From Halobacterium wangiae (GTDB lineage Archaea > Halobacteriota > Halobacteria > Halobacteriales > Halobacteriaceae): 64,000 bases of DNA. This document shows positions 1 through 64,000 of the stretch, piece by piece. How positions within the stretch are numbered: the stretch's first letter is position 1; every line of letters begins with the position of its first letter. The DNA is taken from contig NZ_CP089588.1 of assembly GCF_021249345.1 (NCBI RefSeq), positions 620,001 through 684,000 on the forward strand, read 5' to 3'. Below the pieces are notes generated by a model. The model was not told where the DNA came from. It did no database searches and saw nothing but the letters and a program-made list of their open reading frames with translations. The translations under genes were made by a program, and so were the position numbers.

Positions 1-147
1 TTCGAGTCGACTCGCGCGCCCGCCGACCTGCTCGTTCTTCTCCAGTACGGTCACGTCCGCGCCGGCGTCCGCGAGGTAACAGGCCGTCGAGAGACCACCG
101 AAGCCCGCGCCGACGACGACGACCGACCGACCCGAGAGCGGTTGCAT
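1..147 (-). CDS. Phytoene desaturase-type FAD oxidoreductase (N-terminal fragment)
   Basis: Only the first 49 codons lie in the window; the gene runs off the left edge. They start [18 protein letters not shown] and hold a complete FAD-binding Rossmann motif (GAGFGG, about residues 14-19), the acidic end of the second strand (LEK) and the GGRAS motif typical of phytoene desaturase and related carotenoid oxidoreductases. Haloarchaea make C50 carotenoids with several CrtI/CrtD-like paralogues, so desaturase or isomerase of the carotenoid pathway is the best guess, but the fragment cannot tell CrtI from CrtD or another FAD amine-oxidase-fold enzyme. Confidence 0.75.
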
Positions 148-213
148 ACCGGGGCCGTCGGTCGGAAACCTGATAAAACGCCGCCCTCCGGCGGCTACTG
201 CGGGGTCGCCGCG

Positions 214-1149
214 TCAGGCGATGTCGAAGCCCTCGGCGAGCAGGTCCTCGTGGACGTCGCCGAGCGTGTACGTCGGGCCGCCCACGACGTCGACGGTGAC
301 CTGCGCCGGGCCGAAGACGCCCTCGTCGACGTCCGCGGCGTTCCAGTCGGCGTCCGCGAAGATGTCCGCGAACGGGACGCCGTAGCGCTCGGCCGCCGAG
401 GACGGGACCGCCTCGAACTCGTCGAACTCCTCGGCGACGGTGAGGTGGACGCGGCCGCCGTACGCGAGCGCGTCGTTCGTCCGCCCGATGGCGGCCTCCT
501 CGTCGCCCGCGACGGGTGCGACGGGCGCGCTCGCGCTGACGGTGAGTACGTCGAGCGGGTCGTAGCCGAGTTCGAACAGCCGGAAGACGGCGAGTTCGGC
601 TGCCCGCGCGGCGGCGGTCACGCTCCCGGCGACGCTCGCCGTGCGGTAGGCCGCGAGGTAGACGCTCTCCGTGTTCACGTCGGCGAGTTCCGCGATCTGC
701 TCGGCGGCGGCCGCGGTGGGCAGCGCGTCGCTCTCCAGGGCGAGCACCGCGAACTCGAAGGCGTCGACGTAGTCGAGGGCGCGGTACTCGCCCTCCTGGG
801 CGACGAGTGCGCGCGCCGGGCCGCTCCCGAGTCCCTCGTAGTCGTCCGTGCTGACCTCCCAGCCGGCCTTCTGCGCGCCGAGCAGGGCCACCCCGGGCTG
901 GTCGCAGGCGAGTTCCACGTACGGGAACGTCGCGCCCGCCACCTCGTCCACGCGGGTCTGTACGGTCGCGAGGCCGGCGGTCTGTAGCTCCGTGAGCAGC
1001 AGGCCGGCCTCGAGGCCGCCGACGTGCTCGACGCCGAAGTCGATGACCGTCGTGCCGTTGTCGAGTTCGAACGCGCCGACGTCGAGTTCCTCCGTGAACT
1101 CCAGGGCCTCGTCGGCGAGCTCCAGCGACATCCGGTTGAGACTGTCCAT
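214..1149 (-). CDS. mch: Methenyltetrahydromethanopterin cyclohydrolase
   Basis: Encodes 311 residues, the usual length of the family. Mch catalyses reversible hydrolysis of methenyl-tetrahydromethanopterin to the formyl derivative in one-carbon metabolism, in the cytoplasm. The protein starts MDSLNRMSLELADEALEF and continues with the well-conserved stretch FELDNGTTVIDFGVEH (about 28-43) and EAGLLLTELQTAGLATV. The ATG at 1149 is preferred because reading further upstream gives an Arg-rich low-complexity extension that shadows the next gene. A beta-RFAP synthase gene about 49 kb away (49802) encodes an early step of methanopterin-type cofactor synthesis, which fits a pterin C1 pathway. The gene is transcribed leftward like its neighbours but 62 bases separate it from the next gene, so co-transcription is uncertain. 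Confidence 0.9.
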   Translation of the reverse strand: MDSLNRMSLELADEALEFTEELDVGAFELDNGTTVIDFGVEHVGGLEAGLLLTELQTAGLATVQTRVDEVAGATFPYVELACDQPGVALLGAQKAGWEVSTDDYEGLGSGPARALVAQEGEYRALDYVDAFEFAVLALESDALPTAAAAEQIAELADVNTESVYLAAYRTASVAGSVTAAARAAELAVFRLFELGYDPLDVLTVSASAPVAPVAGDEEAAIGRTNDALAYGGRVHLTVAEEFDEFEAVPSSAAERYGVPFADIFADADWNAADVDEGVFGPAQVTVDVVGGPTYTLGDVHEDLLAEGFDIA

Positions 1150-1211
1150 GCCGCCGGGTTCGGCGCCCCCACACAAGAGGTTTCTCAGTCCGCGTGAGCC
1201 GTCGACCGACG

Positions 1212-1526
1212 TCAGTCGCCGTTCGAGCGCGCTTCCCGGCCGAGTTCGCGCTCGACCGCCGCGACCTTCTCGCTGGCCGACTCGTCGCTCGTGCGCTTGT
1301 CGTCGATCTTCAGGAACGTGCTCACGCGGTCGGCGTCGACGGCCTCGTGGGCCGCGCCGACCGCCGCGAGCAGTGTGTCGACGTCGGCGGCCTCGATCAC
1401 CGTCCCCATCGGGTTCGTCTCGTAGGCCACGTCGAAGTCGTCGAGTGCGGCGACGGCGTCGGCCACGTCCGCGGCCATGCTGTCCTCCGTCACGGGCGCG
1501 ACGCTGAGGAGTGCGACGACGGTCAT
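1212..1526 (-). CDS. MTH1187/YkoF-type thiamine-binding family protein (UPF0045)
   Basis: A 104-residue protein beginning MTVVALLSVAPVTEDSM. Strand-first ferredoxin-like fold, the YETNPMGTVIEA segment (about 34-45) and the FLKIDDKR strand near residues 73-80 are hallmarks of the UPF0045/MTH1187 family, whose members form oligomers and bind thiamine or related small molecules. The ATG at 1526 is chosen over an upstream alternative start because family members begin directly with the first beta strand. It lies between mch and an MFS transporter, both also leftward; a physiological link to either is not evident. Confidence 0.8.
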   Translation of the reverse strand: MTVVALLSVAPVTEDSMAADVADAVAALDDFDVAYETNPMGTVIEAADVDTLLAAVGAAHEAVDADRVSTFLKIDDKRTSDESASEKVAAVERELGREARSNGD

Positions 1527-1596
1527 ACCGAAACTTGGCACGGACGACACTTGGGTCCACTGGCCGCCGACGCCGGTAGCTGCGTGGCGGGCGGCG

Positions 1597-2859
1597 TCAG
1601 TCCGCGGCGACGGCGCCGGAGGACGGTTCGTAGTCCTCGCTCACCGGCGGCCGGAACGCCCACAGCAGGAACGCCCCGACCAGGAACAGCGCACCGAGGA
1701 TGGCGACCGCCTTCAGGGGCGTGTACATCCCCGCGAGGATGCCGCTACCGACCCGGAACGGGATGCCGGCGACCTGCCGGAGCATCGCCACCGAGGAGAG
1801 GATCGTGGCGCGCCCGACGGACTGGACGTTGTCGTTGATGTAGCGGTTCCGGATGGGGCCGACGACCGAGCCGCCGCCCTTCATCACGAAGAACATCGGG
1901 AACGCGAGCAGCGGGAACAGCCCCGCGAACACGTACGTCGCCGCGATGGTGACCGGGATGAGCAACATCGCCTTGCGGACGCCGAGGAGCTCCTCGACGT
2001 CGCTGGCGTAGTCGCTGGCGATGGCGGAGATCACCGTGAACGCGGCGTACAGCAGCCCGATGATGCCGGACTCCGGCAGCCCCCACCCTTCGAGCGTCGG
2101 GCCGAAACTCGCCTCGAGGGTGTTCTGTGCGATGGGCTGGATCCACATGTCCATCGTCCAGATGGCGCCGCTGAACAGTGCGAGGTAGACGACGAACCAC
2201 CGGAGGCGGGGCGCCGAGAGCTGGTCGCGGACGACGGGGAGGGCGTCCACGATGGTGAGCCGTTCCTCCCCGACGTCCTCGACGGTGTCGTCGTACGCCT
2301 CGTTCTTCGGCAGGCGCAGCACCATCACGAGACTGATGCAGGCCACGACGACGCCCGCGTAGAACGGGTAGAAGCGGTCCACGGCGTAGAGGAAACCGCC
2401 CACGATGAGGCTGGCCGCGCTCACCCACTGCGCGAGCGCCCGCGAGCGGCCCTGGATGTACGTGAAGTCGTCCTCGATGTCGTGTTCCTTGAGCGTGTCG
2501 TAGAGCCACGCGCTCCCGCTGCCGGAGACGAACGTGCCGCCGAACGACAGCGTGACGAACGTGAACGTGAACCCGACGAAGTCGGTGGCGACGAGGTAGC
2601 TGGCGTTCGAGATGAGCATGATGAACGCACCGACGGCGAGGCTGTTCCGCCGGCCGATGCGGTCGCCGACGTAGCCGGTCGGCACCTCGGAGGTGACGAC
2701 GACGACGGACTGGATGCTGGCGATGAGCCCGATCTGTGCGAGGCTCAGCCCGTTGAACAGGAGGAACAGCGTGTACACGGGGTAGTGGAAGCCGGGACGG
2801 GCGGTCGCTCTGTAGAGGTAGTAACGGAGGATGACCTGCGATTCGGAGAGACGGGGCAT
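1597..2859 (-). CDS. Major facilitator superfamily transporter
   Basis: A 420-residue polytopic protein with about twelve hydrophobic segments. Features visible are the N-terminal amphipathic start MPRLSESQVILRYYLYRAT, a cytoplasmic loop with the MFS A-like motif GYVGDRIGRRNSL (between helices 2 and 3), and a central acidic loop (about residues 190-215) splitting the two six-helix halves. Substrate cannot be told; drug or small-solute export is common for such single-gene MFS proteins. The ATG at 2859 is preferred to a TTG six codons upstream. The short inverted repeat at 2879-2909, just upstream, could be an operator. Confidence 0.85.
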   Translation of the reverse strand: MPRLSESQVILRYYLYRATARPGFHYPVYTLFLLFNGLSLAQIGLIASIQSVVVVTSEVPTGYVGDRIGRRNSLAVGAFIMLISNASYLVATDFVGFTFTFVTLSFGGTFVSGSGSAWLYDTLKEHDIEDDFTYIQGRSRALAQWVSAASLIVGGFLYAVDRFYPFYAGVVVACISLVMVLRLPKNEAYDDTVEDVGEERLTIVDALPVVRDQLSAPRLRWFVVYLALFSGAIWTMDMWIQPIAQNTLEASFGPTLEGWGLPESGIIGLLYAAFTVISAIASDYASDVEELLGVRKAMLLIPVTIAATYVFAGLFPLLAFPMFFVMKGGGSVVGPIRNRYINDNVQSVGRATILSSVAMLRQVAGIPFRVGSGILAGMYTPLKAVAILGALFLVGAFLLWAFRPPVSEDYEPSSGAVAAD

Positions 2860-2878
2860 CGGGGGGTCGTTCGACAAT

Positions 2879-2909
2879 TCTCACGAACCGACAAGAAACC
2901 ATCGTGAGA
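2879..2909. promoter_or_regulatory. Inverted repeat upstream of the MFS gene (candidate operator)
   Basis: TCTCACGA (2879-2886) and TCGTGAGA (2902-2909) are exact 8-bp reverse complements 15 bases apart. They begin 20 bases upstream of the MFS start codon on the minus strand, where the core promoter of a leaderless haloarchaeal gene would lie. The spacing suits a dimeric winged-helix repressor. No regulator gene is adjacent, so this is inference from symmetry and position. Confidence 0.4.
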
Positions 2910-3093
2910 GTGCGTCACATCCACAGGGCCCGCGAACCGAAATCACGCCTCAGCAGCTCTCGACCGTCGTCGCGCTCGAACAGCGCCTGGAAGCCAGTGA
3001 AGAGAATTACAGTATAGAAAGTGATACGTGTGGTCTCGCAGCTGCTGCAGACGACGACGAGCGTTTAACTGGCTTGTCGTCGAAGAGCCGGTC

Positions 3094-3273
3094 GTGTTCG
3101 ACAGCTCGAACCCCCTCCCCATCGTCGGCCTCCTGTTCGCCGTCGTCGGCGTCGTCGGCTACGTCGTGTTCGGCTGGCGGTTCGGCGGCGACAGTAGTGC
3201 CGTCGCGAACGCGCTCGCGCTCGTCGCCGTCGCAATCGCCGTGAGCGTGACCGTGTGGCGGCGCCGGCGGTAG
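3094..3273 (+). CDS. Small two-helix membrane protein, unknown function
   Basis: A 59-residue product if the GTG at 3094 is used. It has two hydrophobic helices (about residues 9-25 and 38-53) separated by WRFGGDSSAV and ends in a positively charged WRRRR tail, predicting both ends on the cytoplasmic or positive-inside side of a helical hairpin. A TTTAA box at 3064-3068, 26 bases before the GTG, matches a leaderless haloarchaeal promoter and decides this start over an upstream GTG at 3028. I do not recognise a named family. Confidence 0.55.
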   Translation: MFDSSNPLPIVGLLFAVVGVVGYVVFGWRFGGDSSAVANALALVAVAIAVSVTVWRRRR

Positions 3274-3423
3274 CAGGTCGACGCCCTAGGGACGTACGCA
3301 CTGACTATCGCGGCACTGCGACCCGCCGTAGGCAGTGCCAGTCGTCTCCCGAGCGCCGCCAGCGGCTGTCGTCCGGGAAGTACGTTCCCAATAACAAATC
3401 CTCGCGCTAGCCACCGAATCTGT

Positions 3424-3666
3424 ATGGCCGGGACCAGACTGTCGGCGCTCGACTGGGTGTGTTTTGCGCTGCTCATCATCGGGGCGCTCAACTGGGGCGT
3501 CATCGGTATCGCGGACGTCAACGTCGTCGAGCTGGGGCTCGAGCCGGTGTTCCAGCCGGATGCGGCCGAGGTGATCGCGCGGGTCATCTACGCGATCGTC
3601 GGCCTCGCCGGTCTCTACTTCTTCTACCCGCTGTTCCGCGTCTTCAGGCAGTCGCGTAGGACCTGA
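3424..3666 (+). CDS. DUF378 family small membrane protein
   Basis: An 80-residue protein with two transmembrane helices (about 11-28 and 54-72). The segment LIIGALNWGVIGI (about 17-29) carries the LNWG signature of the DUF378 family, a widespread set of small bacterial and archaeal membrane proteins of unknown function. The C-terminus is basic (FRVFRQSRRT). It has an ATG start and stands alone between two unlinked genes. Confidence 0.8.
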   Translation: MAGTRLSALDWVCFALLIIGALNWGVIGIADVNVVELGLEPVFQPDAAEVIARVIYAIVGLAGLYFFYPLFRVFRQSRRT

Positions 3667-3755
3667 CCCGGTTCGCGCCGGCACCCGCCAACGTGGACGA
3701 GCGACTGGACTCACTCCGGGCACATCACGCGGCGCTCAGCGGTGCGAGTCAGTAG

Positions 3756-3781
3756 AGAAGTGCGCTGGCGGGGATTTGAAC
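3756..3781 (-). repeat. 26-bp copy of the tRNA-Gly 3' end (possible attachment-site remnant)
   Basis: These 26 bases are identical to 3917-3942, which is the acceptor 3' strand, the 3' side of the T stem and part of the T loop of the neighbouring tRNA-Gly, plus 5 bases of its flank. The copy lies about 140 bases downstream of the tRNA in the tRNA's own direction. A 3'-end duplication is what tyrosine-recombinase integration into a tRNA gene leaves. The same sequence also pairs as an inverted repeat with GTTCAAATCCC at 3847-3857, another tRNA T-arm-like string. No integrase is present. Confidence 0.6.
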
Positions 3782-3878
3782 GAGGACCAGACGTTCCGGG
3801 CATGTGGCCTCGCTCCGTTCGGCCATTCCGGGACTGCGACTGGTTGGTTCAAATCCCAACGCACACACCTGCAACGAC

Positions 3879-3902
3879 GCGAGAGACACGGAGGTCTCTC
3901 GC
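3879..3902 (-). terminator. Hairpin downstream of tRNA-Gly
   Basis: GCGAGAGAC (3879-3887) and GTCTCTCGC (3894-3902) form a perfect 9-bp stem with a 6-base loop. It starts 19 bases beyond the 3' end of tRNA-Gly on the transcribed strand. There is no clear T-run after it, so it may be a processing or stability element rather than a true terminator. Confidence 0.35.
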
Positions 3903-3921
3903 GGTCGTGGGTTAGTAGAAG

Positions 3922-3992
3922 TGCGCTGGCGGGGATTTGAACCCCGGTTGTGACCATGGCAAGGTCACGTGATACCACTACACTACCAGCGC
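3922..3992 (-). tRNA. tRNA-Gly (anticodon GCC)
   Basis: Read on the minus strand this 71-base unit folds as a full cloverleaf. The acceptor stem is GCGCTGG (3992-3986) with CCAGCGC (3929-3923) and discriminator A at 3922. The D arm contains GTGTAGTGGTATCAC, the anticodon loop reads CTTGCCATG with GCC at its centre, and the T arm has GTTCAAATC. No CCA is encoded. A TATA-like TTTATATA lies 38-45 bases upstream. Confidence 0.95.
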
Positions 3993-4028
3993 GCCTGCGT
4001 CCTTCGCATCCAAACAATCGGCAGGGTT

Positions 4029-4038
4029 GTATATAAAT
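4029..4038 (-). promoter_or_regulatory. TATA box for tRNA-Gly
   Basis: The minus strand reads TTTATATA at 4037-4030, 38-45 bases upstream of the mature tRNA-Gly 5' end, leaving room for a short 5' leader removed by RNase P. It is one of the strongest TATA matches in an otherwise GC-rich region. Confidence 0.6.
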
Positions 4039-4228
4039 CCACTCTTTGCAGACGAGTGTGCGAGTCGGGAACAACCGTAGACGACGGCGCCGTCGAGTCG
4101 GATCGGACGGCCCCGACGACCCGAATCGGGGACGGCCAGCAAGCCACCGAGACTGACAACAACTCGCACACGAATCGGCCGATAACTGGGGTGTGAGACC
4201 GCCACAGGGCGGCATCGGAAACGCCACC

Positions 4229-4236
4229 CTTTTAAC
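4229..4236 (+). promoter_or_regulatory. Promoter of the ribosomal protein operon
   Basis: CTTTTAAC, an archaeal TATA box, lies 57-63 bases before the ATG at 4292. With the usual 24-27-base distance, transcription would start near 4260, giving a roughly 30-base leader rather than a leaderless mRNA. This is the only strong TATA box ahead of the 14-kb operon. Confidence 0.6.
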
Positions 4237-4260
4237 GGAGAGGTCAATATCTAACCTACA

Positions 4261-4275
4261 GTCTCGTGACGAGAC
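4261..4275 (+). promoter_or_regulatory. 15-bp palindrome at the predicted start of the ribosomal operon mRNA
   Basis: GTCTCGT-G-ACGAGAC is a perfect palindrome with a one-base centre. It falls at the transcription start predicted from the TATA box at 4230-4235, so it could be a DNA operator overlapping the start site, or part of a leader structure in the mRNA (the one-base loop would be strained). Its position suits operon-level control, but no binding protein can be named. Confidence 0.45.
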
Positions 4276-4291
4276 ACGGACGCGACACGGC

Positions 4292-5143
4292 ATGACACTC
4301 AGCGTACTCGTGCCGTCGTCCCTCGTCCGGGAAGCCGAGGACAAACGCGAGGCAACTCGCAAACTCGGTTACGTCGCCCGCGCGGCGGCGGTGTTCCGGG
4401 CTGACCGCCTCGTCGTCTTCCCCGACGAAGACGGCGAGCGGAAGTGGGGCGGCGGGTTCGTCGAAACGGTGTTGCGGTACGCCGCGACGCCACCGTACCT
4501 CCGAAAGGAGGCCTTCGACACGCGCGACGAACTGGAGTACGTCGGTGTCCTGCCGCCGCTCCGTCTCTCGTCATGGACCGGCTCAGACTCGAGCGGGTCT
4601 GGGTCGTTACGACAGGGAATCGTGACCCAGGTCGGATCTGAAGGGCGCGTTCGGGTCAATTGCGGCATGCAACACCCGATCTCCCTCCACCAGCCTCCCG
4701 GTATGGAGCTGTCGGAGGGGGAGCGCGTGACCATCAGGGTCTCTTCGCGACGACCGGTCCGTGCCAAGATCGTCGACGAACCCCTCCCGGGGTTCACGGT
4801 CGAACGCACGGCCCTCGGTGACGCACTCGACCGACCCGACGCGGGCGTTCGCATCGCCACCTCCCGCCACGGGACGCCGCTTTCGGCGGCATCCCTCGGG
4901 GGGTACGTCGAACGCATCGCCCGGGACGGAATGACCGTCGCCTTCGGTGCACCCGGACGTGGGCTCCCGCCCATGCTCGGACTCACCGAGGACGAGGTCA
5001 GCGAGGCCGTCGCCGACCCAACTGCCGACGCACCCGCGCGATTCGACGCCTGGCTCAACACCATCCCGTCGCAGGGGAGCGAGGTCGTGCGAACGGAAGA
5101 AGCTCTGTTCGCCTCCCTCGGCTGCCTGACGCTCACGGAGTGA
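4292..5143 (+). CDS. COG2106 SPOUT-type putative RNA methyltransferase
   Basis: A 283-residue protein whose start MTLSVLVPSSLVREAEDKRE and block KLGYVARAAAVFRADRLVVF match the COG2106 family, archaeal/eukaryotic alpha/beta-knot (SPOUT) proteins predicted to methylate RNA. The gene normally precedes rpl3 in euryarchaeal S10 operons, as here (4 bases before rpl3). The middle part (about 100-190) resembles an OB-like insertion and the C-terminal third holds the knot segments, including FGAPGRGLPPML (about 212-223). The ATG at 4292 starts with the first conserved beta strand and follows the promoter; the longer in-frame upstream reading crosses that promoter and was rejected. Confidence 0.8.
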   Translation: MTLSVLVPSSLVREAEDKREATRKLGYVARAAAVFRADRLVVFPDEDGERKWGGGFVETVLRYAATPPYLRKEAFDTRDELEYVGVLPPLRLSSWTGSDSSGSGSLRQGIVTQVGSEGRVRVNCGMQHPISLHQPPGMELSEGERVTIRVSSRRPVRAKIVDEPLPGFTVERTALGDALDRPDAGVRIATSRHGTPLSAASLGGYVERIARDGMTVAFGAPGRGLPPMLGLTEDEVSEAVADPTADAPARFDAWLNTIPSQGSEVVRTEEALFASLGCLTLTE

Positions 5144-5147
5144 TACG

Positions 5148-6155
5148 ATGCCACAGCCAAACAGACCACGCAAAGGCTCGATGGGGTTCAGTCCCCGCAA
5201 GCGCGCGGAGAGTGAGGTACCGCGCTTCAACTCGTGGCCCGCAGACGACGGGCAGGTAGGCCTCCAGGGGTTCGCCGGCTACAAGGCCGGCATGACCCAC
5301 GTCGTCCTCGTCGACGACAAGGCCAACTCGCCCAGTGAGGGTATGGAAACGTCCGTGCCCGTCACCGTCGTCGAGACGCCCCCGATGCGAGCGGCCGCCG
5401 TTCGCATCTACGAAGACACGCCGTACGGCAAGAAGCCGCTCACGGAAGTCTGGGCAGACGACGTCCACGAGGACCTCGACCGCGCGCTCTCCGTCCCGCA
5501 GTCGGGCGGAGACACAGACGAACTGACCGAGACGCTCGAGAACGAAGACGTCGCGGACATCCGTGTCATCACGCACACGGTTCCCGGCGAACTCTCGAGC
5601 ATCCCGAAGAAAACACCCGACATCATGGAGACGCGCGTCGGCGGTGGCTCCCTCCAGGAGCGTGCCGACTTCGCGGCCGAACTGCTCGAGGACGGCGGCG
5701 TCCACGAGTTCGGCGACGTCTTCCGTGCCGGCGAGTTCACGGACATCGCCGGCGTCACGAAGGGCAAGGGGACGCAGGGCCCCGTCAAGCGCTGGGGCGT
5801 GCAGAAGCGGAAAGGTAAGCACGCTCGCCAGGGCTGGCGGCGCCGCATCGGTAACCTCGGCCCGTGGAACCCGAGCCGCGTTCGCTCGACGGTTCCGCAG
5901 CTCGGACAGACCGGCTACCACCAGCGCACCGAACTCAACAAGCGCCTCATCGACTTCGGTGAGGGCGACGACGTGAACGCCGCCGGCGGCTTCCCGAACT
6001 ACGGCGAAGTCGACGGCCCGTACACGCTCGTGAAGGGGTCGGTGCCCGGTCCAGACAAGCGCCTGGTGCGTTTCCGTCCGGCCGTCCGGCCGAGCGAATC
6101 GCCGCGCCTCGACCCCGAGGTGCGCTACGTCAGCACCGCATCTAACCAAGGATAA
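5148..6155 (+). CDS. rpl3: Ribosomal protein uL3
   Basis: A 335-residue large-subunit protein, typical archaeal length. It begins MPQPNRPRKGSMGFSPRKRA, continues with FAGYKAGMTHVVLVDD, and has the conserved GVTKGKGTQGPVKRWG loop (about 202-217) that reaches toward the peptidyl transferase centre, followed by GWRRRIGNLGPWNPSRVR. It binds 23S rRNA early in assembly. It starts 4 bases after the methyltransferase gene and 2 bases before rpl4. Confidence 0.97.
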   Translation: MPQPNRPRKGSMGFSPRKRAESEVPRFNSWPADDGQVGLQGFAGYKAGMTHVVLVDDKANSPSEGMETSVPVTVVETPPMRAAAVRIYEDTPYGKKPLTEVWADDVHEDLDRALSVPQSGGDTDELTETLENEDVADIRVITHTVPGELSSIPKKTPDIMETRVGGGSLQERADFAAELLEDGGVHEFGDVFRAGEFTDIAGVTKGKGTQGPVKRWGVQKRKGKHARQGWRRRIGNLGPWNPSRVRSTVPQLGQTGYHQRTELNKRLIDFGEGDDVNAAGGFPNYGEVDGPYTLVKGSVPGPDKRLVRFRPAVRPSESPRLDPEVRYVSTASNQG

Positions 6156-6157
6156 CC

Positions 6158-6910
6158 ATGCAGGCAACTGTACGCGACCTGAACGGCGACGACGCAGGCA
6201 CGCTCGACCTGCCGGACGTGTTCACCGAACCCGTCCGCGCAGACCTGATCAAGCGTGCCGTCCTCGCCGCGCAGGCCAACCGAACACAGGAGACAGGCGC
6301 CGACGAGTACGCGGGCATGCGCACCTCCGCCGAGTCCCAGGGTAGCGGCCGCGGTATGGCCCACGTCCCCCGGACGAACGGCCGCGGGGCGCGCGTCCCG
6401 CAGACCGTCGGCGGTCGGAAAGCGCACCCGCCGAAAGCCGAGAAGGACCACTCCCTCGACCTCAACGACAAGGAGCGGAAGTCCGCCACCCGGAGCGCCA
6501 TCGCGGCGACCACGGACGGCGAACTGGTCGCCGAGCGCGGCCACCGCTTCGACGAGGACACCGAACTCCCGCTCGTCGTGAGCGACGAGTTCGAGGACCT
6601 CGTGAAGACGAAGGAGGTCGTGGAGTTCCTCGAGGCAGTCGGCGTCCACGCGGACGTCGAGCGCGCGGACGAGGGCAAGCAGGTTCGCGCCGGGCAGGGG
6701 AAGCTCCGCGGTCGCAAGTACCGCGAACCGAGCTCCCTGCTCGTCGTCACCTCCAGCGAGACCGGTCCGTCGAAGGCCGCCCGCAACCTCGCGGGCGTCG
6801 ACGTGGCGACCGGCCGAGAGGTGAACACCGAGGACCTCGCGCCCGGGACGGACCCGGGCCGACTGACCCTCTGGACCGAGAGCGCAGTCGAGGAGGTGGC
6901 CGACCGATGA
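6158..6910 (+). CDS. rpl4: Ribosomal protein uL4
   Basis: A 250-residue archaeal L4. The basic/glycine-rich loop near residues 65-100 (RGMAHVPRTNGRGARVPQ and GGRKAHPPK) is the extension that lines the exit tunnel; the C-terminal half carries RNLAGVDVATGREVNTEDLAPG. Its last four bases overlap rpl23 (ATGA). Such overlaps throughout this operon imply translational coupling. Confidence 0.97.
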   Translation: MQATVRDLNGDDAGTLDLPDVFTEPVRADLIKRAVLAAQANRTQETGADEYAGMRTSAESQGSGRGMAHVPRTNGRGARVPQTVGGRKAHPPKAEKDHSLDLNDKERKSATRSAIAATTDGELVAERGHRFDEDTELPLVVSDEFEDLVKTKEVVEFLEAVGVHADVERADEGKQVRAGQGKLRGRKYREPSSLLVVTSSETGPSKAARNLAGVDVATGREVNTEDLAPGTDPGRLTLWTESAVEEVADR

Positions 6911-7161
6911 GCGGCATCATCGACTACCCCCTCGTCACCGAGAAGGCGATGGACGAGATGGACTTCGACAACAAGCTCCTCTTCATCGTCGACCTCGACG
7001 CGCACAAGCCCGAGATTCGTGACGCGATCGAAGACCAGTACGACGTGACTGTCACCAACGTGAACACGCAGGTGACGCCACAGGGCGAGAAGAAGGCCAC
7101 AGTCACGCTCTCGGAGGACGACGACGCACAGGACGTCGCCTCCCGCATCGGGGTGTTCTGA
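6907..7161 (+). CDS. rpl23: Ribosomal protein uL23
   Basis: An 84-residue protein starting MSGIIDYPLVTEKAMDEMD, with the typical NKLLFIVDLDAHKPEIRDAIE block. L23 sits at the tunnel exit and docks the signal recognition particle and translocon. A Shine-Dalgarno-like GGAGGTG at 6892-6898, 8 bases before the ATG, and the 4-base overlap with rpl4 fix the start. Confidence 0.96.
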   Translation: MSGIIDYPLVTEKAMDEMDFDNKLLFIVDLDAHKPEIRDAIEDQYDVTVTNVNTQVTPQGEKKATVTLSEDDDAQDVASRIGVF

Positions 7162-7163
7162 AC

Positions 7164-7886
7164 ATGGGACGCAGAATTCAGGGCCAGCGACGTGGACGCG
7201 GGACGTCGACGTTCCGCGCGCCGTCGCACCGATACAAGGCAGAACTGTCGCACCGCAAGGCCGAGGACGCGGACGTGCTCGTCGGCGAGGTCGTCGACAT
7301 CGAGCACGACCCCGCGCGCAGCGCGCCCGTCGCGAACGTCCAGTTCGAGGACGACGACCAGCGACTCGTCCTCGCCAGCGAGGGCACCGCAGTCGGTGAC
7401 ACGGTCGAGATCGGTATCTCGGCGAGCATCGAGGAGGGCAACACCCTCCCGCTCGCGGAGATCCCCGAGGGCGTGCCCGTCTGCAACGTCGAGAGCCACC
7501 CCGGCGACGGTGGCAAGTTCGCTCGCGCGAGCGGGGTCAACGCCGACCTCATCACGCACGAGCGGGACGCCGCAGTCGTCCAGCTGCCCAGCGGCGAGAT
7601 CAAGCGGCTCTCTCCGGACTGCCGCGCGACCATCGGCGTCGTCGCCGGTGGCGGGCGGACGGAGAAGCCGTTCGTGAAGGCCGGGAACAAGCACCACAAG
7701 ATGCGAGCGCGCGGTGGGAAGTGGCCGATCGTGCGCGGTGTGGCGATGAACGCCGTCGACCACCCGTTCGGTGGTGGCGGCCGCCAGCACCCCGGTCGAC
7801 CGAAGAGTGTCTCCCGCAACGCGTCGCCCGGCCGCAAGGTCGGCGACATCGCCTCCAAGCGGACCGGCCGCGGAGGCAACGAGTAA
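7164..7886 (+). CDS. rpl2: Ribosomal protein uL2
   Basis: A 240-residue archaeal L2, starting [20 protein letters not shown]. The C-terminal part contains [19 protein letters not shown] (about 193-211), the most conserved segment of L2, with the histidine region near the peptidyl transferase centre. L2 is required for subunit association and peptidyl transfer. It lies 2 bases after rpl23 and 2 bases before rps19. Confidence 0.97.
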
Positions 7887-7888
7887 CC

Positions 7889-8311
7889 ATGAGCACGGAA
7901 TACCGAACCGGCCGCGAGGGTGAGTTCACCTACCGCGGTCACGAACTCGACGAGCTGCAGGATATGAGCCTGGAGGAAGTCGCGGAACTGCTCCCCGCAC
8001 GTCAGCGGCGAACTATCACCCGTGGGCTGTCCGACCAGCACCAGAAGGTGCTCGAGGAAGCCCGCGAATCGACGGCCGAGGAGACGGCGAACGACCCGAT
8101 CCGGACCCACCTGCGCGACATGCCGGTGCTGCCGGACTTCGTCGGCCTGACGTTCGCGGTCTACAGCGGACAGGAGTTCGAGCGCGTCGAGGTCCAACCC
8201 GAGATGATCGGGCACTACCTCGGCGAGTTCCAGCTGACCCGGAACTCGGTCGAACACGGGCAGGCGGGCATCGGCGCGACCCGCTCCTCGAAGTTCGTGC
8301 CGCTCAAATAA
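7889..8311 (+). CDS. rps19: Ribosomal protein uS19
   Basis: A 140-residue archaeal S19 starting [20 protein letters not shown]. The core [20 protein letters not shown] and the C-terminal [14 protein letters not shown] are diagnostic. It binds the 30S head with S13. The ATG at 7889 is 2 bases after the rpl2 stop; a longer in-frame reading from 7721 lies inside rpl2 and has rpl2-shadow composition, so it was not used. Confidence 0.96.
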
Positions 8312-8314
8312 ACC

Positions 8315-8791
8315 ATGGGAATCAGCTACAGCGTGGACACCGACCCGGACGTATCCGCGAGAGCGATGCTCCGAGAACGGCCCATCAGCCTGAAGCACAG
8401 CAAAGCCATCGCCCGAGAGATCAAGGGCCGGACGGTCGCCGAGGCGCGAGAGTACCTCGACGCCGTCGTCAACGAGGAGCAGTCGGTGCCGTTCAAGCAG
8501 CACAACAGCGGCGTCGGCCACCGGAACGACATCGAGGGCTGGGACGCCGGGCGCTACCCGGAGAAGGCCTCGAAGGACTTCCTGAAGCTCCTCTCGAACG
8601 TGGCGAACAACGCCGACCAGCAGGGCTTCGACGCCGACGAGATGGTCGTCACGCACGTCGCCCCGCACAAGGTCGACGAGAGCCAGGGCCGCAAGCCCCG
8701 CGCGATGGGGAAGGCGGACCCGTGGAATACCACCCTCTGTGACGTCGAACTCGTCGTCACCGAACCCGACGCCGAGGAGGTGAGCGCGTAA
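8315..8791 (+). CDS. rpl22: Ribosomal protein uL22
   Basis: A 158-residue protein starting MGISYSVDTDPDVSARAML, with LRERPISLKHSKAIAREIKG and the tunnel-lining hairpin region THVAPHKVDESQGRKPRAMG (about 109-128). L22 spans all 23S rRNA domains and shapes the exit tunnel. Its stop overlaps the rps3 start by one base. Confidence 0.96.
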   Translation: MGISYSVDTDPDVSARAMLRERPISLKHSKAIAREIKGRTVAEAREYLDAVVNEEQSVPFKQHNSGVGHRNDIEGWDAGRYPEKASKDFLKLLSNVANNADQQGFDADEMVVTHVAPHKVDESQGRKPRAMGKADPWNTTLCDVELVVTEPDAEEVSA

Positions 8792-9807
8792 TGGCCGACG
8801 AGATGCAGTTCATCGAGCAGGGCCTCCAGCGCTCCCAGATCGACGAGTTCTTCGCCACCGAACTGGCTCGCGCCGGCTACGGCGGCATGGAACTCGCACC
8901 GACGCCGATGGGGATGCAGATCGTCCTGAAGGCCGAGAAGCCCGGGATGGTCATCGGCAAGGGCGGGAAGAACATCCGGAAGATCACCACCCAGCTCGAG
9001 GAGCGATTCGACCTCGAGGACCCGCAGATCGACGTACAGGAGGTCGACGAACCCGACCTCAACGCACAGATCGTCGCGGACCGCCTCGCGAACGCGCTCG
9101 AACGCGGCTGGTACTTCCGGAAGGCCGGTCACACGACCATCGACCGCATCATGGACGCCGGCGCACTCGGCGCCGAGATCGTCCTCAGCGGGAAGGTCAC
9201 CGGCAACCGCGGCCGCGTCGAGAAGTTCAACCGCGGCTACATCAAGCACAACGGCGAACCCGCCGAGGAGATCGTCGACCACGGCAAAGGTGTCGCGGTG
9301 ATGAAACTCGGCACCATCGGCGTGAGCGTGAAGATCATCCCGCCGAACGCGAAGCTCCCCGACGACTTCGAGATCCAGGAGGAGGCCGACATCGAGGACC
9401 TCGTCGTCGACGAAGCCGAGGCCGACGAGGAACTCGAAGACCTCCTCGAAGGCGAGGGCGAGGCCCCCGCCGACGAGGCCGAGGCCGAGGAGGCCGACGC
9501 CGCGGCGGAGGCCGACGTAGAGGCCGCCGTCGAGGAGATCGTCGAGGAGGACGTCGAGGTCGAGGAGGGCGCGTTGTCCACCTCGCCGCCGGACGCCGAG
9601 GGTGACGTCGAGGAGGAACTCGACGAACTCGCCTCCGAGGTCGAGGCCGAGGAAGAGTTCGACGACGTCGACGAGTCGGCGGAGGAGACCGCCGAGGCCC
9701 TCATCGACGAGATGGAAGCAGCGGACGACGCCGAGGCCGAGGAGGCCGAAGCGGAGACCGACGACGAGACCGAAGACGACGCGGACACCGAGGAGGGTGA
9801 GGAGTAA
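8791..9807 (+). CDS. rps3: Ribosomal protein uS3 with long acidic C-terminal tail
   Basis: A 338-residue S3. The first 200 residues are the normal protein, with a type II KH domain carrying [13 protein letters not shown] (about 51-63) and a C-terminal domain near [19 protein letters not shown]. From about residue 200 to the end the chain is almost only Glu, Asp and Ala. Such acidic tails on S3 are seen in haloarchaea, although this one is long. GGAGGTGA at 8776-8783 lies 7 bases before the ATG. S3 forms the mRNA entry channel and binds the 30S head. Confidence 0.95.
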
Positions 9808-10028
9808 TGGCGATTCTCCACACCCAGGAGATCCGCGACATGACGCCCGCAGAACGCGAGGCGGAACTCGAGGACATCGAGACGGAGCTGCTGAACGCCA
9901 AGGCCGTGAAGGCTGCCGGTGGCGCCCCGGAGAACCCGGGTCGCATCAGCGAACTCCGCCGGACTGTCGCCCGGATCAAGACGATCCAGCGAGAGGAAGG
10001 CGACCTCGACGAGACAGACGAGAGCTAA
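9807..10028 (+). CDS. rpl29: Ribosomal protein uL29
   Basis: A 73-residue helical hairpin protein starting [20 protein letters not shown], with [16 protein letters not shown] near the end, typical of archaeal L29. It sits beside L23 at the tunnel exit. Its ATG shares one base with the rps3 stop codon, and one base separates its stop from rnp1. Confidence 0.95.
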
Positions 10029-10029
10029 G

Positions 10030-10416
10030 ATGACAGTGACACCCGAGACGCTACCGCGACACGAACTCGTCGGCCTGCACGTGCGGGTCGCCGAGTCGAC
10101 CGACCCCTCGCGGGTCGGCATCGAGGGGCGCGTCGTCCGCGAGACGATGCGCACCCTAGTTATCGACACCGGGTCGAACAGCGGCGACAGCGACGCGGGT
10201 GTCAAGCAGGTTCCCAAGCGGGGAGCCAGATTCACGTTCCGACTCACAGATGAAGCTGCGGTCGCCGCCAAGGCGACCGGGACCGCGTCCAAACCTGCAG
10301 GTGGCGAGAGCCAAACCACTGGCGAGGGCGTGGCCTACGTTACGGTGGATGGGGTCGCGTTGCTCTCACGACCAGCGTTACGCTCCGAGACAGGAGTTGA
10401 TTCGAAATGGCGATAG
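10030..10416 (+). CDS. rnp1: Ribonuclease P protein component 1 (Rpp29/Pop4)
   Basis: A 128-residue protein: [20 protein letters not shown] starts an Sm-like barrel, followed by [19 protein letters not shown] and, after an insertion rich in Gly/Ser/Ala, FTFRL. Rpp29 supports catalytic RNase P RNA in 5'-tRNA processing. Archaeal rnp1 commonly sits between rpl29 and rps17, exactly as here. The start at 10030, one base after rpl29, fits the family's N-terminus. Its end overlaps rps17 by 10 bases. Confidence 0.92.
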
Positions 10417-10736
10417 GACTGAACGTAACAGAACCGGAGGGCACGTGCACCGACGGGAACTGTCCCTTCCACGGAAGTCTTTCCGTGCGAGGACAGGTTC
10501 TCGAAGGCGAAGTGGCCTCCACAGACATGGACAAGACCATCGTCGTCGAGCGCGAATACGACGTATTCGTGCCGAAGTACGACCGCTACATGAAACGGCG
10601 GTCCCGCGTTCCGGCGCACGCGCCGGAGTGCTTCGACATCGAAGTCGGCGACACGGTCAGCATCGCAGAAACCCGACCGCTCTCGAAGACCAAGTCCCAC
10701 GTGGTCGTCGAAGTCACCGGCGGAGGTGACGCCTGA
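10407..10736 (+). CDS. rps17: Ribosomal protein uS17
   Basis: A 109-residue S17 starting [20 protein letters not shown], the archaeal form with two N-terminal cysteines. The OB-fold block [21 protein letters not shown] (split here as [12 protein letters not shown] and VFVPKYDRY) and the loop [20 protein letters not shown] are diagnostic. It binds 16S rRNA early. It overlaps rnp1 by 10 bases and rpl14 by one. Confidence 0.96.
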
Positions 10737-11134
10737 TGGAAGCCATCAAGGCAGACGTCACGCAGGGCCTGGAGAAGGGCTCGCTCATCACGTGCGCCGA
10801 CAACACTGGCGCACGCGAGCTCAAGATCACGAGCGTGTCAGGGTACCAGGGAACGAAGAACCGCCACCCGAAGGCCGGGCTGGGCGACAAGGTCACCGTC
10901 TCGGTGACCAAGGGGACGCCGGAGATGCGCCGTCAGGTGCTCGAAGCCGTCGTCGTTCGCCAGCGCAAGGCCATCCGTCGACCGGACGGGACGCGCGTGA
11001 AGTTCGAGGACAACGCCGCGGTCATCATCGACGACCTCGGCGAGCCTCGCGGGACCGAGATCAAGGGTCCCATCTCGCGCGAAGTGGCGGAACGGTACGG
11101 TACCATCGCGAGTACCGCGACGATGATCGTATAG
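10736..11134 (+). CDS. rpl14: Ribosomal protein uL14
   Basis: A 132-residue L14 starting [20 protein letters not shown]. Conserved blocks are [43 protein letters not shown] and the C-terminal [20 protein letters not shown]14 contributes to the intersubunit bridge with 16S rRNA helix 14 and to initiation-factor 6 binding. GGAGGTGA (10722-10729), 6 bases before the ATG, confirms the start. Confidence 0.97.
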
Positions 11135-11137
11135 ACA

Positions 11138-11494
11138 ATGACCGAACAACCACACAAACAGCGAAACCGCACGGAGCGCGCGTCGCTGCACGAGCGTCAC
11201 AAGCAGGTGCGGGCGCACCTCTCCGAGGACCTCCGTGAGGAGTACGGACAGCGTCGCGTCCGCGTCAACGTCGGCGACACCGTCGAAGTGATGCGTGGCG
11301 ACTACGCCGGCGAGGAGGGCGAGGTCATCGACGTCGACCTCCGCGAGGCGTCGGTGTCCGTCGAGGACGTCACCGTCGAGAAGGCGGACGGCGAGGAAGT
11401 GCCTCGCACGATGGACGCGAGTAACCTCCGCGTCACCGACCTCGACCTCGAAGACGACGTGCGCGCCGAGCGACTGGAAGGTGACAACGAATGA
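11138..11494 (+). CDS. rpl24: Ribosomal protein uL24
   Basis: A 118-residue archaeal L24. The basic start [20 protein letters not shown] is followed by a KOW motif, [20 protein letters not shown] (about 46-65). L24 is an assembly-initiator protein of the large subunit near the tunnel exit. The last four bases overlap rps4e (ATGA), so the two are probably coupled. Confidence 0.96.
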
Positions 11495-12189
11495 CGAACC
11501 ACCAGAAGCGACTCTCGGTACCGAAGTCCTGGCCTGTCGAGCGGAAGACGGAGACGTTCACCGCGAAGGCCGGGGCCGGTCCGCACGGCGAGTCGGGCGT
11601 TCCGCTCGTCGTCGTGCTCCGGGACGTCCTGGGCTACGTCGACGACAGCAGCGAGGCGCAGTACGCCATCAACACGGACGGCGTGCTCGTCAACGGCGGC
11701 TCCGTCGGCGACGTCAAACGCCCCATCGGGATGTTCGACATCCTGGCGTTCCCGGCGCGCGACGAGTACTACCGGGTCTTCCCGGACGAGGGCGGCCGCC
11801 TCGGACTCACGCCGATCGAAGCGGACGCGGCGGACAGCAAACTGAACAAGGTCGAGGACAAGACGACCGTCGCCGGCGGGAAGACGCAGCTGAACTTCCA
11901 CGACGGCTCGAACCTGCTGGTCGAGGACGACTCGTTCAGCGGGGGCGACTCCGTCGTCGTCGAGAACGAGACCAACGAGATCGTCGCCCACTTCGAATAC
12001 GAGGAGGGCGCGCTCGTCACCGCTGTCGCCGGCCAGCACGCCGGCGAGATCGGTACGGTCGAGGAGATCACCGTCCAGCCCGGCAGCGCGGAGAACACCG
12101 TCCGCGTCGAGACCGAGGAGGACGCCTTCGAGACCGTCGAGGAGTACGTCGTCGTCATCGACGAGAACTTCGTGGGTGATGACGAATGA
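11491..12189 (+). CDS. rps4e: Ribosomal protein eS4
   Basis: A 232-residue protein found only in archaea and eukaryotes. [19 protein letters not shown] starts the RNA-binding N-terminus, an S4-like domain surrounds [20 protein letters not shown] (about 56-75), and a KOW-like segment [20 protein letters not shown] is near residues 168-187. It overlaps rpl24 and rpl5 by four bases each. The position between L24 and L5 is archaea-specific. Confidence 0.96.
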
Positions 12190-12716
12190 GCGAGAGCGAG
12201 ACAGAGGCCGAGTTCCACGAGATGCGCGAACCGCGCATCGAGAAGGTCGTCGTCCACATGGGCGTCGGTCGCGGTGGGGTCGACCTCCAGAACGCCGAGG
12301 ACATCCTCTACGAGATCACGAACCAGGAGACGGTCCGCACGACCGCCAAGCGGACCGAACCCGAGTTCGGCATCCGCGAGGGTGACCCGATCGGTACGAA
12401 GGTCACGCTCCGCGGCGAGGACGCCGACGACTTCCTCGACCGAGCGCTCCCGGCCGCCGACCTGGCGAAGCGCCAGTTCGACGACACGGGCAACGTGAGC
12501 TTCGGCATCGACGAGCACACGGAGTTCCCCAGCCAGGAGTACGACCCGAACATCGGAATCTACGGGCTCGACGTCACCGTCAACCTCGTACGCCCGGGCT
12601 ACCGGGTCGCCAAGCGCGACCAGGCTTCCCGGCAGATTCCGTCGAACCACCGACTCGACCCCGAGGACGCAGTCGCGTACCTCGAATCTAACTTCGACGT
12701 GGAGGTCAACGAATGA
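12186..12716 (+). CDS. rpl5: Ribosomal protein uL5
   Basis: A 176-residue archaeal L5: [19 protein letters not shown] (about 13-31), [19 protein letters not shown] and [19 protein letters not shown] are the recognisable blocks. It binds 5S rRNA and contacts P-site tRNA. The ATG at 12186 overlaps the rps4e stop. It ends four bases inside rps14. Confidence 0.96.
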
Positions 12717-12868
12717 GCGAGACGGACGAAGCAACGGAGACGGGCCAGACACACGAGTGCCGACGCTGTGGCCGCAACCAGGGCCTCGTCGGCAAGTACG
12801 ACATCTGGCTGTGTCGACAGTGCTTCCGCGAGATCGCCCGCTCGATGGGCTTCAAGAAGTACAGCTAA
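12713..12868 (+). CDS. rps14: Ribosomal protein uS14, zinc-binding form
   Basis: A 51-residue protein, the short zinc-binding type. Two CxxC pairs, HECRRCGR (about 15-22) and WLCRQCFRE (about 32-40), make the zinc site, and the chain ends MGFKKYS as in other archaea. GGAGGT at 12701-12706 lies 6 bases before the ATG, which overlaps the rpl5 stop by four bases. It binds the 30S head between S3 and S10. Confidence 0.96.
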
Positions 12869-12870
12869 CA

Positions 12871-13263
12871 ATGACGGCAAACGACCCCCTGTCCGACGCA
12901 CTCTCCGGCCTCGACAACGCCGAGAGCGTCGGGCATCTCACGCATACGGTAGAGCCCGCCTCGAACATGGTCGGCTCCGTCCTCGAGGTCTTCTACGACC
13001 GCGGGTACATCGACGGCTTCGAGTTCGTCGACGACGGGAAGGCCGGCCGATTCGAGGTCGAACTGAAAGGTGCCATCAACGAGTGTGGCCCCGTGAACCC
13101 GCGGTACTCCGTGGGTGCCGAGGACTTCGAGCAGTGGGAGAAGCGATACCTCCCCGCTCGCGACTACGGTTCGCTCGTCGTCACGACGAGCCACGGTATC
13201 ATGAGCCACTACGAAGCCCGAGAGGAGGGCGTCGGTGGCCAGGTTATCGCGTACGTATACTAA
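12871..13263 (+). CDS. rps8: Ribosomal protein uS8
   Basis: A 130-residue S8 starting MTANDPLSDALSGLDNAESV. The C-terminal GSLVVTTSHGIMSHYEAREE contains the family signature region that binds 16S rRNA helix 21. The ATG at 12871 is two bases after rps14; a longer upstream reading lies within rps14 in another frame and was discarded. Confidence 0.96.
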   Translation: MTANDPLSDALSGLDNAESVGHLTHTVEPASNMVGSVLEVFYDRGYIDGFEFVDDGKAGRFEVELKGAINECGPVNPRYSVGAEDFEQWEKRYLPARDYGSLVVTTSHGIMSHYEAREEGVGGQVIAYVY

Positions 13264-13265
13264 CA

Positions 13266-13802
13266 ATGGCACGAGTCGAAATCGAAATTCCGGACGACGT
13301 GACGGCGGAGGTCGACCACCTCGACCTCTCCGTCGAGGGCCCCGAGGGGTCCGTGTCACGGCGCCTCTGGTACCCGGACGTCAGCGTCTCCGTCGAGGAC
13401 GGCGCAGTCGTCATCGCCAGCGACGCCGAGGACGCCAAGACGATGTCCACCGTCGGGACCTTCGAGAGTCACGTGGAGAACATGTTCCACGGCGTCACCG
13501 AAGGCTGGGAGTACCGACTGCAGGTCCACTACTCTCACTTCCCGATGCAGGTCGAAGCGGAAGGCGAGGAGATCGTCATCCAGAACTTCCTCGGCGAGAA
13601 GGCGCCCCGGCGCGCCCCCATCCGCGGCGACACGCAGGTCTCCGTGGACGGCGAGGAAGTGACCCTCAACGGCCCGAGTATCGAGGACGTCGGCCAGACG
13701 GCGGCCGACATCGAACAGCTCACGCGCGTCACCGACAAGGACACACGCGTGTTCCAGGACGGCGTGTACATCGTCGAGAAACCCAGCAAGGGAGGTGCCT
13801 GA
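13266..13802 (+). CDS. rpl6: Ribosomal protein uL6
   Basis: A 178-residue L6 with two duplicated alpha/beta domains. MARVEIEIPDDVTAEVDHLD starts the first, and VQVHYSHFPMQ-like strand LQVHYSHFPMQVEAEGEEIV with NFLGEKAPRRAPIRGD starts the second. It binds the sarcin-ricin region where translation factors dock. It starts two bases after rps8 and ends three bases before rpl32e. Confidence 0.96.
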   Translation: MARVEIEIPDDVTAEVDHLDLSVEGPEGSVSRRLWYPDVSVSVEDGAVVIASDAEDAKTMSTVGTFESHVENMFHGVTEGWEYRLQVHYSHFPMQVEAEGEEIVIQNFLGEKAPRRAPIRGDTQVSVDGEEVTLNGPSIEDVGQTAADIEQLTRVTDKDTRVFQDGVYIVEKPSKGGA

Positions 13803-13805
13803 TAG

Positions 13806-14525
13806 ATGGCAGACGAAGACACCGCACCGGAGTCACTCGAGGACATCTCGGGTGTCGGCCCGTCGAAGGCCGAGGCGCTCCGCGACGCGGGCTACGACTC
13901 CGTCGAGGACGTGAAGGCGGCGAGCCAGAGCGACCTCGCGGACGTCGAGGGCATCGGCAACGCGCTCGCGGCCCGCGTGAAGGCAGACGTCGGCGGTCTC
14001 GAGGTCGAAGAAGACACCGAGGCGGAGGTCGAGGAGGCCGAACCCGAGGAGACCGAGGAGACCGAAGACGAGGACGTGGAGACGGAGCTCCGTCCCCGCG
14101 GCCTCGCGACGAAGACGCCGAACCTGAGCGACGACGAACAGCGGCTCCTCCAGAAGCGACGCCGCGAGGGGAAGCCGCAGTTCAACCGCCAGGACTACCA
14201 CAAGAAGAAGCGGACGCCGTCGTCGTGGCGCCGTCCCCGCGGCCAGCTATCGAAGCAGCGCCGCGGCATCAAGGGCAAGGGCGACAAAGTGGAGTCCGGC
14301 TTCCGCACGCCGAAGGCCGTCCGGGGCAAACACCCGAGCGGCTTCGAAGAGGTTCACGTCCACAACACGGACGACCTCGACGGCATCGACCCGGACACGG
14401 AGGCGGCCCGCATCGCCTCTAAGGTCGGCGCACGCAAGCGCGAACGCATCGAGGAGCAGGCAGAGGAGGCGGGCATCCGCGTCCTGAACCCGACCTACGT
14501 CGAAGTGGAGGTAGACAATGAGTGA
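13806..14525 (+). CDS. rpl32e: Ribosomal protein eL32 with N-terminal helix-hairpin-helix domain
   Basis: A 239-residue protein, about twice the size of the L32e core. Residues about 8-62 form a Rad51-like helix-hairpin-helix unit ([20 protein letters not shown], then [20 protein letters not shown]). An acidic linker (about 65-97) follows, then the L32e core from about 100, with [20 protein letters not shown] and [15 protein letters not shown]. The HhH extension is known from haloarchaeal L32e. GGAGGTG at 13791-13797 precedes the ATG. It overlaps rpl19e by 8 bases. Confidence 0.95.
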
Positions 14526-14967
14526 TCTGAGCGCACAGAAGCGACTCGCAGCGGACGTCCTCGACGTCGGCAAGGGTCGCGTCTGGTTCGACCCCGAGGC
14601 CCAGGGCGACATCGCGGAGGCCATCACCCGAGCGGACATCCGCGAGCTCGTCGAGGAGGGCACGATACAGGCAGAGACCAAGCGCGGGAACTCCCGCGGT
14701 CGCGCACGCGAACGCGACGAGAAGCGGTCCTACGGCCACCGCAAGGGCCCCGGCACCCGGAAGGGCAAGCAGGGCGCCCGGCAGAACAGCAAGGAGGCCT
14801 ACCAGGACCGCATCCGCGCACAGCGACGGACGCTGCGGGAACTCCGCGACGACGGTACCCTCACCGCGAGTGAGTACCGCGAACTGTACAACATGGCCAA
14901 CGGTGGCGAGTTCGACAGTGTCCGACGCCTCAAGAACTACATCGAAGACAACTACGGTGAGATCTAA
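14518..14967 (+). CDS. rpl19e: Ribosomal protein eL19
   Basis: A 149-residue archaeal/eukaryotic-type protein: [40 protein letters not shown] and the basic [19 protein letters not shown] are diagnostic. A long helical C-terminus contacts the small subunit. GGAGGT (14507-14512) lies 5 bases before the ATG, which is inside the end of rpl32e. Confidence 0.95.
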
Positions 14968-15518
14968 TGGCAACAGGACCACGCTACAAAGTGCCGATGC
15001 GGCGACGCCGCGAGGTCCGGACCGACTACCACCAGAGGTTGCGCCTCCTGAAGTCAGGGAAACCTCGGCTTGTCGCTCGGAAGAGCAACAGGCACGTCAC
15101 GGCGCAGCTGGTCGCGACCGGACCCGACGGCGACGAGACGATCGCGAGTGCACACTCCAGTGACCTCGAGGAGTACGGCTGGGAAGCCCCGACGGGCAAC
15201 CTCCCGGCCGCGTACCTCACGGGGCTGCTCGCTGGAACGCGCGCTCGGGAAGCCGGCGCGGAGGAGGGCGTACTCGACATCGGCCTCAACACCGCGACCC
15301 CCGGCTCGAAAGTGTTCGCGATCCAGGAGGGCGCGATAGACGCCGGCCTGGAGATCCCGCACAACGACTCGGTCCTCGCGGACTGGTCGCGCACCCGGGG
15401 CGAACACATCGCCGACTACGCAGAGACACTCGAGGAGCCGCTGTACGGCGGCGACTTCGACGCAACGGAGCTTCCCGAACACTTCGACGAAGTACGGGAA
15501 GCCATTCAGGAGGACTAA
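14967..15518 (+). CDS. rpl18: Ribosomal protein uL18
   Basis: A 183-residue L18 starting [20 protein letters not shown]. The blocks RLLKSGKPRLVARKSNRHV and AAYLTGLLAGTRAREAGAEE are typical of the archaeal L18/eukaryotic L5 group, which binds 5S rRNA. The start shares a base with the rpl19e stop. Confidence 0.96.
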   Translation: MATGPRYKVPMRRRREVRTDYHQRLRLLKSGKPRLVARKSNRHVTAQLVATGPDGDETIASAHSSDLEEYGWEAPTGNLPAAYLTGLLAGTRAREAGAEEGVLDIGLNTATPGSKVFAIQEGAIDAGLEIPHNDSVLADWSRTRGEHIADYAETLEEPLYGGDFDATELPEHFDEVREAIQED

Positions 15519-15521
15519 CAC

Positions 15522-16160
15522 ATGGGCTACAACGACACCTGGGAACCGAAGACGCGCCTGGGTCGCCTCGTCCAGGACGGCGAGATAGAGGACATGTCCG
15601 CCGCCCTCAACAGCGGGCTCCCGCTCAAGGAGCCGGAGATCGTCGACAACCTCATCCCGGGGCTCGACGACGAAGTGCTGGACATCAACATGGTCCAGCG
15701 CATGACGGACTCCGGCCGCCGAGTGAAGTTCCGCTGCGTGGTCGTCATCGGTAACCGTGACGGCTTCGTCGGCTACGCCGAAGGTCGCGACGACCAGGTC
15801 GGCGGCGCCATCCAGAAGGCGATCGAGGTCGCGAAACTGAACATCATCGACGTCTCGCGCGGCTGCGGGTCGTGGGAGTGTGGCTGTGGGCGACCCCACA
15901 CCGTCGCGCTCCGCACGACCGGCAAGGCGGGCAGCGTCGAGGTTGAACTGATTCCCGCCCCGCGTGGCCTCGGCCTCGCGGGCGGCGAGACGGTCCGACA
16001 CGTGCTTGAACTCGCGGGCATCGACGATATCTGGACGCGCTCCTCGGGGAAGACGCGGACGACGGTGAACTTCGCGAAGGCGACGTTCAACGCGCTCCGC
16101 AACACCGCCGAAGCGCGCGTGCCCGAACACGCTCGCGAGCAGCGCGAGGTGATCGAGTGA
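15522..16160 (+). CDS. rps5: Ribosomal protein uS5
   Basis: A 212-residue archaeal S5. The dsRNA-binding domain spans about 45-110 with [20 protein letters not shown], and [20 protein letters not shown] (about 107-126) is the cysteine-rich segment of archaeal S5. S5 acts in mRNA unwinding and decoding fidelity. It is three bases after rpl18 and overlaps rpl30 by one base. Confidence 0.96.
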
Positions 16161-16624
16161 TGCGGGCGGTCGTCCAGGTCCGCGGTGACGTCAACATGAG
16201 CGGCGACGTCGTCGACACGCTGGAGATGCTCAACATCCACAGCGTCAACCACTGCGCGCTCGTCCCCGAGACGGAGACGTACGACGGGATGGTCGCGAAG
16301 GTCAACGACTTCGTGGCGTTCGGCGAACCGAGCCTCGACGTGCTCACCTCGCTGGTCGGTCGGCGCGGCGAACCCCTCGAGGGGAGCGCCGACATCGACG
16401 ACGAGTGGGTCGCCGAGAACACCGACTACGACGACGTCGACGACCTCGCACGCGCGCTCCTCGACGAGGAGACGACGCTGCGAGAGGCCGGGCTCGCGCC
16501 CGTCCTCCGACTGCACCCGCCGCGTGGCGGCCACGACGGCATCAAGCAGCCGGTCAGCGACGGCGGCCAGCTCGGAAAGCACACCACCGAGGAGATCGAC
16601 GACCTCCTCACCGACATGCGCTAA
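16160..16624 (+). CDS. rpl30: Ribosomal protein uL30
   Basis: A 154-residue archaeal L30, longer than the roughly 60-residue bacterial form. [20 protein letters not shown] and LEMLNIHSVNHCALVPETET form the ferredoxin-like core, and LRLHPPRGGHDGIKQP lies in the C-terminal extension. The ATG at 16160 overlaps the rps5 stop and is preferred over a GTG one codon upstream. Confidence 0.95.
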   Translation: MRAVVQVRGDVNMSGDVVDTLEMLNIHSVNHCALVPETETYDGMVAKVNDFVAFGEPSLDVLTSLVGRRGEPLEGSADIDDEWVAENTDYDDVDDLARALLDEETTLREAGLAPVLRLHPPRGGHDGIKQPVSDGGQLGKHTTEEIDDLLTDMR

Positions 16625-16626
16625 CC

Positions 16627-17088
16627 ATGACTAGCAAGAAACGACGACAACGCGGCTCCCGGACGCACGGCGGCGGCACCCACAAGAACCGCCGGGGCGC
16701 CGGCAATCGCGGCGGCCGTGGGCGTGCGGGTCGCAAGAAACACGAGCAACACAACTACGAAGACGTCGGCAAGAGCGGCTTCAAGCGCCCGGAGAAGACC
16801 GACCGGGACGTCGCCGAGGTGTCCGTCCAGAAGCTCGACGAGGACATCGCCCTGCTCGCGGCCGACGGGGTCGCCGAGGAGACCGACTTCGGCTACCGCG
16901 TCGACGCCCGCGACGTCGCCGAAGACGGCTGGGAGGCCGACGTGGTGAAGGTGCTCGGCGGTGGACAGGTGTACGAACAGCTCGAGGTGACGGCGGACGC
17001 GTTCTCCGCGGGCGCCGTCGAACTCATCGAGAGTGAGGGCGGCGACGCCGTCGTCTCCGAGCGCGGAGCGGAAGACAACGAGGAGTAA
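16627..17088 (+). CDS. rpl15: Ribosomal protein uL15
   Basis: A 153-residue L15. The N-terminal half is the basic, glycine-rich extension MTSKKRRQRGSRTHGGGTHK and AGNRGGRGRAGRKKHEQHN; the globular part follows with VKVLGGGQVYEQLEVTADAF (about 108-127). L15 is a late-assembly 50S protein. It starts two bases after rpl30 and ends three bases before secY. Confidence 0.95.
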   Translation: MTSKKRRQRGSRTHGGGTHKNRRGAGNRGGRGRAGRKKHEQHNYEDVGKSGFKRPEKTDRDVAEVSVQKLDEDIALLAADGVAEETDFGYRVDARDVAEDGWEADVVKVLGGGQVYEQLEVTADAFSAGAVELIESEGGDAVVSERGAEDNEE

Positions 17089-17091
17089 CCC

Positions 17092-18555
17092 ATGGGATGG
17101 AAGGAGTCTGCTGCGCCGGTCCTCACGCGGATGCCCGCAGTGCAGCGTCCGGAGGGGCACGTTCCGTTCCGTCGGAAGATGTACTGGACGGCCGGCGTCC
17201 TCATCCTGTACTTCTTCCTGACGAACGTCTCGCTGTGGGGCCTCCAGGCTGGCGGTGACGACTTCTTCGGTCAGTTCCGGAGTCTGCTCGCCGGCGGTCA
17301 GGGGACGGTGCTCCAGCTGGGCATCGGCCCCATCGTCACGGCGAGCATCGTCCTGCAGTTGCTGGGCGGTGCGAACCTGCTCGGTCTGGACACGAACGAT
17401 CCGCGTGACCAGGCGATCTACCAGGGGCTCCAGAAGTTCCTGGTGGTCGTGATGGTGTTCCTGACGGGGCTCCCCATGGTGTTCCTCGGGAACTTCCTCC
17501 AGCCGAGCGCGCAGCTCGCCCAGAGCCTCGGCGTCGGCATCCTCGGCGTTCGAGTGCTCATCTTCGCCCAGATCGCAGCGGGTGGCGTCCTGCTGCTGTA
17601 CATGGACGAGGTCATCTCGAAGTGGGGTGTCGGCTCCGGTATCGGCCTGTTCATTGTGGCCAACGTGAGCCAGAGCCTGGTCGGTGGCCTGTTCTTCTGG
17701 GAGGGCGACGTCGGCAACCAGGGGCTCATCCCCACCTGGTTCGACATCGCGATGGGGAACGTCTCGAACATCCCACCGCTGCTGACGACCGACGGGCTCT
17801 CCTTCGTGTTGATGCAGGCCGGCATCCTCGGCGTCATCACGACGGTGCTCATCTACGTCGTCGTCGTGTACGCCGAGAGCGTGCGCGTCGAGATCCCGCT
17901 CAGCCACGCCCGCGTGAAGGGCGCCCGGGGCCGCTTCCCGGTGAAGCTCATCTACGCGAGCGTCCTGCCGATGATCCTCGTTCGCGCGCTGCAGGCGAAC
18001 ATCCAGTTCCTCGGGCAAATTCTCCAGTCGACGATGAACCTGCCGGCGTGGGCCGGCGTCTACGCGGACGGACAGCCCGTCAGCGGGCTGTTCTACTACC
18101 TCGCACCCATCTACAACCCCGACGCGTGGATGTGGTGGACCGCGGCCTCGACGGCCGAGCCGTGGCAGGTGATGATCCGCATCGCCGTCGACCTCACGTT
18201 CATGGTCATCGGCGGCGGTATCTTCGCCATCTTCTGGGTGGAGACCGCCGACATGGGCCCCGAGGCGACCGCCAAGCAGATCCAGAACTCCGGGATGCAG
18301 ATCCCGGGCTTCCGGAAGAACCTCGGCGTCATCGAGAAGGTCCTCGAACGGTACATCCCGCAGGTCACCGTCATCGGCGGTGCCCTCGTCGGCCTGCTCG
18401 CCGTCATGGCGAACATGCTCGGCACCATCGGGAACGTCACCGGGACGGGCCTGCTGCTGACGATCTCCATCACGTACAAGCTGTACGAGGAGATCGCCGA
18501 GGAGCAGATGATGGAGATGCACCCGATGATGCGCGACATGTTCGGCGGCGACTGA
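17092..18555 (+). CDS. secY: Protein translocase subunit SecY
   Basis: A 487-residue, ten-helix membrane protein forming the Sec channel with SecE and Sec-beta. Recognisable segments include the amphipathic N-terminus ending at FRRKMYWTAGVLILYFFLTN, the plug region near WGLQAGGDDFFGQFRSLLAG (about 45-64), VGSGIGLFIVANVSQSLVGG (helix 5) and the cytoplasmic loop EIPLSHARVKGARGRFPVKL (about 265-284) that docks the ribosome. It closes the ribosomal operon, as in most archaea. A T-rich tract 16 bases after the stop probably ends transcription. adk, often its neighbour, is 14.8 kb away here. Confidence 0.97.
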   Translation: MGWKESAAPVLTRMPAVQRPEGHVPFRRKMYWTAGVLILYFFLTNVSLWGLQAGGDDFFGQFRSLLAGGQGTVLQLGIGPIVTASIVLQLLGGANLLGLDTNDPRDQAIYQGLQKFLVVVMVFLTGLPMVFLGNFLQPSAQLAQSLGVGILGVRVLIFAQIAAGGVLLLYMDEVISKWGVGSGIGLFIVANVSQSLVGGLFFWEGDVGNQGLIPTWFDIAMGNVSNIPPLLTTDGLSFVLMQAGILGVITTVLIYVVVVYAESVRVEIPLSHARVKGARGRFPVKLIYASVLPMILVRALQANIQFLGQILQSTMNLPAWAGVYADGQPVSGLFYYLAPIYNPDAWMWWTAASTAEPWQVMIRIAVDLTFMVIGGGIFAIFWVETADMGPEATAKQIQNSGMQIPGFRKNLGVIEKVLERYIPQVTVIGGALVGLLAVMANMLGTIGNVTGTGLLLTISITYKLYEEIAEEQMMEMHPMMRDMFGGD

Positions 18556-18570
18556 CCGGGACGCAATCCG

Positions 18571-18583
18571 GTTTCCATTTTTC
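18571..18583 (+). terminator. T-rich termination tract after secY
   Basis: Bases 18571-18582 read GTTTCCATTTTT, 16-27 bases after the secY stop. Oligo-T on the non-template strand suffices for archaeal termination, and this is the first T-run after the 14-kb operon. Confidence 0.55.
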
Positions 18584-18680
18584 GCGGCGGACCACGCCAC
18601 GAGAGTAGCGTCAGCGACGCGGGACTGCCCCACCGCCGACGAGCGTCGAAGAAGCATGGGGGCGTCCCGCTATCCGGGAC

Positions 18681-19550
18681 TCACTCATCGCTGTCGAGGG
18701 CCGCCGAGAGTTTCTCGGTCAGTTCGTCCCGACTGAGGTTCGCCTGGATGTCCCGCTCCTTCGCGAGCGACTGGAGTTCGCGGTAGGACAGTTCGGAGAG
18801 GTCGTCGACGCCCTCCGGGAACACGTCTTCGCCCCCCTCCGCCTCGCCCTCGCTCTCCGCCTCTTCCGCCTCGCCTTCCTCCTCACCCTCTGCCGCCGAT
18901 TCGTCCTCCTCCGTCTCCTCTGCCGGGACTGCTCCAGCCCCCTCCTCGACGGCCTGCTCTGCACTCCCCGTTTCCCCCGCTTCGTCTCCATCGCCGGAGT
19001 CCTCTTCTTCGGCCTCCGCTTCGTCTCCGTCGCCGGATTCTTCTCCTTCGGTCTCCTCGCCTTCCGCCTCTTCGTCCTCCTCTCCTTCTCCCTCCTCATC
19101 CTCCGCTCCACCTTCATTTTCCTCGTCCTCCGCTTCCTCACCTTCAGCCTCCTCTCCTTCTCCCTCCTCACTCTCCGCTTCCTCGCCTTCCTCGCCCTCC
19201 TCGCCTTCAGCCTCCTCCTCACCCTCGTCTTCCTCGCCCTCCTCGCCTTCAGCCTCCTCCTCACCCTCGTCTTCCTCGCCCTCCTCGCCTTCAGCCTCCT
19301 CCTCACCCTCGTCTTCCTCGCCGCGACTGAGTGCCGAGCGAATCGCCTCCGCGATCTGTTCGGCGAGCATCTCCCCGACCTTCCGGCCGACCAGGGAGCC
19401 AACAGCGCCGCCGATTGCTTCCGAGGTCGACTTGTCGCCGTCGAAGTCGAACTCCTCGGCGAGCTCCGTCCCCTCGATCAGCTCCTCGTAGTCGATGCTC
19501 TCTAGCAGTTCTTCCGTGTCGATCTGGTCCGTGAGGGATGGCTCACTCAT
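18681..19550 (-). CDS. Highly acidic repeat protein with C-terminal SAP-like helix pair, gas-vesicle locus
   Basis: A 289-residue protein of unknown function. Residues 1-75 are mixed: LLESIDYEELIEGTELAEEF, then a glycine-rich helical stretch IGGAVGSLVGRKVGEMLAEQ. Residues about 77-235 are nearly pure Glu/Asp/Gly/Ala/Ser, including three tandem 14-residue units. The last 40 residues (LSELSYRELQSLAKERDIQA) look like a SAP or Rho-N-like helix-extended-helix module, usually nucleic-acid-binding. It is the last gene of the leftward arm, 16 bases after its neighbour. Nothing resembles the amphipathic repeats of GvpC, so I do not call it gvpC. Confidence 0.6.
   Translation of the reverse strand: MSEPSLTDQIDTEELLESIDYEELIEGTELAEEFDFDGDKSTSEAIGGAVGSLVGRKVGEMLAEQIAEAIRSALSRGEEDEGEEEAEGEEGEEDEGEEEAEGEEGEEDEGEEEAEGEEGEEGEEAESEEGEGEEAEGEEAEDEENEGGAEDEEGEGEEDEEAEGEETEGEESGDGDEAEAEEEDSGDGDEAGETGSAEQAVEEGAGAVPAEETEEDESAAEGEEEGEAEEAESEGEAEGGEDVFPEGVDDLSELSYRELQSLAKERDIQANLSRDELTEKLSAALDSDE
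19201..19326 (-). repeat. Three tandem 42-bp repeats coding for an acidic segment
   Basis: The units are 19201-19242, 19243-19284 and 19285-19326. The first two are identical and the third matches until its last few bases. Each codes for 14 residues (EDEGEEEAEGEEGE in one phase), so length change keeps the frame. The near-identity at synonymous positions points to recent slippage or unequal recombination. Confidence 0.85.
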
Positions 19551-19566
19551 CAGTAGCGTACCAGGG

Positions 19567-20283
19567 TCATGCGTTCGCGGCCTCGTTGCCGTTGCCGTTG
19601 CCGTTACCGTTGTCGCCGCCGCTGTCGAGGAGCTGGGAGACCAGTTCTTCGAGGAACTGCGAGAGCAGTTCCATCAGCGGGAGCGCCGCGACGGCGTTGC
19701 CGAGCATCTCGCGGAGACGGGCCGCCAGCTTGCCGGCGAGTTTCCGGGCCCGCGCGAACGGGTTCGGGAGGTCGGGGAGGCTGGGCAGAGACGGCATGCT
19801 TGGTAGCAGGCCACCGTCGCCACCGCCGAGCAGACTCCCCAGTCCGCCGCCGTCGAGCAGTCCGGTCACGGCCGACAGCAGGTTCCCGAGGAGGTTGCCG
19901 GCGCCGGGCCGTGCGGTGAGGTCCAGCGTCACCTCGTCGAGGTCGACCTCCAGACCGAGCAGGTCGAGGAACAACCGGTCGAGGTTGAGGTGGAGGATGC
20001 GCGTTCCGTCCTCGGCAGTCGCCTCCTCGCGCTGTTCGTCCTCCTCCTCTTCGTCGCCGGCCGCTTCCGCCTCGTCACCGTCTCCTTCGGCCGCTTCGTC
20101 GCCGTCCTCCTGCTCGGATTCTTCGGCCGCTCCCTCCTCGTCCTCCCCGGCGTCTCCGCCCTGTTCAGTCGACTGTTCTGTCGCCTCCTCGTCGTCCTCG
20201 TCCGTTTCGGGTTCCTGGAGTTCGCCACCGTCTGGGACGAGAACACGGACGGAGACCGGAGTTCCGTCAGAACTGTTTCCCAT
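19567..20283 (-). CDS. Unrecognised protein with leucine-rich amphipathic module, gas-vesicle locus
   Basis: A 238-residue protein with three parts. Residues 1-85 are acidic and rich in Glu/Asp/Gly/Gln. Residues about 92-145 hold the ordered segment ILHLNLDRLFLDLLGLEVDL, DEVTLDLTARPGAGNLLGNL and LLSAVTGLLDGGGLGSLLGG, a motif I recall from uncharacterised haloarchaeal and actinobacterial proteins. Residues about 165-225 are an amphipathic helix (ARARKLAGKLAARLREMLG) before a Gly-Asn tail. It has its own TATA-like box (20306-20315) and ends 16 bases before the acidic gene. Function unknown; gas-vesicle linkage is from position only. Confidence 0.6.
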   Translation of the reverse strand: MGNSSDGTPVSVRVLVPDGGELQEPETDEDDEEATEQSTEQGGDAGEDEEGAAEESEQEDGDEAAEGDGDEAEAAGDEEEEDEQREEATAEDGTRILHLNLDRLFLDLLGLEVDLDEVTLDLTARPGAGNLLGNLLSAVTGLLDGGGLGSLLGGGDGGLLPSMPSLPSLPDLPNPFARARKLAGKLAARLREMLGNAVAALPLMELLSQFLEELVSQLLDSGGDNGNGNGNGNEAANA

Positions 20284-20305
20284 ACCACGTGATAACAGAT
20301 TTCCA

Positions 20306-20315
20306 CACTTAACCC
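20306..20315 (-). promoter_or_regulatory. TATA-like box for the leucine-rich-module gene
   Basis: The minus strand reads GGGTTAAGTG at 20315-20306, 23-32 bases before the ATG at 20283, the distance expected for a leaderless haloarchaeal transcript. It suggests that the last two genes of the leftward arm can be transcribed apart from gvpA-gvpO. Confidence 0.45.
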
Positions 20316-20337
20316 GGCGGCTTGCAAGGTTCGCCCA

Positions 20338-20691
20338 TTAATCTGCGTGGGGGGTGAACCCCTTCCGACAGTCGAGGCAGACGTGGGAGTCCTGGTTGAG
20401 CGCCTTCGCACTGGACTCACTGAGGCTGTCCCGGCTCGCGAGGAGTGCCGCGCCGACGCCGGCCTTGTACACCTGGTCGCTGCTCCCGCACGACGGACAG
20501 CTCACCGACGAGCCGTCTTCGAGCCCGGCGGTGCGCCGTTCCAGCTGCTTGACGCGCGACCTGAGCTTCTTGATCGTGTCGTCGTCGTCGTTGTCGGCCT
20601 GAGCGATCAACTCCACGGCCTCCGAGAGTTCGACCGGTTCGTCGATCCACGGGAGTTGGACGGTTTCGCTTGTTTCGCTGGTTTCGCTCAT
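20338..20691 (-). CDS. Small zinc-ribbon protein with coiled coil, gas-vesicle locus
   Basis: A 117-residue protein of unknown function. A predicted coiled-coil stretch, DDTIKKLRSRVKQLERRTAG (about 37-56), is followed by two cysteine pairs, SCPSCGSSDQVYKAG (about 64-78) and HVCLDCRKGF (about 102-111), that could bind one zinc ion. It lies 25 bases after gvpO on the same strand, so it is likely co-transcribed with gvpA and gvpO. It matches none of the standard gvp products and could be a regulator or an assembly factor. Confidence 0.65.
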   Translation of the reverse strand: MSETSETSETVQLPWIDEPVELSEAVELIAQADNDDDDTIKKLRSRVKQLERRTAGLEDGSSVSCPSCGSSDQVYKAGVGAALLASRDSLSESSAKALNQDSHVCLDCRKGFTPHAD

Positions 20692-20716
20692 TGTGGTGCG
20701 TGTGGCGCTGTGACCG

Positions 20717-21175
20717 TCATACGTCCTGCTGCGTGTCGTCGCGGCGGTACCGGTGTGTCCGGTGGTAGCCGGTTATCTTTCGGTCCTCGTCGAGTGTCAG
20801 TTCGTAGCGCCCGAGGATGTCCTGTGTGTCGGGGACGCTCTTCCGTTCGACGACCTCGACGGCGACAGTCCACGTGTCGTCCCCGTGGTCGATGCTGGTG
20901 ATTCCACTGAGGGGGTAGCCGACGATGTCTTCGGCGACATCCGCCACCTCAGCGCGAATCGCCCCGATCTCTGAGTCAGTCGATGTGTTTGACATGGTTG
21001 TCCGTCGGTCTTCGGAGTCGTCGGTTGCCTGGTCGTCGGTCTCTGCAGCGTCGGCTCCCTCTGCCACCGCCTCGTCGGCCGGGGAGTGCTGGTAACAGAA
21101 GCCGTCCTCCCCGGCCGGCCGCGAGCACCGCGTTCCCTGTTCGGTGATCGCCGAACACTGCGCCTCGGAGGCCAT
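20717..21175 (-). CDS. gvpO: GvpO with N-terminal Cys/His module
   Basis: A 152-residue protein. The C-terminal part is GvpO: VEVVERKSVPDTQDILGRYE and LTLDEDRKITGYHRTHRYRR are its conserved core. GvpO is one of the eight proteins known to be sufficient for gas vesicles in haloarchaea. Residues 1-30 instead carry C7, C17, C27 and H30 in the pattern CSAITEQGTRCSRPAG...CYQH, like small zinc-binding DUF5763-type modules, followed by an acidic linker. An in-frame ATG at codon 61 could yield a conventional GvpO, so the fusion depends on which start is used. It is 15 bases after gvpA. Confidence 0.85.
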   Translation of the reverse strand: MASEAQCSAITEQGTRCSRPAGEDGFCYQHSPADEAVAEGADAAETDDQATDDSEDRRTTMSNTSTDSEIGAIRAEVADVAEDIVGYPLSGITSIDHGDDTWTVAVEVVERKSVPDTQDILGRYELTLDEDRKITGYHRTHRYRRDDTQQDV

Positions 21176-21190
21176 CGGTGGACAGTGGTG

Positions 21191-21553
21191 TCAGGACTCG
21201 TCTGACTGGGATTCGATCTCCACTGCCTGTTCCGGTTCCTCCTGCTGGGATTCCTGCTGGGACTCCTGCTGCAGGGACTGCTTCCATTCGGACTCCTTCT
21301 GGTCGCGGGACCGAATGTCGAGTTCGTCGAGCGCCCCTTCCTCCTCGGCCGCCTCGATCCGCGATATCTCCTGGGCGTAGTGGAGGAAGGTGTCGACGGA
21401 GGCGATCACGACGCGGGCCTCGACGGTGAGGATCTCGATCCCGACGAGCGAGATGCGAGCCCAGACGTCGATGACCACACCTTTGTCGAGGATTCGGTCG
21501 AGAACCTCCACGAGCTGACCCGACTGTGGGCGTGTGGCTGTTGAAGCACTCAT
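21191..21553 (-). CDS. gvpA: Major gas vesicle structural protein GvpA with extended tail
   Basis: A 120-residue protein. Residues about 14-72 are the highly conserved GvpA core: [40 protein letters not shown] and [20 protein letters not shown]. It forms the ribs of the protein shell of gas vesicles. Normal haloarchaeal GvpA ends at about 75-80 residues, while this one has some 45 more, rich in Gln, Glu and Ser ([20 protein letters not shown]). gvpJ and gvpM in the other arm are shorter-core paralogues. It heads the leftward arm, divergent from gvpF across 93 bases. Confidence 0.93.
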
Positions 21554-21559
21554 TGCAAC

Positions 21560-21579
21560 CGTACTGTTCGCGCAGTACG
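21560..21579. promoter_or_regulatory. Inverted repeat in the gvpA-gvpF divergent promoter region
   Basis: CGTACTG (21560-21566) and CAGTACG (21573-21579) are exact reverse complements 6 bases apart, starting 6 bases upstream of the gvpA ATG. That is downstream of where the gvpA TATA (ATAAC-like, near 21588-21594 on the minus strand) would lie, suiting a repressor site or a leader hairpin. A TTTTGA-type box at about 21614-21619, 28 bases before gvpF, may serve the rightward arm. I see no convincing GvpE-type activating sequence. Confidence 0.4.
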
Positions 21580-21646
21580 CGGGTACATGTTATGCCTGCA
21601 CGCACAAGCACGGTTTTGATTCAACCGAGTCACCGAATGAGAGAGT

Positions 21647-22276
21647 ATGGAAGAGGACGCGCTCTACGCCTACGGGGTCATCGACGGGGAGGCGGTCGAG
21701 TTCGAGACTGAGGGTGTCGGAGGGGCACAGCGAGCCTACTCCGTCGGAGACGACTCGCTGTTCGCCGTCGTGACGGACGTCGACACGCTCGACCCCGAAC
21801 GGTCCGACGAGAACGTCCGCGCTCACAACGAGGTCCTCCAGCAGCTGCTCGAGTACGACGGGGGGCGGACCGTCGTCCCGATGCAGTTCGGGATGGCGTT
21901 CAAGGACGAGCGAACGCTGCAGAACCTGCTGAGCGAGACTCGTCCCGCGTTCACCAAGGCGCTCGAGGAGGTCGAGAACACGGTCGAACTCGGACTCAAG
22001 GTGATCACGGAGGCGGGCGCGGACGTCGACCGGAGCGCGATCCAGGCGGAGGTGGCCGACCGATTCGACGAACTCGCGGTGAGTTCGACGGCGGACGACC
22101 TGTTCTCCGAGCGCCTCGTCAGCAACCGCTCGTTCCTGGTCGACCGCGACGACCGGGAGGCGTTCGACCAGGCCGTCGGCGAGTTCGAGGCCGACCACGA
22201 CGATCTGCTGGTCCAGTACACCGGTCCGTGGCCGCCGTACAACTTCGTCGACATCCAGATCGGGGCCAAACAATGA
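21647..22276 (+). CDS. gvpF: Gas vesicle protein GvpF
   Basis: A 209-residue GvpF/GvpL family protein. Typical segments are the first strand ALYAYGVIDG, VVPMQFGMAFKDERTLQNLL (about 79-98), and the C-terminal VQYTGPWPPYNFVDIQIG, the signature PPYNF motif shared with GvpL. In haloarchaea GvpF binds GvpA and is required for early assembly. It is the first gene of the rightward arm; gvpD and gvpE, which commonly precede it, are missing. Its stop overlaps the gvpG start by four bases. Confidence 0.93.
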   Translation: MEEDALYAYGVIDGEAVEFETEGVGGAQRAYSVGDDSLFAVVTDVDTLDPERSDENVRAHNEVLQQLLEYDGGRTVVPMQFGMAFKDERTLQNLLSETRPAFTKALEEVENTVELGLKVITEAGADVDRSAIQAEVADRFDELAVSSTADDLFSERLVSNRSFLVDRDDREAFDQAVGEFEADHDDLLVQYTGPWPPYNFVDIQIGAKQ

Positions 22277-22527
22277 TCATCGTCGACGACCTGTTCGTCC
22301 GTCCGTTCGTCTCCATCCTCGATTCGATTCACGCGCTCGCGCTCGAGGAGATGTACGACGTCGGGGAGATCCAGAACCAGCTGAAGGAGAACCGGCTGTT
22401 CTACGAACTCGGCGAACGCTCCGAGGAGGAGTACGAGCGACGCAAGGCCGAACTCGAGGAGGAACTCAGGATCGCCGAGTCCGCCCACGAACAGCTCCGC
22501 AACAAGCAGATACGGGTGCGACAATGA
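22273..22527 (+). CDS. gvpG: Gas vesicle protein GvpG
   Basis: An 84-residue helical protein starting MIIVDDLFVRPFVSILDSIH, with LALEEMYDVGEIQNQLKENR and a charged coiled-coil second half (RSEEEYERRKAELEEELR). It is an assembly factor required for gas vesicles in haloarchaea. It overlaps gvpF and gvpH by four bases each, which indicates translational coupling. Confidence 0.92.
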   Translation: MIIVDDLFVRPFVSILDSIHALALEEMYDVGEIQNQLKENRLFYELGERSEEEYERRKAELEEELRIAESAHEQLRNKQIRVRQ

Positions 22528-23045
22528 ACGACGACCGCGAACCCGACCGGGACGACGACACGGGGAAGGGGCTGCTCGGGGCGATCCGACAGGTCCTCGG
22601 CGCGCTGGCGGACGCCGAGCGGGAGGGGCAGAGCGGAGTCGTGGGGGGCGGCAAGCGGTCCGGCGACCGCGTCTCGGTCGAGTACGGGTTCACCGGACGG
22701 CTCGGCGACCTCATCGACGAGACGGACGGGAGGCGACCCCGGGCGAGTTCGCGCCCGGACACGGAGGCGATCCCCGAGACCGAGACCGAGACCGAGACCA
22801 ATAGCACCCACTTGCTCGACGTCCGGGAGGAGGAGGGAGCGTTCCTCGTCGTCGCGGACGTCGCGGGCGTCGACGTCGACGACCTCACCGTCGGACTCAC
22901 CGACGAGCGGACGACCCTCGTCGTCCTCGTCGAGGACGAGCAACTCGGCCGTATCGACCTCCCGTGGCGGGCCGCCGAGGTCGAGGCCCAGCACCAACAC
23001 GGCGTCCTCGAAATTCGGCTCACGCCGGAGGAGGGAGCCGGATGA
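22524..23045 (+). CDS. gvpH: Gas vesicle protein GvpH (Hsp20-like)
   Basis: A 173-residue protein. The first 100 residues are charged and partly disordered, with GKGLLGAIRQVLGALADAER and VEYGFTGRLGDLID, as in other GvpH. Residues about 100-170 form an alpha-crystallin/Hsp20-like beta sandwich (VREEEGAFLVVADVAGVDVD ... HGVLEIRLTP). GvpH is not essential in Halobacterium and is thought to prevent aggregation of other Gvp proteins. Start and stop overlap gvpG and the next gene. Confidence 0.88.
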   Translation: MNDDREPDRDDDTGKGLLGAIRQVLGALADAEREGQSGVVGGGKRSGDRVSVEYGFTGRLGDLIDETDGRRPRASSRPDTEAIPETETETETNSTHLLDVREEEGAFLVVADVAGVDVDDLTVGLTDERTTLVVLVEDEQLGRIDLPWRAAEVEAQHQHGVLEIRLTPEEGAG

Positions 23046-23944
23046 GCGACGACGAGTTCGACGTCGACCGGCTGATCGGTCTCCTCGAGGACGGTCGGGA
23101 CTACCTCACCCGGTTCAAGCGCGCGGTGGTCCAGGACGAGAGCAACGAGGACCTCATGGAACTCGCCGACGACCTCTGGACGGTGCTCGACGAACTGGAG
23201 GACGTCCTCGAGACGATCGACTTCGACGAACTCCCGGACGCGATCGACCTCGAAGAGCTCCCCGACGCGATCGACGTCGAGAACCTCCCCGACAGGCTCC
23301 TTGACGAGGACGAGGCGGCCATCGACCTCACCCACGCGCGAGAGGCCGTCAACCTCCGCGAACTGTGGGAGGCCGTCGACCTCACGGAACTGTACAAGCA
23401 GGCCAAGGAGCTCGACGCCGCGACCGACGACGTCATGGGTGCGGTCGGCGCCGGCGACGACGGGGACGGGGACGGGGACGAGGACGACGGCCTCCTGGAG
23501 GGGGTCGTCGAGATGGGCGAGGGGGCGACCGCCGGGCTCGGCGCCGCGGTGAGTCAGGCGGCCATCGAGGAGGAGATCCAGGACGCGATCGAGCAGTTCC
23601 GCGAGATGCTGCTGTCGACCCACGAACTGCTCCGGAAGCTCTACGAGAAGAACAAGGAGAGCCTGGGGCAGCCGGGCCGCCAGCCCGACTCGCTGAACCC
23701 CTCCGCGTACTCCACGCTCCCACCGGGGCCGGTGCCCGACTCCGCGTCGACCCGGACCTCGACGGTCCCTGACCGGGTGAAGTACTCGGGGGTCGAGCCG
23801 TCTCGACGCATCTACGGACGGCGGTTCGAACGGGAGCAGAAACGCAGGCAGGCGGACAGCGACGAGCGCACAGACGACGAGACGGCGACCGAGAGCGACC
23901 AGTCCGACGCGGAGGACGAGGAGGTGACAACTACAGATGACTAG
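23042..23944 (+). CDS. Protein at the gvpI position with ELPDAID-type repeats
   Basis: A 300-residue protein in the gene slot normally held by gvpI, a roughly 140-residue basic protein. Here residues 1-130 are acidic and built of short repeats (IDFDELPDAIDLEELPDAID, then VENLPDRL and AVNLRELWEAVDLTELYKQ), residues about 140-215 are Asp/Gly-rich then helical (EEEIQDAIEQFREMLLSTHE), and residues about 216-270 run NPSAYSTLPPGPVP, TRTSTVPDRVKYSGVEPSRR and IYGRRFERE. The ELPDAID and IYGRRF parts recall uncharacterised haloarchaeal proteins outside gvp clusters. Whether the basic C-terminus derives from GvpI cannot be settled by eye. Confidence 0.6.
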   Translation: MSDDEFDVDRLIGLLEDGRDYLTRFKRAVVQDESNEDLMELADDLWTVLDELEDVLETIDFDELPDAIDLEELPDAIDVENLPDRLLDEDEAAIDLTHAREAVNLRELWEAVDLTELYKQAKELDAATDDVMGAVGAGDDGDGDGDEDDGLLEGVVEMGEGATAGLGAAVSQAAIEEEIQDAIEQFREMLLSTHELLRKLYEKNKESLGQPGRQPDSLNPSAYSTLPPGPVPDSASTRTSTVPDRVKYSGVEPSRRIYGRRFEREQKRRQADSDERTDDETATESDQSDAEDEEVTTTDD

Positions 23945-24419
23945 CCCGAAACCCACCCGCCAACAGGCGGATCTGGCCGACGTCCTGGAGATGGTGCTCG
24001 ACAAGGGCATCGTGATCAACGCCGACATCGCGATCACCGTCAACGAGACGGAACTGATCGGTATCGAACTCCGAGCGGCAATCGCGTCCTTCGAGACCGC
24101 CGCCAAGTACGGGCTCGCCTTCCCGAGCGGGACCGACATGCGCCGGGTCGAGCAGGCTTCCGGTCGGGAGCCCCTCGACGACGACGAGACGGTCGACCTC
24201 GGGATCGGGGCGAGTTCCGGCGGCGCGGCCGCGGAGGACGCCACCGAGAACCCGCCACGGACGCGCCCGGACCCCGAGACGCCGTTCGAGGAGGACGAGG
24301 CGGACGAGGACGACGAGCGCGCGAGCGAGTCGGAAGACGACACCGAAGAGCGTCAGAGCGAGGAGGCCGCGCCGACGACCGACGCGTCCGGTGACGGGGC
24401 CGATTCGGAGGACGCATGA
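23937..24419 (+). CDS. gvpJ: Gas vesicle protein GvpJ
   Basis: A 160-residue GvpA-family paralogue. The core DLADVLEMVLDKGIVINADI and AITVNETELIGIELRAAIAS (about 12-51) aligns with GvpA but has the GvpJ-type ETELIGI segment. The remaining 90 residues are an acidic tail. GvpJ is needed in small amounts, probably in the conical tips. GAGGTGA at 23921-23927 lies 9 bases before the ATG, which is inside the end of the previous gene. It overlaps gvpK by four bases. Confidence 0.92.
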   Translation: MTSPKPTRQQADLADVLEMVLDKGIVINADIAITVNETELIGIELRAAIASFETAAKYGLAFPSGTDMRRVEQASGREPLDDDETVDLGIGASSGGAAAEDATENPPRTRPDPETPFEEDEADEDDERASESEDDTEERQSEEAAPTTDASGDGADSEDA

Positions 24420-24724
24420 AGGAGATCGAACTCGACGACGAGGACGGGGGCGGTGCCTCCGGCCTGATGGCGCTGCTCGTCACGGTGATGGAACTGCTCG
24501 TCGAGACGATGGAGCGCGAGGCGATCCGGCGGATGGAGTCGGGGTCGCTCACGCCCGAGGAGATCGAGCGCCTCGGCGCCCAGCTACATGCGATCGAGGC
24601 GGAGATCGAGGACATCAAGGCTCGCGAGGGTATCGAGGACGACGTTGAGGCGCTCCGTGACGACCTCGATTCGCTGGTCTCGGAGGCGGTCGAACAGGTC
24701 CGTGCGGAGGAGATCCCGGAATGA
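24416..24724 (+). CDS. gvpK: Gas vesicle protein GvpK
   Basis: A 102-residue protein containing GLMALLVTVMELLVETMERE and AIRRMESGSLTPEEIERLGA, the family core, then a charged coiled-coil end. GvpK belongs to the minimal set needed to make gas vesicles in haloarchaea. It overlaps gvpJ and gvpL by four bases. Confidence 0.93.
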   Translation: MKEIELDDEDGGGASGLMALLVTVMELLVETMEREAIRRMESGSLTPEEIERLGAQLHAIEAEIEDIKAREGIEDDVEALRDDLDSLVSEAVEQVRAEEIPE

Positions 24725-25548
24725 CCGACCCCCAACCCGTCGACGACGGGAATGCGGACCTCGACTTCGAGGAGGGACGCTACCTCTACTGTGCGGTGTA
24801 CGCCGACGACGACGCGACCATCTCGGCGGAGGGCCTCGACGGCGAGTCAGTCTCACTGCTCGTCGCGGACGGCGTCGGCGTGGTCGTCCAGCCGGTCGAC
24901 TCGGTGTTCGACTCCGAGGACCTGACCCAGGTGCGGGAGTGGCTGCTCACCCACCAGGGAGTGGTCGACGACGCCGGAGAGGCCTTCGGGACGCCGCTGC
25001 CGTTCCGCTTCGACACGATCCTCCGCGGCGACGACGAGATAGTCTTCGAGTGGCTCGCGGGCCACCGTGCGGAGATCGAGGACGCGCTCTCGTGGCTCGC
25101 CGGGCGCTGGGAGTACCGCATCGAGGTGCGCTGGGACGAGGCAGCCGTCACCGAGTCGGTACGGGACACCGAGGACCTCCAGGCGCTCGCCGACCGGGTC
25201 GAGGACGCCTCGGAGGGGACGGGGTTCCTGCTCGAGTCGCAGTACGAGACCCGTCTCACGGAGCTCCTGGCGGAGCGACGCCGAGAGGTGGAGGCGGACC
25301 TCGCCGAGCGACTCGAACCCCACGCGGTCGAGATCCAGATGACGGGCGAGGGCCCGGGCGTGTTCTCGGGCGGGGCAGACGACGGCTTCGAGACGGTGAC
25401 ACAGTTCTCCGTCCTCGCCGAACGCGAGGCGGAGGGAGCCATCGGCGACCAACTCGAGCCGATCGCCGACCGGCCGAACTACGACGTCCGGTACACCGGC
25501 CCGTGGCCACCGTACAGCTTCGCGCCGGAGATCGGGGGTGAGCAGTAG
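24721..25548 (+). CDS. gvpL: Gas vesicle protein GvpL
   Basis: A 275-residue GvpF/L family protein. GRYLYCAVYADDDATISAEG starts the first domain, FGTPLPFRFDTILRGDDEIV (about 88-107) matches the conserved central segment, and DVRYTGPWPPYSFAPEIG near the end carries the PPYSF motif. GvpL binds several other accessory Gvp proteins and is thought to organise the nucleation complex. It overlaps gvpK by four bases, and its stop lies 1 base before the gvpM GTG. Confidence 0.93.
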   Translation: MTDPQPVDDGNADLDFEEGRYLYCAVYADDDATISAEGLDGESVSLLVADGVGVVVQPVDSVFDSEDLTQVREWLLTHQGVVDDAGEAFGTPLPFRFDTILRGDDEIVFEWLAGHRAEIEDALSWLAGRWEYRIEVRWDEAAVTESVRDTEDLQALADRVEDASEGTGFLLESQYETRLTELLAERRREVEADLAERLEPHAVEIQMTGEGPGVFSGGADDGFETVTQFSVLAEREAEGAIGDQLEPIADRPNYDVRYTGPWPPYSFAPEIGGEQ

Positions 25549-25549
25549 C

Positions 25550-25855
25550 GTGGACCCGAACAAAGAGCGGGACCACGCGATCGTCGACGTACTCGACGTC
25601 CTGCTCCGGGAGGGGGCGATGATACAGGCGGACGTGCTGGTGACCGTCGCGGACATCCCGCTGGTGGGTATCAACCTCCAGGCGGCGGTCGCGGGGATGA
25701 CGACGATGCGGGAGTACGGCTTCTTCGAGAACTGGGACCTCGAGACGCGCGAGGCGGCTCTGGAGACGTCGACCCAGGACGAGTCGGACACCGAGGAAGG
25801 ATCCGCCATAGAGGAATCGCCCATAGCGGAGTCGTCCCGGGAAGAGTCGTCGTAG
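25550..25855 (+). CDS. gvpM: Gas vesicle protein GvpM
   Basis: A 101-residue GvpA-family paralogue. VDPNKERDHAIVDVLDVLLR, GAMIQADVLVTVADIPLVGI and NLQAAVAGMTTMREYGFFEN are characteristic of GvpM. The GTG at 25550 makes the N-terminus line up with other GvpM proteins; a GTG four codons earlier (25538) is possible. The last 30 residues are a Ser/Glu-rich tail. It is the last gene of the rightward arm. Confidence 0.92.
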   Translation: MDPNKERDHAIVDVLDVLLREGAMIQADVLVTVADIPLVGINLQAAVAGMTTMREYGFFENWDLETREAALETSTQDESDTEEGSAIEESPIAESSREESS

Positions 25856-25913
25856 CGGAGTCCAAGGACCGGCAGTGACTGACTCGTGAGAACGAGCGCC
25901 GACCTGGCCGGCG

Positions 25914-28502
25914 CTACGTCTCGAACTCGAAGCGCGCGCCGCCGTCCTCGCTCTCTCCGAGCGACACCGACCAGCCGTGGTTCTCCGCGATGTTCTCCAC
26001 GATGGCGAGGCCGAAGCCCGTGCCGTCCGCCGCCGTGGTGTACCCCATCTCGAAGACGTCCTCGCGCTCGTCGTCGGGGATGCCCGGTCCGTCGTCCGCG
26101 ACGAAGAACCCCTCGCGGTCCTCGAGGGGGCTGACCCGAATCCGAACGCCCGTCTCCGCCTCGGCGACCGAGCCGTCGAGTTGCGTCTGGGCGACCGGCG
26201 GCGAGGCGTGCTCGACGGCGTTGCGGAAGAGGTTCTCGAGCAGTTCCTGGAGTCGGCCGCGGACCGCCTCCACGGTCACGCCCTCGAGGTCGAGACTGAG
26301 TTGGGCGTCGCCCGTGTCGACGGAGTCCCACGCGGAAATCGCGGCGACCTGCAACGCCACCTCGTCGGTGTCGCGGCCCGCCGTCCCGTCGCGGGCGAGC
26401 GCGAGCAGTTCCTCGAGGATCTCGTCGATCCGGTCGAGAGACCCCTCGACGCGGTCCAGCGCATCGTCGTCCTCGTGCTGCCGGTACTGCTCGAGCCAGC
26501 CGGTGGCGACGTTGAGCGGACTCCGGAGGTCGTGGCTGACAACGCTGGCGAACTCGTTGAGCCGTTCGTTCCGGGCCTCGAGTTCGCGCTCGCGGCGCTT
26601 GCGCTCGGTGACGTCCCGGAGGACGCCGATGGTGCCACGGAACTCCTCGTCGAACGGACGGAGCGCGAGGTGGCACTCGACGACGTGGGCCTCGTCGGCG
26701 TCCGTCGGGTAGGCGTGGAACTCGAACTTTCCCTTCGTGACGCCGCCCGCGGAGAGCAGTTCGCCGACGGTCTCCTCGTAGCGCGGGACGACCTCCGGGT
26801 CGAAGACGCCGTCCTCGACGAGTTCGGGGACGCTCGTCGACTCCAGGTCCGACTGCGAGTAGCCGGTGAGACTGGCGACCTGCGCGTTGGCGCTGACGCA
26901 GTTCGCGTCCCCGTCGACGATGAAGACGCCGTCGGGCGCCGTCTCGACGATGGTCTCGTACTGACGCCGCTCGCGGTCGCGCTGTCGGCGATCGCTGATG
27001 TCTCGACAGATAGCGAGCACCGCCGGTTCGCCCTCGTACGTGATCGTCGAGGCGGTGAACTCGATGGGGACGCGCTCGCCGTCGACGCTCTCCGCTTCGA
27101 ACTCGTAGCGGCGCTCCGGGTCGTCGCCCCCGACGCGACGTTCGAAGCGTTCGAGCACCGTCGAGCGGTGTTCGGGAGCGACGACCTCCGCGATCGGCGT
27201 CCCCTCGAGGCTGTCGGCGCTCGCGTCGAGGATGTCCGCGGCCCGGGAGTTGGCGAACTGGAGTCGTTCGTCCTGGGCGATGATGACGGCGTCGTTGGCC
27301 TCCTCGACGACGGTCGCGTACTTCTCCTCGCTCTCCCGGAGTTTGCGCTCGCGGCGCTTGCGCTCGGTGACGTCGCGGACGACACCCGCGGTGCCCTGGA
27401 ACTCGACGTCGAAGGGGAGCAACGCGATGTGGACCTCGACGCTCGTGACGTCGTCGGACCAGTTCTCCCCGCTCATCTCGGCGATTCCGGCCGTCTCCTC
27501 GCCGCCCAGCAGGTCCCGGATGATGGCCTCGCCAGCCTCGATGTCGTCGTCGGTCATCACGACCGAGCAGTGCTCGCCGACGAGGTCCTCGCGGTCGCGG
27601 CCCGTCAGCTCCTCGAAGGCGTCGTTGACGAACGTGAACACCCCCTCGGCGTCGAGGGTGTAGACCGCGTCGCCGACCGCCTGCACGATGGTCTGGACGC
27701 GCTCGATCTCCTGTTCGTGCTTGACGCGGTCGGTGATGTCGGTGAACGAGGCGACGACGCGGTCCACGTCGCCGTCTGCGTCGAACAGCGGCGCACAGTG
27801 CATCACGAGGTACTTCCGCCAGCCGTCCGGCCACTCGATGGCGAGCCGCTCACCGTGGAGCGGCTGTCCGGAGCTCGCCACCCGTCTGGCGGGGTGGTCG
27901 CCCTCGTGGATCGGTTCGCCGTCGAGCGTCTCGAAGGTCCACTCCGGGGTCGTCGGGAGTTCGGTGTCGGCGAGGCCGAGCGTCGCCTTCGCGCGGTCGG
28001 TCGCCGACGCGACGCTGCCGTCCGGTTCGAAGACGACCGACCCCGGCGTGGTCGTCAGTACCTGTTCGAGGAGGTGTTTCTCCTCGCGGAGCGCCTCCTT
28101 CGAACGGCGCTTCTCGACGGCGTTGCGGACGCGGTTGGCGAGCACCGCGTACTGGTCGGTGCCGCCGCCCTTCTGGAGGTAGTCGGTGACGCCCGCGGAG
28201 ATGGCGTCGCTGGCGATCTCCTCGCTGCCCTTCCCGGTGAACAGCACGAACGGCAGTTCGGGGTCGCGCTCGCGGACCACGGCGAGGAACTCTAGGCCGT
28301 CCATCCCCGGCATGTCGTGGTCGGAGACGACGCAGTCGACCGACGCCGATTCGAGGAACTCCAGGGCGGGTTCCGCGGCGGGGCGCGTCGTCACGTCGAA
28401 CTCCTCGGCCTCCCGCTCGAGGTACGTGGCCGTGAGGTCCGCCATCGAGTCGTTGTCCTCGACGAGGAGTACCTGGACGGGAGCCCCTGAACCGCGTGTC
28501 AT
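25914..28502 (-). CDS. Response-regulator/multi-PAS sensor histidine kinase
   Basis: An 862-residue soluble protein. A receiver domain occupies about 9-125, with D61 (VVSDHDMPGMDG) as probable phospho-acceptor. Four PAS-like regions follow (about 135-260, 265-385, 390-510 and 515-640), each ending in a DVTERKRRER- or DITDRVKHEQ-type linker. The kinase core has HisKA with SVVSHDLRSPLN (about 660) and an HATPase domain with N box LLENLFRNAVEH, G1 DDGPGIPD and GTGFGLAI. No membrane helix is seen, so it senses a cytoplasmic signal. The ATG at 28502 is preferred over an upstream start. It faces away from trkA; targets are unknown. Confidence 0.88.
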   Translation of the reverse strand: MTRGSGAPVQVLLVEDNDSMADLTATYLEREAEEFDVTTRPAAEPALEFLESASVDCVVSDHDMPGMDGLEFLAVVRERDPELPFVLFTGKGSEEIASDAISAGVTDYLQKGGGTDQYAVLANRVRNAVEKRRSKEALREEKHLLEQVLTTTPGSVVFEPDGSVASATDRAKATLGLADTELPTTPEWTFETLDGEPIHEGDHPARRVASSGQPLHGERLAIEWPDGWRKYLVMHCAPLFDADGDVDRVVASFTDITDRVKHEQEIERVQTIVQAVGDAVYTLDAEGVFTFVNDAFEELTGRDREDLVGEHCSVVMTDDDIEAGEAIIRDLLGGEETAGIAEMSGENWSDDVTSVEVHIALLPFDVEFQGTAGVVRDVTERKRRERKLRESEEKYATVVEEANDAVIIAQDERLQFANSRAADILDASADSLEGTPIAEVVAPEHRSTVLERFERRVGGDDPERRYEFEAESVDGERVPIEFTASTITYEGEPAVLAICRDISDRRQRDRERRQYETIVETAPDGVFIVDGDANCVSANAQVASLTGYSQSDLESTSVPELVEDGVFDPEVVPRYEETVGELLSAGGVTKGKFEFHAYPTDADEAHVVECHLALRPFDEEFRGTIGVLRDVTERKRRERELEARNERLNEFASVVSHDLRSPLNVATGWLEQYRQHEDDDALDRVEGSLDRIDEILEELLALARDGTAGRDTDEVALQVAAISAWDSVDTGDAQLSLDLEGVTVEAVRGRLQELLENLFRNAVEHASPPVAQTQLDGSVAEAETGVRIRVSPLEDREGFFVADDGPGIPDDEREDVFEMGYTTAADGTGFGLAIVENIAENHGWSVSLGESEDGGARFEFET

Positions 28503-28609
28503 CTTCTCACAATGTACGGCGGGGGACAATAAACGTTGTAGTCGGTTCCGAAGGGCTATTGCGTGGGGAGTTCGACCTATCGGTCATGCTAACCGGGGGC
28601 GCGAACTGA

Positions 28610-29953
28610 ATGCGCATCCTCATCGTCGGAGCGGGTGAAGTCGGGTCGAGCATCGCGAACAGCCTGGCGGACGCCCACGAGGTCGTCGTCGTGGACGTCG
28701 ACCCCGACCGCGTCGAGTCGATGACGTACTCCCACGACGTGCTCGCGGTCAGTGGGGACGGCACCGACCTCGACGTGCTCGTGGAGGCGGAGGTCGAGCG
28801 CGCCGACGTCGCCATCGCCAGCACGGACGACGACGAGACGAACCTGGCGACGTGTGGCACCGTCAACACCGTCAGCGACGCGTTCACCATCGCCCGCGTG
28901 AAGAACACCACCTACCTCGACACGTGGCGGAACCACCAGGGCGCGTTCGGCGTCGACTTCATGGTGTGTACGGACCTGCTGGCCGCGGAGGCCATCGTCC
29001 GCATCGTGGGCCTCCCGACCGCCCGGGACGTCGACCCGTTCGCCGGTGGCCACGTCGAGATGGCCGAGTTCGAGGTGCCCGCAGGCACTCCGCTCGCGGG
29101 CCAGACGGTGGCGGAGGCGGACCAGTTCGACGAACTGACCTTCGTCGCCATCATCCCCGACGGCGCGGACAGCGCGGTGATTCCCCGCGGGGACACCGTC
29201 ATCACGGGCGACGCCCGCATCGTCGTCGTCGGGCGCCCGGCTGCGGTACGGAGCTTCTCGGCCACGATAAACCCCGACGAAGCGGCGGGCGAGGTCGACG
29301 ACGTGGTCGTCGTCGGCGGCAGCACGACCGGTGAACTGACCGCCGAACTCCTCGCCCAGCGTGGAATCAAGCCCCGCATCGTGGAGGTCGACCGGGACCG
29401 GGCCAGGGAGCTCGCCGAGCGCATCCCGTCGGCGACCATCCTCTCCCACGACGGCACCGACCCCGAGTTCCTCACCCGCGAACACGTCCAGAACGCGGAC
29501 GTCGTGGTCGCCACGCTCGGCAGCGACGAGCGGTCGCTGCTGGCGGCGCTCCTCGCCAAACGCGTCGGCGCGACGCGGGCCATCGCCGTCGTCGAGCAGG
29601 CCCGCTACGTCGATCTCTTCCAGGAGGTCGGCGTTGACGTCGCGGTGAACCCCCGGCAGGTCACGGCAGAGGAGATCACGCGGTTCACGCGCGAGCGGCA
29701 CGCGGAGAACGTCGCCATCATCGAACCGGGAGGCGCCGAGGTGCTGGAGATCGAAATCGAGGAGGGGAGCGTGCTGGCGGGCCGCGCCATCAAGGACGTC
29801 GCAGGCGAACTCCCGGACGGCGTCGTCATCGGAGCCATCACACGGGACGACGAGTACGTCGTTCCCCGCGGCGACACGGTCGTCCACGTCGGCGACCACG
29901 TGGTCGCGTTCGTCCGCGCCGACGCGCTCGACGAGGTCACCTCGAAGCTATGA
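28610..29953 (+). CDS. trkA: Trk potassium uptake system, NAD-binding subunit TrkA
   Basis: A 447-residue protein with two tandem RCK units. The first Rossmann domain begins RILIVGAGEVGSSIANSLAD (GxGxxG at 7-12), followed by a TrkA-C domain near 145-225. The second begins DVVVVGGSTTGELTAELLAQ near 231 and ends with a second TrkA-C domain. TrkA binds NAD(H) or nucleotides and gates the TrkH channel on the cytoplasmic side. It overlaps trkH by four bases. Potassium uptake is central to salt-in halophiles. Confidence 0.92.
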   Translation: MRILIVGAGEVGSSIANSLADAHEVVVVDVDPDRVESMTYSHDVLAVSGDGTDLDVLVEAEVERADVAIASTDDDETNLATCGTVNTVSDAFTIARVKNTTYLDTWRNHQGAFGVDFMVCTDLLAAEAIVRIVGLPTARDVDPFAGGHVEMAEFEVPAGTPLAGQTVAEADQFDELTFVAIIPDGADSAVIPRGDTVITGDARIVVVGRPAAVRSFSATINPDEAAGEVDDVVVVGGSTTGELTAELLAQRGIKPRIVEVDRDRARELAERIPSATILSHDGTDPEFLTREHVQNADVVVATLGSDERSLLAALLAKRVGATRAIAVVEQARYVDLFQEVGVDVAVNPRQVTAEEITRFTRERHAENVAIIEPGGAEVLEIEIEEGSVLAGRAIKDVAGELPDGVVIGAITRDDEYVVPRGDTVVHVGDHVVAFVRADALDEVTSKL

Positions 29954-31518
29954 ACCTCCGGGTGGAGTGGCGCGCCAGCGTCGCACTCGTCGGGACAGTC
30001 GTGAAGTGGCTCTCGGTGCCGCTGCTCGCGCCGCTGGTCGTCGCGCTCTACTACGGCGACGGGGGCCTGGTCGCGTTCGGCGCGACCATCGTCGTCGCGT
30101 TCGGCCTGGGGACGTGGCTCGAATCGCTGGGCGACCCGGACGCGATGGGGATCAGGGAGGGGTTCCTGATGGTGGCGTTGACGTGGTTCGCGGTGAGTGT
30201 CGTGGGCGCGCTACCGTACCTCCTGGCCGCTCACGGCGTTCCCGGCATCCTGCCAGCGACGGCGCCGTCGTCGACGCTCGCCAACCCGGCGAACGCGCTG
30301 TTCGAGTCGATGAGCGGCTTCACGACGACCGGAGCGACCGTGCTCGGTTCGATCTCCTTCGAGACGCACTCCCACGCGATACTGCTGTGGCGCCAGCTCA
30401 CCCAGTGGCTCGGGGGCATGGGCATCGTCGTGCTCGCGGTCGCCATCCTCCCCGAACTCTCCGTCGGCGGCGCCCAGTTGATGGACGCGGAGGCGCCGGG
30501 ACCGGGCATCGAGAAGCTCACGCCCCACATCGCGCGGACGGCTCGCGCCCTCTGGCTGGTGTACGCAGGCATCACCGCCCTCGAGATGGTGTTGCTGTAC
30601 GGCCTCCACGTCGGCGGTTACGCTCCGAACATGGGGGTGTACAACGCCATCGCCCACGGCCTCACGACGATGGCGACCGGCGGCTTCAGCCCGGAGGCGC
30701 GCTCCATCGAGGCGTTCTCCGCGGCCGTCCAGTGGCTCGTCGTCCCGTTCATGGTCGCGGCGGGGACGAACTTCGCGCTGTTCTGGCACGTCCTCCAGGG
30801 GGACACCGACGAACTATTCGAGGACGCGGAGTTCCGGTTCTACGTCGGCGTCGTCGGTACGGTGACCGCGCTGCTCGCGGCGATCCTGTTCACGGGTCCG
30901 GCGCTCGGTCTGCGGGACGCCGTCGCGCCGGTCGCCGGCGACTTCGGGGAGTCGCTGCGGCACGCCGCGTTCCAGGCCGCCTCCATCGTCACCACGACGG
31001 GGTACGCGAGCATGGACTTCAACGCGTGGAGCCAGCCGGGACAGATGGTGCTGTTCGTCGCCATCTTCCTCGGTGGGAGCGCGGGGAGCACGGGCGGCGC
31101 GGTGAAGATGGTGCGCTGGCTGGTCATCCTGAAGTCGCTCAGACGGGAGCTGTTCGTCTCCGTCCACCCGGACGCTGTCCAGCCCCTCCGGCTGGCCGGC
31201 CGGGTGCTCGACGAACGCGGGGTCCGCGGCATCTACGCGTTCACGGCGGTCTACTTCGCACTGTTCGTCTTCGGCACCGTGTTCGTCGCCATCGACGCCG
31301 GGCGCATCGAGGAGACGGTGACGACCTTCGAGGCGATGAGCGCCGTCGCCGCGACCCTCGGTAACGTCGGTCCCGGCTTCGGCATCGTCGGGCCGATGAA
31401 CAGCTACCTGCCGTTCACCAACTCGTCGAAACTGCTGATGGTCGGGCTGATGTGGATCGGTCGCCTCGAGATCCTCCCCGTGCTCGTGCTGTTCACGCGG
31501 TCGTACTGGCAGTCCTGA
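29950..31518 (+). CDS. trkH: Trk potassium uptake system, membrane subunit TrkH
   Basis: A 522-residue polytopic protein with four pore-loop repeats. The filter segments are visible as FTTTGAT (about 123-129), MATGGFSP (about 241-248), VTTTGYAS (about 347-354) and ATLGNVGPG (about 467-475). Their central glycines bind K+. The gene starts inside the trkA stop, so both subunits are made together. Confidence 0.93.
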   Translation: MNLRVEWRASVALVGTVVKWLSVPLLAPLVVALYYGDGGLVAFGATIVVAFGLGTWLESLGDPDAMGIREGFLMVALTWFAVSVVGALPYLLAAHGVPGILPATAPSSTLANPANALFESMSGFTTTGATVLGSISFETHSHAILLWRQLTQWLGGMGIVVLAVAILPELSVGGAQLMDAEAPGPGIEKLTPHIARTARALWLVYAGITALEMVLLYGLHVGGYAPNMGVYNAIAHGLTTMATGGFSPEARSIEAFSAAVQWLVVPFMVAAGTNFALFWHVLQGDTDELFEDAEFRFYVGVVGTVTALLAAILFTGPALGLRDAVAPVAGDFGESLRHAAFQAASIVTTTGYASMDFNAWSQPGQMVLFVAIFLGGSAGSTGGAVKMVRWLVILKSLRRELFVSVHPDAVQPLRLAGRVLDERGVRGIYAFTAVYFALFVFGTVFVAIDAGRIEETVTTFEAMSAVAATLGNVGPGFGIVGPMNSYLPFTNSSKLLMVGLMWIGRLEILPVLVLFTRSYWQS

Positions 31519-31524
31519 CGCCGC

Positions 31525-31920
31525 TCAGACCTCGACCGCCCACAACTGGAAGTCCTCGGGGAGGTCGTACACCTCCCGGAAGACGGCCTCGACGAACTGG
31601 CCGACGCGGTCGTCGTCGGCGCGCGCCTCGATGCGAACGTTCGTCCCGGGAGCGTCCTCCTCGGTGTCGCGGGCGGTGACAGTGAACGCGCCGAAGCGCG
31701 CGAGTACGTCGCTCAGCACGTCGAGTTCCTCGTCGGTGCAGTCGAGGTTGAGCGTGCCGTCGGCGTACTGCACCCACGGCGGGAGGAACTCCGGGTCGTC
31801 GCTCGGGTCGTCGTCGGCTTCCAGCGTGCAGAACGCGCTCTCTCGTTCGCGGTGGGCGGCGACGGCGTCCGCGACGAGCGCGACGCGCTCGGCCTCCGAG
31901 TCGGCGTCGAATCGGGTCAT
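31525..31920 (-). CDS. Conserved haloarchaeal protein of unknown function
   Basis: A 131-residue, very acidic soluble protein starting MTRFDADSEAERVALVADAV. It has FCTLEADDDPSDDPEFLPPW, then YADGTLNLDCTDEELDVLSD and a C-terminal beta strand ending FQLWAVEV. I do not recognise the family. The ATG at 31920 is preferred to an upstream start because the extra residues are Arg-rich and out of character. It converges with trkH, 6 bases apart. Confidence 0.6.
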   Translation of the reverse strand: MTRFDADSEAERVALVADAVAAHRERESAFCTLEADDDPSDDPEFLPPWVQYADGTLNLDCTDEELDVLSDVLARFGAFTVTARDTEEDAPGTNVRIEARADDDRVGQFVEAVFREVYDLPEDFQLWAVEV

Positions 31921-32073
31921 ACTGGCGCTTCGACGCCCGCCCACTAATGGGAACCGGGTTCGCCCCCGAGCACGAGGGGAGCCAACCGGCGGAGTAGTGG
32001 CCAGTTGCCGTCACGATGTCTGTCAGGTGGGTTGCAAACGTTTACCCGTCGCGTCGGTGTGTGTCGGAGTAGT

Positions 32074-32607
32074 ATGACAGACCAATCTGAGCAAGGAGCA
32101 GGGATGGAACCGGGGCGACCAGCCGACGGCGAACCGTCGCTCGTCGACGAGTTACAGCAGCCGACGCCGATGCGGTACATCAAGTTCGCCGTCGCGATGT
32201 TCGCGGTTGTCGGCGTCGGGTACGGCCTGACGTTCTGGCTGTTCTCCGAACTCGGCACCATGGGGAACACCGGCGGGTCGATCCTCGTCGGTATCGGGAC
32301 GTTCTTCGGCTTCCTGCTCGGACCAGTGGTCGCCGTGGGCACGGGCGCGTACACGGCCCTGAACTGGGAGGGCGAGGAGACGAAACTCGTCGCCGCGGCC
32401 GCCGGCGTCGGTGCCGCTGCCGGCTACGTCGTACTCGTGATGGTGCTGTTGCTGTTCGCCAGTCTGTCTTCCTCCGGCGGTGGCGGCGGGGGCGGCGGAA
32501 CGAGTCTCCCCGGCGGAACCGGCGGGACGTTCGGATTGCTCCTGGGAATCGCCGCAACGGCCACGCTCACCGTCTACCTGACGGCCCGCGTTCGCATCGA
32601 ATCCTGA
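32074..32607 (+). CDS. Four-helix membrane protein, unknown function
   Basis: A 177-residue protein. About 30 polar residues (ending VDELQQPTPMRYIK) precede four hydrophobic segments near 35-55, 65-85, 104-128 and 152-170. A glycine-only run of eight (about 133-140) lies in the loop before the last helix. A TTTAC box at 32041-32045 is about 30 bases before the ATG, fitting a leaderless transcript. I recognise no named family. Confidence 0.6.
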   Translation: MTDQSEQGAGMEPGRPADGEPSLVDELQQPTPMRYIKFAVAMFAVVGVGYGLTFWLFSELGTMGNTGGSILVGIGTFFGFLLGPVVAVGTGAYTALNWEGEETKLVAAAAGVGAAAGYVVLVMVLLLFASLSSSGGGGGGGGTSLPGGTGGTFGLLLGIAATATLTVYLTARVRIES

Positions 32608-32676
32608 GGGAGACGGCCCCGCGTCCGTCGTCACCACACCCGTCTGCGTGCCGAACGTCACACCGCGACCGGCGCG

Positions 32677-33267
32677 TCAGCGCGGCGTGGCCAGCGTGTT
32701 CACCCAGCGGCCCTCGGCGCGGGCCTCGCCTTCGAGGCCCGCGTCCGCGAGCAACTCTCGGAACTCGTCGCCACCGTAGTACGCGAAGAAGCGGTCGTCG
32801 CCGCCGCCGTGGTCGTCGTCGGGTTCGAAACCCGCGCTCTCGCCGCGTTTCACCGAGCAGAACAGCACGCCGTCGTCGGCGAGCACGCGCTCGAACTCGG
32901 CGAGCGCGTCGACGGCCGCCGGTTTCGGGAGGTGGTGGAGGACCGCACACGCCCAGACACCGTCGAACGCGCCGTCGGGAACCGGGAGCGAGCGCAGGTC
33001 GCCGCGGACGAACGCGCCGTCGACGTCCTCGCGGGCGGCCGCGACGAACGAGTGGGTGATGTCCACGCCCACCACGTCGAGGCCGCGGGCAGCGAACACC
33101 GCAGCGTCGCTCCCCGGGCCACAGCCGGCGTCGAGCACGCGGTCGCCGGCGAGCGCGTCGAAGAACGGGTCGCCGTGCCGCTCCGCGACGCTGGCCGTCC
33201 GGTACTTCTCGCAGTAGGCGTCGGCGTGGTCCTCGTAGGTCGCGGCGGTCTGGAGGGACTCGTCCAT
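32677..33267 (-). CDS. Class I SAM-dependent methyltransferase
   Basis: A 196-residue methyltransferase with motif [21 protein letters not shown] (about 44-63), the acidic end of strand 2 (VVGVDITHS), motif III-like [20 protein letters not shown] and [19 protein letters not shown]. This is the methyltransferase-11 type fold. Substrate unknown; closest in pattern are ubiquinone/tRNA-wobble-type methyltransferases, but no specific signature is visible. It is divergent from adk. Confidence 0.85.
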
Positions 33268-33345
33268 GCGCTCCCTCTAGTTCGAGGGGTCATAGGTTTG
33301 GCCGGAAACAACACCTCCTTAATCGGGGCCGGAGAACAGACGTGT

Positions 33346-33996
33346 ATGAGTAGTCCACACGTGCTGATTCTCGGCGCGCCGGGCGCGGGGAAGGGCACGC
33401 AGAGCCGACGTCTCACCGAGGAGTTCGGCATCGAACACGTCACGACCGGTGACGCGCTCCGTGGGAACAAGGAGATGGACATCGGCCACCTCGACCTCGA
33501 GTACGACACGCCCGGCGAGTACATGGACGCCGGCGAACTCGTCCCCGACCCGGTGGTCAACGAGATCGTGAAGAAGGCCCTCGAGGACGCCGACGGCTAC
33601 GTGCTCGACGGCTACCCGCGCAACGAGAGCCAGACGGAGTACCTCGACTCCATCACGGACCTCGACGTCGTGCTCTACCTCGACGTCGCGGAGGACGAAC
33701 TCGTCCGGCGACTCACCGGCCGTCGCGTCTGTGAGGACTGCGGCGCGACCTACCACGTCGACTTCGACCCACCCGCGGAGGAGGGCGTCTGCGACGAGTG
33801 CGGCGGCGACCTCTACCAGCGCGAGGACGACACGGAGGAGACCGCCCGCGAGCGCATCCGCGTCTACGAGGAGAACACCCAGGACGTCGTCGACTACTTC
33901 CGCGACGAGGGCGTGCTCGCCGAGATCGACGGCGAACAGACCCCCGACGAGGTGTGGGACGACGTCAGGGACACCGTCGCCGAGCGCGCGGAGTAA
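33346..33996 (+). CDS. adk: Adenylate kinase
   Basis: A 216-residue enzyme interconverting ATP+AMP and 2 ADP. The P-loop is [16 protein letters not shown] (about 6-21), AMP-binding residues lie in VTTGDALR and DGYPRNESQ, and the LID (about 125-162) has four cysteines ([12 protein letters not shown] ... GVCDECGGD) that likely bind zinc. CCTTAAT at 33317-33323 before the ATG suggests a leaderless transcript. In many archaea adk directly follows secY; here 14.8 kb separate them. Confidence 0.95.
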
Positions 33997-34135
33997 CGGC
34001 CGACGACTCGTTCTGGCGGCCCAGGAGACCGGTAGCCGTGGCTGTGTCGCCCACGTGGGAGCGACGACGCCTCCTGGGACCGCGTCCGAGAGCGGCACCC
34101 GGAGACCCACCGGCCCCGGTGTTAGTTTCCTATTA

Positions 34136-34174
34136 TCAGCAATAAAATATAGGTAGATGCTGAAAAAGTTTAAC
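34136..34174 (+). promoter_or_regulatory. AT-rich promoter with inverted repeat for the exported protease
   Basis: This is the most AT-rich stretch for several kb. AAGTTTAAC (34166-34174) is a TATA box about 30 bases before the ATG at 34203. TCAGCA (34136-34141) and TGCTGA (34158-34163) are inverted repeats just upstream of it, in the position of a regulator or BRE-proximal site. Haloarchaeal proteases are commonly growth-phase regulated, so an operator is plausible. Confidence 0.45.
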
Positions 34175-34202
34175 TACCCCATGGCCTGTTGTACCGTCCG
34201 CC

Positions 34203-35345
34203 ATGGTGTACTCACCCACGGGCAGGACACGACGTGACGTACTGAAAGCGGCCGGCACAGCCGTCGCGGGTCTCGGGCTGACGGGGTTGGCGTCGGCTAC
34301 GGCGAACACCGTCGAGGTGAACGTCGGCTACCGGAGCGAGAGCGGGAAGCGGGCCGCGAAGGCCGAGGCGTCAGGCGTCGTCCGGGAGTTCAACTTCGAC
34401 GCGCTCACCATCCGGGTGAACGAGAACGCTATCGAGGGCCTCTCCCAGCGCCCGGACGTGCGGTACGTCGAACGCAACGGCACGATGCACGCCCTCGACC
34501 AGCAACTCACGTGGGGCGTCGACCGCGTCGACGCCGAGGTGGCGACGGCGAACGGGTCGACGGGGTCGGGCGCCGACGTCGCGATCCTCGACACCGGCAT
34601 CGACTCCGACCACCCGGACCTCGTCGACAACCTCGGTGCGGGCCGGGCGTTCGTCAGCGCTCGCGGCCCCTACGCGGAGAACTGGGACGACGACAACGAC
34701 CACGGCACGCACTGCGCGGGCATCGCGGACGCCGACGACAACAGCCAGGGGGTCCGCGGCGTTTCCACGGAGGCGACACTCCACGCCGTGAAGGTACTCG
34801 ACAAGCGCGGCTCCGGGTCGTTCTCGGACATCGCCGCGGGCGTCGAGTACGTCGCCGACCAGGGCTGGGACGTCGGGTCGATGAGCCTCGGCGCGTCCTC
34901 CGGCTCCCGGACCCTCAAGGACGCCTGCTCGTACGCCGTCGACCGGGGCGTGCTCCTCGTCGCCGCGGCCGGCAACGACGGGCCGTGTGGCGACTGCGTG
35001 GGCTACCCGGCGGCCTACCAGGAGTGTCTCGCGGTGTCCTCGTCGGCGTCCGACGACTCGCTGTCGTCGTTCTCCTCGACGGGGCCGGAGGTCGAACTCG
35101 TCGCGCCCGGCACGGACGTCTACTCGACGGTTCCGGGCGGCTACGACACGTTCTCGGGCACCTCGATGGCGACACCCCACGTCGCGGGCGCCGCCGGCCA
35201 GCTGATGGCCGACGGCTACACGAACACCGAGGCGCGCAGCAGGCTGAAGAGTACCGCCGAAGACATCGGCCTCGCGGACAACGAGCAGGGCGCCGGCCTC
35301 CTCGACACGGCGGCGGCGCTCGGGTACGACTCCAGCGACGACTGA
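34203..35345 (+). CDS. Tat-exported subtilisin-like serine protease (halolysin type)
   Basis: A 380-residue preproprotein. RTRRDVLKAAGTAVAGLGLT (about 8-27) is a twin-arginine signal. An I9-like propeptide covers about 34-95, ending near RYVERNGTMHALDQQL. The S8 catalytic domain has D130 (AILDTGIDSDHPD), H167 (NDHGTHCAGI), oxyanion N258 (AAAGNDGP) and S321 (FSGTSMATPHVAG). Halolysins often have a C-terminal extension of about 120 residues; this one ends soon after the S8 domain, so it is short. A protease-inhibitor-like gene follows. Confidence 0.92.
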   Translation: MVYSPTGRTRRDVLKAAGTAVAGLGLTGLASATANTVEVNVGYRSESGKRAAKAEASGVVREFNFDALTIRVNENAIEGLSQRPDVRYVERNGTMHALDQQLTWGVDRVDAEVATANGSTGSGADVAILDTGIDSDHPDLVDNLGAGRAFVSARGPYAENWDDDNDHGTHCAGIADADDNSQGVRGVSTEATLHAVKVLDKRGSGSFSDIAAGVEYVADQGWDVGSMSLGASSGSRTLKDACSYAVDRGVLLVAAAGNDGPCGDCVGYPAAYQECLAVSSSASDDSLSSFSSTGPEVELVAPGTDVYSTVPGGYDTFSGTSMATPHVAGAAGQLMADGYTNTEARSRLKSTAEDIGLADNEQGAGLLDTAAALGYDSSDD

Positions 35346-35371
35346 GCAGCGACAGAGGCACAGCCACCGAC

Positions 35372-35395
35372 GGGCCGCGGTACCCTCCGCGGCCC
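35372..35395 (+). terminator. Hairpin between protease and inhibitor-like gene
   Basis: GGGCCGCGG (35372-35380) and CCGCGGCCC (35387-35395) form a perfect 9-bp GC stem with a 6-base loop, 27 bases after the protease stop. Two related sequences flank it (ACAGAGGC-CAGCCACC type, near 35353 and 35400). It may attenuate read-through into the inhibitor-like gene. Confidence 0.45.
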
Positions 35396-35463
35396 CACCA
35401 CAGAGGCGCAGCCACCACCGACGGACCCGGTGTACTTTGTGCGGTCCAGCCGAGGAACGACAC

Positions 35464-35799
35464 GTGCTCGACGCCACACTCGCGGTGACCACGGACGCGG
35501 AGGCAGCGTTCGCACTGACTGTCGAGAACGTCGGCAGCGAGGCGGTGTCGCTGTCGTTCCGGGACGGACAGCGCGCAGAGTTCGTCGTCGAGCGGACGGC
35601 CGACGGCGAGACGATCTGGCGGTGGAGTGACGACCGGATGTTCTCGATGGCCGTCGAGTCCGACGCGCTCTCTCCAGGCGCCGCGACGACGTACGAGGCG
35701 ACGTGGTCGGCCCCGCAGTCGGGCGACTACGTGGCGCGTGCGTGGCTGACGGCGACCGACACCGACGTCGAGGCGGAGACGGCGTTCGTCGTTCCGTAA
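35464..35799 (+). CDS. BsuPI-type proteinase-inhibitor-domain protein
   Basis: A 111-residue single-domain protein. The immunoglobulin-like fold is suggested by alternating strands, including [20 protein letters not shown] and [20 protein letters not shown], which are typical of the BsuPI family (intracellular proteinase inhibitor of Bacillus subtilis). Homologous domains also occur in proteins with no known inhibitor role. There is no signal peptide, so it would stay inside the cell. The GTG at 35464 starts at the domain boundary; a TTG at 35437 would add nine residues. It lies 118 bases behind the subtilisin, suggesting a protease-inhibitor pair. Confidence 0.7.
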
Positions 35800-35832
35800 G
35801 AGGTTCAAGCGGTCGCCGCAAAGGAGCGCACA

Positions 35833-36705
35833 ATGGTACGAACTGCGGAGAAGGTCCGCTCGCTGGTCCGGGAGGACCCCGAGATGGCGACCATACTGGA
35901 CGACCTCCTCGACCAGGAGGGCGAACTCCACTGGCAGGACGTCAGAGACGACGTCTCCAGCGGCCAGTGGGGGCGCCTCCTCGAGAAGGACATCCTCGTC
36001 GAGGCCGACGAGGGCTTCGAGTTTGCAGACCCGGAGGGGGTCCGCGACGGACTCGGACCCGAAGAAGAGGCCGACACGGAGAGCCCGGAGACGACGTCGT
36101 GGTCGAAGTGGGACAAGCTCGCGGCCGTCGGCGCGGTCGGCGCGATGGTCGGCTACAGCGTCGGTCCCATCCGGAACGCGGTCGGCGGGACCGTCGAACT
36201 GCTCATCGGCCCCATCGACGCCGTCCTCCCGTTCTACGTCGTCGTGATGGTGCTGGCGGTGCTCACCGGCCTCTACTCCACGCTCCTGCAGGCGAACCTC
36301 ACCGACATGTCGAAGATGTCCGAGTACCAGGAGCGCGCGAAGGACCTCCAGGACCGGATGTCGGCGGCCAAGGAACGCGGCGACGAGGCCGAGATCGAGC
36401 GCCTGCGCGAGGAGCAGATGGAGGCGTTCGGCGACCAGGCGAACATGCTCAAAGAGCAGTTCCGGCCGATGGTCTGGATCATGCTGCTGACCATCCCGGT
36501 GTTCCTCTGGATGTACTGGAAGCTCGGCACCGGGCAGGTGCCGACGAGCGAGCTCGAGATGACCCTGCCGCTGATGGGCGAGTCGAATCTCCGGACCGGG
36601 CGTGCGCTGTTCTTCCCGGTGTGGATCCTCTGGTACATGCTCTGCTCGTTCAGCTTCTCGAACGTCATCCGGAAGGCGCTGAACATCCAGACGACGCCGA
36701 CGTAA
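35833..36705 (+). CDS. DUF106 (EMC3/TMCO1/YidC-like) membrane insertase
   Basis: A 290-residue archaeal member of the Oxa1 superfamily. A soluble N-terminal extension (1-90, partly winged-helix-like) precedes membrane segments near 96-113 and 131-148. A cytoplasmic coiled coil is seen at about 160-205 ([20 protein letters not shown]), followed by helices at about 215-232 and 259-280. [12 protein letters not shown] is conserved in the family. It likely inserts or chaperones membrane proteins next to SecY. Archaea often keep it between adk and cmk, as here except for the protease pair. Confidence 0.85.
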
Positions 36706-36707
36706 AC

Positions 36708-36762
36708 CCACTTTTTGCTCTGCGGGGGGTCGCTACGCGACCCCCGCTCGGCAAAAACTTGG
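36708..36762 (+). terminator. Nested inverted repeat after the DUF106 gene
   Basis: An inner stem GGGGGTCGC (36725-36733) / GCGACCCCC (36737-36745) with a 3-base loop sits inside an outer one TTTTTGC (36712-36718) / GCAAAAA (36751-36757), itself flanked by CCCA and TGGG. Two more hairpins follow, CCCCC-TCT-GGGGG (36779-36791) and CGCGGCC-GAA-GGCCGCG (36823-36839). The first has U-runs on both sides, so it can terminate in either direction; I recall similar elements elsewhere in haloarchaeal genomes. Confidence 0.55.
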
Positions 36763-36893
36763 GGAAAAGCACTCCTCACCCCCTCTGGGGGTTCGTCGGC
36801 CCGTGCCTACGGCGCGGTGAATCGCGGCCGAAGGCCGCGAATGCTACACCAGCGCTTCAAAACCTCTTTGTCGCCGCCGCTCCCAGCACGGAT

Positions 36894-37472
36894 ATGTTAG
36901 TCACCATCTCCGGACCGCCGGGGAGCGGGAAGAGCACCGTCGCTTCGGCACTCGCCGACCACCTCGACTACGACCACACGTCGGGTGGGGACATCTTCCG
37001 CGGGCTCGCCGACCAGCGCGGGCTCACCCTCGAGGAGTTCAACGAACTCGCCGAGGAGGATCCCCAGATCGACAAGGACCTCGACCGACAGCTCCGGGAG
37101 ACCGCGCGAGACCGCGACGACGTCGTGCTCGAATCGCGACTCGCGGGCTGGATGGCCGGCGAGTACGCCGACATCAAGATCTGGCTCGACGCGCCGCTCG
37201 GCGTGCGTGCCCGCCGCATCGCCGAACGCGAGGACAAGACGCCGGCGACGGCGCGCGCGGAGACGGAGAAACGCGAGCAGTCCGAGGCCGCACGGTACGC
37301 CGAGTACTACGGCATCGACTTCGACGACCTCACCATCTACGACCTCTCGGTGAACACGGCGCGCTGGGGACCGGACGCGGTCACCGACATCGTACTGTAC
37401 GCCGTCGACTCCTACGAGGCGTCCAGCGACGAGGGACCGACGCCCATCGAGGAAGTCCGTTACCAGTTCTGA
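36894..37472 (+). CDS. cmk: Cytidylate kinase
   Basis: A 192-residue archaeal-type CMP kinase starting [20 protein letters not shown] (P-loop at about 7-15). [20 protein letters not shown] and the Arg-rich [19 protein letters not shown]-like lid region (about 107-125) match the family. It phosphorylates CMP/dCMP. The ATG at 36894 follows the hairpin-rich spacer; the longer upstream reading in this frame shadows DUF106. It is two bases ahead of truB. Confidence 0.92.
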
Positions 37473-37474
37473 CG

Positions 37475-38365
37475 ATGCTCCGCGACGCCCCCGAGGACCG
37501 CGACCCCGACGCTATCCTGGAGTTCGGCTTGGTGAACCTCGACAAGCCGCCCGGCCCCTCCGCCCACCAGGTGTCGGCGTGGGTGCGGGACATGACCGGC
37601 GTGGAGAAGGCCGCCCACGCTGGCACGCTCGACCCGAAGGTGACGGGCTGCCTCCCGATTCTGACCGGTGCAGCGACCCGCCTCGCGCCCGCACTCCTCG
37701 AGGGTCCCAAGGAGTACGTCACCGTCCTCGAACTCCACGCCGACCCGCCTGCCAACCTCGAATCCGTCGTCGCGGAGTTCGAGGGGCCGACCTACCAGAA
37801 GCCGCCGCGGAAGTCCGCGGTCGCGCGGCGCCTCCGCGTCCGCGAGATCTACGACCTCGACGTGCTGGAGGTCCAGGGGCGACAGGTCCTCCTGCGGATT
37901 CGCTGCGAGTCCGGGACGTACGTCCGGAAGCTCTGTCACGACCTCGGGCGTGCACTCGGCACCGGCGCTCACATGGGTCACCTCCGGCGGACCGCCACCA
38001 CGCCGTTCGACGACACCGAACTCGTCACCCTCCAGGACCTCTCGGACGCGCTCGCGTGGTACCGTGACGAGGACGACACCGACCCGCCCGGGACTCCGGA
38101 GGAGGCGCTCCGTGCCGCGCTCGCGCCCGCCGAAAGCGCCCTCGTCCACCTCCCGAGTGTGACCATCGCGCGGTCGGCCGCCCGCGAGGTCGCGGAGGGC
38201 GCCCCCGTCTACGCGCCAGGCGTCGTGGACGCGGACGCCGCCGACCGCGACGCGCTCGTCGCGTGCTACACGCCCGACGGGGCAGCGGTCTGTCTCGGCC
38301 GCCTCGTCGGCGACCCCGACGCCGACAGCGGGACCGTCGTCTCCCTCGAGCGCGTGCTCGTCTGA
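37475..38365 (+). CDS. truB: tRNA/rRNA pseudouridine synthase Cbf5/TruB
   Basis: A 296-residue archaeal Cbf5-type enzyme. LVNLDKPPGPSAHQVSAWVR starts the catalytic domain, D53 in HAGTLDPKVTG is the nucleophile, and the C-terminal part (about 210-290, VTIARSAAREVAEGAPVYAP) is a PUA domain. It isomerises uridine 55 in tRNA and works in H/ACA RNPs on rRNA. It starts two bases after cmk, a pairing common in archaea. Confidence 0.94.
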   Translation: MLRDAPEDRDPDAILEFGLVNLDKPPGPSAHQVSAWVRDMTGVEKAAHAGTLDPKVTGCLPILTGAATRLAPALLEGPKEYVTVLELHADPPANLESVVAEFEGPTYQKPPRKSAVARRLRVREIYDLDVLEVQGRQVLLRIRCESGTYVRKLCHDLGRALGTGAHMGHLRRTATTPFDDTELVTLQDLSDALAWYRDEDDTDPPGTPEEALRAALAPAESALVHLPSVTIARSAAREVAEGAPVYAPGVVDADAADRDALVACYTPDGAAVCLGRLVGDPDADSGTVVSLERVLV

Positions 38366-38390
38366 CCGCCGCGCCGCCCAGGGAAAACGA

Positions 38391-38400
38391 AGGTCTTAAT
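38391..38400 (+). promoter_or_regulatory. TATA-like box for tRNA-Pro
   Basis: AGGTCTTAAT at 38391-38400 ends 26 bases before the mature 5' end of tRNA-Pro, close to the usual TATA-to-start distance. It lies 26 bases after the truB stop. Confidence 0.45.
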
Positions 38401-38426
38401 GCTGGAACTCGCATTCATCCGGACGC

Positions 38427-38497
38427 GGGACCGTGGGGTAGCGGTATCCTCGGCGGATGGGGTCCGTCGGACTCGAGTTCGAATCTCGACGGTCCCA
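38427..38497 (+). tRNA. tRNA-Pro (anticodon GGG)
   Basis: A 71-base cloverleaf. The acceptor stem is GGGACCG (38427-38433) with CGGTCCC (38490-38496) and discriminator A at 38497. The D arm contains GGGGTAGCGGTATCCTC, the anticodon stem GGCGG/CCGTC holds the loop ATGGGGT with GGG anticodon, and the T arm has GTTCGAATC. No intron and no encoded CCA. Confidence 0.94.
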
Positions 38498-38616
38498 CTA
38501 CATTATCGCGACGCTCGCTACCGAGCGGCGCGTGTATTCGTTGCTGGAGAGATTCGAGCCTGGAAGCCGCAGCCCGGAACAGCGCGTAGCGCCGCACGCC
38601 CGGACCGTCTTCCTCC

Positions 38617-38636
38617 GTTCGACTCTCGACGGTCCC
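38617..38636 (+). repeat. Degenerate copy of the tRNA-Pro 3' end
   Basis: Twenty bases (38617-38636) match 38477-38496 of tRNA-Pro (T loop, T-stem 3' strand and acceptor 3' strand) at 19 of 20 positions. The copy lies 120 bases downstream of the tRNA, in the same orientation. This is the second 3'-end duplication in the window. No integrase or element genes lie in the 119 bases between, so if it is an attachment-site scar the element is gone. Confidence 0.6.
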
Positions 38637-38731
38637 CCTTTTCGTGGCGCGAGAACGAGCACGGGAGCGACGGTGTTCCGCCCGCTACGTGTGACCACTG
38701 TTCCCCGTCCTCACGCCGTTCTCGGTCGCGC

Positions 38732-41212
38732 TCACTGGGGAGCGTCGTCTACCGTCGGTAGCGTGAACGAGAACGTCGTCCCCTCACCAGGTTCCGAGTC
38801 GACCCAGATCTCCCCACCGTGGCGCTCGACGATGCGCTCTGCGAGCGCCAGACCGATTCCCGTGCCCGCGTGCTCGGCCTGGGAGTGCAGGCGCTGGAAC
38901 ACGTCGAACACTCGCTGGGCGTCCGCCGGGGCGATACCGATCCCCTCGTCGTGGACCGAAATCCGCCACGCGTCGGTCTCCCGCTCGGCGGTCACCTCCA
39001 CGCTCGGCGGCGCCTCACCACTGTACTCGATGGCGTTGTCCAGCAGATTCTGGAACAACTGCCGCAACTGCCCCGCGTCGCCGTCGACGACCGGCAGGGG
39101 CTCGTGGACGATCTCGGCGTCCGCCTCCTCGATGCGCACCTGCAGGTCGTCCAGCACGTCCGCGAACACACTGTCCAGAGCCACGCGTTCGAAGGGGTCG
39201 CCCTGCGTCTCGACGCGCGAGTACTCGAGAAGGCCCTCGATCATCGTCCGCATGCGGTCGGCGCCGTCGACGGCGAAGTCGATGAACTCCCGGCCATCGT
39301 CGTCCAGATCGTCGGTGTACCGATTCTCGATCAACTGCAGGTAGCTGGAGACCATCCGCAGCGGCTCCTGAAGGTCGTGGGACGCCGCGTACGCGAACTG
39401 CTCGAGGCGCTCGTTGGACTCTTCTAGTTTTCGCTCGTACTCCTTGCGCTCGGTCACGTCGCGGAAGTATATCGAGAGCCCGGACGCCGAGGGGTAGACG
39501 TTGAACTCCAGCCAGCTGTCGTTGCTCTCCTCGTACACCTCGAAGGTGAGGGGTTCCTGGGCCGCCATCGCCTCGTGGAGTTGCTCCCAGTAGACGCCCC
39601 CCTCCCTGGCGTCCGGGAAGGCCTCCCAGACGGTCCGGCCGAGCAGCTCCTCGATGGGGTATCCCATGATCTCGGCCGCGTGGTCGTTGAGGTGCGTGAA
39701 CTGCCACTCCTCGTCGAGCGCGTAGAACGCGTCGGAGATGCGGCCGAGGATCTCGCTCAGTTCGGTCTCGAGTTCGGACTTGTGCTGCTCGAGCTGGCGT
39801 TCGCGGCGCTTCAACTCGGTGATGTCCTCGCCCGCCGTGACGACGCGGTCGATGGAGCCGTCCGCGTCGAACAGCGGCGCGGCGTTCACGCTGAGCTGTA
39901 TCTGGTCGCCGGTCGGCGGGTCGATGGTCACCGCCTCGTCCAGAACTGGCTCGCCGGTCGCGAGCACGCGGGCCGAGGGCGTCTCCTCGGGCGGTATCGG
40001 CTCGCCGTCCGCGTCGTAGAGCCCCCACTCGTCGATGTCCGCCGGCTCCTCGATGAACTCCCGCTCGGAGAGGCCAAGCAGCTCCTGGGCCCGCTGGTTC
40101 GCCATCACCGTCTCGCCCTCGGCGTCCTGGACGGCGATCGGGATCGGTGCCGTCCGCAACAGCTTCTCCGTCTGCTCGTGCTCGCGACGGAGCTGTCGTT
40201 CGTGTTCCCTGTGCTCGGTGACGTCCTCGACGGAGACGACGACCCGCTGGTCGTTGCGATCGCTGCGGACCAGTGGAGCAGCGTTCACCGAGAGCCACCT
40301 GCGGCCGACGCCCGGGAGTTCGACCTGACCTTGGACGTCGTACACTGCCGTCCCGGTCTCGAGGACCCGCCGCCAGGGGCGTTCGTCCGCCGGAATCGGC
40401 TCTCCGTCGACGTCGTAGAGCGTCCAGGAGTCGACGCTGTACTCCCTGAGCTCCGACTCCGTCGCACCGATCCGTTCGAGCATCCGCCGGTTCGCCCGCG
40501 CGAACTTGCCGTCGGCCTCGACCACGCAGATGCTCACCGGGACGGTGTCGAGGATGCGTTCGGTGACGTCCCGTTCCTCGCGGAGTTGCTGTTCGTGCTC
40601 GCGGCGCTCGGTCATGTCGCGAGTCACCTTCGTGAACCCACGGAGCGTGCCGTCGTCGTCCCGGACCTCCGTGATGGTGACGTTCGCCCAGAACCGGGAG
40701 CCGTCCTTGCGGACGCGCCACCCCTCGTCCTCGACGGCGCCCGCCGTCGCCGCGGTTTCGAGGTTCCGCTCCGGCACCCCCTCGGCGACGTCCGCGTCGG
40801 TGTAGAACGTCGAGAAGTGCTCGCCCACGATCTCCTCGGCGTCGTAGCCCTTGGTGCGCTGGGCGCCCTCGTTCCAGCTGGTGACGACGCCGTCCGGATC
40901 GAGCATGAAGATGGCGTACTCCTCGACGGCGCTCACGAACGCGCCGAACTCCGTCAGGTCCGAGTGCTCCGCCGACGGCTGACCACCGTCGCTCGCCCGC
41001 CACCAGACCCGCCGTTCGTCGTCGAGTTGTCGGGTTCGCAGTGCGCTGCGGTCGGCCAGCGCCACGAGGTCCCGTTCCGTGACCGCCTCCTCGCAGTCGA
41101 GTCGCCGTGCGACCTCTGCGGTTGTGAGCGGCGTCGACGGGTCGTCGAACTCCGCGAACACCCGCTGGACGTCCTCCGGGGTGACGTCCGGGACCGGACC
41201 TGGGCCTGCCAT
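38732..41212 (-). CDS. Multi-PAS sensor histidine kinase with N-terminal winged-helix-like domain
   Basis: An 826-residue soluble protein. Residues about 8-70 look like a winged helix (TTAEVARRLDCEEAVTERDL). Four PAS-like domains follow (about 85-205, 210-335, 340-460 and 470-590), linked by DMTERREHEQQLREE-type helices. The kinase part has HisKA with AASHDLQEPLRMVSSYLQLI (about 610-630) and HATPase with LFQNLLDNAIEY, HDEGIGIAP and GTGIGLALAERIVERHGG. It lacks a receiver domain and membrane helices. The first PAS (ILDPDGVVTSWNEGAQRTKG-like, about 100-120) resembles those of haloarchaeal HTR/Bat-type sensors. Stimulus unknown. Confidence 0.88.
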   Translation of the reverse strand: MAGPGPVPDVTPEDVQRVFAEFDDPSTPLTTAEVARRLDCEEAVTERDLVALADRSALRTRQLDDERRVWWRASDGGQPSAEHSDLTEFGAFVSAVEEYAIFMLDPDGVVTSWNEGAQRTKGYDAEEIVGEHFSTFYTDADVAEGVPERNLETAATAGAVEDEGWRVRKDGSRFWANVTITEVRDDDGTLRGFTKVTRDMTERREHEQQLREERDVTERILDTVPVSICVVEADGKFARANRRMLERIGATESELREYSVDSWTLYDVDGEPIPADERPWRRVLETGTAVYDVQGQVELPGVGRRWLSVNAAPLVRSDRNDQRVVVSVEDVTEHREHERQLRREHEQTEKLLRTAPIPIAVQDAEGETVMANQRAQELLGLSEREFIEEPADIDEWGLYDADGEPIPPEETPSARVLATGEPVLDEAVTIDPPTGDQIQLSVNAAPLFDADGSIDRVVTAGEDITELKRRERQLEQHKSELETELSEILGRISDAFYALDEEWQFTHLNDHAAEIMGYPIEELLGRTVWEAFPDAREGGVYWEQLHEAMAAQEPLTFEVYEESNDSWLEFNVYPSASGLSIYFRDVTERKEYERKLEESNERLEQFAYAASHDLQEPLRMVSSYLQLIENRYTDDLDDDGREFIDFAVDGADRMRTMIEGLLEYSRVETQGDPFERVALDSVFADVLDDLQVRIEEADAEIVHEPLPVVDGDAGQLRQLFQNLLDNAIEYSGEAPPSVEVTAERETDAWRISVHDEGIGIAPADAQRVFDVFQRLHSQAEHAGTGIGLALAERIVERHGGEIWVDSEPGEGTTFSFTLPTVDDAPQ

Positions 41213-41331
41213 AGGTCAGGGGAGGAGTCCGGCGGGTAAACGCTTACCGTCGACTGGTGGCCCGCCTGCCGCGTTCCCCGTCGCCCCGTGCGAGAGACGG
41301 CAGGAACTGGCCAGTGTCTGCGTCCAGGCGG

Positions 41332-42393
41332 CTACTCCTTGGGTCCACGGAACCGCTGGCGCCCGCGCCTGTACAGCGACCAGAGGACCGGGTTGAAACC
41401 GGTCTCCATCCGGAACATCGGCACCGCGCGCCCGCCGTACTTCTGCTTGAACTGGAAGACGTTGTCCGAGTAGTGCGACCCGGTCGGCCCGAAGCCGTAC
41501 TCGTCGTACCCCTCCTCGATGCCGAACTTGATGGCGTGCTCGTGGAGCAGTTCCGAGGGGTGGTACTGGTAGTTCTCCCGGTCGGGAATCGCCGACAGCC
41601 AGTGGTGGAGGATCCCCGCTTCCTCGTCGAGGAGGTGGAGGTACCGGCCGACCTCCTCCCCGTCGACGATGGCCGTGAACACGAGCACGCGGTCGCCGAC
41701 GTTCTCGGCGAGCGCCTCGAGGAACTCGTACGGGAACAGGGTGCCGCCGACCCGGTCGAGGTTCTGGGCGTAGGCGTCGTAGGTGGCCGCTAACTCCTCG
41801 CCGAGGGCGTGCTTCTCGATGCGGTAGTCCTGTTCGTGGGCGCGGCGGAGGTCCCGCCGGCGCTCCTTGTCCATGTCCGCGCGGATCTCCTCCCAGTCGG
41901 GTTCGAGGTCGAGGAAGAACAGACACTTGTCGAACTGGGGCTGGTACCCCCGGTCGTGGAGATACTGTCCGTAGCGGACGTAGGTGAGGTCGTGAGAGGT
42001 GATCCGGTGGGCGATGACCTCGGGGCCCGTCACGGCCTCGAGACCGTCGAAGAGGAGGTCGAGCGTGTCATCCTTCTCGGAGACGAGGACGGGGCCGCCG
42101 TACAGCGGGTGGGTCGTCGTCGCCATCTTGAGGGGGAACTTCACGGGGAGACGCTCGGTGACGGAGTCGGGGAGGGGCAGTTCGCGGACGAAGTTCGGTA
42201 GGACCCCCACGGGGTTGCCGTCCTTCTCGACGACGATGTGTTTGGGGTCCTGGTCGAAGGCGGTCTCGACCGCCTCGAGCCACTCGTAGCGGTTGAAAAG
42301 CGAGCCGTGGTCGGCCTGTTCGACCATGTTATTCCACTGGTTCTCGTTCACCTCGGTGACCCCTTCGCGTAGTGTAGACCGGAGCTCAGACAT
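41332..42393 (-). CDS. FemAB/GNAT-like acyltransferase
   Basis: A 353-residue protein with two GNAT-like halves. The first contains SLFNRYEWLEAVETAFDQDP and KFPLKMATTTHPLYGGPVLV; the second contains YDAYAQNLDRVGGTLFPYEF and a run ending HHWLSAIPDRENYQYHPSEL. This pattern fits the Acetyltransf_6/FemAB-like group, which in bacteria acts on peptidoglycan or exopolysaccharide; in archaea, which lack murein, cell-surface polysaccharide or lipid modification is more likely. The ATG at 42393 is preferred over a start ten codons upstream. Confidence 0.75.
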   Translation of the reverse strand: MSELRSTLREGVTEVNENQWNNMVEQADHGSLFNRYEWLEAVETAFDQDPKHIVVEKDGNPVGVLPNFVRELPLPDSVTERLPVKFPLKMATTTHPLYGGPVLVSEKDDTLDLLFDGLEAVTGPEVIAHRITSHDLTYVRYGQYLHDRGYQPQFDKCLFFLDLEPDWEEIRADMDKERRRDLRRAHEQDYRIEKHALGEELAATYDAYAQNLDRVGGTLFPYEFLEALAENVGDRVLVFTAIVDGEEVGRYLHLLDEEAGILHHWLSAIPDRENYQYHPSELLHEHAIKFGIEEGYDEYGFGPTGSHYSDNVFQFKQKYGGRAVPMFRMETGFNPVLWSLYRRGRQRFRGPKE

Positions 42394-42541
42394 TTCGTGT
42401 GCTGGTTCCGACGCAGCCTGCACCGATTGTTATAAGTTCCATTACCGGGGCGTGAAGCGGCCTACGCTCAGTTCAGCCCGACTTACCCCCGAGCCCGGTG
42501 ACGGAGGGTAGCACAGCCCATAGTGAGGTGTAGCTAACAGC

Positions 42542-42551
42542 TATAGCTATA
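42542..42551 (+). promoter_or_regulatory. Palindromic TATA box for the MOSC gene
   Basis: TATAGCTATA is a 10-bp palindrome, 26-35 bases before the ATG at 42577, fitting a leaderless transcript. AGCTAACAGCT just before it adds further short symmetry, so the box could also be bound by a dimeric repressor. Confidence 0.5.
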
Positions 42552-42576
42552 CGCTCGCCACGAGACGTTACAGACG

Positions 42577-43347
42577 ATGGCGCGAATCGAGGACCTCCGC
42601 GTGTACCCGGTGAAGGGGCTGGACGGCGTGTCCATCGACGAGGCCGCGGTGCTGGACGGCGGGACGCTCGCGGGCGACCGCGAGTTCGCCCTCTTCGACG
42701 CCGACGGCGACGTCGTCAACGGGAAGCGGACGTCCCGCGTCCACGAACTGCAGACGGCGTTCGACCCCGAGACGACCGAACTCACCGTCGCCGTCGACGG
42801 CGAGCGACGGACGTTCGACCTGGACGCGGACCGCGAGCGAGCGGCCGACTGGTTCGGCGACGTCTTCGACCTCGACTTGACCCTCGAACGAGACGAGTCG
42901 CTGGGGTTCGTCGACCGCCGCGAGATGGGGCCGTCGGTCGTCAGCACGGCGACGCTCCGGGAGGTCGCGTCGTGGTTCAAGGAGATGACCGTCGAGGGTG
43001 CACGTCGGCGGCTCCGCGCGAACGTCGAGGTGTCCGGCGTCCCGCCGTTCTGGGAGGACCGGTTCGTCGGTGACGACGCACCCGGCTTCGTGGCGGGCGG
43101 CGTCCGCTTCGAGGGCGTAACGCCGTGTGCCCGCTGCGTGGTCCCCGAACGCGACCCGGAGACGGGCGAACCGACCCCCGAGTTCCGCGAGCGATTCGTC
43201 GCCAGGCGCCGCGAGACGTTCCCGGAGTGGGCGGACGTCGACGCCTTCGACCACTACTACACGCTGATGCTAATCGCCCGGGTGCCTGAGTCCGACCGCG
43301 GACGGACGCTCCACGTGGGCGACGACGTCTCCGTCGTCGAGACCTGA
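42577..43347 (+). CDS. MOSC domain-containing protein
   Basis: A 256-residue protein. MARIEDLRVYPVKGLDGVSI starts the MOSC N-terminal beta barrel, and the MOSC domain proper (about 105-250) has RLRANVEVSGVPPFWEDRFV and VTPCARCVVPERDPETGEPT, where the cysteine of TPCARC corresponds to the conserved MOSC cysteine. MOSC proteins bind molybdenum cofactor and transfer sulfur or reduce N-hydroxylated compounds. No molybdoenzyme is adjacent. Confidence 0.88.
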   Translation: MARIEDLRVYPVKGLDGVSIDEAAVLDGGTLAGDREFALFDADGDVVNGKRTSRVHELQTAFDPETTELTVAVDGERRTFDLDADRERAADWFGDVFDLDLTLERDESLGFVDRREMGPSVVSTATLREVASWFKEMTVEGARRRLRANVEVSGVPPFWEDRFVGDDAPGFVAGGVRFEGVTPCARCVVPERDPETGEPTPEFRERFVARRRETFPEWADVDAFDHYYTLMLIARVPESDRGRTLHVGDDVSVVET

Positions 43348-43449
43348 GGGGCGTCCCGTCCACGCCGCCAGAGCTCCCCGCTCGGTCCAAATTTCACGCC
43401 TGATACTCCCACACAAAGATTGAAGAGCGTCGCCCCGGGACCGCCCCGT

Positions 43450-43902
43450 ATGCCGGTGACGTTCCGCATGGAACTCCGCTCGACGGAGACGCGCCCGTCG
43501 AAGGAGACCCAGGAGAGCGTGCTGCCCGCGATGTCACAGAAGTTCGGGCAGCGCGTGACCATCCGGTCGGCGGAACTCGGGCCGGAGGACCGCCTGCGCG
43601 CGGCGACGATCGGCACCGTCGACGTCCAGGACACGGACGTCCTGCGGGAGCTGTACGAGTACGTCAAACCACACCGCCTCGTCAAGGTCGGCAGCATCAA
43701 GACGAACGACGACGGCGGCGTCGTCACACGGAAGACACACGAGGTGGACCGCGAGAACGTAGACAGCCAGGAGCGCTTCTGCGTAATCGGTGAGGTGCGC
43801 GGCGACCTCCTCATCCGCGTCCACGGCGACAGCGGGCAGCGCGGTCGAACGGTGCGGGACGGCGGGAAGCCACTCAAACGAGACAGCGCCGGACGAGACT
43901 GA
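43450..43902 (+). CDS. Conserved protein of unknown function
   Basis: A 150-residue protein starting MPVTFRMELRSTETRPSKET. It has KFGQRVTIRSAELGPEDRLR, LYEYVKPHRLVKVGSIKTND and a C-terminal strand pair CVIGEVRGDLLIRVHGDSGQ, suggesting a small alpha/beta fold. The in-frame ATG at 43468 is an alternative start. I cannot assign a family. Confidence 0.6.
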   Translation: MPVTFRMELRSTETRPSKETQESVLPAMSQKFGQRVTIRSAELGPEDRLRAATIGTVDVQDTDVLRELYEYVKPHRLVKVGSIKTNDDGGVVTRKTHEVDRENVDSQERFCVIGEVRGDLLIRVHGDSGQRGRTVRDGGKPLKRDSAGRD

Positions 43903-44008
43903 TACTGGACCGTCTGGGGTGTCGATACTCTCGCTGCAGGAACGCTAGCTGTCGCTGTGTGGGTCGGTGTTCGCTACGCGGACGCGTCGCTGGTCGGCGT
44001 CGCGTCGT

Positions 44009-44014
44009 AAAAAG
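44009..44014 (-). terminator. Oligo-T tract after cspA
   Basis: On the minus strand a run of five T (44013-44009) lies about 30 bases after the cspA stop, within AGCTTTTTACG. AAGCTT-like sequences on both sides (44011-44016 and 44037-44043) can pair weakly. Confidence 0.4.
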
Positions 44015-44041
44015 CTGAATTTCGTTGTTGTCGGAGAAAGC

Positions 44042-44236
44042 TTACAGGCGGGTGACGTTGGTCGCGCGCGGACCCTTGTCGGCCTGCTCGATGTCGAACT
44101 CCACTTCCTGTCCCTCCTCGAGGTCCGGACCGCCAACGTCTTCCATGTGGAAGAAAACGTCCTCGTCCTCGTCCTCAGTCTCGATGAAACCGTAACCGCC
44201 CGTGTCGTTGAAGAAGTCAACCTTACCGTTTGCCAT
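44042..44236 (-). CDS. cspA: Cold-shock domain protein
   Basis: A 64-residue single cold-shock domain. [20 protein letters not shown] contains RNP1 (GGYGFIE) and [10 protein letters not shown] contains RNP2 (VFFHM), the two RNA-binding strands; the loop between them is acidic (DEDEDED), a halophilic adaptation. It acts as a single-stranded RNA/DNA chaperone. The short product and the ATG at 44236 match the family length exactly. Confidence 0.95.
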
Positions 44237-44363
44237 TGCAATTACTCCGAGGCGCGATACACGGATAACACTTGCGAGGGTCGGAGTACCACGACCCACT
44301 GCCCGGCTGTCCGTGAAATCCAGTTCACGAAACGCCCTTGTCTGGCCCCTGCGACCCGCCAGT

Positions 44364-44900
44364 ATGCCCGGTCCGCTGTTCCTCGACGGTGACGCCGTCT
44401 CGTTGCACCCCGCAGTCGAGGCCGACGTCCCGTTCCTCGTGGAGACCGCCAACGACCCGCGCGTGCGAGCGACGCGAACCAGTCCGTTGCCGAAGAGGGC
44501 CGACACCTACCGCGACCGCCTCGGCGGGATGCTCGGCCGGCACGACGAGACGCTCGCGCTGCTCGTCTGCGTGGACGGGGAGCGCGTGGGCTTCCTCTAC
44601 CTCCTGCGAGAGAATCCCGGCGACCGCGTGCACCGGAAAGCCGAACTCGCCTACTGGTTCGCGCCCGACCACTGGGGGAACGGCTACGCGACGGAAGCGG
44701 CCGACCTGGCGGTCGGCCACGCCTTCGACGGCATCGGCCTCCACAAGGTCACCGCGAAAGCGTACGAGTCGAACGAGGCGTCCCGGCGCGTGCTGGAGAA
44801 GGTCGGCTTCTCCGAGGAGGGGTGCTTCGAGCGCGAGGCGTACGTAGACGGGGAGTGGGTCGACTACCGCCGGTACGGCCTGCTCAGCGAGGACTACTGA
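44364..44900 (+). CDS. GNAT N-acetyltransferase (RimJ/RimL-like)
   Basis: A 178-residue GNAT protein. [20 protein letters not shown] (about 93-112) is the acetyl-CoA-binding motif A, and [20 protein letters not shown] with KVGFSEEG follows the RimJ/RimL pattern of ribosomal-protein or small-molecule N-acetyltransferases. Substrate unknown. The ATG at 44364 begins shortly before the first strand. It is divergent from cspA. Confidence 0.85.
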
Positions 44901-45002
44901 CGACCCCCGAGGTGAGCGACGGTCGGAACCAGCCAACCGACGGACAGCACCGGGACGGAGCAACCCGGAGGAATTTAAGCGTCCACTGCGTGGCTACCCG
45001 CG

Positions 45003-45692
45003 ATGAGGATATCGACTGGCGTCTCCGGGCTCGACAGCCTCCTCGACGGGGGGTTGCCGGCTCGCCGCCTCTACACGCTGAGCGGGCCGCCGGGCAGCGG
45101 GAAGACGACGCTCGCGGCCCAGTACGTCACCGAGGGCATCCGGAACGGCGAGGACGTGCTGTACGTGACGATGCACGAGACCCGAAACGAACTCGTCGAG
45201 GACATGTCGAACTACGAGTTCGGCTTCGAGCGCGCCGCCAACTCCGAGCGATTCGAGTTCCTGAACCTCACGCGCGAGCGCTCCCGGCGGTCGCTCACCC
45301 AGTACGGCCGGGAGTCCGGGCTCTCCTCGCGGCTCGCGTCGATGATCCGCCAGGAGGACTACGACCGCGTCGTCGTCGACTCGACGATGCTGCTCGCGCA
45401 CTTCGCGGACGACTCGGAGGCCGAGGTGACCCACTTCGCGACGGGGCTGAAACAGACGGACGCCACCGTACTCCTGGTCTCGGAGATGACGGACCCGACG
45501 GCGTACGCCGAGGAGCACTACCTTGCCCACGGCGTCGTCTTCCTCCACAACTTCCTCGAGGAGGGCGGGATGACCCGGGGCATCCAGCTGGTGAAGATGC
45601 GCGGGACGAACATCGACTGCGACATCCGGGACGTGACGTTCACGGGCTCCGGACTCCAGGTCGACCCCGGACGGAAAGTCCGGCCACAGTGA
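45003..45692 (+). CDS. KaiC/RecA-like ATPase
   Basis: A 229-residue protein. The KaiC-type start MRISTGVSGLDSLLDGGLPA leads to an intact Walker [16 protein letters not shown] (K34), and a Walker B-like RVVVDSTMLLAHF (about 120-132). It lacks a second domain. Haloarchaea have many such short KaiC-like proteins, often next to sensor genes; function is not known. TTTAA at 44974-44978 lies 25 bases before the ATG. The stop overlaps the next gene by one base. Confidence 0.85.
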   Translation: MRISTGVSGLDSLLDGGLPARRLYTLSGPPGSGKTTLAAQYVTEGIRNGEDVLYVTMHETRNELVEDMSNYEFGFERAANSERFEFLNLTRERSRRSLTQYGRESGLSSRLASMIRQEDYDRVVVDSTMLLAHFADDSEAEVTHFATGLKQTDATVLLVSEMTDPTAYAEEHYLAHGVVFLHNFLEEGGMTRGIQLVKMRGTNIDCDIRDVTFTGSGLQVDPGRKVRPQ

Positions 45693-46135
45693 TGTACGAG
45701 GACTCGTTCTCAACGAACTGGGACGGCGACGAACTGGACCGCGAGGAGGCCATCTGGCGGGCGTACGCGCTGGGCGTGGCGGCGGCGCTCGGCGAACAGC
45801 ACCCCGAGGAGTACCGGCAGCTCGTCGCCGCGACGGGGCGTTCGCTGGTGGAGATGGCCTACGACGAGGGGAAGAGTTCGGCGGCGGACCTTGACAGCCG
45901 GCTGGCGTCGGGGGCGGCCGAGGAGGACGTCGGCGACTTCCCGTCGCGCGAGCGGGCGGTGTGGTCGAAGCTCATCTCCTACCGCGAGGAGACGGGCGAC
46001 GACATCGAGCCGGGCCGCGGGGGCGGTCGCGACCGGGACGACCTGCCCGAGTTCCTCTACCGCATCGACCTCGACGCCCTCGACCGCGACGACCTCTCCA
46101 GACTCCGGCTTCCGGAGTTCCTCTCCCGGAAGTAA
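45692..46135 (+). CDS. Unknown protein coupled to the KaiC-like ATPase
   Basis: A 147-residue soluble acidic protein. EEAIWRAYALGVAAALGEQH (about 19-38) and ERAVWSKLISYREETGDDIE are helical; the C-terminal part, RIDLDALDRDDLSRLRLPEF, ends LSRK. The ATG is inside the stop of the ATPase gene (TGATG), so the two are translated together and may interact. No family recognised. Confidence 0.65.
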   Translation: MYEDSFSTNWDGDELDREEAIWRAYALGVAAALGEQHPEEYRQLVAATGRSLVEMAYDEGKSSAADLDSRLASGAAEEDVGDFPSRERAVWSKLISYREETGDDIEPGRGGGRDRDDLPEFLYRIDLDALDRDDLSRLRLPEFLSRK

Positions 46136-46172
46136 TAGTTACTTTCTTAACGTTTCGTGGCGAGGCACTGAC

Positions 46173-46817
46173 ATGGACCACGCGAGTGGGCCGGACCACA
46201 CCACCCAGGCCCTGGAGACCACCACGGGGGACTGCGTGTCGGTCCGGACGCCGGAGGGGGACGTGAACGTCGAACCCGGCGAGTCGGCGCGCCTGCACAC
46301 CACGAGCGAGAGTGGGTTCTCGGTCACGACGTGGCGCGAGGACGCCACCCTGAACGTCGCCGTGGAGCGCGACGGCGACGACGCGGTCGACGTGGAACTC
46401 GAACTCCCCGGCGACTGCCGCGTCGGGTCGGTCTCCACCGGGTCGGGCGACGTGGTCGTCCGCGACGTCGACGGCGCGCCCGCGGTCGAGACGGCGGGCG
46501 GCGACGTCCGCATCTCCGGGACGACGGGCGTCCAGTCGGTGTGGACCGGCGACGGCGACGCGGCCGTGTCGGTCGCCACCCTCCCCCGAGACGCCACCGT
46601 CGAGACGGTCGACGGCGACGTGACCCTGGCCCTCAGCCCGACCCTCGACGCGACCGTCGAGCTGCACGTCCGGGACGGCGACGTGAACAGGCCCACGGAC
46701 GTGTTCGACGACGTCGAGGAGCAGTCGACCGAGTACGTCCGTGGCGTCCTCGGGGACGGCGATCGGTGGCTCACCGCGAAGACCGGAAGTGGCGACGCCA
46801 CCGTACAGCGCACGTGA
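46173..46817 (+). CDS. DUF4097-like beta-rich protein
   Basis: A 214-residue protein with repeating beta strands: GDCVSVRTPEGDVNVEPGES, then VSTGSGDVVVRDVDGAPAVE, TAGGDVRISGTTGVQSVWTG and VETVDGDVTLALSPTLDATV. Spacing of Gly-Asp turns every 20-25 residues suggests a right-handed beta helix like DUF4097 adhesin-type proteins. There is no signal peptide. TTCTTAAC (46144-46151) is about 25 bases before the ATG. Confidence 0.7.
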   Translation: MDHASGPDHTTQALETTTGDCVSVRTPEGDVNVEPGESARLHTTSESGFSVTTWREDATLNVAVERDGDDAVDVELELPGDCRVGSVSTGSGDVVVRDVDGAPAVETAGGDVRISGTTGVQSVWTGDGDAAVSVATLPRDATVETVDGDVTLALSPTLDATVELHVRDGDVNRPTDVFDDVEEQSTEYVRGVLGDGDRWLTAKTGSGDATVQRT

Positions 46818-46853
46818 GGACCGCCTCTGCGGCCGCTAGTTTCTCGGCGTTCG

Positions 46854-48563
46854 CTAGTCCCGCTTGACCGCCGGGTTCGTCACCGCGCCCTCCGCGGCGG
46901 AGCCGAACTGATCGCCGTACTTCCGGAGGACGCCCGCGTCGTAGCGCGGGTCCGGTTCCGACCACTGTTCGCGTCGCTCGGCAAGTTCGGCGTCGGAGAG
47001 CGCGACGGAGAGTTCGCGGCTCGGCACGTCCACGGTGACCTCGTCGCCGTCCTCGAGGAGTGCGATTGGGCCGCCGCTGGCGGCCTCCGGGGCGACGTGG
47101 CCGACCATCGGCCCCCGCGTCGCGCCGGAGAACCGACCGTCCGTCAGCAGTGCGACGTCGTCCTCGTGGCCCTGGCCGACGACGGCGGCGGTGACGCCGA
47201 GCATCTCGCGCATCCCCGGGCCGCCGCGCGGGCCCTCGTTGCGGATGACGATGACGTCGCCCGACTCGATGTGGCCCTCCTGGACGTACGCCATGGCGTC
47301 CTCCTCGGACTCGAAGATTCGAGCGGGGCCAGTGTGTTCGGTCTCGTCCTCCCCGGTGACCTTCAGCACCGCGCCGTCCGGCGCGAGGTTACCAGTCAGA
47401 ACGGTGATGGCGCCCGTCTCGTGGAACGGGTCGTCGACGGGGCGGAGGAAGTCCACGTCCTCCTCGACGGACCCATCGACGCCGAGGTGGTCGAGTTCCT
47501 CGGCGAGCGTGCGCCCGGTGACGGTGAGCGCGTCGCCGTGGACCAGTCCCGCGTTGAGCAGGCGCCGGAGGACGACCGGGACACCGCCGACCTCGTGGAG
47601 GTCGTTCATCACGCGCGTTCCTCCGGGCTGGAGTTTCGCGATCTTCGGCGTGCGGTCGCTGATGGTGTTGAAGTCCTCGATGTCGAGGTCGACGCCGGCC
47701 TCCGCGGCGAGCGCGAGCAGGTGGAGCACGGCGTTCGTCGACCCGCCGAGCGCGACCTGCACTGCGATGGCGTTCTCGAAGGATTCTCTGGAGAGTACGT
47801 CGGAGGGCCGGCGGCGCTCCTGGACGCACTCGACGGCGAGTTCGCCCGCGCGAGCGGCGGTCTCGTAGCGCTCCTCGCTCTCCGCGGGCGGGCTCGCGGA
47901 GCCCAGCGGCGCCAGCCCGAGCGCTTCGCTAATCGAGGCCATCGTGTTCGCGGTGAACATCCCGCCGCAGGAGCCCGCCCCGGGGCACGCGTGGCGCTCC
48001 ATCTCGTCGAGTTCGTCCTCGCTCATGTCGCCCGAGGCGACGGAGCCGACGCCCTCGAAGACGTTCTGCACCGTGACCTCGCGGCCCTCGTGCTCGCCGG
48101 GCATGATCGAGCCCCCGTAGAGGAAGACGGTCGGGAGGTCCGTACGGATGGCCGCGATCATCATCCCGGGGAGGTTCTTGTCGCAGCCGGCCACCGTGAC
48201 GAGGCCGTCCATGCGCTCGCCGAACGCGACGAGTTCGACGCTGTCCGCGATGACCTCCCGGGAGATGAGCGACGCGCGCATCCCCTCGGTCCCCATCGAG
48301 ATGGCGTCCGAGATGGTGATGGTGCCGAACTCGATGGGCATCCCGTCACCGCTCTCGACGCCCTCGATGGCGCCCTCGGCCACGTCGTCGAGGTGGACGT
48401 TGCAGGGCGTGACGTCCGCCGCCGGGTTCGCGACGCCGACCATCGGCGAGGAGAAGTCCGCGTCGTCGTAGCCCATCGCGCGGAACATCGCGCGGTGGGG
48501 CGCCCGTTCGACGCCCTCCGTCACGTCGTTGCTCGGGAGGTCCGGGTCCTTCTGGTTGTGCAT
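46854..48563 (-). CDS. ilvD: Dihydroxy-acid dehydratase
   Basis: A 569-residue enzyme of valine, leucine and isoleucine synthesis that dehydrates 2,3-dihydroxy acids. The iron-sulfur cysteines are visible in DVTPCNVHL (about 50-58), VAGCDKNLPGMM and CPGAGSCGGMFTANTM. The ATG at 48563 starts MHNQKDPDLPSNDVTEGVER. Length matches IlvD and the branch-point sugar-acid dehydratases are excluded by the strong IlvD motifs. No other ilv gene is adjacent. Confidence 0.95.
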   Translation of the reverse strand: MHNQKDPDLPSNDVTEGVERAPHRAMFRAMGYDDADFSSPMVGVANPAADVTPCNVHLDDVAEGAIEGVESGDGMPIEFGTITISDAISMGTEGMRASLISREVIADSVELVAFGERMDGLVTVAGCDKNLPGMMIAAIRTDLPTVFLYGGSIMPGEHEGREVTVQNVFEGVGSVASGDMSEDELDEMERHACPGAGSCGGMFTANTMASISEALGLAPLGSASPPAESEERYETAARAGELAVECVQERRRPSDVLSRESFENAIAVQVALGGSTNAVLHLLALAAEAGVDLDIEDFNTISDRTPKIAKLQPGGTRVMNDLHEVGGVPVVLRRLLNAGLVHGDALTVTGRTLAEELDHLGVDGSVEEDVDFLRPVDDPFHETGAITVLTGNLAPDGAVLKVTGEDETEHTGPARIFESEEDAMAYVQEGHIESGDVIVIRNEGPRGGPGMREMLGVTAAVVGQGHEDDVALLTDGRFSGATRGPMVGHVAPEAASGGPIALLEDGDEVTVDVPSRELSVALSDAELAERREQWSEPDPRYDAGVLRKYGDQFGSAAEGAVTNPAVKRD

Positions 48564-48760
48564 GCACGTGCAAGGGGGCTGTGCGTGTTAAGATGTATCG
48601 ACCGGACAGATGTTGCCGTTTCGACCGAACACGTTTCGCCGACAGTTTTTCCGTCTCCAGCTTCCGGGTCAGAGAGCGCCCTCGCCGTCTGGATACGCCA
48701 GGGGGAGTCGGTCCATCCGGCACCGAAACCACCTTGGGGTGGGGCGGGCCACTCGGGAGC

Positions 48761-49729
48761 ATGGACGCCACCGTCGCCGTCGTGCACTACCCCGAGGGCG
48801 CGGGGCACGCGACGCGAATGCTCGCCGTCGCGCGGGAACTGGAGGCGCGCGGCGCGACGGTAGAACTCGCCGGCGGCGGGCCAGGCGAGCGGTTCGTCGA
48901 ACTGCTCGGCTACGAGGAGTACGTGCCGACGGTCGTGGACTTCATCGGGGACTACCAGGGCGGCGGGTCGCTGCGGGACGTCCTCACGGGGAGCGTCCCC
49001 GACGCGGTGCGCCGGGTCCGGGACGTGGCGCAGTGGCTCCGGCGCGTGGACGCGGACTGCGTCGTCACGGACGACATGTTCGCGTCCGTGGCGGCGGTGC
49101 TCGCCCGCGTCCCGCAGTACGTCTGCACGCACAACACCCCCGGCTACTACGACGACCTCGCCGAGCGCGTTGGCGCGGCCGTGCTGACGAGACAGCAGGT
49201 GTGGGCGAGCCGGCGCTTCTTCTACCCCGCGGTGTGGCCCGAACGCGACGGCGACCCGCGCGGCGTCGAGCGCGTCCCACCGCTCGCACTCGACGTCCCG
49301 CTCAACGCCGAGGAGACGCCGGACGTGGACGTACTGATCTCGCCGAGTACGTACTCGACGGCGCTCGACGACGTGGCCGACCGCCTCCGGGACGCGGGGA
49401 GGGACGTCACGGTGGTCGGCGGGGAGGACTGGACGACGGTCGCGTCGATGCTGCCGGTGCTCCGCGAGGCCAGCGTCGTCGTCTGCCCGGGCTACTCGAC
49501 GGTGATGGAGGCTGCCGTCGCCGGGACGCCCTGCGTCGTCTACCCGTTCACGAGCGAGCAGCGCGGCGTCGCGCGGTTCGTCGAGCGTGGCGGCGAATCA
49601 GGCTTCGCGGTCGCCGAGACGCCCGCCGACGCGGTCGCAGCGGTGGAGAATCCGCCCGACCCGCCGTCGTTCGAGAACGGCGCACCGGTGGTGGCCGAGC
49701 GGGTGGCCGATGACCTCGACTACGAGTAA
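48761..49729 (+). CDS. Glycosyltransferase, MurG/GT28-like
   Basis: A 322-residue GT-B protein. MDATVAVVHYPEGAGHATRM holds the Gly-rich N-terminal loop GAGHATRML, typical for lipid-linked glycosyltransferases that act on the cytoplasmic face. The C-terminal part SVVVCPGYSTVMEAAVAGTP (about 242-261) matches the nucleotide-sugar-binding region. The donor and acceptor are unknown; cell-surface glycolipid or glycoprotein synthesis is plausible. The ATG at 48761 is preferred over a longer, low-complexity extension. Confidence 0.82.
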   Translation: MDATVAVVHYPEGAGHATRMLAVARELEARGATVELAGGGPGERFVELLGYEEYVPTVVDFIGDYQGGGSLRDVLTGSVPDAVRRVRDVAQWLRRVDADCVVTDDMFASVAAVLARVPQYVCTHNTPGYYDDLAERVGAAVLTRQQVWASRRFFYPAVWPERDGDPRGVERVPPLALDVPLNAEETPDVDVLISPSTYSTALDDVADRLRDAGRDVTVVGGEDWTTVASMLPVLREASVVVCPGYSTVMEAAVAGTPCVVYPFTSEQRGVARFVERGGESGFAVAETPADAVAAVENPPDPPSFENGAPVVAERVADDLDYE

Positions 49730-49801
49730 CCGCACGGTCCCGTAGCGGGCAGGCTTGCCACCGGCGGAACCACCTTCACGGGGGGCGGCGAACTGACGCC
49801 T

Positions 49802-50770
49802 ATGACTACGCGGGTCGAGACCGGCGGCCGCCTCCACTTCGGCTTCCTCAACCTCTCGCTGGCGAACGAGCGGCTGTACGGGAGTCTCGGCGTCGGCCTC
49901 GACCAGCCACGGGTGATCGTCGAAGCCGAGCGCGCCGAGCGAGTGGTCTGCACCCACGACCGGGCGCGTGAGTACGTCGAGCGCTCGTGCTCGCTCCTCG
50001 ACGTTCCGGGCGCGGACGTCGCAGTCCGGGCGGAACTCCCGGTGCACGTCGGTCTCGGCTCCGGCACGCAACTCGCGCTCGCGGTGCTGGCGGCCGTCGC
50101 ACGGGCCCACGACCGGACCCCAGAGGTTCGGGCGCGCGCCCCGGAACTCGGGCGCGGCGGCCGGAGCGGCGTGGGCGTCGCGACCTTCGAGTCCGGCGGG
50201 TTCGTGCTGGACGCCGGCCACCCGACGGAGCGGTTCACGACCGACCGACCACCGCGCGGCGAGTGGACGGTCCCGCCGGTCGCCGCCCGCCACGACGTGC
50301 CCACGGACTGGCGCTTCGTGCTCGTGCTCCCGGACGCGCCGCCGGGGAAGTCCGACGAAGGCGAGGACGAGAGCATGCGCGCGGCGGTGGAGTCGGCCGA
50401 GGGCGGGTTGGCGGACCGCATCTCCGGCGTGGTGACGCGCCGGGTGCTCCCCGCGCTGGCGACCGGCGACGTGGAGGAGTTCGGTGCCGGGGTCGCGGCG
50501 GTCGGCCGCCTCAACGGCGCGTGGTACGCCGACGAGCAGGGTGGCGTCTACCGGCCGCCCGCGGGCGCCATCGTGGACGGACTCGCGGACAGCCCCGCCG
50601 TCTCCGGCGCCGGGCAGTCGTCGTGGGGGCCGGCGGTGTACGGCGTCACGGACGAGGCCCGCGCGAGCGCGGCGGAGGCTGCGGGACGCGACGCACTCGA
50701 CGCGGCGGGCGTCGACGGCGACGTCCTCGTCGTCGCACCCCGGAACACCGGCGCGACAATCGAGGACTGA
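49802..50770 (+). CDS. Beta-ribofuranosylaminobenzene 5'-phosphate synthase
   Basis: A 322-residue GHMP-superfamily protein. MTTRVETGGRLHFGFLNLSL, LPVHVGLGSGTQLALAVLAA (about 80-99, the phosphate-binding GLGSGTQ motif) and RGGRSGVGVATFESGGFVLD are diagnostic. The enzyme condenses 4-hydroxybenzoate or p-aminobenzoate with PRPP in tetrahydromethanopterin synthesis. The haloarchaeal homologue need not make true methanopterin, but its presence with mch suggests a methanopterin-like C1 carrier. Its ATG follows the glycosyltransferase by 72 bases. Confidence 0.88.
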   Translation: MTTRVETGGRLHFGFLNLSLANERLYGSLGVGLDQPRVIVEAERAERVVCTHDRAREYVERSCSLLDVPGADVAVRAELPVHVGLGSGTQLALAVLAAVARAHDRTPEVRARAPELGRGGRSGVGVATFESGGFVLDAGHPTERFTTDRPPRGEWTVPPVAARHDVPTDWRFVLVLPDAPPGKSDEGEDESMRAAVESAEGGLADRISGVVTRRVLPALATGDVEEFGAGVAAVGRLNGAWYADEQGGVYRPPAGAIVDGLADSPAVSGAGQSSWGPAVYGVTDEARASAAEAAGRDALDAAGVDGDVLVVAPRNTGATIED

Positions 50771-50820
50771 CCGACCGACGGCGAGAGCCACTGCCACAAT
50801 CCACGGCTGCGGGGTGGACT

Positions 50821-50988
50821 GGAAGGGGCGACTGGCTCGACAGGCGAGGCGACGCAAACACGCCAACGAGCGAAGCGAGTGAGCGCGCACAGCGAGCGCG
50901 GGGCCGACCACCGGGAGGCCTCGGCTTGCTCGAACGGTGACTGGAGGGAACCGTGAGAGCCGCAGCCGTCGAGCCAGTCGGGGCTTCC
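50821..50988. repeat. Imperfect inverted repeat in a 314-base intergenic region
   Basis: The stretch 50771-51084 holds no gene that I can support. Arms 50821-50841 and 50968-50988 are 21 bases each and match as reverse complements at 18 positions, sharing the core GACTGGCTCGAC / GTCGAGCCAGTC. Between them runs GAGCGAAGCGAGTGAGCGC, a string I recall from many haloarchaeal intergenic repeats. It has no coding potential; a repetitive palindromic or MITE-like element is the likely nature. Confidence 0.5.
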
Positions 50989-51084
50989 TGGGAGTTCTCT
51001 GTGGTGTCGTGGCCGACAGTGTGAGAGACACCAGCGACCCCCTGACGGCAAAAGACGTAAACGCTACCCACGCGAGTCGGGGGT

Positions 51085-51924
51085 ATGGCGACGATTCCGT
51101 TCGGCGTCTCGCGGCTGGACGGCCGCATCGGCGGCGGTGCGCCCGAGGGGAGCGTGGTGCTGCTGTCGGGGGAGGCCGGTGCGGGGGCCCGGGAGTTCGT
51201 CTACACGAGTGCGGTGCTGAACGGCCTCCAGTCCGCGGACCAGGAGCTGTTCGACCTCCACTACGGCGACCTCCACGGGAACGCTGTGGCGCCCGAGGAG
51301 ATCCACTACGTGTCGTTCACGGCCGACGAGGCGGAGCTCCAGCGGGAGATCTCGTTCACGATGGACGAGGAGATCGTGACGTCCGGGCTCGACGCGGTGG
51401 AGTTCGCGGACCTCTCCCCGGAGTACTTCCAGTTGAGTCCGGTGCCGCGGGCGTGGTACTCGGGGAAACACCAGACCATCGCGGACCTCGGACAGACCGG
51501 CGACGACCGCCGTGACGTCCTGGAGGCGTTCGCGGACTACCTCGACGAGCACGCCCAGGGCAGCCTCGTGATCGTGGACTCGCTGACCGACCTCATCGGC
51601 GCGCGCAAGGACGACATGGATTTCAGCGACATCGTGTTGACGCTGAAGGGGTTGCGGAAGGCCGCCAGCGATTGGGACGGCCTCATCCTGTTGCACCTGG
51701 CGCGGGACGCGGTCACCGACGAGGAGTTCGGGAGCCTGATGACCTCCGTCGACGGCACCGTGCAGTTCGAGTGGGAGCGCGGCGGCAACGAGCGCGTCCG
51801 GACGATGTTCGTCCGGGAGTTCCGCGGCGTCCTCAGTCGACTGGAGGAGGAGGACATCGTGCAGTTCGAGACGGAAGTCCACGATGCCGGCTTCGACGTC
51901 ACCGACGTGCGGAAGATACGGTGA
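51085..51924 (+). CDS. RecA/KaiC-like protein without Walker A lysine
   Basis: A 279-residue protein of the same broad fold as the product at 45003. MATIPFGVSRLDGRIGGGAP is KaiC-like, but the P-loop reads LLSGEAGAGAREF, with A35 where lysine is expected, so ATP hydrolysis is doubtful. The Walker B strand LVIVDSLTDLIGA (about 153-165) is kept. Inactive RecA-fold partners are common in haloarchaea (HTR-like group). It starts 51085 after an AAAAGACGTAAACG region and precedes a coiled-coil gene by 42 bases. Confidence 0.78.
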   Translation: MATIPFGVSRLDGRIGGGAPEGSVVLLSGEAGAGAREFVYTSAVLNGLQSADQELFDLHYGDLHGNAVAPEEIHYVSFTADEAELQREISFTMDEEIVTSGLDAVEFADLSPEYFQLSPVPRAWYSGKHQTIADLGQTGDDRRDVLEAFADYLDEHAQGSLVIVDSLTDLIGARKDDMDFSDIVLTLKGLRKAASDWDGLILLHLARDAVTDEEFGSLMTSVDGTVQFEWERGGNERVRTMFVREFRGVLSRLEEEDIVQFETEVHDAGFDVTDVRKIR

Positions 51925-51966
51925 GGCACCGAACGGTTAAGGGAGGTGGGGTCCAACACCGGTTGA

Positions 51967-52953
51967 ATGGCCGACGGAACGTCGGACGCGGCCGGGGGGC
52001 CGAGCCTCGAGGGGGCGGCCGCGGAGTGGCTCGCGGAACGAGCCAGCGACGCAGACGTCAGCGAGAAGGTGCTCCTACAGCGAATCGTCGGCGCGTACCG
52101 GGCGGCGACGGAGGACGCCGACAACGAGTTCGTCACCGACGACGAGTTGCGCGAGCAGGTGGGGGACGTCGAGCGGGAGTTCGACGAGAAGATCCAGGAC
52201 GTCCGCGAGCGCGTCATTCAGGTGAAACGCGAGGCCGACGGGAAGGCGACCGCGGACCACGACCACGCGGAGGTCTCCCAGCAGGCCGCGGACGCGGTGG
52301 CGGCCGCGGAGTCGGCGCAGGCCGAGGCGGGAGTGCTGGCCGAGGAGGTCGACCGGCTCGCGGACCGCGTGGACGCTGGCTTCGACAACTTCGAGGAGGT
52401 GCTGTCGTACCTCCGGGACGAGACGGACGACCTCGACGGGAAGGCGACGACGCTGGCGACCGCGGTGCTGTCGATGCGGGAGTCCGTCCGCTCGCTGGCG
52501 GCGGCCGAGGCCCGCCGGGAGCGCGCCGAACAGCTCCAGCGCGAGGCGAACGTCTCGGGCGTCCAGAACGCGGACTGCGACGCCTGCGGGCAGTCGGTGA
52601 CCGTGGCGCAGCTGTCGGCGCCGGAGTGTCCGTTCTGCGCGGAGAGCTTCGAGGGCGTCGAGGCGAAGACGGGGTGGTTCGGCAGCCACACGCTGGTGAC
52701 CGGACGGAAGCCGGCGCTGACGGCGAAGCGGTCGTGGCTCGACGACGACGGCGAGAGCGACTCCTGGCTCGGTGGCGACACGGAGACTCTCGAAGCGATG
52801 GCGACCGGAGCGGACGACGCCGGAGAGACGGACGACGAAGCGACGGACGCCTGGGTCGAGGAGGCGGACGTCGACGACGCGGTGGACGTGACGGCGGCCG
52901 AACCCGTCGACAGCGAGGCGACGGACGGCGGCCGGGAGGACCCTGATGACTGA
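51967..52953 (+). CDS. Coiled-coil zinc-finger protein, unknown function
   Basis: A 328-residue protein. Residues about 25-195 are mainly helical and coiled coil (RADGKATADHDHAEVSQQ-like; DRLADRVDAGFDNFEEVLSY), then a zinc finger, DCDACGQSV (about 198-206) with APECPFCAESF (about 215-225), and an acidic C-terminal tail. A TTAAG box at 51937-51941 is about 26 bases before the ATG, so it has its own leaderless promoter. It overlaps the next gene by 8 bases. Possibly an adaptor for the KaiC-like protein; inferred from position only. Confidence 0.65.
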   Translation: MADGTSDAAGGPSLEGAAAEWLAERASDADVSEKVLLQRIVGAYRAATEDADNEFVTDDELREQVGDVEREFDEKIQDVRERVIQVKREADGKATADHDHAEVSQQAADAVAAAESAQAEAGVLAEEVDRLADRVDAGFDNFEEVLSYLRDETDDLDGKATTLATAVLSMRESVRSLAAAEARRERAEQLQREANVSGVQNADCDACGQSVTVAQLSAPECPFCAESFEGVEAKTGWFGSHTLVTGRKPALTAKRSWLDDDGESDSWLGGDTETLEAMATGADDAGETDDEATDAWVEEADVDDAVDVTAAEPVDSEATDGGREDPDD

Positions 52954-53491
52954 CGAACACCAGGCGGACACACCGGACGGCGAGGAGGACGACGAGCCGT
53001 CGGGCGAGCGCTCGCCCGGCGAGATCGGACCCGGCACCACCGCGAGCGACCCGCCCGGAGCGGACGCGGGCGAGAGCGCTGCCGCGGAGTCAGCTCCGGA
53101 CGACGGCCGCGACGAGGACGCTCCGCTGTCGGACCTCCGTGAGGACGTCGACGAGCGCCGCGAGCGCGAGGACGACTTCGACGCGCTGTTCGACGAGGTG
53201 AGCGTCGGCGACGTCGACGAGGAGTCGGTCTGGGAGGCGCTCTCCGCCTCGGCCGACGACCCGCTGTTCGTCACGGAGTCCATCGAGGACGATAGGGAGG
53301 TAACCGTCGTGGAGAAACGGCTCTGTCACGGCTGCGAGCACTTCGCGGACCCGCCGCACCTCGCCTGCAACCACGAGGGGACGACCATCGAGGCGGAGGT
53401 GGACACCGACCACTTCCGCGTCGTGGACTGTCCCGTCGTCGCCGAGCGCCGCGAGGAGGAGGCGGGTGACTTTTCACCCGACGATTCCTAA
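52946..53491 (+). CDS. Acidic protein with C-terminal cysteine cluster, unknown function
   Basis: A 181-residue protein. The first 115 residues are acidic and probably disordered (RREREDDFDALFDEVSVGDV starts a helical part). Residues about 126-165 contain a metal-binding-like cluster, KRLCHGCEHFADPPHLACNH and VVDCPVV, with four cysteines and two histidines. It overlaps the upstream gene by 8 bases and is 8 bases ahead of the TFS gene, so the three form an operon. Confidence 0.6.
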   Translation: MTDEHQADTPDGEEDDEPSGERSPGEIGPGTTASDPPGADAGESAAAESAPDDGRDEDAPLSDLREDVDERREREDDFDALFDEVSVGDVDEESVWEALSASADDPLFVTESIEDDREVTVVEKRLCHGCEHFADPPHLACNHEGTTIEAEVDTDHFRVVDCPVVAERREEEAGDFSPDDS

Positions 53492-53499
53492 CGGGAGCT

Positions 53500-53814
53500 A
53501 TGCAGTTCTGCGACGACTGCGGCTCGATGATGCACAAGCAGGGCGAGGAGATGGTGTGTTCGAGCTGCGGCGCCGTCGAGGAGAGCGAGGCCGACGGGGG
53601 GTTCGTGGAGACGGCCGCCCAGGACACCAGCGACGTCATCGAGACGAGCGAGGACGCGAACTTCGAGGGGAAGCCGACCGCCGAGGAGACGTGTCCGGAG
53701 TGTGGCCACGACACGGCGTGGTACACCATCAAGCAGACCGGGAGCGCCGACGAACCGCCGACGCGCTTCTTCAAGTGCAAGGACTGTGGCGCGCGCTGGC
53801 GGGATTACAGCTAA
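53500..53814 (+). CDS. tfs: Transcription factor S (TFS)
   Basis: A 104-residue archaeal TFIIS/RPB9-like protein. The N-terminal zinc ribbon is MQFCDDCGSMMHKQGEEMVC with SSCGAVE, and the C-terminal TFIIS-type ribbon is ETCPECGHDTAWYTIKQTGS, DEPPTRFFKCKDCGARWRDY. The catalytic acidic pair of TFS (Asp-Glu) appears as ADEPPTRF (about 81-88). It rescues backtracked RNA polymerase by stimulating RNA cleavage. Confidence 0.95.
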   Translation: MQFCDDCGSMMHKQGEEMVCSSCGAVEESEADGGFVETAAQDTSDVIETSEDANFEGKPTAEETCPECGHDTAWYTIKQTGSADEPPTRFFKCKDCGARWRDYS

Positions 53815-53861
53815 GAGGGATTTCCGCCGAGGTTCTCTAGAAAATATAGCGACACCCACCT

Positions 53862-53887
53862 AGAATCCCCGGATATCCGTGGATTCT
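53862..53887. promoter_or_regulatory. 26-bp near-perfect palindrome
   Basis: AGAATCC (53862-53868), a central perfect palindrome CGGATATCCG (53870-53879) and GGATTCT (53881-53887) are arranged symmetrically, with one mismatched pair (53869/53880). That gives 24 of 26 symmetric positions. It starts 43 bases before the next gene's ATG and just upstream of a TATA-like ATTTAC (53900-53905), the place for an activator or repressor dimer. It stands out because the surroundings have little symmetry. Confidence 0.5.
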
Positions 53888-53929
53888 CGCGAAAAAGCAT
53901 TTACGTCAAGAAGTCGTCTTTTCAGTCGA

Positions 53930-54298
53930 ATGATGTTCGAAGATGATGGCTCCGAAGAAACTAACCCCATCATAGATCGACCAGCTGCGGAGGACGATTC
54001 TTTCGAGGACCCGATAGGCGACTTAGACCTCGATATTGGTGATTCTGGCATCCCTGTGGCCGGGGAAGGTGACGTTGAAGAAGTAGATGATGTGGACGAA
54101 GAGGGTGTGCTGTGTGACTGTGACCCGGAGTACCGACACCCCGAAACAGTCCTTAAGGAGAGGGGTGCGTCATTGGGAGGACTCGGTGGTCAGTTCGCTG
54201 AGGAAACTACCGTCATTATCTGTACCAACTGCGGGACTCGGTTCTATGAGAACGAGTCCTACCGGAACGACAACAGCGGCGCTGGCTCGCTAATATAA
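53930..54298 (+). CDS. Zinc-ribbon protein of unknown function, atypical base composition
   Basis: A 122-residue protein starting MMFEDDGSEETNPIIDRPAA. It is acidic up to about 65, with DSFEDPIGDLDLDIGDSGIP, then has a cysteine set CDCDPEYRHPETVLKERGAS and IICTNCGTRFYENESYRNDN, possibly one zinc site. Its codon use is much more AT-rich than its neighbours (many AT-ending codons), suggesting recent transfer. An ATG at 53933 is an alternative start. It sits 3 bases before a tiny membrane-protein gene. Confidence 0.6.
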   Translation: MMFEDDGSEETNPIIDRPAAEDDSFEDPIGDLDLDIGDSGIPVAGEGDVEEVDDVDEEGVLCDCDPEYRHPETVLKERGASLGGLGGQFAEETTVIICTNCGTRFYENESYRNDNSGAGSLI

Positions 54299-54300
54299 TC

Positions 54301-54438
54301 ATGGAGAAGATAGTTGGAGCAATCGGTACTGCGCTCTCGCTGTACTTCATCTTCGACTTCTTCTTCTGGAATGGTGGTCTCGTGAACCCCAGTATCTTCA
54401 CCCGTCTCGAATCGGTAATGATGCTACTCCCCTTCTGA
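54301..54438 (+). CDS. 45-residue single-helix membrane protein
   Basis: A short open frame with ATG start and TGA stop. The product is MEKIVGAIGTALSLYFIFDF then FFWNGGLVNPSIFTRLESVM, ending MLLPF: a hydrophobic N-terminal helix with aromatic end (about 5-23). It begins two bases after the stop of the zinc-ribbon gene and shares its AT-rich codon use, so the two are likely co-transcribed. No family recognised; a chance open frame is possible but tight spacing favours a real gene. Confidence 0.5.
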   Translation: MEKIVGAIGTALSLYFIFDFFFWNGGLVNPSIFTRLESVMMLLPF

Positions 54439-54512
54439 GAGGGAACACAGCCACGTAGATTGTAAGGTTTGGACGCCGAACGTTCAAACCACGACGCGCC
54501 GTCAGTACCACC

Positions 54513-55520
54513 GTGGCACTCTCGACCGCCCTGACTGAGAGACTCGGAATCGACGTCCCCCTGGTCCAGGCACCTATCGGGAGCGCGACGAACCCCGAAC
54601 TCGCGGCCGCCGTCGCCGACGCCTGTGCGCTGGGGATGCTCGCGGTGACGTGGCTGGACCCCGAGGAGGCCCGCGCGGACGTGGCCGACGCGCTCGGCCG
54701 GACGGACGGCACCGTCGGTGTGAACATCGTCGTGGACGACGCCGCGAAGGACGTGCCCACCGAGGAGCACGTCGAGGCGTGCCTGGACGCGGGCGCGGAG
54801 GTGATCTCCTTCTCGTTCGGCGACGCGGCGCCGTACGTCGAGCGCGTCCACGACGCCGGCGGAATCGTCCTCCAGACCGTCGGGAGCGCCGCGGAGGCCC
54901 GCGAGGCGGAGGCTGCAGCCGTTGACGTCGTGGTCGCGCAGGGGTGGGAAGCCGGCGGCCACGTCCAGAGCGAGGTGGCGACGCTCCCGCTGGTGCCGCG
55001 TGTCGTGGACGCGGTGCCCGACACCCCGGTTATCGCCGCGGGCGGTATCGCGGACGGCCGTGGCGTGGCCGCAGTGCTGACGCTCGGCGCGGCGGGGGCG
55101 TGGCTCGGGACGCGGTTCCTCGCCGCGGCGGAGGCAGACGTCCACCCCGACTACCGCGAGCGAGTGCTGACCGCCGACGAGACGGGGACGACCTACGGCA
55201 CGGTGTTCGACGAGGGGTGGCCCGAGGTCCCTCACCGCGTGCTCGACAACGAGACGACCGAGTGCTGGGGAGCAGCGGGTCGCCCCGACGAGGCGAAACC
55301 CGGCGCTGGCGACGCCGTCGCCGAGTCCCCCGACGGCGAGCCGATCCGTCGCTACGAGGACTCGCTGGCGGTCCCCGGAACCGAGGGCGACGTGACCGAA
55401 CTGCCGCTGTACGCGGGCCAGAGCGCGGGCCTCACGATCGAACGCCGGCCTGCGGGCGAAATCGTCGAGTCGCTGGCGGGGGAGACCTGTGCGGCGCTCG
55501 ACCACCGGCCGGAGTGCTGA
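54513..55520 (+). CDS. Nitronate monooxygenase-like FMN protein
   Basis: A 335-residue TIM-barrel flavoprotein of the 2-nitropropane dioxygenase/NMO family. MALSTALTERLGIDVPLVQA, PIGSATNPELAAAVADACAL and VDVVVAQGWEAGGHV (about 140-154) with IAAGGIADGRGVAAVLTLGA (phosphate-binding) are typical. It binds FMN and oxidises nitronates or, in some members, reduces enoyl-type substrates. The GTG start at 54513 is followed by the normal N-terminus. Confidence 0.85.
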   Translation: MALSTALTERLGIDVPLVQAPIGSATNPELAAAVADACALGMLAVTWLDPEEARADVADALGRTDGTVGVNIVVDDAAKDVPTEEHVEACLDAGAEVISFSFGDAAPYVERVHDAGGIVLQTVGSAAEAREAEAAAVDVVVAQGWEAGGHVQSEVATLPLVPRVVDAVPDTPVIAAGGIADGRGVAAVLTLGAAGAWLGTRFLAAAEADVHPDYRERVLTADETGTTYGTVFDEGWPEVPHRVLDNETTECWGAAGRPDEAKPGAGDAVAESPDGEPIRRYEDSLAVPGTEGDVTELPLYAGQSAGLTIERRPAGEIVESLAGETCAALDHRPEC

Positions 55521-55580
55521 CGGAGGCCCGGTCGCTCCCCGACTCGAAATCTTCAGGCCGGATGGCGCCGAGGCCCATCC

Positions 55581-56012
55581 ATGGACGAGTACGCGTACGT
55601 CGTGAACGTCGATGCGGCAGTCGTCAGAGACGACGAGTACCTCGTGGTCGAGCGGAGCGCCGAGGAGGACCACGCGGCGGGCACGCTGGCGTTCCCCGGT
55701 GGGAAGGTCGAGCAGACCGAGGGGTTCGACGCCGTCGAGAACACCGCGCGTCGTGAGGTCCGCGAGGAGACGGGCGTGGAGGTCGGCGCCGTCGAGTACG
55801 TCTCCAGCAACGCGTTCGTCGCCGACGAGGGGACGCAGTGCCTGAACGTGGTGACGTGGTGTGAGTACGAGAGCGGAGAACCCGAGGCCCGCGAACCCGA
55901 GGAGGTGGCCGACGCGTTCTGGCTGCCGTACGAGGCGTTCGGCGAGCGCGAGGACGTGCCGGAGTACATCGCGGCGTTCGCCGAGCGGGTCGAGGAGCGC
56001 CGCAGTTACTGA
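55581..56012 (+). CDS. NUDIX hydrolase
   Basis: A 143-residue NUDIX protein. The box reads GGKVEQTEGFDAVENTARRE followed by VREETGVEV, that is G-x5-E, a three-residue-longer spacer than usual, then REVREETGV. Its catalytic glutamates are present. It begins with strand MDEYAYVVNVDAAVVRDDEY. Substrate unknown. It ends 7 bases inside the convergent ZIP gene. Confidence 0.87.
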   Translation: MDEYAYVVNVDAAVVRDDEYLVVERSAEEDHAAGTLAFPGGKVEQTEGFDAVENTARREVREETGVEVGAVEYVSSNAFVADEGTQCLNVVTWCEYESGEPEAREPEEVADAFWLPYEAFGEREDVPEYIAAFAERVEERRSY

Positions 56013-56866
56013 AGGAGGAGCCAGGCGGCGGCGACGACGAGGCCACCGGTCGCCGTCGAGAGGACGGCCTGCTCGCGGAGGTCGTCGAGGAGCGTGTGGT
56101 CGTGTTCGTGGCCGGCGCGCGTGGCGGCGTCGTGGACCTCGCTGCCGGTCTCGCAGTGCGGGAGGAAGTCCATCGCGACGTGGAGGAAGATGCCGGCGGC
56201 GAAGCCGAAGACGACGGCGCGGAACGTCGGGTCCGTGGGGAAGGAGAACAGCGTGACCGTGAGCGCGGCGAGGCCGACGCCGGAGGCCGGGAGGAGAAGC
56301 ATCGCGGGCGAGCGGTCGCCCCGGACGAGGCGGCGTGCCGCGGCGTAGCCCGCGGGGCCCTTGTGGGAGACGATGGCGAGGCCGAGCAGCGGGCCGAGTT
56401 CCGGCATCGCGGTGTAGACGACGCCGATGATGGAACCGGCGGCCAGCGAGTGGGCGGTGAGTTCGGCGCTAGTGCGGTCCAGGGGGAGGTCGAAGTGCGT
56501 GAGAAGGTGGCCGACGGTGTGCGCGGCGAAGCCGACGAGGATGCCGGCGGCGACGCCGAAGCCGCCGGGTTTGGGGGCGTAGCCGATAGCCTGTGGCACG
56601 AGGAACACGCTGGCGCTGGTGATCATCGCGCCGCTGGCGAGGCCGTACCCCCAGACCAGACCGGTGGGGTGTTCGCTGCTCGCGCGGGCGCCGAGCGCTG
56701 CTGCACCGGCCATCGCGGCGAACGCGACCCACGAGATGCCGAGCAGTTTGACGGGCGCGTCGCCGACGAGGACGTACGCGGACAGCAAGACGAACCCGAG
56801 TGTGCCGAGGACGCCGAGGCGCGAGGTGTTCGCGCGGACGGCACCGACTGACTGAGTGACCGACAT
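56006..56866 (-). CDS. ZIP family metal transporter
   Basis: A 286-residue polytopic protein with about eight helices. Metal-binding segments are in HTVGHLLTHFDLPLDR (about 116-131), ELTAHSLAAGSIIGVVYTAM (about 134-153) and HKGPAGYAAARRLV (about 166-179). GIFLHVAMDFLPHCE and the loop HEHDHT near the C-terminus carry more histidines. Zinc or other divalent uptake is likely. The start region MSVTQSVGAVRANTSRLG is polar. The adjacent upstream DNA (TTATTAATC) gives a TATA-like box. Confidence 0.85.
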   Translation of the reverse strand: MSVTQSVGAVRANTSRLGVLGTLGFVLLSAYVLVGDAPVKLLGISWVAFAAMAGAAALGARASSEHPTGLVWGYGLASGAMITSASVFLVPQAIGYAPKPGGFGVAAGILVGFAAHTVGHLLTHFDLPLDRTSAELTAHSLAAGSIIGVVYTAMPELGPLLGLAIVSHKGPAGYAAARRLVRGDRSPAMLLLPASGVGLAALTVTLFSFPTDPTFRAVVFGFAAGIFLHVAMDFLPHCETGSEVHDAATRAGHEHDHTLLDDLREQAVLSTATGGLVVAAAWLLLQ

Positions 56867-56935
56867 TCAGTTATTAATCTACTAGCCTTCGTTAATAGCC
56901 TGTCGGTCGGCAGCGTTCCGGACCGCTCCGCCCGT

Positions 56936-57610
56936 TCAGGCCGTCGAACGCTTCCACTCCGCGAGTCCCAGCACGCCGCCGTCGAGTTCCTCGGGGACGG
57001 ACGCCGCCCACGTGAACAGCGGAGCGACTTCGTCGGGGGCTCGTCCACCCATCCCGTGGAGGTCGGTGTCGACCGCTCCCGGGTCGACGAGGCCGACGGC
57101 CTGCTCGCAGTCCGCGGCGAACTGCCGCACCACGCCCTCCGCGGCCGCCTTCGACGCCGCGTAGACGCCGTACCCGGGCTGGGCCTCGCGGGCGACGCTG
57201 CCGGTCGGAACGAGCACGCGGCCGTCGGCGTCCATGTGTGGGAGCGCCTCGCGGACGGCCGCGAACACGCCGCGGGCGTTCGTACGCATCGTGTCGTCGA
57301 ACGCGCTGTACGCCGTCTCGCCCAGCGGCGTCGCACCGGCGTCGCCGTGGTAGACGGCGGCGCAGGGGACGACGACGTCGATGCCGGACTCCTCGCCGGC
57401 CTTCGACGCGTGTTCCATGAACCGCTCGACGTCGAACTCGTCGCGCACGTCCGTGCGGAGGGAGACGCCGCCGAGTTCGTCGGCGAGCGCCGCGATCGCG
57501 TCGCTGTCCCGGCTCCCGAGTGCGACCGTCGCGCCGTCGTCGGCGAACGCTCGCGCGATCGCCTCGCCGAGGCCGCCGGACGCCCCAGTCACCGCTACCG
57601 TGGTTGCCAT
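56936..57610 (-). CDS. Short-chain dehydrogenase/reductase
   Basis: A 224-residue classical SDR. MATTVAVTGASGGLGEAIAR holds the TGxxxGxG NAD(P) motif (about 8-15), catalytic Ser in VPTGSVAREAQPGYG and YGVYAASKAA the YxxxK pair (Tyr at about 152). The GSR motif (LGSRDSDAI) suggests NADP preference. Substrate unknown. Confidence 0.87.
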   Translation of the reverse strand: MATTVAVTGASGGLGEAIARAFADDGATVALGSRDSDAIAALADELGGVSLRTDVRDEFDVERFMEHASKAGEESGIDVVVPCAAVYHGDAGATPLGETAYSAFDDTMRTNARGVFAAVREALPHMDADGRVLVPTGSVAREAQPGYGVYAASKAAAEGVVRQFAADCEQAVGLVDPGAVDTDLHGMGGRAPDEVAPLFTWAASVPEELDGGVLGLAEWKRSTA

Positions 57611-57661
57611 GCAGGGAGAAGAACCGCGAGCTGCCTAAACCTCCCGGGACGAGCCTCGTCC

Positions 57662-58483
57662 CTACCCGGTGAGCACGCCGGTCGTCAGTTCCCCGAGCGG
57701 CCGCGTCACGTCGAACTCCGGCGTGGCGACGTGGATCGGGGTCTCCTCGTCGACGTCGTAGAACCGGAGCGTGAGCGAGAACGTCCCGTCGTCGGCGACG
57801 GGGCCCGCTTCGCGCTGGCCGGACGCCTCGTGGGTCGCCCAGACGTTCTCGCCGGCGTAACGCGCGGCGACTTCGCCCTCCACGACGGCCGCCTGTGGGT
57901 CCGAGAAGTCCGTCCCCCGCATCGGGTCGTCGTTGTCGTACCACGGCCCGAACCCCTCGTCGATGGCGTAGACGTTCGAGAAGCCGGCCTTCTTGAGGCC
58001 CGCGGCCCGCACCGAGGAGAGGTGGTGGGGACAGCGGCAGTAACAGACGACGCGGTCGTCGTTCGGCCAGCCGTTGATGGCGCCACCCTGGGACCCACGG
58101 ACTGCGGGACTGTTCACCGCGCCGAAGATGTGGGCGCGCTCGTACTGTTCGAGCCCGCGGGCGTCGACGAACCGGGCCTCCCGCCTGCGGTGCCAGTAGC
58201 GGGCGACGTCGATGGGGACGAGCGTGACCGTCTCGCCGTTGGTCGACAGCGTCGAGAACTGGGACTCGTCGACGGTCCGCTCGGACGTGTCCTCCGCGTA
58301 CTCGGGCGGGTAACCGTCGCCGGGCGTCTCGTCGGTCGGGAGCTGCTGGTTCGCGGTGAACGACGTGTCGAGGTTGCCCGGGTGGTTGACGGTCCCGGAC
58401 GACGAAGAGCCGAAGAGACCCGTACAGCCGGCGAGAGCTGCGAGCGACCCCGTGCTCGCGGCGAGGAACGTGCGGCGGTTCAT
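57662..58483 (-). CDS. Tat lipoprotein with rhodanese-like domain
   Basis: A 273-residue exported protein. MNRRTFLAASTGSLAALAGC is a Tat signal (RRTFL) ending in a lipobox with C20. A Ser-rich linker follows, and about residues 90-180 resemble a rhodanese domain: RFVDARGLEQYERAHIFGAV, VVCYCRCPHHLSSVRAAGLK with candidate active-site cysteines, and GFSNVYAIDEGFGPWYDN. The last 80 residues form a small beta domain. It is anchored on the outer face of the membrane; sulfur transfer or a redox role is possible. Confidence 0.8.
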   Translation of the reverse strand: MNRRTFLAASTGSLAALAGCTGLFGSSSSGTVNHPGNLDTSFTANQQLPTDETPGDGYPPEYAEDTSERTVDESQFSTLSTNGETVTLVPIDVARYWHRRREARFVDARGLEQYERAHIFGAVNSPAVRGSQGGAINGWPNDDRVVCYCRCPHHLSSVRAAGLKKAGFSNVYAIDEGFGPWYDNDDPMRGTDFSDPQAAVVEGEVAARYAGENVWATHEASGQREAGPVADDGTFSLTLRFYDVDEETPIHVATPEFDVTRPLGELTTGVLTG

Positions 58484-58606
58484 ATCCCCGTATTGGGGCG
58501 ACTCCTTGAAGGATTATCGGTAGCCGGCGTAATCGGTCGCGACTCCGTTCGCACCGCCTGCGAACGTCCACAAACTGACTTGGCCCCTCCTCTCCTATCC
58601 CAGCGT

Positions 58607-59476
58607 ATGTCTGTTCGTCGACGACTCGGGACCGGACTGCGGCTCGCGAGAGACAGCCTCGACGTGCTCCGGGACCACCCGAACCTGCTGTGGTTCCCGG
58701 TCTTCGCGGGGCTCGCGGGACTGCTCTTCCTCGTGGTCGTGCTCGGGAGCACGTTCGGCCTGCTCCCGTTCGCGGCCGCCGCGAACGTCTCGGACGCCGT
58801 GGCGTTCGCCGCCGTCGCGGTGGCCATCCTCGGGAGCACCTTCGTCGCGACGCTGTTCACGGCGGGCCTGATGTTCGCCGCCCGGGAGGCGATGCACGGC
58901 CGACGGCCGTCCGTGCGCGGCGGCCTGCGCGCGGCGTGGGAGCGCAAGTGGACCCTGCTCGCGTGGGCCGTCGTCAGCGCCGTCGTCGGCGTCGTCGTGC
59001 GCGCCCTCCAGGAGTCGAACAACGTCGGCGCCGCCGTCGTCGGCGTGCTGTTCAGCGTCTCCTGGGCCGTCGTCACGTACTTCGTCGTCCCCGTCGCGGT
59101 CTTCGAGGACGAACCAATCACGGGGCTCTTCGGACGGAGCGTGGACATCGTCCGGGACACGTGGGGCGAGTCCCTCGGCGCGGAGTTCGGCCTCGGCTTC
59201 GTCCACCTGCTCCTGTTCGGCAGCGTCGCCGTCCTCGCGGTCACCGTCGCGGTTCTCACCAGCCCGTTCGTCGGGGTCGTGTTCGTCGGCCTGCCGCTGG
59301 GCGTGGTCGCGTTCGTCGTCGCGTCGACGCTCAACGGCATCGCGAAGGTCGCGCTGTACGAGTATGCGACCGGCGGCGACCCGCCGCGCTACTTCGAGAA
59401 CGTCGACTTCGACGTCGGTAGCGAGGGCGGCGAGAAGCGGTCGTCGGCGCTCGGCGGTATCCGGCGCGGCATCTGA
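58607..59476 (+). CDS. Polytopic membrane protein, DUF6159-like
   Basis: A 289-residue membrane protein with about six helices. MSVRRRLGTGLRLARDSLDV starts a basic amphipathic helix, followed by long hydrophobic blocks FPVFAGLAGLLFLVVVLGST and WAVVTYFVVPVAVFEDEPIT (about 160-179). The motif VVPVAVFEDEPI and the ending LYEYATGG followed by a polar tail are typical of a haloarchaeal/bacterial membrane family of unknown function (DUF6159 in my recollection). Confidence 0.72.
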   Translation: MSVRRRLGTGLRLARDSLDVLRDHPNLLWFPVFAGLAGLLFLVVVLGSTFGLLPFAAAANVSDAVAFAAVAVAILGSTFVATLFTAGLMFAAREAMHGRRPSVRGGLRAAWERKWTLLAWAVVSAVVGVVVRALQESNNVGAAVVGVLFSVSWAVVTYFVVPVAVFEDEPITGLFGRSVDIVRDTWGESLGAEFGLGFVHLLLFGSVAVLAVTVAVLTSPFVGVVFVGLPLGVVAFVVASTLNGIAKVALYEYATGGDPPRYFENVDFDVGSEGGEKRSSALGGIRRGI

Positions 59477-59499
59477 GGAGACCCGAGAGAGCGGCGGGC

Positions 59500-59874
59500 C
59501 TACACTCGTTCGACGTCCTCGACGGTCCGGTCGCTCTCCTCGGCGGTCCCAGTGTTCGTCGTGCCCGCCGGTTCGAAGAGGACCACCTCCGTCTCCTCGT
59601 GGGCGACCGGGCGGTGTTCGACCCCCGCCGGCGCGACGGTGAGGTCGCCCGGACCGAGGTGGACGGCGTCCTCCCGGCCGTCCTCTCGGTACTCGATGGT
59701 GAGGTCGCCGTCGAGCACGTAGAACAGTTCGTCGGCGTCCTCGTGGGCGTGCCAGACGAACTCGCCGTCGAGGCGCGCGACCTTCACGTGCTGGCCGTTC
59801 AGTTCCGCGAGCAGGCGCGGTTCCCACGTCTCCTCGACCGAGTCGAAGGCGTCCGCGAGCGAACGTGCGTCCAT
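59500..59874 (-). CDS. Cupin domain protein
   Basis: A 124-residue single cupin. FVWHAHEDADELFYVLDGDL (about 39-58) carries the two histidines and the glutamate of cupin motif 1, and GPGDLTVAPAGVEHRPVAHE (about 74-93) motif 2 with its histidine, so a metal site is intact. Function is unknown. It converges with the DUF6159-like gene. Confidence 0.85.
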   Translation of the reverse strand: MDARSLADAFDSVEETWEPRLLAELNGQHVKVARLDGEFVWHAHEDADELFYVLDGDLTIEYREDGREDAVHLGPGDLTVAPAGVEHRPVAHEETEVVLFEPAGTTNTGTAEESDRTVEDVERV

Positions 59875-59962
59875 GCACGAGGCTGGCGCCGGAGGCGAAA
59901 AAGCAGTTCGCCCAGGGCCCGACCACGAAACGTCTTTAGTGGGGTTCTACGAATCCCCGTCC

Positions 59963-60649
59963 GTGCACTACGACGCAGTCGTCTTCGACAACGACGGCGT
60001 ACTCACCCACCCGACGCCGGTCGAGGTGCTCCGCGAGGCGACGGCCGAGGGGTTCGCCGCGGTGGGCGTCGACGACCCGTCCCCCGACCACGTCGACCGG
60101 ATGACCCTCCACGTCACCCCAGAGGGCCTCCAGACCGTCAGCGAGATCTACGACGTCGACCCAGAGCGGCTCTGGTACGAGCGCGACGCGGCGTTCTCCC
60201 GGCGGCAGGTCGCGGAGATGGAGGCCGGCCGGAAACCGCTGTACGAGGACTACGCCGCCGTCGGCGACCTCGAGGTCCCGTGTGGCATCGTCTCCACGAA
60301 CCAGCACCGCACCATCGAGGAGATCCTGGACTTCCACGACGTCCGCGCGCACTTCGACACCCACTACGGCCGCGAGATGGAGGCCGAGAGCCTCCACCGG
60401 AAGAAGCCGAACGCCCACTACCTCGAACGCGCCCTGGAGGACCTGGCGGTCGCCCCGGAGCGCACGCTGTTCGTCGGCGACAGCACCAGCGACGTGGAAG
60501 CAGCCAGGAACGCGGGCACGGACGCCGCGTTCGTCTGGCGGGACCACCGCGCCGACTACTCGCTCGACGTCGACCCGGATTACGAACTCGACTCCCTCCA
60601 CGACCTCCACGAACTGCCTCCGACCCCGGAGGACCGGCGAAGCCTTTAA
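59963..60649 (+). CDS. HAD-superfamily hydrolase
   Basis: A 228-residue HAD protein. VVFDNDGVLTHPTPVEVLRE has the catalytic D-x-D-G-V-L pattern (motif I), CGIVSTNQHRTIEEI motif II, KKPNAHYLERAL motif III lysine and LFVGDSTSDVEAARNAGTDA motif IV. The cap is a helical C1 type, as in phosphoglycolate phosphatase-like enzymes. The GTG at 59963 is taken because CGTCTTTAG (59931-59939) lies about 25 bases upstream. Substrate unknown. Confidence 0.87.
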   Translation: MHYDAVVFDNDGVLTHPTPVEVLREATAEGFAAVGVDDPSPDHVDRMTLHVTPEGLQTVSEIYDVDPERLWYERDAAFSRRQVAEMEAGRKPLYEDYAAVGDLEVPCGIVSTNQHRTIEEILDFHDVRAHFDTHYGREMEAESLHRKKPNAHYLERALEDLAVAPERTLFVGDSTSDVEAARNAGTDAAFVWRDHRADYSLDVDPDYELDSLHDLHELPPTPEDRRSL

Positions 60650-60670
60650 GACCCCGGCGAACGAATTATT

Positions 60671-60841
60671 AACTGGAAACAGCCCGCGTAATTAAATCGC
60701 TGGTTTCTTCTACGAGGTCCCCGCAGCAGTAGGTACGGCGCTCGCACCGCCGAGATTGGAGTCCCTACACGCGACGCACACGCCCACCCACCGACGACGG
60801 CACCGCGACACAGCCACACCCCACGGACACGACCCACGCCA
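60671..60841 (+). promoter_or_regulatory. AT-rich tract far upstream of the NUDIX-like gene
   Basis: ATTATTAAC (60665-60673) and AATTAAAT (60692-60699) are the only strong TATA-like strings here. If either drives the gene at 60842, its leader would be roughly 110-150 bases, unusually long for a haloarchaeon. GAAACAGC and GCTGGTTTC nearby give partial symmetry. No small gene or riboswitch that I can support lies in this leader. Confidence 0.3.
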
Positions 60842-61381
60842 ATGACACCGCCCACCGATTCGGCCGACAGTTCCCTCGCACCGATCACCGACGCGGAGTC
60901 GCTCCGAGACCGCAGCGACGTCCCGTTCCACGACGACGCGGACGACGTCCCCGCGGAGACGGTGGACGCCGTCGCCGGCCTCGACGACCTCGCGGTCGTC
61001 GGCGTCACGGACGACGACGGCAGCGTCCTCCTCCGCCGCCTGACCCCGGACTGTGAACTGAAACTCCCCGTTGAGAGCGTCGGCGACGACGAGGACTTCG
61101 TCGCGGCCGCCCGGGTGGCGGTCGAGGACGTCGTCGGCCTCCCCGTCGAACTCGACGCCGTCGAAGGCGTCTGGACGTTCGAGGCACGCGAGGCGGACGG
61201 CGACCGCAGCGCGACGCGGCGGTTCGTCGTCTTCGGCGCGACGCCGGCGGTCGACACGGCCGGTGTCTCGCTCCCGACCGACGACTCCCCCGGGACGGAC
61301 GCACCCGCGGAAGCCGGCTGGTTCGACGAGTTCCCCGAGGACGGCGAGAGAGCGCCCGGCACCGACCTGTTCTTCGACTGA
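60842..61381 (+). CDS. NUDIX-fold-like protein without a complete Nudix box
   Basis: A 179-residue protein. Strand LAVVGVTDDDGSVLLRRL (about 49-66) and the helix VGDDEDFVAAARVAVEDVVG followed by LPVELDAVEGVWTFEAREA imitate the NUDIX layout, but the box lacks the REx2EE glutamates (AARVAVEDVVG instead). Either a non-hydrolytic sensor domain or an unrelated alpha/beta protein. It has an acidic N-terminal lead and an acidic C-terminal tail. Confidence 0.55.
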   Translation: MTPPTDSADSSLAPITDAESLRDRSDVPFHDDADDVPAETVDAVAGLDDLAVVGVTDDDGSVLLRRLTPDCELKLPVESVGDDEDFVAAARVAVEDVVGLPVELDAVEGVWTFEAREADGDRSATRRFVVFGATPAVDTAGVSLPTDDSPGTDAPAEAGWFDEFPEDGERAPGTDLFFD

Positions 61382-61490
61382 ACGGCCGGTCCGCATCCGC
61401 GTTCGGGGGCCGCGTCGGCCCCCGTGCGACCCGTTCGCAGACGGGAGACAGGTAGCAATCCGTTTGTACGCCGGTCCACTGTCTCCGGCA

Positions 61491-62681
61491 ATGAGCTACA
61501 AGGTCGGTCTCGTGGGCAAGCCCTCGGTGGGGAAGTCCACGTTCTTCAACGCGGCGACGATGAACGACGTTCCAGAGGGAGCGTACCCGTTCACGACCAT
61601 CGATCCGGCGGTCGGCGAGGCGTACGTCCGCGTCGACTGTGCGGCCCCCGACTTCGGGGAGACGTGCACGCCCTCGACGGGGTTCTGCGAGGACGGTGTC
61701 CGCTTCGTGCCGACGAAACTCGTCGACGTGGCGGGGCTGATTCCCGGCGCCCACGAGGGCAACGGCCTCGGCAACCAGTTCCTCACCGACCTGAACGAGG
61801 CGGACGTGCTCGTCCACGTCGTCGACTTCTCCGGGACGACGGACATCGAGGGCGAGCGCACGGAGGGCCACGACCCCCGCGAGGACATCGACTTCCTCGA
61901 GGACGAACTCGACCAGTGGTACCTCGGCATCCTTGAGAAGGGCATCGAGCGCTACGAGAGCCAGCACATGGCGGAGACGGAACTGGAGACGGAGCTCGCC
62001 GAACAGCTGAGCGCGTTCCGCACGAACGCCGACGAGATCAAGCAGGTCATCCTCTCGCTGGGCCTCGAACTCGACGCCGACGAGTGGGACGCCGCCGACC
62101 GGACCGAACTCGCCCGCGAGATACGCAAGCGCACGAAGCCGATGGTCGTCGCGGCGAACAAGATGGACACCCCGGAGGCGCAGGCCAACTGGGACGAAAT
62201 CACCGCGGACGACGACTACGACCACCTGGAGTTCGTCCCCGTGAGCGCACACGCCGAGAAGGCGCTCAAGCAGGCCGCCGAGGACGGCGTCGTCGACTAC
62301 CGTCCCGGCGACGACGACTTCGAGATAACCGGCGACGTGAGCGACGAGCAGGCCGCGGGGCTCGAAGCCATCCGCGAGTTCGTCGCCGAGTACGGCGGCG
62401 CCGGCGTCCAGCGGGCCGTCGAGGCGGCGCTGTTCGACGCGCTCGGAGTCAACCCCGTCTTCCCGGGGTCCGCGAACGGCCTCGGTACCGCGGACGGCCG
62501 CGTGCTCCCGGACGTCTTCTTGCTCCCCGAGGGCGCGACCGCCGAGGAGTTCGCGTACGCGGTCCACTCGGACATCGGCGACGGCTTCCTGCACGCCAAG
62601 GACTGCCGCGCCAACCGGCAGATAGCGGCCGACCACGAACTCGCCCCGCGGGACGTCGTCGAGATCGTGTCCACGAACTGA
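61491..62681 (+). CDS. ychF: YchF/OLA1-type ribosome-associated GTPase/ATPase
   Basis: A 396-residue OBG-family protein. MSYKVGLVGKPSVGKSTFFN contains the P-loop (K15), DVAGLIPGAHEGNGLGNQFL is switch II, and VVAANKMDTPE (about 220-230) the base-recognition site. A helical domain (about 100-160) and a C-terminal TGS-like domain with LPEGATAEEFAYAVHSDIGD and FLHAKDCRANRQIAADHEL complete the family structure. The ATG at 61491 starts at the P-loop domain and is preferred over a long upstream extension. The family binds ribosomes and is involved in translation. Confidence 0.93.
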   Translation: MSYKVGLVGKPSVGKSTFFNAATMNDVPEGAYPFTTIDPAVGEAYVRVDCAAPDFGETCTPSTGFCEDGVRFVPTKLVDVAGLIPGAHEGNGLGNQFLTDLNEADVLVHVVDFSGTTDIEGERTEGHDPREDIDFLEDELDQWYLGILEKGIERYESQHMAETELETELAEQLSAFRTNADEIKQVILSLGLELDADEWDAADRTELAREIRKRTKPMVVAANKMDTPEAQANWDEITADDDYDHLEFVPVSAHAEKALKQAAEDGVVDYRPGDDDFEITGDVSDEQAAGLEAIREFVAEYGGAGVQRAVEAALFDALGVNPVFPGSANGLGTADGRVLPDVFLLPEGATAEEFAYAVHSDIGDGFLHAKDCRANRQIAADHELAPRDVVEIVSTN

Positions 62682-62722
62682 CGCCACAAGCGTTACGCCC
62701 GCGGCACTCGACTCTACAGAGG

Positions 62723-63382
62723 ATGACGCCGCCGACGGCGAGTTTCGTAGTCCCGACGTTGAACGAGGTCGACTACCTCCCGGCGACGCTGCGGAGCATC
62801 CGGGCGCTGGAGACGGACGTCGACTACGAGGTGGTGGTGGCCGACGGCGGCAGTACCGACGGCACCCGTCCGCTCGCCCGCGAGCACGGTGCGTGTGTCG
62901 TCGTCACCCAGTCGAGGGGCATCGCGGTCGGGCGGAACGCCGGCGCTCGCGCTGCCGACGGGGAGTGGCTGGCGTTCGTCGACGCCGACACGGCCGTGCG
63001 CGCCGACTACCTCGACCGGATGCTCGCGTTCGTCCGCCGGTCCGGCGTCGCGGGGGCGTCCTCGCGGTGTCGGGTGACGGACTGCTACCGCGGGAAGGCG
63101 ATGCAGGCGTTCGTGAACCACCTGTTCCCGCTGTTCGAGCGACCCGTCCTCCCGGGGTTCAACACGTTCGTCCGGCGGTCGGCCTTCGAGACGGTCGGGG
63201 GGTACCCGACGGTCGGCAACGAGGACACGGCGTTCAGTCGGGCGCTCGGTCGGGAGTTCGACACCGAGTACTGCCCGGACGTGCTCGTGGAGACGTCCGG
63301 CCGGCGATTCGTCGAACAGGGGTTGGCTGGCGCCGCCGCCCACTACCTCTCCCTCGACGTCCAGCGCGTGCGCGCCACCTGA
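62723..63382 (+). CDS. Family 2 glycosyltransferase
   Basis: A 219-residue GT-A protein. MTPPTASFVVPTLNEVDYLP is the classic GT2 start, VVVADGGSTDGTRPLAREHG the nucleotide-binding region, and WLAFVDADTAVRADYL has the DxD-like DAD metal motif (about 93-95). The acceptor domain contains GFNTFVRRSAFETVGGYPTV. There is no membrane helix. Substrate not determinable; polysaccharide, glycolipid or S-layer glycosylation are typical. Confidence 0.85.
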   Translation: MTPPTASFVVPTLNEVDYLPATLRSIRALETDVDYEVVVADGGSTDGTRPLAREHGACVVVTQSRGIAVGRNAGARAADGEWLAFVDADTAVRADYLDRMLAFVRRSGVAGASSRCRVTDCYRGKAMQAFVNHLFPLFERPVLPGFNTFVRRSAFETVGGYPTVGNEDTAFSRALGREFDTEYCPDVLVETSGRRFVEQGLAGAAAHYLSLDVQRVRAT

Positions 63383-63449
63383 GGCTGTCGGGGGAAGAGG
63401 TACTGGGAGAATCGACGGGTTGAGGGGTGTTCCCCGCGTGGCGTCGGGC

Positions 63450-63779
63450 ATGTCCGCGTGGCTGGTGCTGTTCGTGGCGGGACTGTTCGAGGCGATGTGG
63501 GCCATCGGCCTCGCGTACACCGACGGGTTCACCGAACCCGTCCCGTCGGTGCTCACGCTCGCTGCGATGGCCGTCTCCGTCTACCTGCTCGCGCAGGCCG
63601 TCCAGGAACTCCCGGTCGGCACGGCGTACGCGGTGTGGACGGGCATCGGTGCCGTCTCGACGGCTATCCTCGGTATCTACCTCTTCGACGAGTCGACGTC
63701 CGCGCTCAGAGTCGGCTGCATCCTGCTGGTCGTCGTCGGTATCGCGGGGTTACAGGTGACCGCGAGCGGGCACGCCTGA
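63450..63779 (+). CDS. SMR family exporter (SugE/Gdx-like)
   Basis: A 109-residue four-helix small multidrug resistance protein. The membrane-embedded glutamate is in LFVAGLFEAMWAIGLAYTDG (E at about 14). The SugE-like residues WAIGLAYTDGF favour the guanidinium/quaternary ammonium exporter subgroup over EmrE. C-terminal segments VYLLAQAVQELPVGTAYAVW and GAVSTAILGIYLFDESTSAL follow the family pattern. The ATG at 63450 gives the usual length. Confidence 0.85.
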   Translation: MSAWLVLFVAGLFEAMWAIGLAYTDGFTEPVPSVLTLAAMAVSVYLLAQAVQELPVGTAYAVWTGIGAVSTAILGIYLFDESTSALRVGCILLVVVGIAGLQVTASGHA

Positions 63780-64000
63780 CTACGCGTCCAGGCGGACGGC
63801 GTCGCGAGTGCGCTCGGCGACCAACCGGGACGGGAGTCGCTCCGCGTCGCTGGCGCTCCACTCGAGGGACCGGAGGGTGTCCTCGGGCGCGTCCGCCGAG
63901 ACGTCCACGCGGAGGGCGTCGGCTTCGACACCGCTGACGGTGCCGACGACACGGTTCTCGTGGTCCAGCACCGGCAGTCCGACGGGGCGGTCGTCGGGTC
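63780..64000 (-). CDS. PRC-barrel-like protein, C-terminal fragment
   Basis: The gene enters from the right edge; about 73 codons are visible. The readable part runs DRPVGLPVLDHENRVVGTVS, GVEADALRVDVSADAPEDTL and ends ERTRDAVRLDA before a TAG. The repeated beta strands with VGLPVLDHENRVVGTVSG fit a PRC-barrel or similar small barrel domain. The start lies outside the window, so length and partners are unknown. Confidence 0.45.
   Translation of the reverse strand, partial: PDDRPVGLPVLDHENRVVGTVSGVEADALRVDVSADAPEDTLRSLEWSASDAERLPSRLVAERTRDAVRLDA

Follow-up and report, generated by a model that had tools for sequence, protein, structure and literature searches.

Between the genes for TFS and nitronate monooxygenase, both named from Pfam matches, the 64-kb window (the whole stretch of DNA analysed here) holds an AT-rich mini-island with a 26-bp palindrome, a promoter-like sequence and two small genes (Table 1). 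The first gene encodes a putative zinc-ribbon protein, here called ZnR, and the second, which begins two bases beyond the end of the first, encodes a membrane peptide, here called TM45. The window belongs to a single 3.1-Mb contig (G000, the window genome), whose proteins we read as haloarchaeal; it is compared with a sister species (G001), and the genus sample comprises 13 genomes, i.e. the window genome and 12 others searched. The drop in base composition described by the initial annotation is evident in the composition profile, where GC content is 0.52-0.54 across about 53700-54449 and 0.65-0.76 on the flanks.

Table 1. Features of the mini-island in the window and of the integrated element in genome G046 (locus L051).
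Feature	Position	Strand	Basis or remarks
AT-rich mini-island, TFS/nitronate monooxygenase interval	53815-54512		Composition profile; pair missing at TFS in 11 of 13 genus genomes
Palindrome AGAATCCCCGGATATCCGTGGATTCT, 26 bp, half-site AGAATCC-N-CGGAT	53862-53887		24/26 symmetric; conserved in G001
BRE-like CGAAAAAG (53890-53897) and weak TATA-like CATTTACG (53898-53905)	53890-53905	+	Sequence reading; invariant in G001
ZnR, 122-aa protein	53930-54298	+	ORF, profiles, dN 0.19 / dS 0.98 vs G001
TM45, 45-aa membrane peptide	54301-54438	+	ORF, AlphaFold2, hydropathy, dN 0.14 / dS 0.98 vs G001
G046 integrated element, 9.7 kb	L051 1349-11045		27-bp tRNA-Phe repeat, integrase, AT-rich interior
G046, 27-bp copy of tRNA-Phe 3′ end	L051 1349		
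G046, tyrosine integrase	L051 1447-2460		

Both genes are kept at the same place in the sister species, with 69% protein identity for ZnR and 71% for TM45, changes mostly at third positions, and dN/dS ratios of about 0.19 and 0.14, respectively; we therefore regard them as real genes, both evidently under purifying selection. ZnR may start at ATG 53930 or 53933, the latter being favoured by its relatives. Its N-terminus is strongly acidic (24 D/E vs 1 K/R in 60 residues) and its C-terminus has a zinc-ribbon-like CxC...CxxC arrangement, in which C62-x-C64 and C98-x-x-C101 would provide the two ligand pairs of a zinc ribbon. C62, C98 and C101 are invariant in all six aligned ZnR proteins, and C64 is replaced by H in G261. 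The structural model of ZnR is poor (mean pLDDT only 53) and includes a predicted beta hairpin at residues 69-75/92-98. For TM45, AlphaFold2 predicts a membrane helix at residues 2-23 and a short second helix at 32-42 (mean pLDDT 75), the hydropathy maximum lies at residues 4-22, and Y15, F18, D19, F21, W23, N24, G25, G26, P30 and R35 are invariant. Neither protein has a significant match in Pfam, PHROG, NCBIfam or PADLOC, the best ones being at chance level, and sequence searches of the PDB returned no match for either. Both appear to be previously unclassified proteins, and the description of two unrecognised genes lying two bases apart is upheld, as the frames are real and no known family accounts for either product. 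No title or abstract describing such a pair emerged from the literature searched, which is weak evidence, given that no name exists under which these proteins could be sought.

The palindrome is found just upstream of the TATA-like sequence, as first annotated, and ends 2 bp from the BRE-like sequence; the match to a TATA box is poor. An ATG follows about 29 bp past the centre of the TATA-like sequence, a spacing that we take to be the layout of a leaderless haloarchaeal transcript, and 53890-53905 is a probable leaderless promoter. Among even palindromes in which 12 or more of 13 pairs match, the sequence stands alone in the 64 kb, for which order-1 Markov surrogates give an expectation of 0.18 per window, and one in 3000 surrogates of the mini-island contained a palindrome of this grade. 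The sole two differences between the window genome and the sister species fall on symmetric positions 8 and 19, which are mismatched in both, a pattern compatible with a dimer-binding site in which a single position of each half is free. Palindrome and promoter together are identical in 50 of 52 alignment columns; the probability of two or fewer differences in 52 is 9e-4 at 20% neutral change, for a stretch that was chosen as the best, and a comparison block from another intergenic region is identical in 47 of 52. Since the palindrome is conserved in the sister species and abuts the promoter, it is probably an operator or regulatory site. At up to two mismatches it occurs at one place each in these two genomes and is absent from the 97 other order genomes searched, and it was rejected as a general operator on these grounds; at up to three mismatches there is no further place in either genome and none in G008, G046, G217 or G183. 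Because it has no other place in either genome and none comparable was found ahead of the relatives at the six loci outside the genus, it appears to have been added locally and not to belong to the module that travelled. The earlier proposal of one operator for both genes is thus likely to hold for the regulatory site, but not for the module as such. No terminator-like site was found. If transcribed, the palindrome would give a well-folded RNA (z -3.7), and a role of this kind at the 3′ end of TFS is conceivable.

The initial annotation held that orthologues at the same place and of the same composition in all relatives would speak against a recently acquired module. All 13 genomes of the genus have TFS, which the pair adjoins in two (G000 and G001). 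In G008 and G006 the NUDIX gene directly follows TFS, i.e. the site is empty, and in the sister species it directly follows TM45; within the genus, a small site of variation lies between TFS and NUDIX. The nitronate monooxygenase gene (54513-55520) lies between the pair and NUDIX in the window and is missing there in the sister species. An Rfam search over 50000-58000 gave no match, the only tRNA genes of the window are at 3921 and 38427, and the 64 kb contain no relative of the G046 integrase described below. The combination of an integrase with an att repeat at a tRNA 3′ end, by which an integrated element is recognised, is not seen for the window copy, nor does a defence gene or att repeat lie close to the pair in the window; PADLOC gave nothing beyond 2.5e-14 and no strong defence match for 10 window flank proteins. 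Acquisition of the pair nevertheless finds support in its absence at TFS from 11 of the 13 genomes, its foreign composition, and the position of its relatives in elements and islands of other families. "Recently" can be retained in a relative sense only, because the pair was present before the split from the sister species and the proteins have since diverged to 69-71% identity.

The pair is highly diverged synonymously from its counterpart in the sister species although the promoter is nearly identical, with a dS of about 0.98 vs 0.13-0.52 in 30 flanking frame pairs (some frames overlapping). We considered that the two species acquired the pair independently, as the high dS relative to the neighbours would suggest. 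However, the shared site and the near-identical promoter argue for a single acquisition, which we favour, presumably followed by fast synonymous change in AT-rich, ameliorating genes. Alternatively, the pair may have been replaced through recombination.

Profile searches found credible relatives in 8 of 392 genomes of the order, the pair being present in four, only ZnR in two and only TM45 in two. The ZnR profile gave eight matches, of which six were accepted (G000, G001, G046, G217, G183 and G261); the others, marginal matches in G380 and G276 (E 9.2e-4), were dropped because they fall within long unrelated frames, one with an internal stop. The TM45 profile gave six (G000, G001, G046, G217, G073 and G331), and an improved profile, run on overlapping samples, matched 1 of 146 genomes in the family of G217 and 6 of 391 in the class and added nothing new. 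The order ZnR then TM45 is kept in G000, G001, G046 and G217, across three families and with a spacing of 2-8 bp. ZnR occurs without TM45 in G183 and G261 (two of six), and TM45 without a ZnR match in G073 and G331 (two of six). No relative of either protein was found in plasmid and phage records, and neither the genome-contig scan nor the TM45 scan of viral contigs gave one. Viral contig L058, apparently from a bacterial phage, was rejected, as the match was a short CDCDPEY stretch in an unrelated protein. The ZnR/TM45 family is rare and scattered.

The loci outside the genus place the relatives in mobile contexts. In G046, 427 bp separate the pair from the 3′ end of tRNA-Phe, and 27 bp of that end are repeated 9.7 kb away; an integrase and an att repeat at a tRNA 3′ end are both present, and the copy is cargo of an integrated element. 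The element contains the integrase, a D5_N/DUF5906 helicase, HamA and HamB (Hachiman), three ORFs without a family, the pair and tRNA-Phe, and its GC content is 0.41-0.51 inside vs about 0.6 outside. It resembles a small satellite or integrative plasmid. In G217, an AT-rich stretch holds the pair, and the 3′ end of tRNA-Val is 384 bp away from it; 60 kb contained no exact att repeat of at least 15 bp and no related integrase. Its neighbours there (L052 8758-9380) are a winged-helix-like protein that weakly matches PadR/TrmB and a 50-aa protein in which a single stretch is hydrophobic. The ZnR gene of G261 comes immediately after that of a tyrosine integrase sharing 41% identity with the G046 enzyme. 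In G073, an integrase 33% identical to the G046 enzyme is about 4 kb from TM45, and methylases with matches to DrmMI, type IIG and type II models are nearby; directly upstream of this solo TM45 (L055 8465-9658) are two proteins with weak matches, one ATPase-like (HATPase) and the other STAS-like. In G183, a PD-T7-4 homologue adjoins ZnR (E 7.5e-69), and no exact att repeat of at least 15 bp was found in 39.9 kb. In G331, TM45 is on a 77.5-kb contig. It is preceded there (L056 9121-9909) by a protein of 192 aa that has two CxxC motifs and was not detected as a ZnR relative, so exchange of partners is possible. A defence gene is nearby in three of these six loci, and PADLOC matched none of 10 further neighbours in G217, G261, G331 and G046.

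We read the pair as mobile-element cargo that has become immobilised in the window. ZnR and TM45 would have travelled as an accessory operon of tRNA-integrating haloarchaeal elements and then been stranded at TFS, where the promoter would have gained or kept a dedicated palindromic operator in the window lineage; a dimeric protein bound to the palindrome would probably switch the operon. TM45 would be the membrane-inserted effector, with Asp19 within the helix followed by WNGG-x3-P-x4-R, its translation would be coupled to that of ZnR, and ZnR, as a putative cytoplasmic zinc-ribbon partner, may act as its sensor or control partner. For the function, which we infer from the neighbours, the association of distant relatives with integrases, tRNA genes and antiviral defence genes suggests that the pair may help the cell or the element to fend off rivals, most likely by competing with elements or viruses at the membrane through superinfection exclusion or an abortive-type membrane response. 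The reading as a whole, in which two accessory genes of haloarchaeal integrative elements form an operon left behind in the chromosome and act at the membrane against viruses or elements, is tentative. Our confidence in it is somewhat below even, mainly because the number of neighbours is small and genes may gather in islands for a variety of reasons; defence genes are abundant in islands in any case, and proximity to them does not have to reflect a shared function. The more specific idea, that ZnR controlling TM45 forms a minimal archaeal antiviral or superinfection-exclusion module, spread by elements and kept by the host under its own operator, is rather doubtful.

These contexts have parallels in described systems. 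PD-T7-4 and other defence genes are carried beside integrases, in elements that are decaying or active, according to PMC9519451; the likeness to our loci lies in this integrase-side carriage and in the homologue beside ZnR, but ZnR and TM45 match no PADLOC model. Hachiman (HamAB) shares the integrated element with the pair in G046, but as a neighbour only, as ZnR and TM45 match no Hachiman model. The available part of PMC4158269 describes archaeal "dark matter" islands whose genes are rare, small and quick to evolve, with membrane proteins over-represented, a description that fits the pair, which is not named in that part.

Another possibility is a host-type regulatory pair like Brz-Brb of Halobacterium salinarum, in which the zinc protein would regulate transcription and the second peptide would assist or tether it. 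This appears to be the nearest anatomy described, a small zinc protein followed immediately by a very small ORF on one transcript, and Brz and Brb jointly act on bop transcription in Halobacterium (PMC3184054). However, the likeness considered here is one of anatomy: Brz has 60 aa vs 122 aa in ZnR, Brb is basic (pI 11.4 in that paper) and not a membrane helix whereas TM45 is predicted to be one, and that pair works for a photosystem gene of the host. Haloferax zinc-finger micro-proteins (PMC10716476, PMC6562870) are likewise small haloarchaeal zinc-binding proteins, but with two C(P)xCG motifs, in contrast to the CxC and CxxC motifs and the 60-residue acidic N-terminus of ZnR. The scatter of the family over families and islands is also unlike a core regulator, and we consider a Brz-Brb-like role unlikely.

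Lower still is the probability that ZnR, with TM45, is a directionality or integration factor of a tyrosine-integrase element and not defence cargo. The three integrases at these loci belong to one family, ZnR immediately follows one of them in G261, and the G046 pair lies at the att end opposite the integrase, so that the two would adjoin in the circular form. Against this, it is not evident what a membrane peptide would do in recombination, and the pair is kept in the window genome and the sister species with no such integrase in the 64-kb window or in 19.9 kb of the latter, nor is there one in 60 kb of G217. A strict toxin-antitoxin system, with TM45 as membrane toxin and ZnR as antitoxin, would agree with the operon order, the tight spacing, the palindrome at the promoter and the mobile context, but is weakened to improbable by the solo copies, each gene standing alone in two of the six credible genomes that carry it. 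The suggestion in the initial annotation of a possibly toxin- or stress-related module is not established; what the neighbouring genes indicate is a link with mobile elements and antiviral defence. A decaying remnant with no present function would explain the AT-richness, the lost integrase and att repeat and the synonymous divergence far above the flanks, but is very improbable and disfavoured given the low dN/dS ratios (0.14-0.19), the intact frames in both species and the near-identical promoter and palindrome.

Very small archaeal membrane proteins are poorly catalogued and, to our knowledge, few archaeal defence or exclusion systems acting at the membrane have been described. The role of ZnR and TM45 and their regulator are open to direct testing in a laboratory haloarchaeon, as the small size of the pair makes it easy to express or delete, the conserved motif can be mutated and the probable operator is defined.
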